Below are positions 1 through 64,000 of a stretch of DNA of 64,000 nt, piece after piece (position 1 is the stretch's first letter; each line of letters opens with the position of its first letter). The notes below the pieces were generated by a model. It was not told the origin of the DNA. It was given only the letters and a program-made list of their open reading frames with translations, and ran no database searches. Position numbers and translations under genes: made by a program. This DNA is from Cryoendolithus antarcticus. Taxonomy: Eukaryota > Ascomycota > Dothideomycetes > Cladosporiales > Cladosporiaceae. Location: contig NAJO01000057.1 in the NCBI GenBank assembly GCA_002077065.1, forward strand, positions 62,001 to 126,000. The letters are read 5' to 3'.

Positions 1-1
1 A

Positions 2-289
2 GCCGTTCGTGAAGCTTCAATCTCGAAGGAGCCTTCTCCACTGACACGCATGGAGTCTGCTCCCCACCCGGCCACGACCCGCGGCGACATAGCCATGGTC
101 AATCTTCCGCCACTGCGATCAGTTGTCGATATCCCGCCTACAGGAACAGTCCACGTAGGGGACTTCCTCACGCTGCAACAACGCAAAGGCAGCATCATGT
201 CCGCTGGCTCCGGCCCCTACTCATCCCCTGGCACGTCGGACTCAAGAAGCTCAGTCTCGCCACAGGATATACATCGCGAATGGGTATGA
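2..289 (+). CDS. C-terminal fragment of an unknown protein, cut by the left edge
   Basis: The frame is open from base 2 to a TGA at 287-289, so the gene may enter from the left; an internal ATG at 50 could alternatively start a 79-residue product. The sequence is rich in Ser, Pro and Thr and ends in a polar Ser/Gly stretch. I recognise no domain. A GTATGAG at about 281 resembles a splice donor, so the visible stop may lie inside an intron and the true end could differ slightly. It could also be a chance frame. Confidence 0.3.
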   Translation, partial: AVREASISKEPSPLTRMESAPHPATTRGDIAMVNLPPLRSVVDIPPTGTVHVGDFLTLQQRKGSIMSAGSGPYSSPGTSDSRSSVSPQDIHREWV

Positions 290-2131
290 GTGCCGAAATC
301 TGAATTACGTCTACATCTCCAGGCACCGTGACTGGCTCACGTAACCTCTTACACGCCACCTTTGAGGATCCACTACCCACAGGTAGAGCGTCTACGCGCG
401 CCGCGAGTCACACCAGGAATCCCGGCTTGAAGGTAAGCATCCAACGTTAGCCGCCAAACCCCTATCTCACACTGGCCAGTGACACGCCATGCATCTTATG
501 GCAGTCTATCTCAACAGCTAGATCATACACGGCAGATCGTGGTCGATTAATCCACAGCAAGTGAGGTCTAGGAAGTTGCGGACTTTACTCCGTGATTGCT
601 TGGCCGTGTCGAGCCACCTTTCTCACGCGGACCTAGGTGCGTCTATCGGACCTATCCCCACGGAGCACATCATCAACAAGGCTAGATCAAGGTTCTGCGC
701 ATACCGGCTGGATTGTGGCAACGCGCTATGGCATGCACGCTATTTTAGTACTACACTGCTGTGCGGTCACCTGCCTGCGGAAGCTGTGGACGACGTTCAC
801 GCCACCTGCAATCTCGAGGACCTTGTCTGACTTTCGGTCGATATCGCCGCCACCGCGCGAGCCACACTGTTTGAGCAGTGATGCATGTCACAACATATGG
901 AGACGAAAACATCACGGAGCTAGGAACCCGAATCACAAATCGACTCACGGCTCCACTGTCAGTCAGGACACTCACCTAGCAGCTGCACGGCTAGGATTCC
1001 ATTTCCGGAATCCAGTCCTGCTATCAACCTACCCGTGCCAGATTTGCAGATGCTGATCTGCAAGCTCTCGGCTTACCGCGGCGTCGCCCGAGTCCCCGCC
1101 CGGCTCGTCAGGCTTCCGGAGCGCCTTGAATGCCTAGAGCGGGTACGTGAGCGGCGTTGAGTCCGGCACTTCGAAGGCTAGACCCGAAGGTATTCATCGA
1201 AACTGCCATGCATGCCTGCTGGCGTCCAGATCGCGGTAATAGCATGCGATATGGTGGACGACAGATTCTGGACAGTCATCGATAGGGAGCAAAGTCCGAA
1301 TTGCTGCGCGCTGCTACGCGTGGCGCGATGGTGGCACGGCGGGCTGCGTACGCGGGGCTGGTGGGCGCGGTGACTCATCGACGCAATTTGGTATGAACAG
1401 TAATACTGTGCTCATGGAGTACCGATCTTGCCTGCTTGCGGTTGGGATCTTCTACTGGGGAACGACGCAACTGGCATTCTCGATATGAGGCACTAGAGTT
1501 CATCTCGGCGCAATAACGGTCCATCATCACTCCGCCTTGACTTTCAGCAGGGCGCGAGGCTGCAATTTCCATCATGGTCGAAGAGGATGCACGCGGCTTG
1601 ATCAGAGCAATGGAAACGTGGAATTCATCTCCGGATTCCACTATACTCCTCCGATGGGTCACAGCCTGATGAAACTGACGACGCCAATTATGCCAAGACA
1701 GGACCTTACCGCAGTCTACTGATGCACTTGCAGCGATCACCACATGTAGCAACGTTAGGTCGAGAGAGGCCAATCGCATGGGAGGGAGATATCGCAATAG
1801 AAGCAAGTAATGATACACTCTAGCACTGCAGCTGCCGCCTTATACTGCTCCGAGGTATTAAGCATTCGCCAAGGTGAACCCTCAAGCAGTCTCAGCTGCA
1901 GTTTAGCGGCTCTCGCAGCTGAGTTGCATTGATTGCAACGCAACTCTTCAAACGCATCGCCAATGTTTGGGTATCTCTCGTCCATCGTCCTCATCTGCCC
2001 TTTGCATCGGACATTCCTTCATTCCATCGTTCCTTCGATAGTCATATATTCGTGAAGAAAGACCATGTTGGTCCCACTACTGGCCTGCCCTCGTCAGTCC
2101 CACAGCATCGGCGGCTTCATAAGCGCTCAGC
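290..2131. other. Intergenic stretch, no gene seen
   Basis: No frame in these 1.8 kb shows a recognisable family, a convincing exon chain or a long start-to-stop run. I see no tandem repeat, tRNA boxes or transposase remnant. It lies downstream of the basic protein on the minus strand. Confidence 0.5.
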
Positions 2132-4430
2132 TCAAGGCTCCAGCTCATCGCTCCCGCTTCCGCTCTCGGACTCAACGACGTTGACCGGCGTTTGCTTTGG
2201 CTTCGGCGGTGCGCGCTGGCGAATCTTAGCCACTCTGCCCTTGATGACCATATCGACGCCAACAGTAGTGCCTTCTTTCCTTCCTTGCTTCTTGGCAGGC
2301 TTCTTCGCCGGCGACGGAGGTGCGACAGGGAGCGCGGCCTGCTTTCGCGTGCTTTTCTTAGTAGCAAGCGGCAGAGCGGGATTGTAGTCCCTCCTGGTGG
2401 CAGGTTTAGCTGCGATTGGATTGGTAGAGGTGGTGACCTTCTTCATGGTGGTCTTTACTGTGTCGGACTCAGCGGAGAGGGCAGTCGACTTCTTCGTGAT
2501 CTTCTTCGACGCTCCGGCTTCCACAGCCGATGTGGCGTCCATCTCAGTCGCGACGATTTTCAACGCCGCATCGAGCATGTCGGCTGACGACGTCTCATTC
2601 ATCGCCGGGTTCGATAGTTTCGCTGCCTGTGGCTTCGTGTTCTTCTTCGTTACTTCCTTCGGAACAGTCTTTGTTATCGAAGCAGCTCTACTACTCTTGC
2701 GCTCGACCTTGACAGGTACCGCAGGTGGCGCTGTCGCGATCTCCACCGCCGTGGCAGCACTCATCTTCATCTTCTTCGCCACTGGCTCTTCGATCATCTC
2801 CTCCTTCACAGCAGCAGCCTTACGCTTCCTACCTGTAGGCTCGATGCTCTCGAGAGTGCTTACCATGTCCGTGTTCAGCCTGCTGTTCTTACCGCGGCCT
2901 TCGCGAGCGGGAAGCTGTCTTGGTGGGACATCGTGACGCTTGTTGCGCTTCTTGAGAGATGGCGGAGCCGTGATAGTAGGCTTTGAAGCAGTTAGATCGG
3001 TCGCGGATGCCGAGACTGGGAGATCTGAAGCCTCAACAGTGGCGATGGCAGTAGCAGACGTATCAGTGATCTTCTGCTTCTCGGTCGGCGGCGTAGACGA
3101 GCGCTCTTCGGCAGCGGTGGACGACGATAATAATTCCAGGGTGTCGGAAGACGAAGCCTCTGCTTCTGCTCTGCGCTTCTTGTAAGGCTTCGTTGGCAGC
3201 GTCTCCTTGAGCTCGACGGCTTGTTTGGCCTTGCGAGCTTTTGCCGTAGTCATCTTCTGCACAATCTCGGGCTCGGACAGCTCTGCAGGAGCGGAGGACA
3301 TGGAGCTCTCTGAGATTGTGGACTTGACTGACGCGGTCTTCGCGGTGGAGCTGCCAGTCTCAATGGTGATGTCTGTGCATGAAGTGCCGGAACGAGTGAT
3401 GGTCTTTGCTATATCTTCGGCATTCGATGTGGCGGCCTCCGGATTGCGAGTGATACGAGAGGTCTTCTTGGCTTGACCACCGGTCGTGATAGTCGTTATG
3501 GTGTTGCCGCTGGTGACCCTCTGAGTTTCGCCACCAATAGGCATTGTCGCAACTGCATTCGATGTGGTGCTCTTTGGCTTTCCCGATAGTGTGTTCCCAA
3601 TAGCCGCAACAGGGGTCTTACGCAGCGTGCTGCGAAGGGCAGACTCCGGCGCCTGGTCAGACTTCATCGCCGCTGCCATCTTGCGAGCAGCCGACAGCGC
3701 CGTAACGCTCTTCTTTTTCGGGCGCGCTTCGATGAGCCCATCTTGCGTAGCAGATGCGCTCGTGAGCGTATCTGCACCTCCAGCAGTACGAGCATTGCCG
3801 GTGATCTCGCCTCCGTTGACGACGGCAATTTGCACATCAGCAGCCTCAACAATCTTAGGCCCACGCTTCGTATACTCCATCCCCTTTCCCTCCAGACACA
3901 CTGGCGTAGACTTCAGCGTGACATTCCCACTCCCCTCATTGAACAGCACAACCCTCTTGTTGCCCGTCTTGAACTCCTGAAACTTCACAAACAGCGCAGG
4001 AGGCTGCTTCAGCGCCTTAGGCCACCCACGCTTGAAGTCAAACAACACCCAGTCTTTCGCTGTGCCTGCTTGCTCGTTAGTACACGCGCTCCTCACATGA
4101 AAGGGCACGCGAGGAAGCAGCAAACATACCCAACCCCCTCATCACCACCAAGTTCGCATAGTTCCTCCTATTCGCCACCCTTGCCTCAGGCAACGGTCCA
4201 GTGCCCGCAACCCTCTCGCCGAAGGCGCCTTTAAACGGCGGTTGCGCGAAGCCGTCAACGAGTAGGCTGTTGTGGCGACTAGACACGTCCTGGGCGTCTG
4301 CGAGCGAGCGTCCGAAGTCGGTAAAGTCTTTGATACAAGTTGCGGTGGTGACTGGAGGAACTTGGGTGCCCCATTTGGGGATTGACTTGGGGTCGAATTG
4401 CCTGTCAGTGGGTTTGGCGGGTTGCGCCAT
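2132..4430 (-). CDS. Lys/Thr/Ala-rich low-complexity protein, probably nuclear; function unknown
   Basis: Two exons, 4130-4430 and 2132-4065, flank a 64-nt intron (GTATGT donor, CTAAC branch, CAG acceptor) and give 744 residues starting MAQPAKP. The first roughly 200 residues look folded and free of low complexity. The remainder is a long, mostly disordered tail full of Lys, Thr, Ser and Ala, with several clustered basic stretches such as KKMKM and RKRKAAA that would serve as nuclear localisation signals. The C-terminal tip is acidic (ESESGSGSDELEP). I do not recognise the N-terminal domain. The composition suggests a chromatin- or nucleus-associated protein, which is inference only. The start ATG is the first in frame and splicing keeps the frame. 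Confidence 0.75.
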
Positions 4431-5829
4431 GGTTGCTGTTGGGGGTGAGTGTTGTGGTCGTAGTAGATGTGTGTTCGAGGGTTGGTAGTGTGCTTTGTAT
4501 GTGATATTGGTGTTGTGTGGATGTGCTTGCTTGAAGTCGAGGAGATATGTTGTTGGTAAGATACCTCGATCTTGATAGCGACGCACAAGTGTGCGTAAGT
4601 CGAGTGGCTGGTCAGTATTGATCAGCAGGACAATAGCAAGTCACGAGAAATTGAGTGTCGAGTGTTGTTGTCGAGATTCTAGTGTAGGGTTGTGAAGTCA
4701 CGTTATTGCGATTGCTGTGGTTGGCTATGTCAATTGCCACTTCTCGGCACCCCTGAACTTGATGTTGTACGGGCAACACAGACATGCAACTCAATTGCAC
4801 TCAATTGCTGTTCCTGGTAGGAGATCTGACTATTGAGAATACCTACAAGATCCGCATGGCAAGCTAGGGCGGCACTTTTTATGCGGACATAACCGTGGGG
4901 GCCTTCGAAGTGCATTCACTGCCTTCAGTGCTCCATGAACTGCTCTTCTTCGCCCTGTAATATATCGCCTCCATAGAAGGGTTAGAGCAGGCTAGGTCTC
5001 GTACCGCCGAAGGGCGCGCATCGAGGAGCGATACCTACATACGCCTATGTCAGCTCCCACTTAGCTCCCAACGTTGAATGCATTGGTGAGAAGTACCTTA
5101 AGCCACGTCAAGTGGTCCTGCCTCAAATGTCTCCTCTTCGCGTCCTCTCTTGTCTTCGATGCTCCGTCAACCCCATCTGATCTCGAACCCTACCGTTCAT
5201 GCTCACAGCCGGCGAGGCCCTTCCTCCAGATCGTGCCCTGCTTGCTGTAAAAACTGGTACCACATCCGAACACGGTTGCCACAGCTCCATGACAGGCGAT
5301 ATAAAAGCCAACGTTGTCCGCGAACGAGCGCTACTTGTGAAGGAGTTCATGAGGGCGAGGGGGGTGGACACACCGCCGGAAATAAGCCGAGGTGACGTGG
5401 AGCGGTCCTATCATCAGCCAAATACTCAGCATGCTCCTATGTGCACTGGGACACTTACGCATAAAGGAATTTGCTCCTCCACTGGATTGTCGCAAGTCCC
5501 AGGGTGAGCATCAGCTTTAAGCGTTGAGATCAAAGCAATTAGGACGGATGAGGTAGCCCCGAATGATACTAGATACACAGGGTATCAGAATGTAAAGCAG
5601 CACTATCCGTATCCACAGAAGCCATAGGTGATAGCCCTCGAGCGTCCAGCAAATCACCCCCACCGCGAAGATCAAGACTTTTCCGCATTCGCATGCTCTT
5701 CCTCCCCCGCCCACTCTGCGTCCTCCTCAACAGCACCACGCCTCACGGAAGTCTTCGTCCATATAAGCCAGCAAAAGCCAGCCAAGCGATTGTGCCCACA
5801 ACAGCCACAGCGCCCTTAAAATGCCAGCT
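4431..5829. other. Intergenic region, no gene seen
   Basis: This 1.4 kb stretch holds the presumed promoter of the basic protein at its left end and the 3' flank of ILV5 at its right end. Open frames here are short and have no recognisable content. Confidence 0.5.
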
Positions 5830-7239
5830 CTACGCGTTCTCAGGACGCAGCGACCGCACAGCCTTACCGGCGCGCCAGATCTCAAGCTCGCGAATCTCCT
5901 CCATCTCCTTCTCGAACGCCTCGCGGTAGTCCGGACGACCAGCATACTCCATAGTCCGGCGCGTCTCCTCGCCGTCCTTGACGCTCTTGTACAGCTCCTG
6001 GAACAGCGGCTTCAAGTTGCTCTTGAACTTTGCGCTCCAGTCGATGGCGCCGCGGCGGGCGGTGGTGGAGCAGGCGGCGTACATGTAGTCCATTCCGTTG
6101 GCGGCGATCAATGGGTAGAGGGACTGAGTGGCCTCCTCGACGGTCTCGTTGAAGGCTTCGCTTGGGGAGTGGCCGTTCTCGCGGAGGACCTCGTATTGTG
6201 CAAGGAACATGCCGTGGATGCCGCCCATGAGGCAGCCGCGCTCGCCGTAGAGGTCAGAGTAGACTTCCTTCTCGAAGGTCGTCTCGTACATGTAGCCTGA
6301 GCCGACGGCGACGCCCATGGCGGTGGCCTTCTCGAGGGCTTTGCCAGTGACGTCTTGCCAGACGGCTACGGAGGAGTTGATGCCGCGGCCCTCTTTGAAA
6401 AGGGTGCGGACAGTGCGACCGGAGCCTTTGGGCGCGACGAGGATCACGTCAATATCGGAGGGGACCTCGACTTTGGTCTGGTCTTTGAAGACGGGGGAGA
6501 AGCCGTGGGAGAAATAGAGGGTCTACGGAGCGAGTCAGCGGGTGGCGCAGTCGAAAGATTGGGCATCGCAAGCAACAGACCTTGCCCTTGGTGAGCATGG
6601 GCTTGATGTGCGGCCAAGTCTCGGATTGTGCGGCATCTGAGAGCAGGTTCATGATGATTGTGCCCTGCTTGATCGCCTCGTCGACCTCGAACAGGTTCTT
6701 GCCCGGTTGCCACCCATCTTGAATGGCCTCCTTCCAGCTCTGACCGTTCTTCCGCACACCAACGATCACGTTCAGGCCGTTGTCGCGGAGGTTCAAGCCT
6801 TGGCCGTGACCTTGCGAGCCGTAGCCAATGAGAGCGAGGGTGTCGTCCTTGAAGTATTCCTGGTAGCTAGTGTCAGTCCCGTTTCCGAATCGGCTGTAGG
6901 ATGCATATTGAGCTTTGTTCAGGCCAATATACGTGTACTTACAAGGAGCTTGTCGCGTGGCCAGTCATCGCGCTCTGCACGCTGTTAGCAATCGACCTCC
7001 TGAATACCTGAAGCTCAGCGCTACGCACCAAACACCTTCTCCTTGTGCCCAGCAAAGTCAATCGTCTTCGCGCCTCTCGACTGCTGCTGGAAAATCGCAG
7101 TCGCAGTCTTGGCTGCCGGCAGGAGGGTAGGTCTGCTCGCGGCGTTGACAGCGGACACGAATGTCCTCTGCTGCACGCGTGGTGCGCTCAGCTGCTTCAA
7201 CGAGCTGCGAAGAGCTCGGGATGCATTTTTAGAAGCCAT
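5830..7239 (-). CDS. ILV5: Ketol-acid reductoisomerase, mitochondrial
   Basis: Converts 2-acetolactate or 2-aceto-2-hydroxybutyrate to the dihydroxy acids of valine, isoleucine and leucine synthesis, using NADPH and Mg2+ in the mitochondrial matrix. Four exons (7029-7239, 6943-6974, 6581-6859, 5830-6522) give 404 residues, close to yeast Ilv5. The first about 55 residues are a basic, Ser/Ala-rich transit peptide. The Rossmann loop GYGSQGHGQGLNLRDNG is followed by the conserved NLLSDAAQSETWP and GSGRTVR blocks, and by the KARI metal-site region with YSDLYGERGCLMGG and a FNETVEEATQSLYP helix. The C-terminus ends LRPENA, as in fungal homologues. Exon 2 is only 32 nt and restores ERDDWPRDKLL; all phases fit (1, 0, 0). 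The gene is divergent from the NmrA-like gene at 8222. Confidence 0.97.
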
Positions 7240-8221
7240 TGTGTCTTTCGTAGGGAGTGGAGAGGTGCTGCGATAGGTCTTATGCAGCGTATTGAATGTT
7301 TTGTGACTGGAGAAGACACTTTTCGAGCATGCCCGAGATCGGCGGCTGCGGTCCGAGCTTGCCTGTCTCACGTTCATGGGCGAGATCAAGTTGGCATGGC
7401 AGACTTCACAACCCTTCCTTCTTCATTTCAGCGAGCGATACAGTCACTCATTGATATGTCCAGTTGCAGGAGGCTAAAAGCCGGAGCGCGGCTCGCCGAC
7501 TGGATGATCTCGCCTGCAACAGCGAAACCAGCCGATGAGTCTCGCCCTGACCCTCTCCCTTTTGTACGCCAGCAGTAAGGAAGCATGGCATGTAGTGCAA
7601 TGGAGCTCCTACTGTCTTGTTTCATTTCACAGTCATGTCTCGCGTTCTTCGCAGTTCCAATGTCAATGCGAATCGCCACATTTGCTTCCCGCACACTGGC
7701 CAAGAAGTCAATATCCGGCCTCCACTCGCTGAGAGCTTCGTCACCTGGTACGCTCCGCGAGGAAGCGCTACAATAGCCCGCACAGCGGGATATCGGTCTC
7801 GATCCATTCGCACGGTGCGTTATGGTTAACTCAATGCGTCAATCCTATGCCATGCCACCGTGCTGTACCTGCATATATCGCATACACGGCCCCAGCCGAG
7901 CCAGCTCCCTCTGCTTTGTAATGCACTCAATGGTCTCGTCCGGGACAGCAAAGCCCACTGAAGCAGCGTGCAGACGCACAAGAAGCTGGATGATCCTCGA
8001 GAGTGGAGCATTGTCATAAATTCACCGGACATAGCTGATTGCATAACAGTCCCTCTCGCGCAGTTGTCCTCTTTGGGACATTCAGTGCAAGCTACGGTAG
8101 TCAGCTATGCCAACGCGAGGTCCAAAAGTCCTGCTATGCGAAAGACTATAAATTGCTCATTGACGATTTACCTAGCACTGTCCATCTCGCACACCTCTTC
8201 ATCACTTCTCCCTTCGCTCCA
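7240..8221. promoter_or_regulatory. Divergent intergenic region between ILV5 and the NmrA-like gene
   Basis: About 1 kb that must hold both promoters. I see no gene of its own. Open frames overlapping the ILV5 transit peptide on the plus strand are antisense shadows. I could not pick a confident regulatory motif. Confidence 0.4.
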
Positions 8222-9337
8222 ATGGCCTCCAAACTCATCGTCGTCGTCGGTGCCACGGGCTCCCAAGGCAGCGCCGTAATCTCCTACGTCCAGTCCCACG
8301 AACCCAGCTGGAAGATCTGTGGCCTGACCCGTAATGTCTCCTCCGACGCATCCCAAGCCCTAGCTTCCAAAGGCGTCGAGATGATCACGGCCAACTCCAA
8401 CGACCTCAGCTCCCTCGAATCAGCTTTCACGGGCGCAAACTACATCTACGCCTACACAGACTTCGGCAGCATCATAGGCGACTGCATGGGTCGCTTCGCC
8501 AAGGGCCAGGTCTCAGCGCCGATCGGGCTGGAAGCTAACAAGATCGAGCATCAGCATGGGCGAAATATCGCTGATGCTGCTGCGGGCGTTCCAGGGCTGG
8601 AGAGACTGGTGTTCAGCTATCAGGCTAGTGTCGAGAAGTTGAGTCGGGGAAAGTACACCAAGTCTTATCATTTCGAGGCGAAAGCGAGTATCGCGAAGTA
8701 TATGCTCGCGCACCAGGGACTGAGGGGCAAAGTGTCGCTGTGTCAGCTGGGTGTGTTCACCACGAACGCCATCAAGCTCCCAGATTTCTTCGGTATTCGG
8801 AAGGTGAGCCCCCTTGTCCCCAGCACAGCGCAGCGCACACACTGATTTGACATCCAGCGACCTGATGGCTCAGCCCTCTGGTCTCCTCCCCTAGCCGCCA
8901 CCACACTCCTCCCCTGGATCGACATCGAAGCAGATCTCGGCAGCTACGTCACCTCCCTGATCGCCTTGCCACGAGCACCCATCGAAGTCCTCTGCGTAAG
9001 CGAATGGCTTACCGGCGTCCAATGGCTCGAGCTCTGGAGCAGGCATACCGGCATTCTCGCGCGCTACGAGGCTTCCGATGGCATCCACAAGGCTATGGAG
9101 CCGACTGGGATTGCGGAGCAGATGTCGCAGACGATGCGGTTTATGGATGAGTTTGGGATGAAGGTGCAGGAGCCGGGGGTGCTGATGCCGGAAGATGTGA
9201 GTTGCTCCTGGGCGTAGTTGCTGTGAGGGAGATGATGCTGAAGTGTCTGCTAGCTTGCGAAGGAGGGCGTCGCCGTGCAGCAGACCAAGGTGGCGGATTA
9301 TATTGCGAGGGAGGACTGGTCGAGTATCGTTGGTTGA
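8222..9337 (+). CDS. NmrA-like family NAD(P)-binding protein
   Basis: Three exons (8222-8803, 8858-9196, 9254-9337) with 54- and 57-nt introns give 334 residues. The N-terminus VVVGATGSQGSAVI is the Rossmann dinucleotide loop of NmrA-type atypical short-chain reductases. It is followed by DLSSLESAFTGANYIYAYTDF, where the substrate-side strand is, and by a mid-protein segment ending KSYHFEAKASIAKYML, which fits the K-rich helix of this family. NmrA-like proteins either sense the NAD(P)/NAD(P)H ratio, as in nitrogen regulation, or act as reductases in secondary metabolism; the sequence does not decide. The last exon, starting at 9254, ends in IAREDWSSIVG. It is convergent with the GPI-protein gene, with only 65 bp between the stops. 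Confidence 0.85.
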
Positions 9338-9402
9338 TGAGAGCACGGCACAGAACGCGCGAGGAGGCAATCTCGCGCCCGAGGTACGGAATTACACAGC
9401 AT

Positions 9403-11065
9403 TCAGATCAGACACGCAATCAAAACAGCCAAGATGCCACTCAATCCACCTTTCATGCGCCCCGGAACCGTGAGTGCTCCCGCAGTAGATGCAGCTGAGG
9501 CAGTCGCTGTCGGCGACGCGCTACTCGTCGCTGTACCCATGCCAGAAGATCTCGTAGTGCTCGCAGTCTGCGCAGCAGATGTACTCGTCGAAGTCAACAG
9601 TGCGACCTTGATACCATAGCTCACTGACACGTCTTTGTCGTTTGTCCATCCAACAAAGTGGATGTCGCCGTAATCCTCCTCCAAGTCCACCGACGCGTTC
9701 GCTTTGCTGCCTGTGCTACCCGCGCTGACGTTCGCGAGATACTCGCCATCGTCGTCCACGATCGCGCCGGAGACGATGCTGCCTTGCGTGATGTCGTAGT
9801 CGAGGGTGTAGGTGCCTGGCGTGTTTTGGTCTTTGGTCAAGTCGATAAGTAGGGCGTTCTGCGAGCTTTGATTGCCGAAGAGCGATGCAGCTAGGAGAGT
9901 CGTGTTGCCGTTCTGTAGCAGCACGCCATTGGGCTCGGCACGCTTACCGAGTCGCTTGAGTGGATACTTCGAGCAGTCAATATTCTTCAACACAATCCGG
10001 TACTGCCCACCTCTGACCAAGTTGCCGAGTTTAATCTGCTCTGACAGCCAAGTGTTGTAGTATGTACCCTGCTAGTCGTTTTACCACGACGGAACGCACA
10101 TGATGTTGGCGCCACTACCGCCTTCATATGTGCTGGCAAAGGGGGACTCATCGCAGTTCGTGCCAGGTGGACAGGTGATCCTTGTCGGCCCAGCACAGCC
10201 AGCAGCTCTTCGATTTGAAGCTTTCGCTCGCCGCAATGCTTGGTCAGTGTCTTTCTTTAGTGTCACGATTGCGGAATTTGGATCAGTAGTGGATGAGCTG
10301 CCCGCAGTGCCTTTGCACATGTTAACGTAGATCTCATCGAGGAAGTCTTTGGCGTAGGGGAAGATCAAAGAGGGAACGCACTCAGCGCAGAAGTAGTCGC
10401 CGTCCTCGTCTACGCAGCATTGCGCTTCTGGGGCGCATTGAAGACTGTTACCGCAGCAAGTATAGCCCTCGTCTGCGCAGCCAGCGCCGTTAGCGCAGCA
10501 GGTTTGGCCGACATCACAGACGCCGGAGCCGCAACACGTCTCGCCAATCCTAGCGCACTTGCTGGATGCTGGCTTAGTGGTGGCATGATTCATCAGGAGC
10601 GGCGTGCGTACGAGCTATTCGGACAGCATGTAGACCCGTCGATACAGCTGCCCGAGCTGTCAGCGCAGCAGTATGAGCCCACCGGGGCGCAACTACTGGA
10701 TGCCAGACAGCAGGTCTCGCCGATCGAGCAGCCGTGCGCGTTATCGCCTTCACAGCAGAAGGTGCCAGCTATGGCACAGTGTATGCCATCTGCGCACTGC
10801 GTCGTGTTAGTGTACTGTTGCGTCTTGATCAGGGACCCCATACTCGTACCGGCGTGGTGCCAGGTTCGCACTCGAGCGCTCTTGTGGTGAGGTTGGCTAG
10901 ACTAACTAGTGGTTCGAGGCTATCCAAGGCCAGGAAGCTGCGAACGAGTCGCTCCTGAGGAGCGAATGCCGAGAAGCTTGTGAGATGCTGCTTAGCTCCG
11001 GGATTATGTCCCAACGCGACGTTGAATGTCGTTGCGAATGCTATCGACAATAGGAACCTAGCCAT
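9403..11065 (-). CDS. Cysteine-rich GPI-anchored secreted protein, interrupted by two in-frame stops
   Basis: Exons 10850-11065, 10612-10796 and 9403-10561 are joined by 53- and 50-nt introns. The start MARFLLSIAFATTF is a signal peptide. Next come about nine short repeats ending CC (GETCC, GSYCC, GSTCC, GQTCC, GYTCC), a wall-protein type Cys array. A domain with KNIDCSKYPLKRLGKR follows, then a Ser/Thr/Ala linker and a hydrophobic end GILAVLIACLI typical of GPI attachment. The chain would be about 517 residues, but TAA (10081-10083) and TAG (10072-10074) interrupt it, six bases apart, with coding sequence in the same frame on both sides. Both could derive from CAA and CAG by C-to-T change. 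A non-consensus 78-nt intron (10041-10118, donor GTAGTG) would also remove both. So it is either a young pseudogene, a strain-specific nonsense allele or an odd splice. Confidence 0.7.
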
Positions 11066-11927
11066 TATGACCAACACCCTGTCGTAGATCACCGGTACAT
11101 TTACTAGCAGCAGCGGATCTCAATGAGTGGACGTCCTGTTCGTGTACATGTAATCATGCAAGACTGACATTCAGCGACGCGCTGAGGCCTGAGCGAACTC
11201 AGCCGTACAAGTACTACACTCATACAAGCCAGATGTGAATGGAGTCACAACATCGTGGCCTGATCGCCAGGGGGTCCGACACCTGTTGTACGCTGGATTG
11301 GGTGCAATTATTGGTTCCCCTCAAGCCACAAGTCTTGGGTGCTACTTAACTAGTAGCTCGTCAAGGCCCCGGTGAGGCAGTGCTGATACAGCGCTGCATC
11401 ACGCAGGACATGGTGACCACACTCCTGTCCACGAGCCAGCATAGCTATCTCGGAATACAGCAGGCGGTTGGTCTGCGCGTATCGAAGGCTAGATAGGAGC
11501 GTACTGGGCTGAGGCTGCGAAGCGGAGAGACTTCGAAGTGCACAATTGCGCGCCTCGGTGCTTCTGCCTGAGGCAGCAAGGCAACCCAAGTCGAACGAAG
11601 GGCGGCCTCAATCTTCTTAGCCAATTGAAGCGCTTTCAGTCCATTGCAACAAGGCGCACACTTGCTACACGTAGCAATGCGACCACAAGTCTTTCTGCGC
11701 CTCATGCAAGGTGAGGCATGTCTGTGCTTACGGCTGTGCCGTCGTCGAGCAGTGCACACATAGTGGTAGCCATTATTTCCTAAGTTCACTCTCCTCATCA
11801 GCCCGTACTTTACTCCGTCAAAGGAACGTCGATTGCGCATAGTTATCATCCACCAGTGTGATTCGTAGGGCTTTTTAAAGGCGACCTGGCTGTTACTCTG
11901 ATCTACGCAACTGGCTGCCACTCTGGA
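11066..11927. other. Divergent intergenic region, no gene seen
   Basis: This 860-bp stretch separates the start of the GPI-protein gene from the start of the helicase gene. I see only short unrelated frames. Confidence 0.5.
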
Positions 11928-14456
11928 ATGTCCAAACCACCTGTCGAGGCCGGCACAACCGACAATGCCGAAGCTACGACAGATGAGCACAGGCTCCATA
12001 CAAAGCTGGCATCGCCTTTTCCTGATATTACATCTTCGAAGAAAACCTTCGATGTTTACGCACGATCCTTCATCCCATACCAGTTCAAATCAATCAACGA
12101 TCTCCCAGCTGTGAACTATCCGAGCGAAGGCGTAACTTGGATCGAGTTCGAGGACTATGTGCGAACATTTGCTGGTTCAGCGTTCCTCCCTAAAGACTCC
12201 TCTGGAGTGAAGGTCGAGGATGCAGCTGCCAAGCTTGCACGAAGCGAGCTTTGCGCTGAGAACTACCGATACTACTTCTTAGATCTATTGGCACGTGAAG
12301 TCGATGCAGCGCGGGATAATTGTATAGAGCACGCACTATACAATGTGCCACTACAACGAGCGCGAAACGACCCGAGACCGTTCATGTACTGGCTAGACGT
12401 GCCTGGGTTGACCGAGTCGACACTCCAGATCGAAGTTGGGGACCAAGTCGCGCTCCGCCAGCTTGGCGCGCAATATGCTCCAAACGTCGCACCCTACGGC
12501 ACTACTATACAATATGATGCTGTGGTCTGGGGGATCCAGCGTAGTCATGGCAGGGTCACTCTGAGGATCGACAACCTCTTCTGGCAGTCCGGTCTGTTCA
12601 ATGTCTCTTTCTCGGTGCAGCCTTTCCGGATCAAGGCATTGCACACTGCTGTTTCGAAGTCTCATACATGCCTGTCTGACGATAGCGATGGCTGGCTGCG
12701 ATCGATATTGTTCCCACGACCAGCCGACGGTGTGATGCAGCGATCACTGGGTAACAGGAGATTTCACATCAAAGCTCTTGATCCGTTGCTGAACTATGAG
12801 CAGCTCAAGGCAGCAGATACTGTTGTGCACAGTGATTGGGGCACAGTACCATACCTGATCTCCGGTCCGCCGGGGACTGGTAAGACGAAAACGCTAATTG
12901 AGCTGGCGCTGCAGTTGCTCCTTACCGATAGCGACGCGCACCTCATAGTGTGCGCGCCCAGCGATCCCGCATCCGACACTCTGACTTCGCGACTATTGCC
13001 CCATCTTAAGCCAAGGGAGCTTTTGCGGTTGCACTCTCCTTCTCGTAGTTTCGCGGAAGTGCCAGACTCCCTTCTACCTTACTCATGCATCGACAATGGC
13101 ACGTTCAGCCTCCCATCATTCGCCGACTTGATGAGATTGAAGATTTTGGTGGTCACTTGTCGTGACGCAGACCTACTGAGGTCCGCACGAGTCAGCAATC
13201 GCGACCTGTTCCATCTCGAGCGGAGCATGATCGCGGCACTACATCCCGGCATGAAGTACCCTGGCAAGAACGACGAGGTACCGAAGCTGCACTGGACCGC
13301 TCTACTCCTCGACGAGGCAGCTCAAGCGACTGAGCCGGAAGCTCAAATACCCTTGAATGTGGTCGCACCACCCTTGGGAGAAGACAATCGATATGTCACA
13401 GCCTCGCCAGTCGTTGTCATGGCAGGCGATCAACACCAACTCGGGCCGCGTACCTCTTCCAAGCTTCCTGCTCTCCAGCTCTCCCTCTTCGAACGCCTCT
13501 TCCAGCGCCCTCTGTATCGTGATCATCCCTTGGCACGCTCCTCCGGGACACAGCCTCGTCTCACTGCTTCAATGCTGCCCATGATACGCCCACCCTTCAC
13601 TAACCTGATACGAAACTACCGCTCTCACACTGCGATTCTTGCAGTCCCATCGAAGCTCTTCTACAACGATACACTCGAGCCCGAAGCCTCGAACACAGAC
13701 TCACTGCTCTCGTGGTCTGGCTGGCACGGCGCTCGTTGGCCAGTACTCTTCGCTGTCAACACCGCTTCAGACGAGATAGAGCGAGATGGAGGCGGCTGGT
13801 ACAATGTCCGCGAAGCCAATATGGCGATCACCTACGCCAGGTCTTTCCTTGCCGAACAGCTACTCAGTCAACGCGAGGTCTGCATCATGTCACCATTCGC
13901 CGCTCAAGTCAAGCTTCTGCGTCGTCTCGCACGCGAAGCGAAGCTCTGGGATGTCAACATTGGTCCGCTCGAAGCTTTCCAAGGCCTGGAAAGTCGAGTG
14001 GTCATTCTATGTACCACGAGAACAAGGTATCGCTTCATCGAGCAAGACCTGGCGAAAGGACTCGGAGTGATACATGAGCGCAGACGAGTGAATGTGGCAC
14101 TTACCAGAGCGAAGGAGGGATTGGTGGTCATTGGAAATGACGAAGTGCTCGGAAACGACGAGTGGTGGAAGGACTGGCTGGGTTTTGTGGCAAGGAACGG
14201 GTTGTGGGAAGCAGAGAAGGGTGCGAGCACCCAGAAGGGCTTCGGTTGGGGTGATGGTAAATCGCTCGGCAGGTTGGAGAAGAGGTTAGCGATGGAGGAC
14301 AAGGCGAAGCGAGGAGAGCCAGGAGGGCACGCACGAGAGCTCGGTATCGGCCACGGCGCTGACAGCAGACTGTGGGCGTCCGGTGTTGCGGTCGAGAACG
14401 CGCTGCGATCTCTTGAGCTCGTCGATGCGGTGGACGGGCACTCTGACTCTGCGTAG
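11928..14456 (+). CDS. Superfamily 1 RNA/DNA helicase of the UPF1/MOV10 (SDE3) type
   Basis: A single uninterrupted frame of 842 residues. Helicase motifs appear in order: motif I GPPGTGKT at about 313-320; motif Ia (VCAPSDPASDTL); motif II LLLDEAAQAT with the DEAA box near 462; motif III GDQHQLGP; motif IV region NYRSH; motif V EAFQGLESRVVILCTTR; motif VI VNVALTRAKEGLVVIGN near 720. The N-terminal about 300 residues include a beta-rich segment (IEVGDQVALRQL) fitting the 1B/OB insert of this group. Members unwind RNA in decay, translation control or small-RNA silencing; fission yeast Hrr1 and plant SDE3 belong to the same branch. I infer the MOV10-like placement from motif spelling; a UPF1-like relative of unknown role is the main alternative. 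The C-terminal 100 residues are charged and low in conservation. No intron is needed. Confidence 0.88.
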   Translation: MSKPPVEAGTTDNAEATTDEHRLHTKLASPFPDITSSKKTFDVYARSFIPYQFKSINDLPAVNYPSEGVTWIEFEDYVRTFAGSAFLPKDSSGVKVEDAAAKLARSELCAENYRYYFLDLLAREVDAARDNCIEHALYNVPLQRARNDPRPFMYWLDVPGLTESTLQIEVGDQVALRQLGAQYAPNVAPYGTTIQYDAVVWGIQRSHGRVTLRIDNLFWQSGLFNVSFSVQPFRIKALHTAVSKSHTCLSDDSDGWLRSILFPRPADGVMQRSLGNRRFHIKALDPLLNYEQLKAADTVVHSDWGTVPYLISGPPGTGKTKTLIELALQLLLTDSDAHLIVCAPSDPASDTLTSRLLPHLKPRELLRLHSPSRSFAEVPDSLLPYSCIDNGTFSLPSFADLMRLKILVVTCRDADLLRSARVSNRDLFHLERSMIAALHPGMKYPGKNDEVPKLHWTALLLDEAAQATEPEAQIPLNVVAPPLGEDNRYVTASPVVVMAGDQHQLGPRTSSKLPALQLSLFERLFQRPLYRDHPLARSSGTQPRLTASMLPMIRPPFTNLIRNYRSHTAILAVPSKLFYNDTLEPEASNTDSLLSWSGWHGARWPVLFAVNTASDEIERDGGGWYNVREANMAITYARSFLAEQLLSQREVCIMSPFAAQVKLLRRLAREAKLWDVNIGPLEAFQGLESRVVILCTTRTRYRFIEQDLAKGLGVIHERRRVNVALTRAKEGLVVIGNDEVLGNDEWWKDWLGFVARNGLWEAEKGASTQKGFGWGDGKSLGRLEKRLAMEDKAKRGEPGGHARELGIGHGADSRLWASGVAVENALRSLELVDAVDGHSDSA

Positions 14457-15284
14457 AGCCCCAAGACCTAGCGAAGTCAGAATAGGCTCCATGATGCACG
14501 TGTGCGGTCGCGTGCGCTCGACGGCCTAGGATCGATAGACGTGAAGTTGAATTAGACTTCGACGTGTCCGGGGGGGAGTACGAAAGTCTCTCTGTACATC
14601 GCTGATGCCTTCCGCGTGCTTGCGAGCCACAAATCGTAAGCGGCCACATAATTCATGACTTCTAGATCACAACTTGCAATCAATCTCGCATACAACCTCG
14701 TACCGAGACATGTTCCATCTCACCGGCACTTCTCCCGCCCTCCGAACAAGCTCATCCCCTGCACGATCCAACGTCCAAGCTCTCCGCGAAAAGACACTTG
14801 ACAGCTCGAAATTCGCTCCCGTCAGCCAATCGTGCCACTTCTGCACCGCACGTCCTGAAAGCCACCGCATTCCGAAGATACCGACGTCACGCCCCGGTAC
14901 CTGACAGATTACCTACTACATACACCGGTGGATGGCGCGTGACCGCAGATGTAACGCTATCTTGTGGCTGGCTGGGGAGGAGGTACCGTATCGCAAGCGC
15001 CCGGTATGATGTCTGTCGGAGATTTGGTGAGATGTGCCGGACGGAGTGTGGTATTTGGAGAGTGAGTTTTGGGGATGATAGGGATGCCTCTTGTTGATTC
15101 ATCATTCACTCTACTTTACGTACGTGAGATGGATTACGCTGTGTTTGGTGTCGAGATGCTCTGTCCCGATCGGTGATCTCAGAGGGAACGCGCTGCACCT
15201 GCACAACGACCATCAGCCCTATCGAAGATACCGGGAAGTTCGCGCTTATCTGGATATCGCGATATCGCAGAGCCGCAGACATTC
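14457..15284. other. Intergenic region, no confident gene
   Basis: A frame from an ATG at 14710 runs about 65 residues and contains CHFCTARPESH, then meets a possible donor GTACCTG at about 14897. It has no recognisable family and I do not call it. Otherwise nothing is seen. Confidence 0.4.
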
Positions 15285-16580
15285 ATGATGGCAGCAATCC
15301 AAGGCTCATCGCCGCCAGGTGCGAGACCACTGGCTCTGCGAACATACAGCGAAATGCCACCGGACGCGCCAGGCGTTGAGACGCACACGCGACACAAATC
15401 GACTTCGATGAATGTGCATCTCGCGAAACTCACAGTCCCGGTCAGCGAACGCATCAATACGCCAACACGATCAAGTCCGATCGCAAAACACCACGGATCT
15501 CTGAGTCCGACCACACCGACGCCAATTCGAAGTATTCGCGGCTCAAGCGCAATCACGCCGCCGGTGTCTCCGACGTCTCCAAGGACCAGCTGCGACACCT
15601 TGGACGATCAACCCGGCATCCTCCACTACGACTTCTCGAAGCTGGACTACGAGCTCTCCCGCGCGCGACAACTCGGCTCAGGACTCTGGAGCAACGTCTA
15701 CCTTGCCGAGCCCACAGCCCCAGCACCTCTATCGACCACCCCGGACCTTCCAACCCCGCCCGTTACGCCTCAGAGGAGCCGAGAAGCGCCTTGTGCTGGC
15801 GTGTATGCCGTCAAGGTCCCGATCCGGAAGGATGCGATTAAGGTCTTGCACCACGAAGCCGAGATCCTGACTTTCCTGCAGCGAGGAGACTGCGCATCGC
15901 AGTACATCGTGCCCTTTTACGGCCTAGACCCACGCAACAACGCTCTTGTCTGCGAAGCCGTGATCGGGGGCTCGGTGGAGGACTTGACGAAACGACTCGG
16001 CCACATGACAGAAGTTTCGCGGCATCTGGAGCTTGTCTCGATATTCCCTCGGATAGCGAGCGACCTCGTAGCTGGTTTGGAGTTCATTCACTCAGCGGGG
16101 ATCATCCACGCAGATATCAAACCCGCGAACATCCTGCTAGATATCTCAGACCACTACAGCCTCCCTGCGCCCGTAATCCGAGCCCGCTACATCGACTTCT
16201 CCGCGTCCTTCCCCAGCACCTCCGCCCCACCCCCTTTCGGCGGCGCAGGCACATGGGATTACCTCGCCCCAGAACTCCTTCGCCCCAAGGCCATCCCTTC
16301 CATGGCTTCTGACGTCTGGAGCCTAGGCATCACGCTGCTGTCCATCATTGTTCTGGGTTCGCCTTACGCGGCTGCTTGTGGTGGGAATTTGTTCATGTTG
16401 CGGGAGGCCGTTAAGGCTGGGGATCCTTTGGGGTTTGCGAGGATGGATCCTGTGGCGCAGAAGCGGATGCAGGCTGTGCAGGAGTTTATTGATTGTTGTA
16501 AGATGGCTCTGGCGAAGGATGTGGGGAAGCGGGCGACGGTGGAGGGGTGGAGGGGATGGATTGGGCGGAGGGGGTTGTAG
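15285..16580 (+). CDS. Divergent serine/threonine protein kinase-like protein
   Basis: Single exon, 431 residues. After a disordered, Ser/Pro/Thr-rich N-terminus of about 115 residues comes a kinase fold: Gly-rich loop LGSGLWSNVYLA, then a 25-residue insert, then YAVKV with the ATP lysine near 177. The catalytic loop reads HADIKPANILL (about 275), with HAD in place of HRD; the Asp, Lys and Asn are kept. The Mg-binding motif is IDFSAS (Asp304) instead of DFG. An activation-segment end YLAPELL and a DVWSLGITLLSII helix follow. The retained catalytic Asp, Lys and metal Asp suggest it can still bind ATP and possibly phosphorylate, but the DFG glycine is gone. The ATG at 15285 is the first of the frame; another Met follows directly. 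Confidence 0.85.
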   Translation: MMAAIQGSSPPGARPLALRTYSEMPPDAPGVETHTRHKSTSMNVHLAKLTVPVSERINTPTRSSPIAKHHGSLSPTTPTPIRSIRGSSAITPPVSPTSPRTSCDTLDDQPGILHYDFSKLDYELSRARQLGSGLWSNVYLAEPTAPAPLSTTPDLPTPPVTPQRSREAPCAGVYAVKVPIRKDAIKVLHHEAEILTFLQRGDCASQYIVPFYGLDPRNNALVCEAVIGGSVEDLTKRLGHMTEVSRHLELVSIFPRIASDLVAGLEFIHSAGIIHADIKPANILLDISDHYSLPAPVIRARYIDFSASFPSTSAPPPFGGAGTWDYLAPELLRPKAIPSMASDVWSLGITLLSIIVLGSPYAAACGGNLFMLREAVKAGDPLGFARMDPVAQKRMQAVQEFIDCCKMALAKDVGKRATVEGWRGWIGRRGL

Positions 16581-17951
16581 AAACAATAGCTGAGGGGTTC
16601 AGTGCAAACGTGCGAGACGGTAGAATTCACAGATGTGTCGATGAGGAAGAGATGTATGAGATGAGTGTGTAGCTAACTACGGACTGCGATACCTCAGTGG
16701 CAGACACGCTCAGCTAGAATACATGAAGACTGCAACGCAGCCCAGGCAGCCAAGACTAGATATCAGCTGTTATAGTGCAGTGATCGGTGCTGAACCCAAC
16801 TGGAGCGATCAAGCAAACCCAGGAGTCCAGTCAAGTGGCAAAGTAGCCTGCGAGTCCAGCCATTGGCCGTGCGGACATGCATGTGGTCGGGCGCACAAGC
16901 AGCTGTAGCCGATTGCATTGATGTCGTGGCTCGAGTTGGCAGGCTTTCAAGCACTTCTTCACATGGAAAGCATATGCATGCCTGAGCACACCCTTACGGT
17001 GATGGACCCGGGAGACCTCGGCGGTGATCGTCGGTGAGCTACGATAACGTGTACTGATGCAGCGTTCACCGAGAGTTTGATCAATGCAAGATCAAGGAGC
17101 CGCACATGCATGCGACGACGTCTTGCTGCGGCGAGCGTTTCCTGCTTGTTGCGCTGCGGGTACGGATGTACATGCAGGTCGTGATGCAGGCCTCAGCCAT
17201 GTTGCGCTCGCGGTCGAAGCCGGTTTACCACACTGCATCGCACTTGCCACGAATTGAGCCATCTTGAAACCTGCCAGCCTGAGACATAGATATTTAATCC
17301 CTTCCAGACGTCTGCGCACGTGAATATCCAAGACACAAACGTAGAAGCGTGAGTGCCGGGGTTCGATGATTGGCGCGGACCGTTGAACCCGGTCGTGCTG
17401 CGCAACGGATTCGAGGAGCTAATCGTGTGGCGGGTTGCTTGAAGCTGCGGGCGGGTAGATTTATCGACTCCGTCACCTCTTGATTATCCGCTTGCGTTTG
17501 TTGCGGTGTTTGGCACGGGGAGGAACTGTGAATATTGCACACATATCGTTGCAGTGTCAGTGCATATACTGTATAGTGGAGAGAGTGAAAAGGCAATCGC
17601 TGGAGTGGAGTGAGCGATTGCGCAGACGTCGAACTCAACCTCCAACGGCTTTGCGGTACACACACTACGGCCAACGATCGATCGCTACTACAAGCTGTAC
17701 GCACCACTGCTACCTCGAACAAAGCAATCGCAGCGCCTCACCATAACACACCTCACTAGCCACCGCGCCCCGGCTTCTCGGTCTCGGCGTCCGCTTCGGC
17801 AGGCACAGCGGTGAACGGAGACTGTGTAACCAACAACGCTCGCACCGTACGCGCCTCGTGCGTGCAACCATTGACCGTTCGCTGCTGAACCTCAACACCC
17901 GGGACATGTATCGCCACAGCAATACCGCATCGCGGACAACACTCGCATGAA
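16581..17951. other. Intergenic region, no gene seen
   Basis: 1.4 kb upstream of the giant disordered protein. An unseen 5' exon of that gene could lie here, because its first Met has no distinctive start context, but I could not find one with a supporting frame. Confidence 0.45.
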
Positions 17952-20900
17952 ATGGGTGTAGATACTCGGAGGCCACCTTTGCCGGCGCCAACTGATATGA
18001 GCTCGATGGACGATAGTAGCGCAGTGGGAACCGAAGTCGCGCCTACAGAGTTCACCGCACGAACCGACAAAACTCACTTTACGATCCCGGATGATGGCCG
18101 GCCGATAACCATTGCAACGCACAAGGGTACTGGCAGTAGCAGCAGAGAAGGAAGGCATCACTCGCGGCAGAAGAGCCAGACTAGTCTGCTGATTGAGTAT
18201 TTTGAGGCTAGCAAGAGCGACGGTAAGCAAAAGAGCAAGCCGAGCGTCAGGGTGCGGGTCACTCCGAGCTCGAGGAAGAGCAGTCGCGGGAACGACGCTG
18301 TGCAGATTACTGGGATCGGCAAGGATCGCAAGCCTTCCTATACGAGGCGAATATCGCTGGGCAGCAAGACTGCAGAGGTCGCAGGCGCAGAGGGAACGGA
18401 GATCTCGCATTCGTCAGAGAGTAATCTTTCTGGGCGTCCGCCGATCGAAGTTGAGGTCGTGCACCACGACGGCAGTGATATGTCGAACGCACATTCTTCC
18501 CGCGGGCTGTTGTATGCCACGAATGACTCCAACATTTCTTCGCTTCCTCCGGACAGCCTGCTCGAAGGACGGTCATACAATGACAGCGAGCTCAGCCGCG
18601 GCACCGATCTTGACGAGGACCGCACAGTGACCGAGACCGAGCACCTTTCTGCGCCAATACACACCCGCGACCGCAGTGTCAGTCATGAGCGTCTTACACA
18701 GAAAGTCATGGAGAAGCTCGGGCAAAGTTCCGGCAAGACGCGCAAGAGCAGTCGATCAAGCCAAGATTACGAGGACGATCGCCAGCATAGACGTCGGAAG
18801 TCATCAAAGTCGCATCGACTGGATGAAGACGCAGTGAGTGGTGCTGACAGCAGTCTGCTTTCATCGAATCCGACGGCCAGCCAGCGCTCGTACCGGTCTA
18901 CGACATCGCAAGGATCGCGTATGACGAATAACCCGAAGTTGCTGGAGATGGTTGAGGATACGATCAAGCGCATGATTTTGCCGGAAATCAACGCTATCAA
19001 GGAGGATCAGAAAGTTGAGCGCAATCACCGCACTTTTGATGAGGGCCGCCATACCTCATCCAAGTATGACGACTATGATAGTTCTGGTGTGCATCGAAGT
19101 GTCAGCAAGTCATCGAGCACGCCGCATCTCACAAGCAAGCCGAAGGTTGTACTGAACCGAGAAGGCGATGATCCTGGGACAGTCCTCTCGCGTGGCGACT
19201 CCGAGTATCGCAAGACGCGCAAGTCAAGCAGAGATCGACCATCAAGCCGCAAGTCCTCTGGACGGCACTCCGTGGGCGACGATGACGACGATGACATTGA
19301 TCGACAGAAGCGCGCGAACAAAAGCCACACGCTTCGAGACGCCGCAGCCGGCGCCATGGTCGGCGGCATTCTTACGAAGGCAGCACTCAAGCACCACGAC
19401 TCGCAGGACGATGTGCACGAGCGTAGGAAGAGGCGGAGCAAGAGTCACGGTTCTCGCAGTCGGTCAGCTAGTATCTCCGAAGCCACAGAGACCTACTCGA
19501 GGGGCGAGGTTATCCCGCCGCTACCTATGGCTAGCCACATCAACGACTCGGAGCTCACGCGAGACAGTATTCTGTCTGCTGATACCGAGATCGCAGAACC
19601 GACTACACATGACGTTCGCACACCTGTGCGTGAAGTGTCGAGAGGGTCAGTGGATGCATCGATGTCGCCTGCTTCGTCTCGGACTCCAAGCCGCACTCCC
19701 ACAGCACGAGGGCTGGGTATGAGCCATGGGAACAACTCCATCGAGAGTTCGCAAAGCATCTCGACGAAAGCGCGCATGGCTGCTCTGGGCGCCGCTGGGC
19801 TTGGCGGTGCTGCGGCTATAGCAGCAAGTGGCCGCGGTGATCATCATGTCGATGCCGATGTCTACGGCATCACATCCCCAACGCGAGGCGTCGCAAGTCC
19901 AGCGCAAAGTGTATCGAGTATCCGCAAGCAGTATGAGGAACCACTCGTACCCGGTGCTCGACCTGGCAGTGCAACGTCGAAGTCTTCCGCACATCGTCTG
20001 CGCGAAACACAGCAGTCGCCGGCATCACTCCGATCTCTCAAATCTTCACCCAACACCAGGCTGCCACCTTCGAGGAAGCAAAGCCAGAATGTCAGCGGAG
20101 ACGAATTCATCACACCCCTTGAACGTCCTGATCCCGAGTTCATGCGAGATGGAACATCGACACCCAACGGCGAAAGCGTTGAAGATTGGTATGAGCGGCA
20201 GCATATGGAGAATGAGCGATATCGTGACTCCTTCGATGCGACGACAAACCGAACATCTTATCAGACTAATCCTTACCCTGAAGATGAGAAGCGGTTCTCG
20301 ACTTTCACTCAAGGCAGTCAAGCCTACTCCGCTGGCGATAGTCTCTCTGACGCGCAAGACATCCGAGGCGTGGGTGCCAACCCACAGTATCTGCATCCTG
20401 AGGGTGTTGAGAGCGCAGTGGCTTCTCTCGTAGATCCTTCGACGCTCAGCAGCAACGTGTTGTCCTCATCGCTGGACAGCTCCTCGAGAGGCAATGGCAC
20501 ATATAGCGACCGCATGGCGGAGCATCATAGATCTATGGGTCAAGACGATGACGCTGCGTTGTATGAGGGCTCGACGCTCAGTCAATCCGTCCCATCGCAA
20601 AACCGCTGGGCTGCGCTGAAGGGTCATGCTGCTGACAACCTCTCCGGCTCTACGAGTAGAGAGAATGTGGATGTCTTGGGTTCGCCACGTCAAAGCGAGT
20701 CTCGCAGTCTACACGAATCAAATTCCTACCGCGATGACCACGTCAAGCTCGGCGCGAGCGGTCTGCCCATCGCTGATGATCCCATGCCGGAGATTGGCCA
20801 CTTCGACGACACACGCAGTGAAGTGTCTACGAATCCATCGGTCATCAAAGGACCGCTTGGCGGAGACGCCACGGGCAAGGATACATGGCCGTACACGCCT

Positions 20901-23663
20901 TCGCCGCCGAGATCTGCGCAGGCGATGCGTGAGACTTCGACTAGCAGGAACGCAAATACCGTCAAGAGCTCACATAGTAAAGACGCTGCGTTGCTTGGGC
21001 TTACTGGCGGCGCTGCGGCGATCGCTGCTGCGAAAGGTGTACATGACACGAGGCAGGCGAGCTTCGAGAGTGGCCGTGAACAGGGAAGAGAGCTTACTCC
21101 TGGAACACGCCAACGCGACGCAGCGATGTATCAGCGCGATGGCAAGAGCACGCCTGGTAGCTTGCGATCTCGTGAAGAGACGTATGATCGCCAAGACAGA
21201 GTCGGCTCCGCCGCTGATCATTACGATGATGAGTACGCTGGCGCCGCCGAAGGCACTCCTGATAATGGCCGCTATGCAGATGATCGCAATGCCACACCCA
21301 ATAGCCCAGCAATGCTGCGCGATGAAGGGTACGACACCGCCCACGACCGCTCTGCTGGTGCTCTCACACCAAGACAGTACAGCAAAGAGGACGTCAACGC
21401 CTATCACCGCGCCATGAACGGTGTAGATGGCGACGAGGACCCCTTCCTCGGCGACCCACGCCACAAGCGAAACGTCAGTGGCAACTCACACGGCATGGCA
21501 TCGCCACTGTACGACAGTTCGACTGGTAAAGGCGTCGAAAACATCGCCTCGAAAGACATCGTCGCCCTCATGGACCACCTTACTGTACGCGACATGCAGC
21601 GAAATGCCCGCGACACCGAGATCTTGGTTACGCTCGTCCGCAGTGGCGCTGAGATACGCGAAGAATTCGAAGCCATGAAGCGCTTCATCAAAGAGCAGGA
21701 CGAGAGGATCATGCAGAACACTGACAAGGATGCTGACCAGACCGTTCAGCGCGTGCTGGGTGGTCCGCGACCGCAGCCAGCCACTAGCTCGCCGCGCACA
21801 CCCAGACTGGGCTCGACTGAAGACCTCCAGACGAAGCGTAAGGGCGTGCTGAGGCGCGCACTCAAGGGTCTGACTGGTGGCAAGAGTGCGAATGATCTGG
21901 CGAAGATCGAGGAGATGCTCATGCAAGTCCTGGATAATGTTGAGGATTTGAAGCATCAGGGTCTCACGCCTAGAGGTGGCAAGTCAATGTACACGAACGA
22001 GAGCATGGACTCGTATGAGAAGTTGCGTTCAGCACCGGATCCGGGCTATGAGCCCGAGGGCGCCGCTGGGACGAACAGCACGGCTAGTCACTCTGGCAAT
22101 CTTTCAGTGCGCAGTCCGCGGAACGAGAAGCAGCAGTTCCACTCAGGGTATAACGGCCGGCCTGGCTCTGTGAATCGCGTCAGTACTGTACTGGAGGCTG
22201 ATGAAGATGGGGATTCCTACCTGGAGCCTCACGAGCGCCGCGTCTTGGAGAATCAGTTTGAGCATAACGAGCGCTTACTGACGCCTACTCAAGACGACGT
22301 TCGTGGCGTGCGGGGCTTGTCGCCTACCCATACTCCGCCTCAGACTGCCTATCACGGTGCGCAGAATGATCTGACACCGAAGTCTGCCAACGACAAACAA
22401 CGCAAGCATCAGAGCGCGGGATCCTCGATCTTTGCTGCTCCTGTGCCAAAGATCTCGCGCTGGTCGAAGACGACGTCGAGCTCAGCGGCGCCAGATCCAG
22501 CGACACTTGACAGTCCGAACGTCGCTAAGCAGCAGCGGCCAAGATCGCAGGCTTCGCAGTCAGCTTCGAGCATGCAGAGCTACGATGATGACTACGACAG
22601 CCTCCGCAGCTCTCGGAAGTCAGTTCCTCGTGAGCACAACGCCGAGACGCGCAGCATCCGCAGCCAAGCGAGCCGCCTTACCCGCACGCCCTCGCCTCTT
22701 ATACCCTCCGAAGCGTCCTACAGAGACGACGATCCCCCTATCTCTCCAGTGCAAGAAGAAGCCAGCACACCTCCCTTCGATGACCCGAAGTACCAAGCTC
22801 ACCGCAATTCCCTCCTCCTACAACACCCACAGCCCCGTCAAGGCCCTACATCACGGCACCAGAACGCGCTCGAGACCAAAGCACACGACTTCGGCGACAG
22901 CGGCACAAACTCCGATCTCTCCCAGCGCACAGTCTCCGACTTCGACCCCGCGCAATGGGGTTCCACCGGCGCCGCGGCGCTAAGCCGGCAGCGTTTCAGC
23001 GAGCCCATCAGCCCGCAGAGCCTCAACAGCCCTGTCGCTGGGCGCCATGGCCCGCTCATACCGCCACTTAAAGTGCAGTCACAACCTGCGGCGGCTCCGC
23101 AGTCGCAGAAGAGCTGGGAGCAGGACGCTGATGAGGATGAGGAGGATGACTGGGAGCCGGAGTATAGTAAGAGTGGGTTTGCGCGGAATACGGGGTCGGC
23201 GCAAAGGAGTAATATGTATTATTCAAGTCCGCTGGGGAGTGGGCATTTGCTGGAGCCGATTCAGGAGGTGCGTTATAGTCTTGAGACGGACTCTGGGCAT
23301 GTAAGTTCATTCTCTCCCGCGCGTCTATGCTCGACAGTGAGCGCTTGCTGACGCAGATTCTGCAGATCTCGCCCGAGCCCCAAGTCGCCCGCGCGGTTGA
23401 TATGCGCGGTTCCGCGCAGCAGCGGCGTAATATCACGGGGCCTCGGCCAATGGGGACCAGGAGTCCTGGACCAGGTGCGAGCAGTGGTGCGAAGCTAATT
23501 GATACCGGTGTGACTGGTGGGACGATTAGGAGGAAGCCTGTCAGGGGAAGTCAAGGTACGTGAGAGAATTCAACCAGGATTGGTAGGATGCAAGACTTAC
23601 GCGCATATCGCAGCGAGTATTGAGAGTTTGGAGAGCTTGAAGAGTGAGACGTACTTGCACTGA
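17952..23663 (+). CDS. Very large disordered cytoplasmic protein, conserved-type patch near residue 1190-1260; function unknown
   Basis: Three exons (17952-23300, 23357-23555, 23614-23663) with 56- and 58-nt introns give 1865 residues. Nearly all is Ser, Arg, Asp and Pro-rich disorder with many RKSS, RTPS and SPR blocks that look like kinase sites. Short hydrophobic islands occur twice: DAAAGAMVGGILTKAALKHH near 475 and an Ala/Gly segment near 620 (AALGAAGLGGAAAIAA). The best structured part is an acidic/basic helix starting SKDIVALMDHLTVRDMQRN and continuing into EIREEFEAMKRFIKEQDER, followed by a second helix NDLAKIEEMLMQVLDNVEDLKH. Together these suggest coiled-coil scaffolding. The exon 3 tail ASIESLESLKSETYLH fixes the stop. 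I do not recognise a named family; scaffold roles at hyphal tips or septa are only a guess. Confidence 0.85.
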
Positions 23664-24072
23664 GGTGACGAGGATGAATTTGCCTTGCATAAATTGGATG
23701 GCGTTCGCTGGCGGCTTGAAGATATGTGCGCTTGGATGCTGAACACTGGGACGACGCAAGAAGACAGCACATACCTACGCTGAACAGATCAGGACATGGC
23801 TTGACATGATACTGCAGGCTTCACGACTGTTGATAGGTGTACACGACCTTATCATCGTCACAACTTGACACTACCTTTCCATGTCTCACAGTAAGTTCCG
23901 CTGACACGTCTATGTTCCCCTCTCTACCGGTAAGATCTCTGCTTTGTGATGTTCGCCTTCATGCCAGATCCACTGCTGTGTTCTCCACAGTGAAGCGAGA
24001 CATAAAGGGCGCATGCCGGGGTTTCACGACAGACCGACCCTTAGCAATACTCAACACAGATTGAGCAAAACG
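23664..24072. other. Short intergenic region, no gene seen
   Basis: Holds the 3' flank of the giant protein gene and the termination region of the tRNA-like gene on the other strand (TTTT on the minus strand at about 24067-24070). Nothing else is evident. Confidence 0.5.
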
Positions 24073-24220
24073 TAGAGTAGGAGGGAGTCGAACCCTCGAT
24101 TTCCAGGTGTCCCAGCAGTGCGTTTCCAAGAGCGTGCCCTGAGAGTACACACCGCAGCCGTCGCGTGACGCTCCCGGACGCAACTCTGGACCTGGCGCCT
24201 TGCCACTGGGCTACTGCTCC
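24073..24220 (-). tRNA. Intron-containing tRNA-like gene (isotype uncertain: CAG or CCA anticodon)
   Basis: On the minus strand an A box (TAGCCCAGTGGC) and a perfect B box (GGTTCGACTCC) are about 110 nt apart. The T arm is GAGGG-loop-CCCTC. A CCAGG/CCTGG pair (24191-24195 with 24103-24107) forms the anticodon stem, enclosing an intron of about 75 nt. The acceptor GGAGCAG/CTACTCT pairs with one mismatch and one G-U; the discriminator is A, and a TTTT terminator follows three bases later. Reading the loop as TCCAGA gives anticodon CAG (Leu) but with C at position 33 instead of U, and no long variable arm. Shifting the stem by one gives CCA (Trp) with U33. It may be a working tRNA with an unusually long intron, or a decayed one. 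Confidence 0.55.
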
Positions 24221-24677
24221 GATGGGAGGGTGGGAGGTGGAGAGTTTGATAGCCGTGTTCGTTTGCTGCTAGCAAGAGCGGCGACGAAGGAGGGTACGCA
24301 GGTGCGGTCACAGAATCATTGTTCTCTTGCAGTAATGGGATGTTGAGTTTTGGCCGTATATGCAGACACCCTAGATGTCAACGAAGAAGTATGTCGTACA
24401 GCCGTTTTCGAGTGAAGGCTTCCGTCGGGTTTGGGTCACCAGGTGCTGGTTATCGCCGTTGTCCTTCATGTTCGAAATCGTCGAGCGTGGACTTCGTCAA
24501 CACATGCACGAGATGAACTGCACCTTGGACGAAATGAGTAGAAAGGATCGATTTGTGGGATGCCACATTCCACATCTTAGCCAGCGTGCACGGTGTCGTG
24601 TGTAAGCACAAGGTGTCAGGAGGGAATCGTACAAGTGAAGTCAGAAGACGCGCACCAACTTATGCTGACTAAGGCGA
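24221..24677. other. Intergenic region, no gene seen
   Basis: About 460 bp between the tRNA-like gene and the lyase gene. A 76-residue frame at 24375-24605 has no recognisable features and is not called. Confidence 0.45.
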
Positions 24678-25583
24678 GTGGCTCCGGATGTTCCAGCGCA
24701 TCGACCACGCTCTGACAAGTCACATTCGATATCACGACTGTCGTTGACACCTCGCCGGGAGGTCCTGATGGCTCTGGAAGCCAGTCAAGCAACAGACGAG
24801 CGTTATGTCTTCACCACGCTGAGGTATGACCCTGCTTTACGTCAGGACGATGCGAACACTGCCGCTTCAGCTGGGTACCAATCTCCAATCTACCTGGTCT
24901 CGCAGCACTGCGATCGCTTGCAGGAAGCTGCTGAAGTGCTGTGGTCGGCGGGAGATCATCAATCGCAGACTTCTCACGCATTGAGCCCAGATCAGCTGGT
25001 AGAGACTTGTACCCAGCATCTGGCCGCGTTATTGGACACGCATGACCAATCGGCTGTCTTCCGCATGTCTCTTGCGCTCCATTCTGATGGCCGACTTATT
25101 ATCAGAAGTGCGACCAGTGTACAGTCTCCCGGCTCCTGCCTTTTCCCAGCTACTCTTGACACCACCTTGCCTGCACAGTGGACTGCGATCCTCGACTCCC
25201 AAGCTACGGCATCATCGATCGACTGCAGCTTCAAGACTTCCGATCGGACTGCGTATGACACAGCTAGGGAGCGAGCTGGTGTCCGATCTGTGATCGCTCG
25301 CCCTGGCATCACTGCTGAGGTGCAGAAGGAAGTCCTGCTGTTCGGTCCCAATGGCGATATCATGGATGCCTCCATCACCACGCCATACTTCTTCCAGTCG
25401 GGCCGCTGGGTGACGCCGCCCGCCAGTTCTGGAGGCCAGCAAGGTACGACACGGCGCTGGGCGTTGAGTCAGCACCTGTGCGTAGAGGAGACCATGTCGA
25501 AGGACTCACTGCGAGATGGCGAAGTAATTTGGCTGAGCAACGCTTTCTGTGGGTTTTTCGCGGCTAATGTGCAGCTGGGTTGA
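24678..25583 (+). CDS. ABZ2: Probable 4-amino-4-deoxychorismate lyase (PLP fold-type IV)
   Basis: Single exon of up to 301 residues; an internal Met at 24768 (MALEASQATDERYVF) is an equally good start. The C-terminal half carries the class IV aminotransferase signature in fungal ADC-lyase spelling: LLFGPNGDIMDASITTPYFF, then GRWVTPPASSGGQQGTTRRWAL, then EETMSKDSLRDGEVIWLSNAF. In this family the sheet with the substrate-binding T-x-Y and the GRWVTPP turn lie over the PLP. It would release pyruvate from aminodeoxychorismate to give p-aminobenzoate for folate. The N-terminal half is variable, as in yeast Abz2. A PLP-dependent branched-chain-like transaminase is the alternative, less likely given GRWVTPP. 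Confidence 0.82.
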   Translation: MAPDVPAHRPRSDKSHSISRLSLTPRREVLMALEASQATDERYVFTTLRYDPALRQDDANTAASAGYQSPIYLVSQHCDRLQEAAEVLWSAGDHQSQTSHALSPDQLVETCTQHLAALLDTHDQSAVFRMSLALHSDGRLIIRSATSVQSPGSCLFPATLDTTLPAQWTAILDSQATASSIDCSFKTSDRTAYDTARERAGVRSVIARPGITAEVQKEVLLFGPNGDIMDASITTPYFFQSGRWVTPPASSGGQQGTTRRWALSQHLCVEETMSKDSLRDGEVIWLSNAFCGFFAANVQLG

Positions 25584-25722
25584 GACACGGAGATGCTCTG
25601 TCGCTGCCGCCGTATCCCTCATCTTCCTCCACGTCCATTTTCGCTTCATCCTGGACGTTGACCCGCTGCATCTCGAGCGTCTCCGCCGTTCCACTGTTAC
25701 ACTGCTGTGCGAGTATCGCATG

Positions 25723-26103
25723 TTACTCATCCTGTCGATCAGCTCCTACTCGGGACGATCGTGGTCGGCGTCTTGAGATTCTATCACTCCTTGCTGGCGC
25801 AGACATCGATTGCAAAATCGGCTGTGCCAGACGCTGACGGTTATCAATCGATTCGAATGACGCGTACGCAACAGCTGCGCGCTTCATTGCTATCTTGCAG
25901 TGAAGAGGGAAGGGATCGTCGCTGGCAGACCATGCTGCATATTTCTCACATGGTGGTGCCTGAGTGGTCGTCCGAGGAGACACTAAGTACAGGGAGCTGT
26001 TCTGGAGGGCATCTCTGTGGCCGTGTCTGCTCTGACCCAGCGTCTGGTAGAAGTCTTGCGCTTGTTCGGCACGGATGGCGTTGATGAAGTGCTGCTCGCC
26101 GGT
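25723..26103 (-). CDS. Small protein or relic of unknown family (paralogue A, DDPFP motif)
   Basis: The frame is open from just after an acceptor-like GATAG (exon start 26103) to the stop at 25723, giving about 126 residues. It reads QHFINAIRAEQAQ near the start and SASDDPFPLHCKIAMKRAA in the middle. Both blocks match the gene at 28762-29303: there VETVVRTEAAR and SVDDPFPMDARFAMKQAS occupy the same order. An upstream exon with an ATG was not found, so this may be the 3' part of a gene or a decayed copy. A 31-nt GT-AG stretch inside (25960-25990) is too short to be an intron and the frame is open across it. No known domain. Confidence 0.35.
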   Translation of the reverse strand, partial: TGEQHFINAIRAEQAQDFYQTLGQSRHGHRDALQNSSLYLVSPRTTTQAPPCEKYAAWSASDDPFPLHCKIAMKRAAVAYASFESIDNRQRLAQPILQSMSAPARSDRISRRRPRSSRVGADRQDE

Positions 26104-28761
26104 CTATCAGGCTGTCAGAAACGTGCTCGAGATTGAAGGAGACAACAGGATCCTACCCTCTGTGCTGTGGAAGCAGTGTTATGTGCTTTCAAGTTGGCTT
26201 CCGACAGTGGGAATTGCTTTTGAGCGGCCATCGTCACAATCTACGCGCCTGCCGTGTTCGTGGCTTGCAGGAGGCGCCCGTAGTGCATGCGCTTGTGGGA
26301 TATGCACCTCTGCCGATCGATGTATGTCACTCTAACGAAAGGGATTAATGCAAGAGAGGTAGACAGTGTGGGCTTGCTGATGAACAGACGTGTACACCAC
26401 GGTAACTCCGGCGTAGAAGACAAGAAATGGAATGAAGAAACCAAGATCGGCGGTATCAGATTTCTTAAATGCTCCTCGAGCGCGACTACTCAGTCAAGCG
26501 ATCTGCCTGCTTCACACATCCGGCAAGCTGCATAGCTCCACTTGGAGGTTCCTCTCAGACACTGCGCCCTCGTTGTGGGCCACTGTACTTATCCCCGAGC
26601 GGTCGACATGGCGCGAGACTCGCTCCCCTTGTGCTGCGGCCCGTCCGCAGCACAGAGACATTTGTGATGAGACGTACATACGGGATGGCCCATGCGACTC
26701 AGTATTACGCATGCAAGTGCCAGCGATGGCAGTGGGACCCGCCTTCGACAAGGGCGCGGAATGCTGCGCTCGCTTTGTCGCCCTGATGTGCCGCTACGCT
26801 CTGCGTCCACCGAGCGCTATCACGCAAAGATCGCACTGCAGGGTGAAGCGCCGTATCGTGCGTTAGCGTTGCGCGTGGTGTCCTGCGCGAGCACATGACA
26901 CTATCCCACGCGACACGAGTACAGTACAACGACCCTGCGAACCTTATGCCAGTACTTCCTGGTGCCGATTCAGTGATCCGGCCTAGACCTGTTGACTTCC
27001 CGGTAGATCGACTTGGATGCACACACTCGTAAAAGCAAAGCTTTCCGGGAAGAAGACTGCGAGAATAGAGGAATCGCATCGTTTGATTTCACAATGGGAA
27101 TCATCAGAACGTCTTGATTCTCCGCATCGTTCTCAGACGAAGGTGCTCGACGATATCAGTGTGATCCGTGAGCAGGCGCTGTGACCGGCAACGCGGTGTG
27201 GAAGCATCACAGCCTACCTCGCTCAGACTTACCGTTCTCAATTCGACCTAGTGATAGTTGCCTTGCTGCCTTCTACACGGTTACATGGTGAGCTTGGCGA
27301 AGCGCTTGACAACAATTGCTGCCATCGGCTCACCGCCTCGACGCCCTGCCGTGGCTGCGTACCAGTCGGGAATGGACCCTGTTCAACTCTGCCGGCCAGT
27401 CTGTCCGGCCGAGAGACCGTCGAAAGAAGGCAGACAGAGTTGACGGGCTAGCGTCGCTTTGACTTTGCATCCGGGTGATGAGTGACGGACCAGCATCGAC
27501 GATGGTGATTTACAAAGTAGCATGAATGCTTCGGCTCCATTGTCGCTGACACACCCCTTTCTGCAGACAGGCAACGGGTACCTCCGCGCACGCAGGGGAA
27601 GCCGCTCTCGCAGCCTTAGTTCTCATCTTTCATTTGGAGATGGATGTGGCGGCCACGTGGTCGTGGTACCATCCTCTACCACCTCAGGATCGAGGGCTAT
27701 GCTGCTGTAAAAGCACTTTCGGTGCCACACGATATCCAGACACTATGTACTGCGCCCAGTCTTGGTGCTATCGACATAACACACGCCAGATGGAGGGTGA
27801 TAATTTGCGGTATTAGATCTGATGCTCAGCATGCAGCGCCTCCGGCTGTCACATCCATGCGGTACTCTGGAATAAGCTGCGCTCTCTCGACGCAGCTCAG
27901 CTGGATCATCACTTGGCGAATGCAATGCGGTCCCAATTAGGATCACCCACGCAGCTAATGCAGCCCATCGGACGACCTCAATGACCGGCAATGGTCATGA
28001 GTCGAGGCACACCATGTACCTGGCGCGAGCTCCCAACAATACCCAGAACGTTGCAGCCACGATGTTTCAATCCTTGCACACCTCATTCATGCCCACGTGG
28101 TGTGACAGGGAAGACACAGCCTTCACCATTGCATCGGTAGCGAGTGACGCTCGAGATCGTGCTTCTAGAAGAACGATTGGCTCATGCAGAACAGTGCACT
28201 CAACTGCACTTGCGTTAACTGTGGTACAGGAAAGCTTCAATGACTTCGTCGCAAATCGAACTAGTTCGCTGCGAGACTGACATCGACTGCTGTCTTGGGC
28301 TTTGAACGCAGCAAGGAGGAGCTCCCGTCTCCATCCGAGTCCACCTGTAGCTCCCCTCTCCAGCCGCCTTCTATGCAGACCCCGGCTTCCTAGCGTGCTT
28401 GCTATCTCGGGAACCACGTGGCATGTGACAAGGGTCGATGATCCCAGCTTCTCGAAATTCATCATGCACTTGGACGAGCGGCGTGGCTGCTTCTATCCAT
28501 GCGCGGGCTCAGTATGGAGGCATGGCGTGACGTGACATGAAACGAGATCACGGAGCTCGGATCAGGAACCGCCCACTCAACGAGTTGAACACTGCCAAAC
28601 TGAGTTCGACGTGCGGCTATGAATGGTACTCCTCGCGTGCTCGCCGCCTCGCACACGAGCTCTAGTACACATGAAACGGAAAGTGGCTCTGCAAGCTTAA
28701 CATCCCCCAGACACATGCCTCCGCGTCTATCACTGACAGGCGCATAACCATTACTCCCGCG
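26104..28761. other. Gene-poor stretch, possible degraded members of a small-gene family
   Basis: 2.7 kb with no convincing gene. On the minus strand near 27.9 kb a short frame reads SPSDDPAELRRESAAYS, loosely like the DDPFP blocks of its two neighbours. A 132-residue frame at 28067-28465 (minus, ATG start) has plausible composition but no match I can name. No transposase, LTR or simple repeat is visible. Confidence 0.3.
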
Positions 28762-29303
28762 CTACCAAGATCCGGCCTCCGCTTGACCCAGCACACTCGA
28801 TTCGGTTGATGAGGCCGATGCAGCAAGCACCAACGCTGCCTGCGCTCTGACCTGCACGGTCTGCAGCGAGCCTTCGACCAGGGACGCCTGTTTCATCGCA
28901 AATCTTGCATCCATCGGGAATGGATCGTCGACACTGTTGAGGACCATGAAGCGTTCGGTCGGCAGCATATTGCTGGTCGGAACTGGCCTGTACAGATGCT
29001 CAATTTGTGCAACGCTGGTTAAGTCTACTGCACGCTGTGTCAGAGCTTGTGGCTTGGCAGGAGGCAATCAAGGCCGCGTGGGAATGCTTACGCTGCGGCT
29101 TCGTAGCCATTGCGATCGCTACCAGACGCGCAGCTTCAGTGCGCACGACTGTCTCCACATACTTCAGATCGGACTACTCATATCAGCAAATGATGAGACC
29201 ATGCGTTCCGCGGAGAGCTTACTGTCGTGAGTGACTGTTGCACTTCGTGTTGAGCCAGAGCTGCATCCGAAAGCGGCGTAACTTGATCGTGGTCAGGCAT
29301 CAT
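28762..29303 (-). CDS. Small protein of unknown family (paralogue B, DDPFP motif)
   Basis: Three exons (29223-29303, 29092-29173, 28762-29045) with 49- and 46-nt introns give 148 residues starting MMPDHDQVTPLSD. Donors are GTAAGC in both cases and the phases agree (0, 1). The protein is helical in character: VETVVRTEAARLVAIAMA in exon 2, then LYRPVPTSNMLPTERFMVLNS, DDPFPMDARFAMKQA and an Ala/Val/Ser-rich end. There is no signal peptide or membrane segment. The same two motif blocks recur in the frame at 25723-26103, so this belongs to a small local family. The 46-nt intron is at the short limit and a slightly different acceptor is possible. Confidence 0.5.
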
Positions 29304-30962
29304 GTCATATGTCGTACTTGTTGAGGTAGTCAAGTGTTGTTGTACCTGTTCAAGTTGCAAGAAGGTGATCGAACTCGAAAGGAAGTATGCTGGAACGATG
29401 GAATAGACTTACTGAAGTTTGCATTGGGATCGACTTGACTTATATCCTTCCTCGCGACTTGAAACACGATACTAGGATATTCACACGGCTCGAGTCCTCA
29501 TCTCCCCAGCATCAGCTATGACTTCGCCCAACGTGCCAATAAGCAACGAAGCGAAGAGTGCAATGCAAGTACTGCATACAAGGTCAGTGCCGGATCCGAA
29601 GTCAATGATGCCGAGCCAGTAGGGTGGTTGAAGTGCATGACGCAGGAGCCCTGTCAGGTGGTACAGCATAGGCGAGCCAGTTCCCGGGCCCTAGAACCTT
29701 CTATGACTTCCTCGTCCCCAAGGGTAGCGCATGTGCCTGACATCTTGCATGGGGAGTCTGGGTCCGGGATTACAACTCGGCGGACCGTTGCTGTCGCTCG
29801 CTTGAATTCCAACGGAGTGCAGTCACTCTGCGCGATGTATCTCGGTGCCTGAACGTCTTTCTGGAAGCAGATTTCGAGCCCAACAGCACCTAGAATACTA
29901 AGATAGCGGCAATAGCTGTGGTCTCAATGTAGGCTCGTCGGACTGCTCCCATGAAGGCACATGGTTACCGAGCTCCTGATACGATGGCAGCCGCTCCATC
30001 AATCACATGGAGATTTCACCAGTTCCGCTTGCAATCTCGCACATCGACCGTTCACCGGTGGTCGAGAAGAAGCCGCTGCTGTGTCACACCGCGGGAGTAC
30101 ATCCGGCGCTCGAGCTGCAGGGGGGCTGCCAGACGCGGGATACTTGCAGTTACTTGCGCCCGGCTGAGAACGCTGCGGTACGTAGATCGTGGCGATGAGG
30201 GTTGGATCAAGGGCGCAGCGATTCTGTGTTCAGGCATGCGCGTCAGAGTGTACTGCCGTGAACTGACAAGATGTCCCCGGTAGCTTGGGTCAGCCGCTTC
30301 CCGCGGGGGGGAACGCGGGTCGCGATCGGCCCAGTACCTTAATGAGCCTCACGAATCCGAAATCCCGCACTGCGAAGGCTTCGGGTAGATCTACGATGTC
30401 CTCGACTGTTTGATCGGGTGCGAGAGATCTTCTCTGTTACCGGTTGGACTTTCACGACGCCTAGGGCGAACTTCGCGTTGCATCACCCATACATATGCAG
30501 CAAAATTCGCAGGCATAAGTGTCTCGTCACAAGTCACTTCGTGCTTCACGGTGCTGTGGGGAGGATTTGGTAGCGACCTCATCTCAAGACCTGCACTGTC
30601 ATACGTAAGCGATCACTCCCGGGGATTAGAAGCCGGGACATTGCTAAATTCAAGAAGTGGTAGAGATGCATGCGAACATGCAGCACAGATCTACAGCGGA
30701 TGCGGACGTTGACACCTGCTGTGCGATCACAGGCAGCCAGCCGCGCCGGTCTTTGGGATTATGCAGCGTTCAACACGAGCGGAACGCTTGGTCCGAGGAC
30801 GATCGCAGTACACAGAACCGCTGTGCAACGCCGGGGATCAAGGTCACCACGTCGTCTATCAGTGTACTGGAGTCGGCACTGCTCCTAGTCGTGCCACGGG
30901 TATGAGGTCTTATATGCAAATTGCTAGCACAGTGGTCTAGATGTCGCTCTACATGTCGCCGA
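29304..30962. other. Gene-poor stretch, no gene seen
   Basis: 1.7 kb between the small gene and isocitrate dehydrogenase. Near 30.77 kb on the plus strand a short frame reads QHERNAWSEDDRST, faintly like the paralogue A block EKYAAWSASDDP; this is too weak to call. Nothing else. Confidence 0.35.
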
Positions 30963-32373
30963 TCACAACTTCGCGCTCAGCACTGATCGCATCCGCTTCT
31001 CGACGGCTTCTAAGTACTCGGTGGTCGTGACGAAGTCCTTCGGCTTTCCACACGAGATGGCGAGGTCCTTCGTCATGATACCTTGCTGGTCCACCACGTG
31101 TATACACGCCTCTTCTAAGCTCTCCGCGAACTTGACGACTTCGGGTGTGTCATCGAGCTCACCACGCTTTGCGAGACCTCGTGTCCAAGCAAAGATGGAG
31201 GCGATCGGGTTTGTGGAGGTCGGGTTGCCCTTCTGGTGTTCGCGGTAATGGCGTGTCACTGTCCCGTGAGCGGCTTCAGCTTCAAACGTCTTGCCATCTG
31301 GGGTGATTAGGACCGAAGTCATCAGGCCGAGAGAGCCGAAGCCCTGTGCGACGATATCGGACTGGACATCACCATCGTAGTCTAAGAGCTGTTAGCAATC
31401 GGATGTGCTGACAGACAACAGGTCACTCACTTTTCATGGCGATGAGCATGCCACCCTCCGACTTGATCATCTGTGCGACCATATCATCGATCAGACGATG
31501 CTCGTACCAGAGACCCGCCGCCTCGAACTCTTTCCGGTACTGCGCCTCATAGATCTCCTGGAAGATGTCCTTGAACCTGCCGTCGTACTTCTTCAAAATC
31601 GTGTTCTTTGTTGACATGTACATGGGCAACTTGAGGCCAAGCGCGTGCTTGAACGAAGCGTGCGCAAATCCTTGAATGCTCTCGGATGTGTTGTATTGCG
31701 TCTGCGCGACACCACCCTGATGCTTCTCGGTGAACTCAAACACCTGTATGCGCTCTGGCTCGCCGCCCTGGGGTGTGAAGACCATCTCGAGCTTGCCAGG
31801 ACCTTCGATGACCTTGTCCTTGGCCCTGTATTGATCGCCGAAGGCATGTCTGCCTATCACGATCGGCTTCTTCCATCCTGGCACGAGTCGCGGCACTCTG
31901 GGAATAACGATAGGTTCCCGGAAGACCGTACCACCAAGATTATTCCTGATCGTGCCGTTGGGACTCAGCCACATCTGCTTGAGCTTGAACTCTTCTACGC
32001 GCTGCTCATCAGGTGTGATCGTAGCACACTTGACACCAACGCTGTACTTCTTGATCGCTTCAGCAGCATCGATCGTGACCTGATCGTTCGTCTCATCGCG
32101 ATAAGGTAGACCCAAATCATAGTACTTCAGATCGATGTCCAAGTACGGATGGATAAATTTATCTTTGATATCTTGCCATATGATCCTTGTCATCTCATCG
32201 CCATCGAGCTCCACCACCGGGTTCTTGACCTTGATCTTGGGGATCTGAGAGGCCATGTTGCGGCGCTGCGTAATGCGGGCGGCTATGGGGCGGGAGAAGG
32301 TACCTGCGTACACTGGAAAGGCGCTGGATGAGTGCCCGACTAGTCGAGCTGTCAATGGTCGGAAAGCAGACAT
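30963..32373 (-). CDS. IDP1: NADP-dependent isocitrate dehydrogenase
   Basis: Oxidises isocitrate to 2-oxoglutarate with NADP+, supplying NADPH. Exons 31431-32373 and 30963-31381 flank a 49-nt intron and give 453 residues. The first about 39 residues are Arg/Ser/Ala-rich without acidic residues, a mitochondrial presequence. A second Met (codon 32254-32256) begins [19 protein letters not shown], exactly where cytosolic forms start. Conserved blocks: [29 protein letters not shown] (substrate), [30 protein letters not shown] (metal Asp residues) and [16 protein letters not shown] (NADP specificity). The intron falls within IAMK/NYDGD and splicing restores that motif. Length and order match eukaryotic homodimeric IDH. 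Confidence 0.97.
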
Positions 32374-33271
32374 GGTGACAAGCTGCAGGTCGGACTTCTC
32401 ACTGGCAGTCCGACATAGGAGAATGGAGGAATGGCAGCCGAGGTGTTTAAGAAGGCCAGGCAGGTGGGGTTCTTCGGGATGACTTCTGCCGCGCTGAAAT
32501 AGATGGGTAATTAGAAGTCTGATCCTGAAACACGACTTCTTCCATATATTCTCATGCTTCTACCTGGACACAGCAATGATTTATGGCGTCTTACGGCTTC
32601 AACAGTCGACCATCGGACCCTACTGTCGCCGAGAATAACTTTCGACAAGTCACAATGTGGCAGTAATGCCATTCAAAGCGTGCAGACTTTACCTGAATGG
32701 CACCCTGCAATGCGTGATGTGAGGCAAGTCAGAGCAAAACCCTTTCTCCAATGTGTCTATGCATCTCCTTCTCGTTCTTCCTATCGTGTCTTCAAGTGCG
32801 CTTCGGGGCCAGGGTGGTCCACGGTACGTCGCTCGATTTGACAGCCGCGATAAGTCTATGCTGCTCACGCGACGAGTTCCAAATTGCATGATTGGAACCT
32901 GGAAAAACCCATCTCGCTCTGCACTATCTCGACATCGATCACGTGGCTGGCCAGTTTTGGACAAGATACATTCCTCGCGGGTCTGCCCTTTGCATGGCAT
33001 TCCGCTAGCCACAATGCGGCCACGACAGCTGCTAGACATATGACGCTACTCCTCGTCTCTAGGTCTACCATGTGGAATGTAAGGCTGAAACGGAGTGGCT
33101 GGTGTGCATCACAATATCTCTGTGCGAAGTGTTTACCTGATGGTTGCTACGCTCACCTAACGCTGCGACGTCAACGCTTCATGAGACAGCGTGACAGATC
33201 TGATCAGCGCACCGGCCCAGGTAGATGTCAGCGGACTGTGTCAGCCCGACTGTTGGACATATATCACAGCA
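32374..33271. promoter_or_regulatory. Divergent intergenic region between IDP1 and wetA
   Basis: About 0.9 kb. It must hold both promoters; developmental control of wetA by AbaA would act here in well-studied moulds. I looked for the AbaA-type CATTCY core: a CATTCT at 33... was not placed with confidence, so no site is called. Confidence 0.35.
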
Positions 33272-35017
33272 ATGGCATACCTACAGCGACCGATGCAGCT
33301 CCCTATACGGCCGTCAACTCACAGGGAGACCGAGTGGGCGAGCTTTTGCAACAACGTTTTTGATGAGTACCTTAACGACGATGACCTCTTCGGCCTTGGC
33401 AGCAGCCAAAAACATGAAAGAAATAGCTCCTCGGGTGACTCTGTCCATCTCTTTGACTCCTCGGGCTCGTCAGAACAAAGCGGACACACAGCCGGTACCT
33501 CGCCAATGCCTGCCTGGAAGAGTGCAGCCGGTGGAGCGCCTTTGATCGAGGCTAGACAGCCGAAGCCTGAGGCCAGTGTAAACTTCTGGCAGAAGACGCT
33601 GAAGGCACTCGAGCAGAATGCAGCAGATTCCGAGCAGAAGCAGAGGACACTACGCGCAACTAAGTCACATCCTGACTTCTTGAGTCTCGGCGGCTGTCCT
33701 TCACCACCTGCCGTCCCGTCGCAGATCGACCAATCATTGTCCGTTCAACGTCGAAACGGGCCTCGACAGGCCGCAAACGGAAAACGAGTGACATCAACAG
33801 CAGCACGGTCAGTATCGCGTGGGCGACCCACAGGTGTAGCCAAGCCTGCTACTGCTGCTACTACGAGTGTGTCACCTCGGAAGCCGAGTGCATCACCACA
33901 CAAGATGATGACACCGAGCCGCTTTCGAGCGGCCTTCAAGGATGTGTGGGCGGACAAGTCGTCGGCAAGTCCAAAGAAGTATGAACTTCACGTGCCACCG
34001 CACCGGCTGCCGGTGTCACCGCCGCCTTCGGCCAAGATGATGCAAGAGGACTTAGCTGCTTTCGGCTCGCCGCCTGTATTCGATCCGCTGTATGGAGACG
34101 AGCTCTCGCCATTGACGACGTCTTTTCAGCAGCAGGCGAGGATACATACCCCGAATGCTTCGGATGAGCGGGATCACGTCGATGCACACTCCTTCGACGA
34201 CATACCTGCAGTCCCTCCGAATCCCTACGCACCACAAGCCGTCGCTTTGAATGATGCGCAGCCACTCTTCCCCGAGCGGACCTCTTCGCTAGCACCAGCT
34301 CGCATGCCCTCCTTCGACTTCAGCTTTGACACAACACCATCGACCTCGGCATGGGAGAGCAACGCCACAGCTTTTGCACACAATGCTTACACGACTGATC
34401 CCTTCGCGCAATCCGATCCATTCGGCCCTGTCGTCCCGACGACGGAAGTCCACTCTCCTCTCTTCTCTGACGCAGGCCTGGGAATCAGCTGTGACCCGAC
34501 TCTGACTTCGCCTTACACAAGCATGGCATCGATCGCACCGATGACTGCACCCATGTACGGCCACTTCGACAGCCAAGGCCATCTCTTCCACGGCCTGCCC
34601 TCCAATCGATCAGCTACGACCTTTCGCACAGTACCCAACACCCTACATCACGCCCAACCCCGCAGTCAGCGACACTCCGCCTTTCCTTCCCTCTCACCCT
34701 CCCTAACACCACGCGCAACACCATCTCGCTCTCGTGGTCGAGGCTCGAAGCCACCTTCTCACCGCAGAGCGAAGTCTATGGCTAGCACGATTCGCCGCCC
34801 GTCTTCCTCTCAGGCAGAGAAACTTGGATTCGTGAACTTCACGCCGCATGACTCAGGAAAGATCCTGAGTGGTGTGGCGCCGAGCGGGAGCTCGAAGACC
34901 AAGGCTAGACGTGAGAAGGAGGCAGCGGACAAGAGGAGACGGTTGGGTGCTGCAGCTGTGAAGGCTGTCGTTGAGGCTGGAGGAGACATTGAGGGACTGA
35001 GGGGGGTGCTTGGGTGA
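33272..35017 (+). CDS. wetA: Developmental regulatory protein WetA
   Basis: WetA is the last regulator of the BrlA-AbaA-WetA conidiation pathway and controls spore wall maturation and spore-specific genes in the nucleus. A single exon of 581 residues from ATG 33272; an earlier in-frame GTG is not used. The diagnostic C-terminus is present: GFVNFTPHDSGKILSGVAPS from about 519, followed by the basic block KTKARREKEAADKRRR and AAVKAVVEAGGDIEGL. The N-terminus has the conserved acidic FDEYLNDDDLFGL. Between them lie Ser/Pro-rich disordered segments with SPRKPSASP and a short conserved PSRFRAAFKDVWA. Length is close to the Aspergillus protein (about 555). Confidence 0.94.
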   Translation: MAYLQRPMQLPIRPSTHRETEWASFCNNVFDEYLNDDDLFGLGSSQKHERNSSSGDSVHLFDSSGSSEQSGHTAGTSPMPAWKSAAGGAPLIEARQPKPEASVNFWQKTLKALEQNAADSEQKQRTLRATKSHPDFLSLGGCPSPPAVPSQIDQSLSVQRRNGPRQAANGKRVTSTAARSVSRGRPTGVAKPATAATTSVSPRKPSASPHKMMTPSRFRAAFKDVWADKSSASPKKYELHVPPHRLPVSPPPSAKMMQEDLAAFGSPPVFDPLYGDELSPLTTSFQQQARIHTPNASDERDHVDAHSFDDIPAVPPNPYAPQAVALNDAQPLFPERTSSLAPARMPSFDFSFDTTPSTSAWESNATAFAHNAYTTDPFAQSDPFGPVVPTTEVHSPLFSDAGLGISCDPTLTSPYTSMASIAPMTAPMYGHFDSQGHLFHGLPSNRSATTFRTVPNTLHHAQPRSQRHSAFPSLSPSLTPRATPSRSRGRGSKPPSHRRAKSMASTIRRPSSSQAEKLGFVNFTPHDSGKILSGVAPSGSSKTKARREKEAADKRRRLGAAAVKAVVEAGGDIEGLRGVLG

Positions 35018-36349
35018 GGTGGGAAAGTATGCGATGGATAGGATACATGTGGAACAGTCGTGGAAGACGACTGTGACGAAGACGTAGTTCTGACTCGTGA
35101 CATGGCATGGAGTGTAGGATAGTAGCCAACATCATGACGAGCTTGATCACCACGAGAGATGTTGCTGTGCATGGACATGAAGAACTCGTCGTAATGCCGC
35201 TGTCTGGCTTGCAGGTCCCAGTAGTCAGAGTGGAACGCCTCACCCGGCGGTAGATACGTAAATGTAGATTGATTATGCCGCGGAGTGCATCGGTGTCTGT
35301 CATATCTTGGGCAGAGGATGCCTCGTGATAGATTCTCGGTAGCATTGCGTCACAGAAACCTCGCGGAATCCACATAGAAGTGCGCCGTACTGATGAGCCT
35401 GGTTCGCCGACGAGTAGTACCGCCTATGGGAAGACAGGTCTTCAGTTCCTCGGCTGGTAGAAGCGACCAGTAAGGGAATGAAGTCCAGGATCGCCAGTAC
35501 CAGGATGTTCTTGTTGTCTAAGGTACGAAAACATCACATTCCAAACACACGAAGTCTAGCTGATCATTTGTAAGGTGCGAGTGAACATCATAAGAGCCAC
35601 AGAAACCACGCTGTATCCATACAATATGCCTCCTACATGATCAGTCGAATCTATGCGGCCATCCTCGATGAATTCCATATTAGCCGGCGCCGAGCAGTCA
35701 GAAGGTAGGTAGATGCCGTTCAGCCGTCGCAATGCAAGTGTGTATGAAGCAAGAGATTAGCAGCATGTTGGGCTGTTCGAACAACGGTGCAAGAGCTTGA
35801 GCACCGAGAAGTTTCCTGCAGGTCTGGAAGTGTCACAAGCACCTAGCGAAGTCCGCAGCGGGGAGCCATGCTTTCTCGGGTGTGGTCCCATATCCATGCA
35901 GAAGTATAGAGTCCAGCCGCGTGAGACCGTGACATGTCAGGAAGATGACCAGTAATGTCCAGCAATCTTGCCATGATGTGACCACTGGCTAAGCAGTATA
36001 CTTACTCGTGATATGTGGCCACTTCGCATTCAGATGATCTGCAGGCCCAGGGCCATAATTAGACTACGCTCAATGTACTCCAGCACATGCGACGTCGGTA
36101 AGGTCGCAGGTGTCAGACCGGTCTCTGCAGGAGTCCAGCCTTGTAGCGCGATGAGTATTATGAGCCCAATCACCCGAGGCGGCGACGACGAGCGTCTCGG
36201 TCTCCGCCGTTACCAGCATCACGGCCAGCGCCAGGCGGAGGTCGGGGCTGCGCACCTCCAAACCTAGGGTCTCTCGGATCCGGCTGTCCGGAAGTGGGAG
36301 CTGATGCAATGCATCAGTGCGCGCCCTGCTGAGTCTCACGCACGCACAT
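35018..36349. other. Intergenic region between convergent genes, no gene seen
   Basis: 1.3 kb between the wetA stop and the RfeG-like stop. No recognisable coding frame. If the RfeG-like gene uses the alternative donor near its stop, a further 3' exon could lie at the right end of this stretch. Confidence 0.45.
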
Positions 36350-37944
36350 TCAGCGATACTTACGACGAGCACCACCACCACCACCACTGTATGGATCATT
36401 GTAGCCGGGACCGGGCGGCGCGCCCGACATCCCATATGGACTGCGAGAGTCAGCCGATCTGCCCATGTCAGACGGCCGAGTGTCTGCGAACCTCTGTTGT
36501 GGCGGACTGGCGAGGTGCTCGCGACCGAGCGGCACACTGACGGTCGCAGCCGGGCTAGGGTAAGCGTACCTAGGATCCTGTGGGTAGTCCTGTGCAAATC
36601 GTGGGTCTCTTGGGTCTCGAACATCCCTTGGATCCCGAACTTCTCTCATGTCACGGTCCCGAGTATCGCGTGGGTCACGCTGGTCACGCAGGTCGCGTGG
36701 ATCACGGATATCTCTTGGATCGGCGCCACGGAGCTCACGCGGGTCTCGGAGTTCTCGAGAGTCGCGGATGTCTCGAGGATCCCGACCATCGCGCATTTCC
36801 CGAGCGTCGCGAATATCTCTGGGGTCACGCATGTCACGTGGATCCCTGTCACGTGGGTCCCTCAGATCGGGTCCGCGCAGCTGTGGTGGTCCTCCATAAG
36901 CGCCAAAGGCTGCAGGATCAGCTCTTGCAGTTAAGCCTGACTGGTCGAGTGCAGAGATGGGGATGTACTGATTACCGCGTCTCACGTAACCTGGTGGAGC
37001 ACCATCATTTGCTGGCGGAGCGAAGCCACCACGTCCGTAGTCCATGTCCTGTCCAAACCCAGCTGGCGCAGCAGCGCGACCATAACCTGGTGCTTCTGCT
37101 CCGGCGTAGGCCTGCCTAGGATCTGTCTGATAAGCTCTGCTGTCCTGGCCATACCGGGGGTCCCGAGGGTCTATGACGGGTCCGCCGCGATCACCCGCAA
37201 GCTGTCTGTCCTGATATCGAGGCGCCGGAGGATCAACGTCCATATGATCATCATAACGATCGACGGGAGCACGGCCTACAGGGGCTCGGTCCATAGGCAT
37301 CCGGTCCATGGGCATCCTGTCCGTTGGCATACGGTCCACAATTCTGTCGCCTGACGGTCTACCTTGTGGCATCCTGTCCGATCCCCTCTCTGGCATGCGC
37401 TCCCTGGCTGCGGCTGCAGCGTACATGGCATCATTGGACGGTGAAGATCGAGCACGACCCTGTCCTGGGAGGGCCCGTTCGATTGCTGCACTTTGGGCAG
37501 CCGATCCGTCGTAGCCGGCGCCTGCTTTTAAGTTAGGCACTGTGATCCCTTTTATATGTGGTAAGTCTGGGCTGTGACTACCTCGTTGTCCGGTAACGCG
37601 CTGTTCCGCGACCCAGCGAGCAGAGTCAGCCTTGAGATCGGAGATCATGGCCTAGTGGACTTGTTAGTGATAGTCCGGACTCTGTACCAGTCATGACAGA
37701 CGCACTGTAGTCAAATTTCTGTAAGCCTTGATCCAATAGCCAGGCACCCCCTGCAGTGACGTTAGTGACTTGGACAACGCCGGAGAGGGAGAGATGCCCG
37801 AACCGCGTATGACCCAGTACCCAGTCCGGGGCGTGCAGTGGCATCATTACCGAGATATCTCTGGATGTCCGTGGTGATGACATGGCGATCTATGCCGGTA
37901 CCTGGCACGAACCACGAGCGTTCAACATCTCCGGCTGGAGGCAT
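36350..37944 (-). CDS. RfeG-like transcriptional regulator with DPRD-repeat tail
   Basis: Exons 37804-37944, 37706-37750 and 36350-37651 (introns 53 and 54 nt) give 495 residues. The N-terminus has the conserved block of ascomycete RfeG proteins: WFVPGTGIDRHVITTDIQRYL GNDATARPG across exon 1, then GYWIKAYRNLTTAMI and SDLKADSARW across exons 2 and 3. Intron 1 uses a weak donor GTTCGG, chosen because it keeps frame and gives GVPGYWIK. The rest is low complexity: repeated RMPMDR units, then about 20 DPRD/DIRD/DLRD units, then Gly/Pro-rich sequence ending GGGGARRKYR. RfeG was described as a putative transcriptional regulator; the repeat tail is likely disordered. A perfect GTAAGT donor five codons before the stop leaves room for an alternative C-terminus. 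Confidence 0.82.
36590..36865 (-). repeat. Tandem DPRD-type coding repeat (9-15 bp units)
   Basis: Inside the last exon of the RfeG-like gene, short units encoding DPRD, DIRD, DLRD, DMRD or ELRDPREL follow one another with few interruptions. Units vary in spelling, so this is an old or slowly homogenised array; such arrays often vary in copy number between strains. Confidence 0.8.
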
Positions 37945-39158
37945 AACGACCTGATAACCTGAATCCGTCGGAGTCACTGACAAGACTGTACCTGATTAGG
38001 GACGAATGCCAGTAGACTTTCCGGGCTAATCCAGTAGAGATAGTTCAAGGCAGATACTCAATCACAAGATCTGTCAGTGTTCACTAGCCGTCGGGAGCAG
38101 AGTATCGTCCACGTCCAGCGGGCACAATGAAACAGCTACGGCAGTAGTAGATATGGAATCCAAAAGGTCCAGACGCTGAAGGTCCTACGGGCGCATTCGA
38201 TGCTGACAGCGTCACGGCGAACGAGTCCTCTCCTGGCGGTTACAAACAATGTCCTGATCCTGGCGGACAACCGACAATACAATCACTCCTAGGGTAGAAA
38301 GGTTGCGGTCCAGGTCGAGACCAGATGCAAGGCGTGGAGTGAGGTTATGTTGAAGGTGATGGAGGGGTGGGAAACAAGGCGGCAACACTGAGGTGAAAAG
38401 CGGCTGGAGAAAGTGGGGCCGAGCGCGTGTCATGTCAAGTCGGGCATCGATGCAGCTATGTTGCTCCTTAGTTGCTACGTCTAGAACCCCATTACTGTAC
38501 TGCGATGCCAGTGCTCCTTGGTGTGCATCGAAGGGTGTAGACCACTAAGACCTAGACTCTAGTCATACTCTAATTACATGTAAAGAGCTCGATGAGCGAT
38601 TGCCCTAGGGTTTATTTCGATGTGTTTGGTCGCAGCATCTGGTCTGCTGGGTAAAATCACTAGAAGTGAAACCACCACCTCCACCAGCCGACCATTCAGC
38701 AAGCGAACCAGCTTGCTCGCTGCCTCATCATCACGACACAAGTGACAGGGGACAGGCACTTCGGCGCTCTGGCATCACCAGTCAGTGCGTCGCCTCAGAG
38801 CCACGCAGTACTGAACGCATACACAGCACATTTCTGGCACTTCACAGTCGACCACGACATCCTACAGCTTGCATCTCAACATCGACAGCATGTTTTCGGC
38901 TTCATGCACCGGGGCGTAAAGCGATAGTGCTCGCGCCGAGTGCTCGTGGACGCTGCCCATTCGCGGCTCGTCACGCCGGTGAACCATTGGCTACATCGAC
39001 ATTGCATTGCAGTCCACTTGAGCGCCGCGAGTCGGTGCACGGCATCGAAACCTAAATCAACACGGGGAGCGTTCTTTTCCACTGGCTGAGATAATAGATC
39101 ACTAGGTCTCACTGGCTCTGTGCTGGCGCACCTGCTAGGCGCAAGGACTGGATTGCTA
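37945..39158. other. Intergenic region, no gene seen
   Basis: 1.2 kb upstream of the RfeG-like gene, extending to the stop of the GST-like gene. Only short frames without family content. Confidence 0.45.
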
Positions 39159-40274
39159 CTACAGCTTCGTTGCCGACTCCACCGCTCGTACTTTGAAGTT
39201 CCAGCGTGGTGCATGGATCTGCACCTCACTGCCATCATCCGTCTTGACAGCGATCACCACCTCGTCCCTGGTGAGCTTGACAAGCTTGCCACGATCTTTG
39301 TATGACGTGCCGCTGTCCGTAGGACAGACCTGGACCTCTGCGCCCTCCTGCAGGCCGAGAGGATCGCTGCTGTCAACGCCGCTCTCCTTGTCACTGTACT
39401 CTGCGCCCTTGACGAATGCGACTGCATCCTCTCCCTCCACCTTGGTGGGTTTGCCGGCCTTGGCAGCTGCGTCTTTCACTACTTTCCTGTACCTTCCAAT
39501 CCATGCAATAGTCTTTGGGAATTCAGTCTTGCTGAAGTATTCGCCTGCTTGCAAGTCGCTCAACGCCCAGTCGAGTGGCCACACAGCTTTTTCACTGATT
39601 AGCTCTCGTGTTTTATCCTTCTCCTTTACTGTTCGTCACTTACCCTCCGCATCAGCTCTCCCCATCCCCTTTCCACCTTCAATCCACTCTCTTCCGTCAT
39701 GCAGCAGCGTCTCCACCTCAGCAAATACCCTCCTCAGTCCTACGGCAGCCTCAGCTCTGCCCTTCCCAGAAGTATCACTGCCCCAATTCGGCCCTATCAT
39801 GTCCCGTCGATCTTTTACGAACGCCGGGTCTTTCATCGCTGGGAATCGGGTGTCCAACATCCCCGCGCATCTCGAGAAGACGCCTTCTGAGCCTGTATTC
39901 GTGCGGAACAAGATCTGCGAAAGGCCGGTTGGGGCGAGGCCGGGGTGCGAAGACGAAGGTGGGAAGAGGGTGTCGAGACGAGAGAGGATGGCGGAACTAT
40001 CGACGTAAATGTCTTTGCCGATCGAGAGGACGGGAATGCGGCGGTAGTGGACTCCTAATGCGGCGAGCATGGGACGTGGGAGGATTGGGCTTGTAGGCTA
40101 CACGATATTGGGTCAGACAGTCTGGATAGGAAGCGACGAACGGGGACGTACGCAGTCTGCGTAGCTTATCTGCCGAAAGGCGAGGTACTGCTTCACACGG
40201 CGGAAGTAGGGCGAGCCTGGGTAGCCATAAAGGATGATCTGGTTGGGGATCGGGGGCCTGGTGGAAGAAGACAT
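39159..40274 (-). CDS. Glutathione S-transferase-like protein with C-terminal extension
   Basis: Exons 40152-40274, 39644-40097 and 39159-39586 (54- and 57-nt introns) give 334 residues. The N-terminus is a thioredoxin-like GST fold: ILYGYPGSPYFRRVKQYLAF, then RIPVLSIGKDIYVDSSAIL, where the cis-Pro and the glutathione gamma-Glu-binding D-S residues fall. An alpha-helical C-terminal domain follows (WPLDWALSDLQAGEYF, FPKTIAWIGRYRK). After it comes an unusual extra segment with EGAEVQVCPTDSGTSY and VKLTRDEVVIAVKTDDGSEV, a small beta-type extension. The first motif lacks a catalytic Cys or Tyr that I can assign, so activity is uncertain. Splice phases fit throughout. Confidence 0.82.
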
Positions 40275-40734
40275 GTTGGTGGTCTACAAGGGGTCAATGT
40301 ATTGCGACAGACCTGGGGGAGGTTCGTTGGAATCCGTCGCTATGATATATCAACGCTCCGAGCTCGGTTGGCAATGCCTCGGCCCAAGATGTATTTGGTT
40401 TGACGAAGCCCAAGAAGGGGAGCTCAATTCGTCACGAAACGTCCAACCTATACCACGGTATCACTAGAGCAATGGCAGGGTTTAACGACGCGAAACCGAG
40501 CATAGCATACAAACCACCGGGCGACATTGGTAACGATACAGTAGTCTCACCTAATATCCGCCCCTCGGTCTCGTGCTCTTTGCCTTTCCACGCGAGTCAT
40601 TGGAGCTTGACATGCAGCCCTATAGGGTCGAGGTCAGTGGCACCTGCATAGGTACACAAAGTAGTTCACTTGGCTCGATCGCTGCTTGTTGATATTCAAG
40701 CTGTCTTCGAGCGAATGACTAAACCACTGCGAGG
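40275..40734. other. Divergent intergenic region
   Basis: About 460 bp between the GST-like gene and the OTU gene, presumably both promoters. No gene seen. Confidence 0.45.
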
Positions 40735-41640
40735 ATGGAGGAGCTGCAAGCTCGCCACCGCAAGGAGCAACGCGATCTACAAAGTCGCATCACGCAAAAG
40801 AAGAAGCAGGCAAGCAAGAAAACTCGCAAAGGCGTAAACGATGAGTGCGGCCAGCTTGAGGCTACGCTTGCGGAGCAGCAGGCTCGAGAGATCGCTGAGC
40901 TCAACGGCGAGCCTGTAGATGATCCTCCAGAGGACCTGGCAAAGCTCGATCTCCACGGTGATGATGTTTCGTCTGCTGTTAATGGAGTAGAGCTCGATAC
41001 TATAGCCGTGTCTGCTGAGCCGAAGCCTCACAATGGGATGGGAGATCACGATGCTGGAGGACGTAGACCAAACAGACAGAAGGCTCGTCTCGCTCGGCGT
41101 GCGGCGGAGCAAGACGCTATCACTAGCCAAGCCGCCAAAGAAGCACAGAGTCTGCCAGACATGAAGAAGCAAGAGCGTGATCGCATGCTCACTTACATGA
41201 AGGAGCGCGGGCTATTCGAGAAAGAGATTCGCGCCGACGGCCATTGTCTTTACTCTGCTGTCGCAGACCAGCTGGAGCTTCTCGATATACCGGTCGGCAG
41301 TGCGCCTGGTGCAACAGCGGACGTTCTACCATACAAAGCTACCCGCGCAGCAGCAGCGCACTACATGTCAAATCACTTAGATGACTTCGAGCCGTTCCTG
41401 GAAGAGCCCATGAACGAGTATTCGCACAAAGTGAAAGACACTGCGGAGTGGGGTGGGCAACTCGAGCTGCTTGCACTCGCGAAGACTTACGGCATCAACA
41501 TCAACGTGCTGCAGGACTTCGGGAGAGTAGAGAAGATCGGCGCTGGTGGTAGTGGCAAAGGGGAGGTGTGGCTCGGCTACTACAAGCACGGCTTTGGGCT
41601 GGGCGAGCACTACAACAGTTTGAGGATGAAGGGCGCTTGA
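40735..41640 (+). CDS. OTU2: OTU-domain cysteine protease (deubiquitinase), OTU2/OTUD6 type
   Basis: Single exon, 301 residues. The first about 70 residues form a charged coiled coil (EELQARHRKEQRDLQSRI, KKKQASKKTRKG), as in yeast Otu2 and human OTUD6B. The OTU domain begins near 160: catalytic DGHCLYSAVADQL with Cys171, and the partner His292 in GLGEHYNSLR; the segment EWGGQLELLALAKTY and the NVLQDF strand lie between them. Members cleave ubiquitin chains; yeast Otu2 acts on ribosome-bound ubiquitinated proteins. All catalytic landmarks are intact. The start Met is the first in frame and the length matches the family. Confidence 0.93.
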   Translation: MEELQARHRKEQRDLQSRITQKKKQASKKTRKGVNDECGQLEATLAEQQAREIAELNGEPVDDPPEDLAKLDLHGDDVSSAVNGVELDTIAVSAEPKPHNGMGDHDAGGRRPNRQKARLARRAAEQDAITSQAAKEAQSLPDMKKQERDRMLTYMKERGLFEKEIRADGHCLYSAVADQLELLDIPVGSAPGATADVLPYKATRAAAAHYMSNHLDDFEPFLEEPMNEYSHKVKDTAEWGGQLELLALAKTYGININVLQDFGRVEKIGAGGSGKGEVWLGYYKHGFGLGEHYNSLRMKGA

Positions 41641-41777
41641 AGCAGGACCACCATGCTGATCATCTACCTCTGACCAACACTTAAGAAGCTCTGTCCTGAT
41701 CGCCAACATTAGAAGTCCATCTCGATCGACCACTACTGCTTGTGGGACCAAGACTGCATCAACGGCTTCGACAGCGT

Positions 41778-42414
41778 CTACGACTTAGCGATTACGCACA
41801 GACTGATGCCACCAAGCACGAATACCATGCCGATCCATGTATCTGGAGACGTCCATCAGCTGTGCGCGTGCAGAAGGCTAGGTCTAGGGATTGATCTACC
41901 TCGGTTTATCACCTTCCCATCAGCCCACCACCCGCCAAGCACGGTGAATAGGAAGGCGAAGGAGTTAGTGATGGGGACCGTCAGCGACAATTCTATGATA
42001 TTTAAGCCCACAATTAGGCTAGCAAGTAGTGTGGGATCTGCGTACCGGCCTGTCCGATGAGAAGAAAGAACCAAACGGATCCAGTGACGTTGAGAAGCAA
42101 CGGGATAGCATATGCAGGACTTTTGAGTAGATCAAGCACTGCGTAGGTGATTCCCCAGAACTTGCGTCTCAGCCATGGCGTCTTGGGGTCTTCGAGGAAC
42201 GGTCGGTGGACTCGAGGTTTAGCGTCGCGTGAGATGGCTGCCTTGCGCATGAACGGAGTCGTCAAACCCCTGTATGTGTAGTTTCAGCGCCTTGACAAAG
42301 TGGTAGTCTAGTAGATCTCGCGTACCATGCTGCTCCAACTGCAAGAAACCCCAGAATCCAGCGCCATATTGGGGGCGAGGTTGAAGTGTCACGTACTGGT
42401 GTATCTAGATCCAT
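41778..42414 (-). CDS. TMEM234-family small multispan membrane protein
   Basis: Four exons (42326-42414, 42046-42269, 41900-41992, 41778-41842) with 56-, 53- and 57-nt introns give 156 residues. Phases fit at each join. Hydrophobic segments: WILGFLAVGAAWGLTTPFM, then YAIPLLLNVTGSVWFFLLI, then LTVPITNSFAFLFTVLGGWW, then TWIGMVFVLGGISLCVIAKS. The GLTTPFMRKA turn, the ELSLTVPITNS motif and the final LGGISLCV are hallmarks of TMEM234 and its fungal relatives, which resemble half of a drug/metabolite transporter. The biochemical role is unknown. The middle loop (about 25 polar residues) is longer than in animals. Confidence 0.87.
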
Positions 42415-42684
42415 CTCGTCAATATACGTACAAAGATCATAGGTCTAGGATTCGTCCACGGGTGCAGTCGGCGAGTTCCTCTTTCGGCGAGACCGTGACG
42501 TGAGGTGGAGGAGCTTCCAAGGTCCACCACCTTTATCATATCACTATCTCGGCAGCAATCAGTACTTGCTACCTCCCGATCACTCACAGTCAGCACGCAA
42601 TTCCGTGCAGACATTCAGAATGTACCTATAACCTTACGCTCATCGCGCAGTGCCGCACATTAAATACCATTGTATCCTACCACA
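42415..42684. promoter_or_regulatory. Divergent promoter region, TMEM234-like / PhyH
   Basis: 270 bp separate the two start codons, so both promoters share this stretch. No specific motif is assigned. Confidence 0.4.
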
Positions 42685-43691
42685 ATGGCGCCCTCCAGGA
42701 TCTCGCCCCCGCCGGCAGCGGACTTCTCGCAAGGCCTCACTAAGGAACAACTGGAATTCTGGGACACGAATGGCTATCTCCTCGTCCCGGATGCCCTCTC
42801 GCAGGAGACTGTCAAGGAGCTGTTGGGCGAATCGAATATAATGCTCAATGACTTCCCGCTCGAGGACCATCCCATGACCAAGTTCACTACTGGTGATAGC
42901 GAGGGCAGTGGACATGTGACTGACCAGTACTTCCTGGAGTCTGGAGACAAGATTCGCTTCTTCTTCGAGGAAGGTGAGACCACCCACTTCTCCAAGCGCG
43001 GAGTATGAAAACATACTAAGCCAAACTTACAGACGCATTCGACGCCCAAGGCACCCTTACAAAGCCCAAACACCTTGCCATCAACAAAATTGGCCACTAC
43101 CTGCACCACCTCTCTCCTCCCTTCGCTAGGGCCTCCATCAACGCCCAGAATGCCCGCATCGCCCACTCCCTCGGCTTCCGGGACCCCAGGGTCCTCCAAA
43201 GCATGATAATCTGCAAGCAGCCCGAGATCGGCGGCCGCGTACCTCCTCACCAAGATTCGGTATTCCTCTACACCGACCCTCCCTCAGCAGTAGGTTTCTG
43301 GTACGCGCTCGACAACGCCACGGCCGAGAACGGCTGTCTGAGTTTCGCGGCTGGGAGCCATAAGAGGGCGCCCATTCGTCAACGCTTCGTCCGGAACGAG
43401 GAGCACGGTGGTACGCACTTCGTGCAGAATGAGGGCGCGCAATGGCCGCAGGGGTTGGAGGAGGATGAGGAGGTAAAGAAGGAGGTTTATGAGCTAGGGG
43501 AGGTCAAGGCGGGGACGCTAGTGTTGATCCATGGGAATCTGTTGCACAAGAGTGAGAAGAACGTCAGTAAGAAGGGAAGGGTCGCCTACACGTACCACGT
43601 CATAGAAGGCGAGAAGGAGTACGATGGGAGAAACTGGCTGCAGCCACCTGAGGCTGGGTTCACGAGATTGGCTGGCGTAACGAAAGGCTAG
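42685..43691 (+). CDS. Phytanoyl-CoA dioxygenase (PhyH) family protein
   Basis: Exons 42685-42973 and 43033-43691 (59-nt intron) give 315 residues. It is a non-haem Fe(II)/2-oxoglutarate oxygenase: the facial triad is H169-Q-D171 in VPPHQDSVFLYT and the distal His in VLIHGNLLHKSEKN (about 263). The 2-oxoglutarate-binding Arg is probably in KKGRVAYTYHVIEG. Other family blocks are NGYLLVPDALSQE at the start and GFWYALDNATAENGCLSFAAGSH in the middle. It resembles the PHYHD1 branch more than peroxisomal phytanoyl-CoA hydroxylase; I see no PTS2 or a C-terminal SKL. The natural substrate cannot be read from sequence. Confidence 0.93.
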
Positions 43692-44110
43692 GATTGTGTA
43701 TGTATACATGCGTCCTTAGATGTGCTATGAGTGACGAGTAGATTGATGTAGAGGTTGGCTAGAGACTAATGGGTTGCTGCATAGTCACAACATGCATATT
43801 GCTGTGACCTGTTCTGTTCTGTTCTATTCTGTGCCCTTGAAACAATTCATTCAGATCCGCTCTCTACAGCAGACTCATTCAATGTCGCCCATCTGTTGGT
43901 CAACAGTCTAGTCGGGTACCGCAGACGCAAGGATCTCCACGAAAATGACGGAGCATAGGATGCGCTGCAACAGATTCATGTCTGCAATCAGTCTATCGTA
44001 GGCTGTCGTATCCTGCTTTCAGGCCATCTATCTCGTCGCTAAACCGCTACCAGCTCACATCACCGCCAGCCCGAGTTCCTCCTGACCGCCGTTCCATGTA
44101 GACATAATTC
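43692..44110. other. Convergent intergenic region with a short TGTTC repeat
   Basis: 420 bp between the PhyH stop and the MBF1 stop. It carries about four to five TGTTC/TATTC pentamers at roughly 43809-43831, a minor microsatellite, and otherwise nothing. Confidence 0.5.
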
Positions 44111-44657
44111 TTAGGTCTTCTTCTTTCCCAACATCGGCTCCCCAATATTACTCCCCGTCAACCTTACGTTCGCCGCCTTCTGCAGCTTCAACACCACATC
44201 CATGCTCGGGAAGTCCGCCCCAGTCCTCTCCAAATCCGCCACAGCCTTGACATCCACATTCGCCTTACTAGCAAGATCCTTCTGCGTCATAGTCGTGCCT
44301 TTCTGGTTCTTGAGCTGCGTGCGAGCGAGTTGCAGCGCTTTGGAGACTTCTTCGGGGACTTTCTTCGTAGCGACGGGGCCGTCGGCGCGATCGACTTTCG
44401 TGAGGCGCTGGCCTTCAAGACCTGTAGAGCCGGCCTGAAGATGTCTCTTAGTGTGTTATTGCGGGAAGATGAGGACATCTCGTGGGTTAGAGGAGCCATA
44501 CATTTGCGGTTGCGAACTTCTTCTCCGTGCCTACGACTGCTCCGCTACGCTGTGCTGCATTCAAAGCAGATTTGCCCTTGATCGTGGTCTCGCGCTCAGA
44601 GGCACCTGGGCCTCGCACACTCTTCCCGATCTTAGTGACTTGGTCCCAGTCACTCAT
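44111..44657 (-). CDS. MBF1: Multiprotein-bridging factor 1
   Basis: Transcriptional coactivator that bridges TBP and bZIP activators, and also guards ribosomes against frameshifting on collided ribosomes. Exons 44502-44657 and 44111-44434 (67-nt intron, phase 0) give 159 residues. The N-terminal MBF1 domain starts MSDWDQVTKIGKSVRG and includes ALNAAQRSGAVVGTEKKF. The Cro/C1-type helix-turn-helix follows: ARTQLKNQKGTTMTQKDLAS, KANVDVKAVADLERTGADFP and VVLKLQKAANVRLTG, ending GEPMLGKKKT. Length and block order match fungal orthologues. Confidence 0.96.
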
Positions 44658-45103
44658 TGTGGCGGTATTGGGGTGTGTGTAATGTCAGTGAGGCTGGATG
44701 TTGGTGAAGGCGATGCTGAGATGCTGGTATGTTGGTAGCTCGGTATGGCTGGTGTTGAGTGTTCTGTTTGAAGTCGTTCGGTGAATATGTGTGCAGTGGT
44801 GATTGTGGCGCTGTCTCAAAGTGAAGTCATCCAAAAGTCCGAATCTGGACGCCGCGATGTCATATTTCTGGGTGCTTCCACGGGCACGTGAGCAACAACT
44901 CACACGGACAATGCCACGCGATTAAGTGTCTTGAAGCGACTGCTTAAATCTGAAGATCTCATTCTGCTGGTCTATGGTATCTATCGTGCAATCATACTCC
45001 CGCGACTCCCAAGGCATCTGCAATGCCGATACGAGTGACTCCCCAAAGCACATGCATTCGCTACTCCCTTCAAGGCTATGCAATGTATCCCGATGCAATC
45101 TTT
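44658..45103. other. Intergenic region, no gene seen
   Basis: About 450 bp holding the MBF1 promoter and the 3' flank of the transcription factor gene. A run of short direct TGTTGGTGTG-like motifs near 44690-44770 is seen but not distinctive. Confidence 0.4.
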
Positions 45104-48046
45104 TTAGAACCAATGAACCTCCTCATTACCCCTGGTGACAAGCTTACCCAGCACATCCAAAGCTCCATTCGTCAATCCGCAAGTATTCGGAGGTACATCC
45201 AACTCCTCGATTTTCCCTTTCGTCCAAAGCAACACACTCTTCGCCAGCTGCCATGTGATGTTGGCCGCAGGTCCATTGCTGATAAAATTCGTGATGGCCT
45301 GCTCCAGCTCCTGCGCCGATGCACGAGGTTCCGTCGGGCTCGGGATGCTAAGCCTGAGCCTTCGGCTTGACTCGTCACCAACATACGCGCGGGCCCAGAT
45401 CACGACTGAAGCGAGGTAAATGGCCCATTCCTGAAACAGCAAACCAGTCTTGGGATTCGCTTGGTGTATCCGCAGGATCTCCAGGGCGTGAGTGAGAGCT
45501 GAGCTGACGGGACTAGACTCGTGCGATGCGTCCATGGCCCATTGCCTTGTGTCAATCTGCGAGGCTGTGTATTCCGCTTGACTACCCATCTTCTCCGCCA
45601 TGACCCAGCTTTCGCCAGCGACTGCGAGTAGATCGCGAACGTGCGCATGTTGACAAAGCATGGTAGTGTGGTACAGCAACGCCGCTCGTGCGGAAAACTC
45701 CAGCACCGACTTTACGTCTTGCGCATAGTCCTCTTGCGCAGCGCTGTCGAATCCCTGATCCCCGAGGTCGCTCAAATATGCAATCGAAATGCGGCACTGG
45801 TACATGTCGCGCCCTATGGAGTTGCCCGGACGCGAGCTCGCAGTGCTGTCCACGATGTGATGCAGCGTGCTGCCCGAAAGCCCGGCGAGGCCGCCTCCGA
45901 CTTCAGCGCCCATCATGTCCCACACGAGGTGAGGCTGGGGGTATGCGAGAGATCTCGACACTTGGTCGAGTAGGGGGTTCTTCCTTCGTCCGAAAAAGAC
46001 TGCGTGCTGGCGATCAAGGATGTAGCAGGAAGAGAGAATTCGCGGTCTGGATCCTACGTCACCAGCATCGAAGGGTTGCGCCGATGAACCTAATAGGCTA
46101 TTACCTGATGCCTGCGTGGCGAGATGATCCGCCACGAGCAGTGCGACGACGCCTTCGAAGGGCCTCGACAGCTGCAGCGGTGGTCTTCTGGACTTGAAGA
46201 CGGCGAAGACCTCGACCAGGAGTATAGCCTGCATGTCACAGTCACGATAGCTATGAGAGACTTCGATAGTCCGTTGCTTGATGACTTTGCTGCAACGCTC
46301 GTGGACAGTCTTGGCGTTCTGGAAGTCCTCCCGAAGTCCTATCGATTGCGCGCCTAGAGCTACGACAGCCGCGCGCAGTAAAGGAGAAGATGTCATCGGA
46401 TCGAAGCTGGCCTTACACACAACAGGCCATATGGGATGCACATTCTGCCAGTATGCGCCTAGGTATCTCTCCTCGTTGCCCCAGGATCCGAGGTTCGTGT
46501 CGGTTCCTTCGAAACCAAACGTAGCACTCGAGGGCGTTGCTAATCGCGGAGCTTCCATGTTGTCGCGAAGAACCGGATCGAAAAGAGATTGATGAACCAG
46601 CTGTGGGTATAGCGACAGTTCGTTGCAACCGTTGTGCAGATTGCTGTACGATAAGCTGGAGGAAGGAGTGCTGTATCCGAATGCAGGACTCTGGGCGCCT
46701 AGACCCCAATACTGGAGCCCACTGGCATTCGTTGAGATTGAGGACCTGGACGCACTGAAATTATGGTTACTTGATGGGTGGTACTCGGTGAAACCTGGCT
46801 GTACCGGTGGCATGCATGGCAGGTGGCTGTAGGAGTTCGCGCGTCCATCGTCAGAAGAGTCCTGTGGTGATGGCTGTGCCGTGTAATCGTATTGTGAGTG
46901 CGCCTCGGTGATGCTGACAGACCGGGCCTGTGCACGAAAGTCGTGCATGGGGATGTTTTGTTTACGAGGCGGCCTGAAGGATCGGGTCAGCCAGCGCTTA
47001 CGACCACACCAATTACGCTCTGTACGCGAATGCCACTATTGATGTCGCGAGACGGCGCTAAGGCTCTCGAAATTTCTCAAACATGATTGACTTGTGACTT
47101 ACTTGTTGCCTGTTACGGGCTGTTCACGAGGGGGTTGCGGCGCACCAGAGATGAGCTCGATCGAAGCCGGTGACCGCGAAGCAGACGATCCTGATAAATT
47201 GGATGGCATAGTACCATGGTGCGGATGTGAGGGCAAGGGCACGATTGCTTCTCCAGGTTGTGGTGAGTCCGCAACAGCCAAGGATGAATGCCGGCTCCGA
47301 AGGGCAGGTGATTCATCACTACATGGTCAGCCTTGGTGCCACTTTCTCCATAGGCCGTTCGCATAGACTCACTGGCGTGCTCGGTGTCGTGTAAGCAGAT
47401 CGTCCCTATGGAAGGCTCGTGTGCAGTCTGGGTAGTCACATCTGAATGCGCCCGGCTTGTGATTCGTGCTGTGTCGTCTGTGAACAGTCGTCAGTACAGT
47501 TTAAGGGCTGCACAGACGCCTCGATGCGTACCGTAGATGCTCTGCGCGCGTGTATGTCTATTCATAAGTCAGCTATACGATCGTGCTGTTGTTGCCAGAG
47601 TGAAGGCGCAACAAAAAGTTCGAAGACAGGGCTTGCTGACCCTTAGACAGCATGACCTGGTCGCAAGGTACGGCGGCTTGCTGTGATAAGTGCAGTTTGC
47701 GGTATGTCGGACCCCTTCCTGCTAGCATCGGAGTGGAGGACACAGCGGATACAATCACTTCACGTACCTTGCCACACTCCTCACAGTGATGCACTCGCTG
47801 GCCTTTAATGGCCTTGCTGATGCGTCCAGTCTTGGTGCGTCTGACACCGTCGATAGCCTCAGGTGGTGTCGTTGATCGTTCCATGGCTGCCGAAATAGGC
47901 GACAAGTCGGATCGTTGGCGCAACCCAGACGGTCCACCTTCGAGCGGTTGGGCAGGCCCAGAAGTGCTAGTGATCCGACGCTTTTTGGGGTCTCGGGGCC
48001 GTTCTTCTGGTGCAATGGCCAGGGTTGGGTTGTGTCCCGATGCCAT
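45104..48046 (-). CDS. C2H2 zinc-finger transcription factor with fungal-specific TF domain
   Basis: Five exons: 47768-48046, 47532-47557 (26 nt), 47373-47477, 47103-47294 and 45104-46973; introns 210, 54, 78 and 129 nt; 823 residues, all phases consistent. Two C2H2 fingers are assembled only after splicing: HHCEECGK plus TYTRAEHLRRHSTNH, then FRCDYPDCTRAFHRDDLL TRHRAR. A basic stretch (RDPKKRR) precedes them. The long last exon contains the fungal-specific transcription factor domain, with YWQNVHPIWPVVCKASFDP and the central SRPRILSSCYILDRQHAVFFGRR. Such C2H2-plus-PF04082 factors regulate metabolism or development in ascomycetes; the target is unknown. The 26-nt exon encodes the helix that links finger 1, so mis-splicing would destroy the finger. 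Confidence 0.87.
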
Positions 48047-49938
48047 TACTAGGACTTATATCGAAGTGAGCGAAGAGGTACACCGGCCTCCTTTCAACAT
48101 GCGAGCCCTATGTGGGTCAGGTCCAACTACTGCCACCAACATGAGTGTTCAAGGATAGCATGACAAAGGTAGCATGTGAACATCCATCAAATTAGCTTTG
48201 CGCTTGCCATAATGTGTTTGTGAGGAGATCAATAGCACACAACCACGATTTGAAAGACGAGGTAGCTCTAGAGCGTAGCATCACGGAGAAGGATTCGACA
48301 GCATCGCATGCACCTATCCCTGAGCAGCTGGCATGCCTGCAGGCCATGCTGCAGAAGCACTCTCGCCCGTTCAAAATAGGGTCACTCAACTCCCCAGGTG
48401 TCGATCATTCAAGCATCGCAATCCCGGGACCAGGCAGGCTTGTGTGAAAGTTCGACGCCCATGCGCCACAAACGGTACCGTTCGCGAAGTAGCGGCTCTT
48501 GGAATCGAAACCAGCGCACTGTGGACGCCTCGCGTACCCGCCGATGCGGTCCTAACGGCCTGCCACCGGTGAAGGATTCGGCGGCTAGGGCGAACACAGT
48601 ACCGACCTAAGCTTCGCGTTCGCAGGCTTGGCGATTGAACAACAGGCTGTTATCTGTGCTGGCTGTTTGAGACGATAGACGCAGCAAGCGAGCTTCTACA
48701 GACGACGGCAATACTTGCGTGCATCCGGTTATGATTGCTGATGCGTTTGAAGCGGCGATCTTGACATCTCGAGTCCCGACTCGAGCAGAGCTCCATCTCG
48801 ACAGACACCTATATCGAAAGCTATTGCAGCGACGCAGTCATCGACCCAGCCTGACTGGTATGGTTTTCTGTCGATGTGCACAAACTCTGATGTGCCAGTT
48901 CAGCTTTCGACTGGATGTGCGCAGCAGCAATCTCGATTGCTATTGCGCACGTACGAAGGTCGCAATCTTCTCCCTTGTCAGACGGACCAACATCAGCTGC
49001 TCGGGTCGGTTTCACATTCTGTGGAGGCCCAATCTACGCACGTGGACATCCCGCCGTTGGGGATGCTGACATAATGCAAGGACCTGGACAAGGCTGGTCA
49101 TGTTATCGTAAAGTCAGCCAGCTTTCTACATGCGCATGGAATCCAGCAGCTGCAGGACTCCCTTCACGTCACCAGAATTTGTAGTCGTACTTTGTCGATC
49201 GGACCCGTAATAATGTCGGTGTGCGTCAAGTGCTTGTGCACGCATGCACTATGTGCGGCTGAATGATTATGGTTTACGTGTCCCTCTTTCCTCATCTGGA
49301 TCGCGGACCTTAGCGAGTGTTAGTGCCTGTGAGCATCGACATCGATTGGCTGCTTCGTTGGCTGGCTTGCATGCAGCCAGGAACTCCTCACCTCACCAAA
49401 GGCACTCCGGCCTGGCTAGATCAGCCTCGAAGACGGCGATCATCGGCATACTTGATCGAGCACACGGAAGTGTGACACTGACTCGGTCGAGTAGAGACTT
49501 GACGTTCACCTGTGTGTAGAATGTGCTGACTTGTCGAGATTCGGGACCTCTCCAAAGGACGCAAAGTCGGAACATCGTGTTGAGTGATCGTCTGTGAGTG
49601 CTGATACAGTAAGAGAGCTCGCTACTGGTGCTGCCGCACACACGTAGTTCGGTCATCTTCAGTGCCACACCCAACGTACAAAGAACAGCTTCTACTGCTT
49701 AGCCGTCGATTCATGTTGTGTTGGTTTGGTTACACTTGAGGAGCGAGTGCGCGAGTCAGGACAGAATAACATCCCTCCTGCCGGACTCCGACCGGCCTCC
49801 CGAACCTTAGTGAAGTGGGACAACGATGCTCCATCAGGTCTCAAATGCGCGATATATCGTTCCCAAACAACGGTACACGCGCATTTGTAACGAAGCAAGC
49901 TGCTTCAATGCAGAATTCGTCGAGAGACTCGCCACACT
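48047..49938. other. Intergenic region, no confident gene
   Basis: 1.9 kb between divergent start codons. A 64-residue minus-strand frame at 48821-49015 (EDCDLRTCAIAIEIAAAHIQ) has a helix-like composition but no exon partner and no family. Otherwise nothing. Confidence 0.4.
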
Positions 49939-51348
49939 ATGGTCCGCGTGCTGTGCCTGGAGGACGAAGACCCGTCAGATGCAGAAGCTAAACCATCGAT
50001 TGACGGCTTCGCCACCAATGGTGAAGCTGGTCAAGAGAATCCAAATCTCAACAGAGTCACAGCGGCACTAGGCTGCTATCCGTAAGTACTTTCTCCGAGC
50101 TTTCCTGTCTTGTCTGCCCAAGCAAATTGAACAAACAAAAAGGAGTGGAGTTCCACACTGAAAGGCAGTGATATGCTATCGAAGCACTAGCCATGAACGT
50201 AGGCTTCGTCTGACGTACAGATCACAGCATTATTTCGCAACTGGCACGTTCCCTAGACTTGAACTCCCTCCATGAGCTATCTCGGACATGTCGACAAGTC
50301 AGGGCGAACCTCTTACAATACCGGCAAATGCTTATTGCTCAGAGCCTACGGTGTGACAACGAAGAAGTCAGCGTCGGTACTCGACTTGGCTGTGCTCTGA
50401 CTGCTGGTTTGGAGCAATGGACTGTCCACGGCCGCGATGCCAAGCCATCGGACAGGCTCACAAGTGGCAAAGTTGGCACATGCGCGCGTGATCTTGTCGG
50501 CGATTGCAGACGATGCGGCAAAATCATCTGTCGCGTGAGCCACACTGTGTCTATGAGCTGCTCGAAATACTAAGACTCTCGCAGAACTGCACCGTTAAAT
50601 CGCCCTCCACTGCTGCACTCAAGGGTCGGCATCGAAGGCTTTGTAGAACATGCATGAAGGCGTCGACTAGCAAGCTCGTCAGCACGCGATCGTGTCAGGC
50701 ACTTGGGGAGTCGTAAGTACGTTTGATGAACCGCTCGATCTCTCGCTTACATTCGGCAGCATTGATGACAGCGATGTCGAGCCGACCACCCTGCGTGATC
50801 CATGCACTTGCACATGCTCTGTGTGGCTCTGTCAGCCTTGTGGTCTAAGCATGCGGACGTTCGACACTACATACACCCGCGGCTGGGCCTGGCGCACTCG
50901 CTATTCTGCCTGTGGTGGCATTGGCGCAGGAATCGGCGAGGGCGTAGAGGGCGTTGAGTGCGGACGTGGAAGGGACTGCCTCGCCGCTCACGAGCTCTAT
51001 AAAGAGCTTGAGTGTGACGCCGATGAACTTGCAGCAATCGAGGCCGAGATGTCCCAGGCAGAGCTTGACGGGCGCTCGTGGCTAGGAAGCAGCTACACAA
51101 CGCAGGAGATTGTGGGCATCGGTGGACGCGTGAAGAAGAAAGTCAAGAAAAGGTTTATGGTCGGAGATGCGGTGAAAGAGTACGAGGACGAGAGAGGTAG
51201 CAGCACTTACCTGCAGCGAGAGCAGAATGGTGCGAACCGCAGTTGGTGCTCGTGGTGTGAGAGGGTGGTATTAGGGAAGAAGGATCTCGAGAGGCCGGCT
51301 ATGAGCTCGGAGAGCATTACATCGAGCTCGTCAGGAGGATCTGTGTGA
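49939..51348 (+). CDS. F-box-like protein with cysteine-rich, probably zinc-binding, C-terminal half
   Basis: Four exons (49939-50081, 50228-50534, 50585-50712, 50760-51348) with introns of 146, 50 and 47 nt give 388 residues; phases fit. Near 47-75 the sequence IISQLARSLDLNSLHELSRTCRQ resembles an F-box (L..L.. D ..L..LS..CR). Then come TCARDLVGDCRRCGKIICR, NCTVK across the splice, and RRLCRTCMKA, a treble-clef-like Cys array. After it lies PCTCTCSVWLCQPCGLSM and a GGIGAGIGEGVEGVECGRG segment, ending SWCSWCERVVL. I recall this architecture as widespread in ascomycetes but cannot attach a name. An F-box would suggest an SCF ubiquitin ligase adaptor; that is inference. Confidence 0.75.
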
Positions 51349-51515
51349 AGTCGCATGAAGCTACAGATGAGCAGATGCATTATGACTAGCAATGTGCACA
51401 AAGCCGGGACAGAGGTTGTCAAATGAAGCGAACATATGCTGGCAACGAGCAAATCCTCCAGTCCGATCTCTTCGCAATGACACCCAGTCTGATACAACCA
51501 CAAGATCACGATTGC

Positions 51516-54237
51516 CTAGAACTTGAATCTCATCAGTCCCGGATTCAAAGCAATCGGCAATGCTACGTGAGAGACAACGAGAGTCCCCAACGGCCAGATA
51601 GCCGTGAACTGTCGGATCCTCCAGAGAGGTGGCACGAAGAAGGCCAGCACGATCATACCTGCGGTAATGATGAAGCAGATCGCCAGCGTCCACTTGAAAC
51701 CCTTCAAGATCCTCTTGAACTCCTCGCCAAAGGTCGTATCCTCAATTTCTTTCTGCGTAGCGCCCCAGGACATATCCTTGCCGACGAGATGCGAGACTAG
51801 TGCCTGCGAGACATGGATCGAGATGCCGCCAAGGAAGATGGTCATCATCGGGATCCAGCTGATGTTCTCCCACAAACTGGCTAAGAAGCCCATCTCATTG
51901 ATGCGGTAGCGGAGGTACGCGAGAGCCAAGTTGCCGCATCCCGTGAAAACGATGACGATGGCGAAGTATAACTTGAAGCTGTCGACATAGTAGTGATCGA
52001 GAAAGCCGTTGAACCAGCCGACGAGGAAGTAATTGGCCAGCGTGAGCCAGAATGAGCAGCCGATAGCGTAGTAGGTGCCGATGTAGGCGAGGATGTTAAA
52101 CTTAGCGGGTAGCGGCATGCAGGAGAAGAGGAAGGTGCGAAAGAGCTTTGTGACAAGACCACGCTTGTACCAGTGTCGAATGGGATGGAAGAGGAGCTCA
52201 CTGCAGCCGAAAGCATACTTTTCCCAACGGGCAAGCTCATCTTGAACTGTGAGCGAGACGCCTTCTTTGAAGCCGCCGTCGAAGTAGGCTCCAAGACGGA
52301 CGATGTACCCAATGGACTGCAGGCGGAGAGCCATGTCGAAGTCTTCTGAGACAGTCTCTTCGGACCAGATCTTCTCGTGGTTATCGAGTTTACAGTGATA
52401 AGCGATTTGCTGCTGCGCGCTCCAGCGAATGACGGCGTTGTGGCCGACGAATGGTGCGACGTCGCCATTTGAGACGGCGTAACGGATTTGGGTGTAGACC
52501 ATGTCCGTGAAGAAGGTGATGCCTCGCTCGAAAAAGCTGTCGGAGACTTGCATGACGCCTGATGCATACTGGATAATCGCCACTTCTGGGCATTGCTCCA
52601 TCTCAGAAACAGCATCGAGGAAGCAGTCCGTCGGCACACGGGTGTCGGAGTCAATAATCAGGATGTAGTCGCCGATGCGAATATTGCCGTCAGCCCAAGT
52701 ACGTCCTTGGTCTTCTTCGACGACCTCTGCTAAGGCATTGCGGTACACAAAGTCCTCGTCGTCCTTCGCCCAGCCATCGTGTCTCTCGACGTTGGCCAGC
52801 TTGTCTTCGACACGTGAACTGACCCACAGGCAGTAGTTCATGTTGGATGCCTTCTTGAACTTGCCGCGGCGTATGTAACTTGATCCGTCATCGAGCGCTT
52901 GCTTGTGGGCGGGCCGAGCAACCCAGCCGATGTTATGCTCTTCGTAGAAGTCTTGCTTCACTTGAGCGTCGGTGTCAGAGTCTAGCTGCATTCCGTCTTC
53001 GTTTACGAAGATGTTGGCAGACCCACCTTGCATCTCATACGTCGAGATAGCAGCTTTGAGTGAGCGGATGGTTGGTGCGATGACGTTCGCAATGCCCTCT
53101 CTGTATACGGGCATCTGTATGGTGATGTGCGGTAGGCTGCCTGGCTCACGACGTATCCGCGGCGACCGAACGCCTGAGTAGAACTTGCTGTTCTGCAGCA
53201 TCTGCTTGATAGGCGCTACAACCTGGAAGAAATCGCCGACGAGGCACTGAAAGAAGAATATGGCCAGCCAGAACTGCGGTGCGAACAACGCCACGAAGAC
53301 GAGTCGGATCCAGTTATTGTCCACAATCGATTGGAAGACTAATTGCTTCCACCCGGTCCCGATGGATGCCACGCACAAGCAAAGAGAAAGCGCGCAGGTC
53401 ATTGGTGTGATTAGCATGAATCTTCGCGGCTTCTGCTTGACAGCAGTTTCGTCGTCCTCGAATACTCTCTTCTCCTTGACGTGCGGTTCCTTCGGAATCT
53501 GATCCTCATCAGAGTGGATTGATTGGGCATCCCAGATCATGTCCATGAGTTGCTTCTCCATGTCTTGGGCACGCGTGAGCAGATGACGAGGGTTGTCGTC
53601 CCAAACAACCAAGATGCGACGATCGGAGATGAACGCGGCAGATGTGTGCTTCAGACATTGTGGCAGATGGGCCATCTCTTCCAGCACTTGCACGCTGAGT
53701 CCACCCTTGAGCGGTACGAACGGGGTCTTTAGATGTTCTAGGAAAAGCTGGATGACTCGTGTGTTGATAGTGACGGCAGACTTGGGAAGATGTCAGTAAG
53801 TAGTAAGCAATGCAAAATATGAAGCCCTGACCTACCTTGACATTGAGCAACTCGACAGCTCGGAGGAATCCGTCGGGGTTCTCAGCAAGCCCGAGGGGAC
53901 AGCATGCATACGAGCCTCTGCCTTTCTTGACAACCACGCCTTCATCGTACCCGTTCTGGACCCACGTCTTCTCCACTTGTTGCTGGTGGAGGTAGTTGAC
54001 AGTGACTTGACACTTCAGATCGGCCATATCTGTCTGTTCTGCATTTGTCGGCGAGGATGGTCGACTGGTCCATGGAGACCCAAAGCCTGGACTGTCAGGT
54101 GGCAAGCCAAACAAGCTCCTATGAGGCGACGCTGCATTCTCCACGACCTTCTCAGGAAGCACGTCAGGCTCCGCATGCTCCTCTGCAGCGGCCTTCTGAT
54201 CATCGACCGCAGGCTTGAAGTAGCTTTTGAGGCCCAT
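51516..54237 (-). CDS. Family 2 glycosyltransferase, GT2 type needed for hyphal growth in other fungi
   Basis: Exons 53836-54237 and 51516-53780 (55-nt intron, phase 0) give 888 residues. A disordered N-terminus of about 100 residues precedes a folded domain, two membrane helices (MLITPMTCALSLCLCVAS and RLVFVALFAPQFWLAIFFF), and the catalytic domain. It has IQMPVYREG for nucleotide-sugar binding, the DxD motif in LIIDSDTRVP, a GITFFTDMVYTQIRYA segment, the acceptor-side EDFDMALRLQ, and RWEKYAFGCSEL in place of the QxxRW box. About five C-terminal membrane helices follow. GT2 of this kind in Zymoseptoria and Fusarium is required for growth on solid surfaces and pathogenicity; the polymer made is not settled. 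It is convergent with the F-box-like gene. Confidence 0.92.
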
Positions 54238-55662
54238 GCTGTTTGAGGCTCAAAGATTGCCGCTGCGTGCGAAGGGCTTCGCGTAATTCGTGAAGAATGT
54301 GTGGCGACTGCTCACAGGGACAACAGTGAGGTATGCGGTCCCACAAAGGTCGCTGGATGCATCCCAGAGCTCGTATGCAGAAGAGACTATAGAACTCGCG
54401 TATTGTAAGGCGCACGACGGTAAGGACTGGAAGATCTAAACAATGTGCAGCGGTGACGGCACTCTGGTGCGGTCCTTGACACGTTCGAGAAAGCAGCTAT
54501 ATTCGTTGAGAAGGCATCGCACTAGGGATGCCTTACCGACACCGCGAAAGGAGAAGTGAATCATGATAGCGTTCTTGGTGTACAAACTTACCACTTTCTT
54601 GGCTTGGGAGGGCACCAGTGTCGAACCCTGTAACGGTCAACTTTGCCACAAGCGAGAGACGATTTAGGCAGTTCCAAAGGCCTGCGACAGTGATCGCTAT
54701 GTTGTTGTTGCCACAGTGACCCTCCATGACAGGTGCCGAAGGTGTCGTAAGAGATCCTCGTGATGCGTCCTACAAGCTCTGACGACCTGGGTAGGCATCG
54801 CCAGCATTCGACTTCGACAAGTGACTGTGTGCAGACCACACCGACACGTAATCGGCGCCTACACTGATGCCGTGCTGCGAATTTCTTGCCCGAGGGCGTG
54901 GTGAGACCTGCGTAGCTGCAAGTGGCAGCGATGTCTTGCAAGAGCCCAATCCGGCAATCTCGCGTCATAAAGGCGGAACCGCACGGGCGGTGGCATTGAA
55001 AACGCTCGCGAGTTTGGCGCTGCCAGTAGTATGGGTACGGTGACCTTTGCGAGACACTTCGTGGAACCCTCGACCTGATGCTGCCATGTGGAAGAGCTGT
55101 TTGCGGAAACTTCGGCGGCCCGAGACCGCGAGTCTGTCTTGCCGTCTCACAATGTATACGCTATGTGCAGGGACTCACATCTGCAGATATCGCTTTTGCG
55201 ATGCATAGCCAGCCTCCACTACGATTAGATCGATGCGAGTTGCCCCCGCGTACGCTGACCGTTTGCAAGGCTCTTGCGCCAGTAGGAGCCCCAAACGCAG
55301 CCCACAACTTCCTCATTAGTCATTTCCGCTCCCGAATCGCCAGCCTTACTCTGATAGAGATCGCGGATATGTAGAATGCAGCCCTGCAGCCTCGTTCGTG
55401 TTCCAGTCAGGTGTGCCCACATCGCGCGGGCCCTTGAGCCAAAGCCGCGGGCTTTCGTACAACCTGGGAAGCTGTCTCATCGCCGAATATGTCCCGACTT
55501 GCGTGTGGCCTATCGATGCGCGCACTCATAGACCACGCTCGCCTTTATTCCTCCAGTCAATTGCTGCCAGAAACTTCTTGCCCATCCGTGCTACAGTGGT
55601 ACTGCAAGACTATGTCGTTGCTCTCGATCTTGCTTTTGAAGTTCAGTTATCATTGTCGTGCA
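54238..55662. other. Intergenic region, no gene seen
   Basis: 1.4 kb with no recognisable frame. A GGTTCGACACTGG on the minus strand near 54610 looks like part of a tRNA B box but has no A box partner or stem, so it is not called. Confidence 0.5.
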
Positions 55663-56452
55663 TCACTCAGCAAGTCGGTACGACACCATTGTATCGATCT
55701 TGTGACTGTTCGTCGAGAAGCTCCTGAGCTGAACCTTCTCGGCGTTCTTCACTTCCTTCGCGTCGCTGTCGCCCCACTCAAGCGGGACATCGCTGTCTGC
55801 ATCCGCGTACACCAGGACATTAAATGTACAGTTGCCATCGAGCATGGGTAAGAAGGTGACCGAAGCAGTGACTTGGCGGAAAAGTGATTGGATCTCGGCT
55901 TGGATCTCCTGCTCTGTCTTATCCGACGCAGGATCAGACTCTGCGCGTGCGCCAGCGTTCTCCTTGTCTTCACGAGCGGCTTCGGTGCGTTTCCTGCTGC
56001 TGTCGTTGAAGACGTTGACCTGAGCGCTGTCAGTCGAGCTCGACCTGTGCTAGCTGCACTTCACGAGATACACACATCAAATTGCCACCGCTCGATATGC
56101 TCCCCGGTCTCCTTACTAGTGACGACAATGACGAGTTTCGAGATCTTCGACTTCTGCATCCACTTGCTGAGTTGGCCCATGATCTTCTTGATGTAGGCTT
56201 TGACTTGGTCATCGAGCGAGACCATCATGTTCAGCCCATACTTCTTGACACTTTGAGCCCGTCAGCACTTTTCATCGAGTTCGTTATCTACGTGACTTAC
56301 GGAGCGAAGTCCTCAGGAGGGTACACTCCTCGTTGAAACAGTATGGTGTTCGCTGCGAACTCGAAGAACTCCACGCACAGCTTCGAGGAGCCTTTGATGG
56401 ACAGCTTGTGCACTTTCGATTTATCCGCAGGCGGCGGAGCAGCAGGAAGCAT
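55663..56452 (-). CDS. MAD2: Spindle assembly checkpoint protein MAD2 (HORMA domain)
   Basis: Inhibits APC/C-Cdc20 when kinetochores are unattached. Exons 56301-56452, 56076-56250 and 55663-56019 (50- and 56-nt introns) give 227 residues. The HORMA core is clear: SKLCVEFFEFAANTILFQRG, then YPPEDFAPVKKYGLNMMVS, then YIKKIMGQLSKWMQKSKI, then ISKLVIVVTSKETGEHIERW. The C-terminal safety-belt region reads FNVLVYADADSDVPLEW and ends VQLRSFSTNSHKIDTMVSYR. A charged insert of about 30 residues (SRKRTEAAREDKENAGARAE) lies in the middle, typical of filamentous fungi and absent from yeast. Start ATG fits MLPAAPPPADKSK. Divergent from GUF1. Confidence 0.97.
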
Positions 56453-56656
56453 GATGAGCAGTGTCAGTCTCACAGTAGAGTAGTCTTGCCAATGATGATC
56501 GTACGCAATGGTTGTCGCCGGTCGTTCAAGAAAGTTTGACCGCGTTGATGAGGCAACTCGATGTCTTGGCAATATGACTATCACATTGGTGATCTTGGTC
56601 CGAACGACGACAGACTCAGCTATTAGCATGCATTGAGCGCGAAGGCGATCAGCTCC
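56453..56656. promoter_or_regulatory. Short divergent promoter, MAD2 / GUF1
   Basis: Only 204 bp separate the two start codons, so transcription of both genes must start here. No motif is assigned. Confidence 0.5.
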
Positions 56657-58612
56657 ATGCGACGATGTCTCCTATTCTCGGCACGTAATGCACTCTCACT
56701 GTCGCGGTCCAGCTCGCGGCATAGTCTACAATATGGCTTCCACACCACTGCCCGACGTCTCGCAAAGCGAGTCCCTTCGGAGGTCGAAAAGCGCATCGCA
56801 GATATCCCGATAGAGCGCTTTCGCAACTTCTGCATCGTCGCGCATGTCGACCATGGGAAGAGCACACTCAGCGATCGGCTGCTGGAGTTGACGGGGACGA
56901 TCGAGAAGGGCGGCAACAAGCAGATCCTCGATAGGTTGGATGTCGAACGAGAGCGCGGCATCACTGTCAAGGCGCAGACATGCTCTATGATCTACAACTA
57001 CAAGGGCGAGGACTATCTGCTGCATTTGGTCGACACGCCGGGACATGTCGACTTCCGTGCTGAAGTGAGCAGAAGTTATGCCAGTTGTGGTGGCGCCCTG
57101 CTGCTGGTAGATGCGTCGCAAGGCGTGCAGGCACAGACTGTGGCGAACTTCTACCTGGCATTCGCGCAGAACTTGGAGCTCATTCCGGTGTTGAACAAGA
57201 TCGACTTGCCTTCTGCGGATAAGGAGAGGACGTTAACTCAGCTTAGAGACACCTTCGAAATCGATCCGACTAATTCTATCTGCTTGTCCGCGAAGACTGG
57301 ATTGAATGTTGAGCAGCTATTGCCGACGATCGTCGAGCAAGTGCCGGCTCCGACTACGAGCGACGGAGCACCTCTAAAGCTGCTTTTGGTGGACAGCTGG
57401 TACGACAATTACAAGGGTGTCATCTTACTCGTCCGCATTTTCGATGGCTCAGTTCGAGCGGGCGATAGACTCATCTCGCTTGCCACTCAGAATGAATACA
57501 TCGTGGGAGAAGTCGGCATCCAGTACCCTCTCGAGACTCCGCAGACTGTGCTGCGAGCCGGCCAAGTAGGCTACATGTACTTCAATCCAGGCATGAAGCG
57601 AAGCAAAGACGCCAAGATCGGCGACACTTACACTACCGTAGGCAACGCAAAGAAAGTCCAGATGTTCCCCGGCTTCGAAGAGCCGCAATCAATGGTCTTC
57701 GTCGCCGCCTTCCCCACAGACCAAGGCGACTACACCCACCTCGAAGACAGCATCAATCAAGTCACACTCAACGATCGCTCAGTCCTAGTCATGAAGGAGT
57801 CCTCAGAAGCTCTTGGCGCCGGCTGGCGTCTCGGCTTCCTAGGCACACTCCACTGCTCCGTCTTCGAAGACCGTCTCCGACAAGAGCATGGCGCAAGCAT
57901 AATCATCACCCCGCCCTCCGTGCCCTTCAAGATCATCCGCCGCGACGGGACAGAGGAAATCATCCGCAACCCAAACGATTTCCCCGAGACTTCCTTCATT
58001 CATCAGCATATCGCTGACGTTCAGGAACCCATCATAACCGCCACAATCGCCCTCCCCGAAGAATATCTAGGCAAAGTGATTGAGCTCTGCGAAGCCAACC
58101 GCGGCATCCAAGAATCCCTCACCTTCTTCACCGCCACGCAGGTCATCTTAAAGTACGAAGTCCCCCTAGAGCGGCTAGTGGACGATTTCTTCGGCAAACT
58201 CAAATCCGCTACGAAAGGCTACGCCTCGCTCGACTACGAAGACGCTGGATACCGCTCTTCCAACATCACGAAGCTGCAGCTTCATGTTAACAAAGTCTCT
58301 GTCGATGCGGTTGCGCGCGTGATCCACGCCTCTCAAGCCGAGTTCATGGGCAAGCAGTGGGTGAAGAAGTTCAAAGAGCACGTCGATCGGCAGATGTTTG
58401 AAGTTGTCATTCAAGCCGTGGCGGGCAAGAAGGTCGTGGCTAGGGAGACTATCAAGCCGTTCAGGAAGGATGTGCTGCAGAAGCTGCATGCGGCTGATAT
58501 TTCGAGGCGGCGGAAGTTGTTGGAGAAGCAGAAGGAGGGGAGGAAGAAGCTGAGGGCTGTGGGAAATGTCACGATAGAGAGCTCCGCGTTTCAGAAGTTC
58601 TTGGCGAAGTGA
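56657..58612 (+). CDS. GUF1: Mitochondrial translation factor GUF1 (EF4/LepA GTPase)
   Basis: Ribosome-associated GTPase of mitochondria that back-translocates or remodels stalled ribosomes. Single exon, 651 residues. The first about 40 residues are basic and Ser-rich without acids ([18 protein letters not shown]), a mitochondrial presequence. G motifs: [16 protein letters not shown] (G1), RGITVKAQT (G2), [15 protein letters not shown] (G3), [12 protein letters not shown] (G4). The EF4-specific C-terminal domain is present: [20 protein letters not shown], then [20 protein letters not shown], then [21 protein letters not shown] and [19 protein letters not shown] in the usual order with slight spelling changes. 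Start at 56657 matches the first Met of the presequence. It is convergent with the PRELI-domain gene. Confidence 0.97.
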
Positions 58613-58798
58613 AGGGAGAGAATTCACAGCGGAGAGGTCTTCCTTGCAGGCTTAGGGCCTCGATCACTATTGTACACTAGTCTCACATACCTAAACACCG
58701 CAATCGATCGTACCGTACTCTCACATGCATTCCCTGCTAATCCGACAAAATCTCAGACGCCAGCACTGAACCACTGCGTTCCCCTCGCGATGCAATTT

Positions 58799-59575
58799 TC
58801 AGACGGGATGAAACTCTCGATCCAGTCTCATCCCTTCAAGTACCCCGACTAGTCCGCCTTTCCGCAGTCTCTCGAGTACTACCATCATCCCCTGCTGTGC
58901 TTTCGGCTGACTTCGCTCCGTTCTCTGGAGACTGATCTTCTCGATTGCAGTCCTGATGGCTCCAGAGCTCCAAGCAGTGAACCATCCCTTTCTCGGCGCA
59001 GGCTCCTCGTCGCCGCTGGATCCGGAACTTGACACCGCCCCGACCATCTCACTCGCTTGCTCGCCCCATCGTGCTCTTCGTTTTCGCAACTGCTCCCCGA
59101 TGTGCGATTTGAGCGTCACGCTCACGGACACCATCGTCTTCTCATCCTTGGCAGCTAGGCTCGCTGCCTCCTCAGCGCTTGCTCCAGCCATAGTGTTGGC
59201 TGGCCGCTCATACCTCCCTTGTTCAACCACACTCAACACGCCCCTCCAGTCCAGATTCCTCGACTCCGCTTCCATCCAGCCCTCCCTCACATCCACGCAC
59301 GTAGTCTCCAGTACGAAGCTCTGCGTGCTGCCATCGTCCGCCGCGCCGACCGCACCCTTGCCCAGTAACCGCACAACTGCCGATGGTAGTCGTGACTTCT
59401 TCACGTGGAGCCGGGTAGTGAAGAGCCGTTGCGTTGAGGGGTCGAATCGGCGCGAGATGGTGTCCGTAGAGGTTACATGCAGGGAGTAGGGGTTTGGGTA
59501 GCGGAGGAAGTAGGCTAGGGTTACGGCGGGGAGGGAGTAGGGGTAAGAGTGCGTAGAGGTGTAGACTTGGACCAT
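58799..59575 (-). CDS. PRELI/MSF1-domain protein, probable UPS-type phospholipid transfer protein
   Basis: Single exon, 258 residues. The N-terminal PRELI signature is clear: YSLPAVTLAYFLRYPNPYS, then VTSTDTISRRFDPSTQRLFTTR with the strand RLHVKKSRLPSAV. The middle TCVDVREGWMEAESRNLDW matches the lipid-cavity strand region of Ups proteins. In yeast these bind Mdm35 in the intermembrane space and move phosphatidic acid or phosphatidylserine between mitochondrial membranes. It has an extended tail (from about 160) with a Ser/Gly-rich loop and basic helices, longer than Ups1-3. Which of Ups1, Ups2 or Ups3 it corresponds to cannot be told. Divergent from the DUF1365 gene by 185 bp. Confidence 0.86.
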   Translation of the reverse strand: MVQVYTSTHSYPYSLPAVTLAYFLRYPNPYSLHVTSTDTISRRFDPSTQRLFTTRLHVKKSRLPSAVVRLLGKGAVGAADDGSTQSFVLETTCVDVREGWMEAESRNLDWRGVLSVVEQGRYERPANTMAGASAEEAASLAAKDEKTMVSVSVTLKSHIGEQLRKRRARWGEQASEMVGAVSSSGSSGDEEPAPRKGWFTAWSSGAIRTAIEKISLQRTERSQPKAQQGMMVVLERLRKGGLVGVLEGMRLDREFHPV

Positions 59576-59760
59576 CGTCTTTGTCGAGGAGGGGTGGCGG
59601 GTTATTGGTAGGTCATGCGGCGGGGGTGGAGGTCGTGTGCGTTGCGGTGGTGGCTTTGTACTTCGATCGAGTCCGAAATCGATGCTTGGGATGTTTAGTT
59701 AATGAACGAAAAGGTAGAACCGATTATGCTATGCAATGAGACAAGCCTCGAAATGCCTCG

Positions 59761-62061
59761 ATGGAAGGATTAAGATGTAGATGCTCGAGATCGAAGTCAC
59801 GCGGGCTTGCTGCCGTCGTGCAACGTCTCTATGCATTATGTAAGCCGGACCTCCCATATGGAGCCATGACGATTTATGTTGTAGCAACACCTTTCGATCG
59901 ACATGGCGGACCTGTAACATCGTTTCTTTTGATTCTTGTGGTCTTCAGCACCGTCAGTCCTCTGATGCGTGCGTCCAACGATGGCACGACAGCCTTCCAG
60001 TCCGGCGATGTGCCTTACCGGACATTAACAATACTCGCCTGGGCGTTCCTGACCATCATATGGGCAGTCTTTACGCCACCGGAGAGGACCTTCGCAATCC
60101 GAATTCTACTGTTCCAGCCACTTTGGGTTCTCAGGATCCTAGGTCGAGACAGCTCATGCACCGACGACCTCCTGCTCACACTTGTGTTGCATGCAGTCTA
60201 CTCGTTCTGGACTGGCGCTTGGGCGTGGCCAAGTGCAAGTTGGTTCACGTCCGTCCATTACCAAGATGAGGAGGTCCAGATCTACTTCGCCATATTCGCT
60301 CTATTGACTCTCTGTGGCACATTCGCCAGTATCATCGTCTACCGAGACCACCGCGTACAGCGCAGGAGAAGTCGAGCTCAACGTTTTCATACCGATCATC
60401 GAATCGATGAGGAATTACTGCCTCCGCTCTTGATTCCAAGCAAGACGACGCACACGAGATTGTTCCCGAAGAAGCATAGCTTTGAGTACTCGTACCTCCT
60501 TGTTGGTGTGCCAGTCGGCTCATCTGGTAGACTGTCAAATGCATTGTCAGTCGATGGCTCGCCACCAGCTTGGTTCGATGTCCGATCTGCAGATTACCTC
60601 AATCGCGGAGATGATCATCTCGGTCTCGCGGACAAGCTGAAGAGCTATTTACACACTCAGGGAGTGACTGACCGGGACTATTCCTTCGCATACCTCGTGA
60701 CAGCACCGCGGTTCTTGGGTTACAGCTTCAATCCAGTTTCTTTCTGGTACCTGTACACTTCGGACGCTCAGCTGAAGTACATGATACTGGAAGTGAACAA
60801 CACTTTCGATGAGAGACGGCTGTATTTACTTCGCGCGGGTGACGCGGATGACCAAAATGCTGAAGTAGTCAAGTCCGGACCAAGAGCTGGCAAGGTCATG
60901 ACTTTCACAAATACCTGGGAAAAAGACTTTCATGTCTCCCCGTTCAACAGTCGTAAGGGCACTTACTCCCTCCGCGCCATCGATCCGCTTCATGCCCTCC
61001 AAACTACATCGGAGCCTGCTTTCGACAACACCATCGTCCTTCGATCGTCCAAAGCTGAAACCAAACTCATTGCACGCATCTTCTTAGATTCGCCTTCAAA
61101 GATGGCTTCCGATATCGCCACCACGGAGCTCCTTCGTTTCATTGCCAGATGGTGGTGGGTTGGCCTTGTGACATTTCCACGTATCGTCATACAAGCAGCA
61201 AAGCTCTTCTTCACCCACTCTCTCCACGTCTGGTACCGTCCGGAGGTCATGGCGACTAGCTTTGGTCGGGCTTATACGGCCGATGAGCGCAAGCTGGAGT
61301 CTTTCTTCCGAGACTTCCTGTCAGACTGCGTTTCCTCGACTTCAAAGGCCCTGCGACTGGTCTACGTACCTCCCCACGCCGATGGCGCGGATGCAGACGT
61401 CGTCTTCTACAGTCCAGGATTTACGTACGAGGAGGCGCACGTGCGTACACTGACAATTAGGGTCTTGTCGCCAGCTTTCTATGGTCGCTTCGTGCACTAC
61501 GCGCACGCCAAAGAAGCGTTTGACAGGGAGTCTCTGGCTACAGACGAGAAGAACCGGACGATGGTGGTCGAGTCCGCGCATCTACTCCCCGTGCTTCTCG
61601 AAGCAATGACCAAACAATCGTCAGCTCGCCGACCGGTGTCTACTCCCATCGATGCAATTCGCTGGCGCATACTACAGCACCTACGCTGCCCGCCACCTCT
61701 GGTGGCTTACCCGGCATCCTCCCCAGCGTCACTCATGATGACCACAGACATCCGCAGTCTACCCGTGTCAGAGCTAGATCTGTTTGTCCGCACCGATGGC
61801 GAAGATGCCAGCTTTTACCGACGCACATGTACCAAAATCTTCCTGGCGCAACGATTTGCATATGGGACGCCTGTATTGATCTCAGCCATGGACCTTGCGG
61901 TGCGGAGTCTGATCATCTTACTGGCCATCAATATGGCAAGCCACACTACTGTATTCGACGTGTTGCGACCACGTCCGCATACAGCAGAGGACTGGATGGG
62001 TGCGACGACTTTGCTCACAGCCGCAAATGGCGTACATCTTTGGAGGGCGTTGAAAGGGTGA
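59761..62061 (+). CDS. DUF1365 protein with N-terminal membrane domain
   Basis: Single exon of up to 766 residues from ATG 59761; a second Met at 59866 directly before the first membrane helix is a reasonable start too. About five hydrophobic segments cover residues 35-200 (SFLLILVVFSTVSPLMRAS, LTILAWAFLTIIWAVF, IYFAIFALLTLCGTFASII). The DUF1365 domain follows with HSFEYSYLLVGVPVG, TAPRFLGYSFNPVSFWYLY, then EVNNTFDERRLYLL and WEKDFHVSPFN. Two further helices occur near 460-490 and 715-730. DUF1365 proteins are found in bacteria and fungi next to lipid-modifying enzymes in some cases; no reaction is established. It is adjacent to the repeat-peptide gene, in convergent orientation. Confidence 0.86.
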   Translation: MEGLRCRCSRSKSRGLAAVVQRLYALCKPDLPYGAMTIYVVATPFDRHGGPVTSFLLILVVFSTVSPLMRASNDGTTAFQSGDVPYRTLTILAWAFLTIIWAVFTPPERTFAIRILLFQPLWVLRILGRDSSCTDDLLLTLVLHAVYSFWTGAWAWPSASWFTSVHYQDEEVQIYFAIFALLTLCGTFASIIVYRDHRVQRRRSRAQRFHTDHRIDEELLPPLLIPSKTTHTRLFPKKHSFEYSYLLVGVPVGSSGRLSNALSVDGSPPAWFDVRSADYLNRGDDHLGLADKLKSYLHTQGVTDRDYSFAYLVTAPRFLGYSFNPVSFWYLYTSDAQLKYMILEVNNTFDERRLYLLRAGDADDQNAEVVKSGPRAGKVMTFTNTWEKDFHVSPFNSRKGTYSLRAIDPLHALQTTSEPAFDNTIVLRSSKAETKLIARIFLDSPSKMASDIATTELLRFIARWWWVGLVTFPRIVIQAAKLFFTHSLHVWYRPEVMATSFGRAYTADERKLESFFRDFLSDCVSSTSKALRLVYVPPHADGADADVVFYSPGFTYEEAHVRTLTIRVLSPAFYGRFVHYAHAKEAFDRESLATDEKNRTMVVESAHLLPVLLEAMTKQSSARRPVSTPIDAIRWRILQHLRCPPPLVAYPASSPASLMMTTDIRSLPVSELDLFVRTDGEDASFYRRTCTKIFLAQRFAYGTPVLISAMDLAVRSLIILLAINMASHTTVFDVLRPRPHTAEDWMGATTLLTAANGVHLWRALKG

Positions 62062-62270
62062 TGAGGTGATGTGTAATGACTTGGATTTGGTGCTGTATAT
62101 AATGACTGATAAACATACACAAAAGCCATTTCCTCATCTGCAGCGCCCGTAGCTCATCGCTCAATACGCGTTGGGCCGTCGAAATGTGGTCATACCTTAC
62201 TTCGCTTGCCGTATAAACTTGATCAAATTCATGGACCCCCTGCACTGCAGCAGTGACTCCGCCAGACATT

Positions 62271-63385
62271 TCAGCTTTCTGCCTTCCTCCCCTTTTGTTT
62301 CGGCGGATCATAGCTAAATCTCGGTAGCGGTACAAACAACGGCGTACTCGGTTGCTCTATGTGCGCCGTCGTACCGTGTCTCTGCACCACAGTCGGGGTG
62401 GGTTGGACGCTGGGTGCGGGAGTACGGGTTGAGAAGCGGCGGCGAAGATATCTCCATTGCCACCAGCAGTTCTCGCCGATGCGAGGTGCGGCGTGGTTAT
62501 TCCTCGCGTCAGCATTGCGGGAGAGGAGAGCGGATACCACAGAGCGGCGACGAAGGCAGCCCCACTGCCACCAGCAGTTCTCGCCGATGCGAGGTGGCTC
62601 GTGGTGCCTCTTCGCTTCGGCGTTGCGAGGTGTCATGGTAGAGGTAAGGTAGCGGCGTTTTAGACAGCCCCATTGCCACCAGCAGTCCTCACCATTGCGT
62701 GGAGCGTCGTGGTGTTTCTTTGGTGAGCGAGAGAGAAGATTGAGGGTGCGAAACTTCAGACAGCCCCATTGCCACCAACAATGCTCGCCGATACGAGGGG
62801 CATCGTGCTGCTTCTTCGCATCACGCCGTGCAAGGTCTTGGGACCTGGCATGGACCATGAGAGCCTGGCAGTACAGGGATTTGATGCGGGCCGTCCACCC
62901 TTTCTCGTGAAGGTCCGGACTCGAAGGCATCGAGATCGGGATAGATGAGCCGGTGCACGCATGATCGCTAGAGCCTGTCAGTGAAAGTGGCAATGTCGGA
63001 TGCGAGGGTCGATTGACTTGTAGATCATACACTCCACTTCGTCGCCCATCCTGAGTGATCGAGCTGGTACGACTATCAAGCTCTGCGGCATGCTGAGACA
63101 GTCATCTCTTGCGTTGCCGGAGACAAGAACGCAGTCGCCGTTGAAGTTGGCCTCGTAGCAGATATACACTGGAGGCTGTTGGGAGACCGGATGCCATGTT
63201 GGCGAAAGGTCGGTGCTGGACGGTGAGAGAATCTTGGCATAGTCGGCGGGCCAGAGAGTAATGTTTGTGAAGTCTGGAGGAGGCGCGTATTGGGCAGGTA
63301 GGAGGGAGACTGGTAGTGCGGTGGCCGAGTAAAGCCCGCCTAGGGCAGTAGCAAAGGACAGGGAAGGCTGCCAGAGGAGGTGCAT
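62271..63385 (-). CDS. Secreted precursor with four tandem CWWQWGC peptide repeats (Kex2-processed repeat protein)
   Basis: Exons 63031-63385 and 62271-62974; the 56-nt intron (GTATGA donor, CTGAC branch, CAG acceptor) joins GDEVE-C to SSDHACTG in frame; 352 residues. MHLLWQPSLSFATALGG with a hydrophobic core and ALP cleavage region is a signal peptide. A pro-domain follows with an NIT glycosylation site and spaced cysteines (VYICYEANFNGDC, ARDDCLSMPQ). From residue 175 four repeats occur, Cys pairs at 184/190, 216/222, 252/258 and (288 only): APRIGEHCWWQWGCL, APRNGEDCWWQWGCL, PPRIGENCWWQWGCL, APRIGENCWWQWRYL. Basic clusters flank them (AKK, LKRR, AKRHH, LRRR); RNAEA and RNADA before repeats 3 and 4 recall dipeptidyl-peptidase trimming sites. 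Kex2 release of 15-17-residue peptides is inferred. A mating alpha-pheromone or RiPP core are the candidate roles. Confidence 0.82.
62430..62815 (-). repeat. Four tandem coding repeats of the peptide core
   Basis: The block encoding GE-x-CWWQWGCL recurs at about 62454, 62562, 62670 and 62766 (steps 108, 108 and 96 bp, i.e. 36, 36 and 32 codons). On the plus strand each copy reads CCATTGCCACCAGCAG or a near variant. The core is much better conserved than the spacers, as expected for selection on the core peptide. The copy at 62454 has lost the second Cys. Confidence 0.88.
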
Positions 63386-64000
63386 GGTTCGTAGATACCG
63401 CAAGAATTGCCAGCTCGCCGTTTCTTCGAAGTCGGGGAAATGGGTATGAAGATATCCTTACCAGTCTGCGCTGTCTCTCCTGGCGTGTTGTGTGGTGGTC
63501 CTTGCAAAGGTATGCAGACGAATACCCTTGGGGTACACTTCGCATTACAGAGCGGGTCTGTCACCTCAAACGACCGCAGCTTACCGCGGCCTCGGTCAAG
63601 TGGACTAGGATACCGTGAGGTCTTGTGCGCCATCGATATATAGGTCTAGTATGCTGTCGAGCGCGTTCAACAACGTGTGATCACGACTTTCAACGGATCA
63701 TGCGTCGGAATTTACGGCTGCTGAGACTTGATTGTGAGACTCGAAGCCAGTTGGTGGTAGGACCACGTTAAAGTCCCGGGCGAGTCACATCATCACAGGA
63801 CGGGTGCTGCATTGTGGTGTTTGGACATGATCAGCACGTCACTGTTGCAGACTGGGGGTCCCATGACGCCCTCAGCATCTTACCGCGCGCGAATAGTGTC
63901 ATTCATGTATGCTGGTAGCTCTCCAAGGCCACGGATGTCGTTCCTCAGCAGTCCACGAGGATGGTCCAGATTGCATGTCTCGTTCGATCTTGGGCAGCGG
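63386..64000. other. Promoter side of the peptide precursor; right window edge
   Basis: 615 bp upstream of the precursor start. No other gene is seen. The region ends at the window edge, so a divergent neighbour (for example a modifying enzyme) cannot be assessed. Confidence 0.5.

Follow-up and report, generated by a model that had tools for sequence, protein, structure and literature searches.

A Duplicated Orphan Gene of Cryoendolithus antarcticus Encodes a Candidate Kex2-Processed Repeat Protein with a Trp/Cys Core

The window, a stretch of 64,000 nucleotides from contig C103 of the Cryoendolithus antarcticus assembly, carries on its minus strand (62271..63385) the gene B0A48_17242, whose product is annotated as a "hypothetical protein." We consider it rather likely that this product is a secreted precursor of the KEP (Kex2-processed repeat protein) type, cut by Kex2 to give a head and Trp-rich disulfide-loop peptides. 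Judged from its sequence, B0A48_17242 would rank as an orphan KEP whose N-terminal domain is unusual. Precursors built in this way are known from fungi, and a peptide with this core seems to be undescribed. The locus adds a maintained, duplicated orphan repeat-peptide gene and a new Trp/Cys loop sequence from a fungus of Antarctic rock; for KEPs as a class, which are common and very diverse, it changes little.

Results

The Gene Contains a Single 50-nt Intron

Cryoendolithus antarcticus is a Dothideomycete of the Cladosporiaceae, and we take it to be the same fungus as Rachicladosporium antarcticum CCFEE 5527. B0A48_17242 is a real gene. On the minus strand, its ATG begins at 63385 and its TGA ends at 62271, and a single intron separates exon 1 (63018-63385) from exon 2 (62271-62967), in agreement with the spliced one-intron frame proposed in the initial annotation. 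The encoded protein of 354 residues matches the public protein with 100% identity and coverage.

The frame is kept by two alternative introns, of 50 or 56 nt. The initial annotation had chosen the 56-nt intron and thereby a product of 352 residues, whereas the public protein of 354 residues corresponds to the 50-nt model. The 50-nt intron (62968..63017, minus strand, phase 2) reads GTCAAT...CTGACAGGCTCTAG and is defined by the public model and by comparison with a second genomic copy of the gene, in which it reads GTAAAT...CTGACAGGCTATAG, with 10 of the 50 bases differing. The 56-nt intron was rejected: in the second copy it would depend on a GC donor, whereas the 50-nt model starts with GT there. 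In the second copy, the 50-nt model runs GTAAAT...CTGAC-N6-TAG, with CTGAC six bases ahead of the TAG. Furthermore, the 50-nt intron restores ECMIYNDHACTG to the head domain, which in this form shows a Pfam crystallin match below threshold; in the 56-nt version, which lacks this stretch, no such match appears. The 50-nt intron is therefore preferred on the combined grounds of the public model, the GT donor in both copies, the CTGAC before the TAG, and the restored stretch.

Four Copies of an 18-Residue Unit Lie among Basic Sites

At the DNA level, the repeat array consists of four copies of 85 nt with spacings of 108, 108, and 96. When residues 159-354 were shuffled, a 5-mer occurring four times was found in 0 of 5000 shuffles and a 4-mer occurring four times in 1 of 5000. 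Translation of the frame and these shuffles bear out the four repeats with CWWQW, three of them with GCL, that had been described before. The complete unit has 18 residues, [HQD]H[DE][AP]PR[IN]GE[NHD]CWW[QR]WGCL, and a mass of about 2.2 kDa, rather than the 15 residues and 1.7-2 kDa given earlier, and the supposedly invariant CWWQW holds throughout the window but becomes CWWRW in the third repeat of the second copy.

All features of the array lie on the minus strand. Core 1 (QHDAPRIGEHCWWQWGCL, residues 176-193, 62757..62810) is preceded by the basic sites RRDAKK (62811..62828), of which the second copy keeps the KK without the RR, and is followed by LKFR (LKSR in the second copy), neither of which is dibasic. 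Core 2 (HHDAPRNGEDCWWQWGCL, residues 208-225, 62661..62714) stands between KK and KRR, and core 3 (HHEPPRIGENCWWQWGCL, residues 244-261, 62553..62606) between KR and RRR. Core 4 (NNHAAPRIGENCWWQWRYL, residues 279-297, 62445..62501) is degenerate: it has lost the second Cys, its N side offers only NADAR with a single R, and RRR follows it. The earlier claim of dibasic runs flanking every core was thus too strong, as copies 2 and 3 are bracketed and copies 1 and 4 are one-sided. A Pro-rich C-terminal tail (residues 301-354, 62274..62435) is kept in the second copy. Both gene copies share KK174, KK206, KRR226, KR242, and the RRR that follows core 3; RR170 occurs in the window copy only. NAEA stands ahead of core 3 (62607-62624), NADA ahead of core 4 (62502-62516), and DA ahead of core 1; NAEA and NADA resemble STE13 dipeptides but are placed before basic residues, not after them, and are possibly the trace of an alpha-factor-like layout.

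KK is a poor Kex2 site, and in silico cutting depends on whether it is used. Cuts at KR, RR, KK, and RK yield four core-bearing fragments from the window copy and three from the second copy; cuts at KR and RR alone yield three and two. With strict KR/RR cuts, core 3 alone is released as a single unit, in both copies, and cores 1 and 2 of the second copy remain attached to the head. With KK added, cores 2 and 3 are freed with basic tails only, and core 1 remains extended on its C side and core 4 on its N side. Two KEP surveys provide definitions against which these counts can be set. One asks for three or more repeats, each 8 aa or longer, bounded by KR/KK/RK/RR sites (PMC7329392), and the corresponding fragments number four and three, counted outside the survey's repeat-scoring program. 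The other asks for at least three similar fragments after KR/RR cuts, or else KK (PMC6339444); here the fragments number three and two with KR/RR and four and three with all four site types, counted outside the survey's FIMO step.

The genome also contains the Kex2-type P domain (P_proprotein) above the cut-off in two places, in frames of 864 and 845 aa, both of which would presumably be Kex2. Together, the P domains and the presence in both copies of at least three core-bearing fragments of at least 8 aa support the KEP reading of the initial annotation.

Both Gene Copies Are under Purifying Selection

The second copy, B0A48_17968 on contig C127 (L006, 3635-4641), encodes 318 aa with three repeats and is 81% identical to B0A48_17242. 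A lack of conservation of the repeats in relatives had been named beforehand as an outcome that would speak against the repeat-peptide reading; the repeats are conserved in this copy. It lies in a block on C127 that matches C103 109116-139016 in inverted orientation with 76-87% DNA identity, and the duplicated block measures at least 30 kb, since the match reaches the limits of the compared 29.8-kb segment of C127 on both sides. Window positions 47116-64000, continuing to C103:139016, form one arm of this block.

Between the copies, dS is 0.47 and dN 0.09, giving an overall dN/dS of 0.19, and the differences fall on the three codon positions as 32, 26, and 83 (83 of 141 at the third position; chi-square p 9e-10). 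The codon-position pattern and dN/dS indicate that both copies are used as protein, and purifying selection on both argues that the repeats are coding and maintained. Broken down by part, dN/dS amounts to 0.16 for the head domain, 0.07 for the cores of 18 residues, 0.04 for the last ten core residues (E-x-CWWQWGCL), and 0.21 for residues 300-354. These values suggest that constraint may be stronger on the cores than on the remainder of the protein, a difference that is not significant (Fisher p 0.08 and 0.05).

The heads of the two copies differ at five Cys positions (W45C, Y49C, H65C, C76R, and R150C, window copy to second copy). A partial protein from Oleoguttula, which covers the first four of these, has no Cys at 45, 49, or 65 and keeps C76. 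Because it agrees with the window copy in the presence or absence of Cys at all four positions, it is the disulfides of the second copy that seem to have been remodeled.

The Head Is Probably βγ-Crystallin-like

A putative signal peptide (residues 1-23, 63317..63385, minus strand), placed by hydropathy, ends in ATA before the presumed cut. The N-terminal hydrophobic peak (13-residue mean, Kyte-Doolittle) is clear in the second copy (2.05); in the window copy it is weaker (1.34) and is not the highest in that protein.

The Cys-bearing pro-domain of the initial annotation is probably a βγ-crystallin-like domain, as weak, concordant matches to residues 72-156 (62868..63172, minus strand, with the intron inside) suggest. 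Neither whole protein matches any Pfam family, the whole protein finds in the PDB no crystallin and only an irrelevant intersectin 2 (E 0.044), and AlphaFold2 with full-length alignments of two and three sequences gave unusable models (mean pLDDT 32 and 30). It was after these crystallin-free Pfam, PDB, and model results, and before the first crystallin match, that we noted in the head a residue spacing like that of βγ-crystallins. A profile of the two heads then matched spherulin 3a in the PDB (E 0.13), the only other distinct molecule being intersectin 2 over a different stretch (E 0.11), and the domain alone together with the Oleoguttula fragment again gave spherulin 3a as the best match (E 0.079), with aldolase also listed (E 0.84). 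In Pfam, the domain alone matched Crystall (PF00030) with 12.6 bits and E 0.15 in one of three sequences, below the family cut-off of 25 bits, and KH_Vigilin with E 0.3, also in one of three; no family was found in NCBIfam. A single E value near 0.1 means little, because controls gave unrelated matches with similar or better values: the reversed domain, which had no PDB match, matched Pfam NHL (E 0.014 in one of two sequences), and the shuffled domain, which had no Pfam match, a coat protein (E 0.057). The weight of the crystallin assignment lies instead in the agreement of the searches with a prior guess.

Furthermore, hhalign against four crystallin segments, an alignment built after spherulin had emerged as the best match and hence not independent of those searches, gave 72 aligned columns with 28% identity and P 0.0016 for the three-row alignment, compared with P 0.27, 0.62, and 0.75 for the reversed, shuffled, and repeat-region controls. 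With two full rows (P 0.0012), the score of 22.3 was reached by 0 of 300 shuffles, so that by this score the alignment along the domain is better than composition allows. The three-row score of 21.73 was slightly passed by one of 300 shuffles (21.76, the best shuffle), and the domain is therefore probable and not proven. The head thus resembles spherulin 3a and βγ-crystallin domains along almost its whole length but differs from them in its extra cysteines, its sub-threshold scores, and its fusion to a repeat array. A search of the genome with the head domain returned the two known copies only; a six-frame search with PF00030, by which intron-split domains are hard to see, gave no match.

The Relatives Found Are Confined to This Genome and One Fragment

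A whole-protein search of 5.8 billion proteins returned the two genome copies only. The head found one further relative, the partial protein from Oleoguttula sp. CCFEE 5521, which has 95 residues and shows 72% identity across 59% of the query, and the repeat region found none in the same collection; such searches need shared 5-residue words and similar length and can miss distant or oddly sized relatives. The Oleoguttula fragment is no test of the repeats, because it ends before them. Oleoguttula belongs to another order, Mycosphaerellales, yet the matched part is 72% identical; this could mean that the source is in fact closely related and carries a different name, that samples were mixed, or that the sequence was transferred. 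Literature searches returned nothing relevant for CWWQW/WWQWGC (the match concerns birdsong), nothing relevant among the titles listed for crystallin and Kex2, and nothing for a crystallin fold with killer toxin. Within the searches made, the core occurs in this genome only, and the earlier statement that no peptide with it has been described stands.

Discussion

We infer the following course from the sequence. The precursor would enter the secretory pathway, where its N-terminal Cys-bearing βγ-crystallin-like domain would fold first. In the late Golgi, Kex2 would cut the conserved KK/KR/RRR sites between head and repeats and so free the head and, from every molecule, two or more peptides of 18 residues that would read about HHDAPRIGENCWWQWGCL once the basic tail is trimmed off. 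In each peptide, a single disulfide (C-WWQWG-C) would close a Trp-rich loop. The peptides most likely have an extracellular role, directed at competing microbes or at the surface of the fungus itself. The most likely products are thus predicted to be small extracellular, disulfide-looped, Trp-rich peptides and a freed crystallin-like protein; their targets may be other microbes or the cell wall, or they may serve as signals. That the crystallin-like domain and the loop peptides act together outside the cell, as the products of one two-product secreted precursor, is a more doubtful proposal; if true, such a pairing would be new among the fungi of Antarctic rock communities. Should the crystallin-like head be real, the gene would encode a KEP with a recognizable folded domain and a defined small peptide (2.20-2.25 kDa). 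The calculated monoisotopic masses of the disulfide forms are 2206.89 for core 2 and 2244.97 for core 3, each 2.016 higher when reduced.

The likeness to KEPs described in two surveys (PMC6339444, PMC7329392) lies in the putative leader, the three or more near-identical short repeats, the dibasic sites between them, the share of the cores in the protein (about 17-20% here), and the orphan sequence; in the second survey, 2560 of 7878 KEPs stand alone (PMC7329392). The gene differs from them in its probable crystallin-like head and in having two of four cores not fully bracketed, and its core is not among the conserved motifs named in the main text of PMC6339444; the protein itself may be in the supplementary KEP lists. 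Several features count against KEP processing: cores 1 and 2 need KK, core 1 has no C-side site and core 4 no N-side site, and the putative signal peptide in the window copy lacks strong hydrophobicity.

Some room is left for a secreted, largely uncut repeat protein of the wall or matrix, with a crystallin-like head and Trp/Cys loops serving adhesion or cross-linking. Strict KR/RR sites cleanly bracket one core only in both copies and leave cores 1 and 2 of the second copy joined to its head, and one survey speculates on a Rep1-like wall role for the KEPs of osmo- and xerotolerant species (PMC6339444). We nevertheless regard an uncut protein as unlikely, given that KRR, KR, and RRR around cores 2 and 3 are present in both copies and that dibasic borders of repeats are the usual mark of cutting.

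An alpha-type mating pheromone precursor of C. antarcticus would share with the KEP-type precursor a leader and a multi-copy core between basic sites, and the two cysteines and Gly of the core recall the ascomycete alpha-type. One survey describes two-Cys pheromone cores in 13 Dothideomycete species outside the Pleosporales group (PMC6339444). The genome holds two STE2 receptor places, and pattern searches revealed, among the matches listed, no multi-copy canonical pheromone gene elsewhere. The core, however, is C-x5-C with Trp inside (CWWQWGC), unlike the RFCHLPGQGCSK-type cores given there (PMC6339444), and the precursor has a large head. Furthermore, the XA/XP dipeptide that is the STE13 signature does not follow the basic site before any core that has such a site, where the dipeptides are QH, HH, and HH in the window copy and HH, HH, and DH in the second copy. 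With both this signature and the usual core missing, a pheromone role is less likely, and we consider it improbable. As the pattern searches relied on known core types, and one of them on 100 of 337 places, a canonical gene could have escaped them. Inspection by eye of the matches listed showed no clustering of in-frame cores; among the 100 places of that one search, two pairs, on C46 and C60, were spaced by less than 1 kb, and in neither pair did the members share a frame. For another pattern, frames translated at 15 of 18 places included none like a precursor with basic-bordered repeats; those at C30 and C105 have a short doubled GWCMA.VR stretch without dibasic borders. Of the STE2 places, that at C139:420002-420917 falls into two matches, one of which contains an in-frame TGA (an intron or damage), and the other, on C58, matches within one open frame.

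The initial annotation had also likened the gene to dikaritin-type RiPPs (ustiloxin, phomopsin, asperipin), whose cores are cross-linked by UstYa oxidases into cyclic products. The precursor does have the UstA-type layout of a (putative) leader and Kex2-bordered repeats, and UstYa (DUF3328) matches occur in six places of the genome. None of the nine matches, however, lies on C103 (195 kb) or C127 (115 kb), which makes this type unlikely; in those KEPs that have such partners, the distance averages 3.09 genes (PMC7329392). Between window position 39139 and C103 151700, we scanned 20 of the 35 listed ORFs that reach 130 aa or more; the remaining 15 include both exons of B0A48_17242 itself. Of the 20, 15 gave a Pfam family at E ≤0.01. 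On one side these are a DUF1365 protein, PRELI, a LepA type, a glycosyltransferase, a transcription factor, PhyH, and an OTU protein; on the other, an ankyrin protein, a catalase, DUF7726, a CID protein, a clathrin light chain, an ABC transporter, COQ7, and Plus-3. They look like housekeeping or unrelated genes, the expected enzymes are not among them, and no tyrosinase or UstYa was found in any of the 20. The gene thus appears to be solitary, an argument against a dikaritin cluster. Moreover, cores 1-3 have no Tyr, the residue that is cross-linked in ustiloxins, phomopsins, and asperipin-2a in the same survey's account (PMC7329392). Together, these observations leave the dikaritin reading unsupported and, in our estimate, highly improbable.

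Equally remote is a decaying gene with relic repeats, which the degenerate core 4 and the Cys lost or gained at five head positions of the second copy might suggest, since both copies have intact frames, with a dN/dS of 0.19 at a dS of 0.47.

The matches to UstYa, STE2, and the Kex2-type domain occur in even numbers and on different contigs. Together with the duplicated block and the 18,781 predicted genes in 47.4 Mb given for Rachicladosporium antarcticum (PMC5502844), these even numbers would fit a whole-genome duplication or a hybrid genome.
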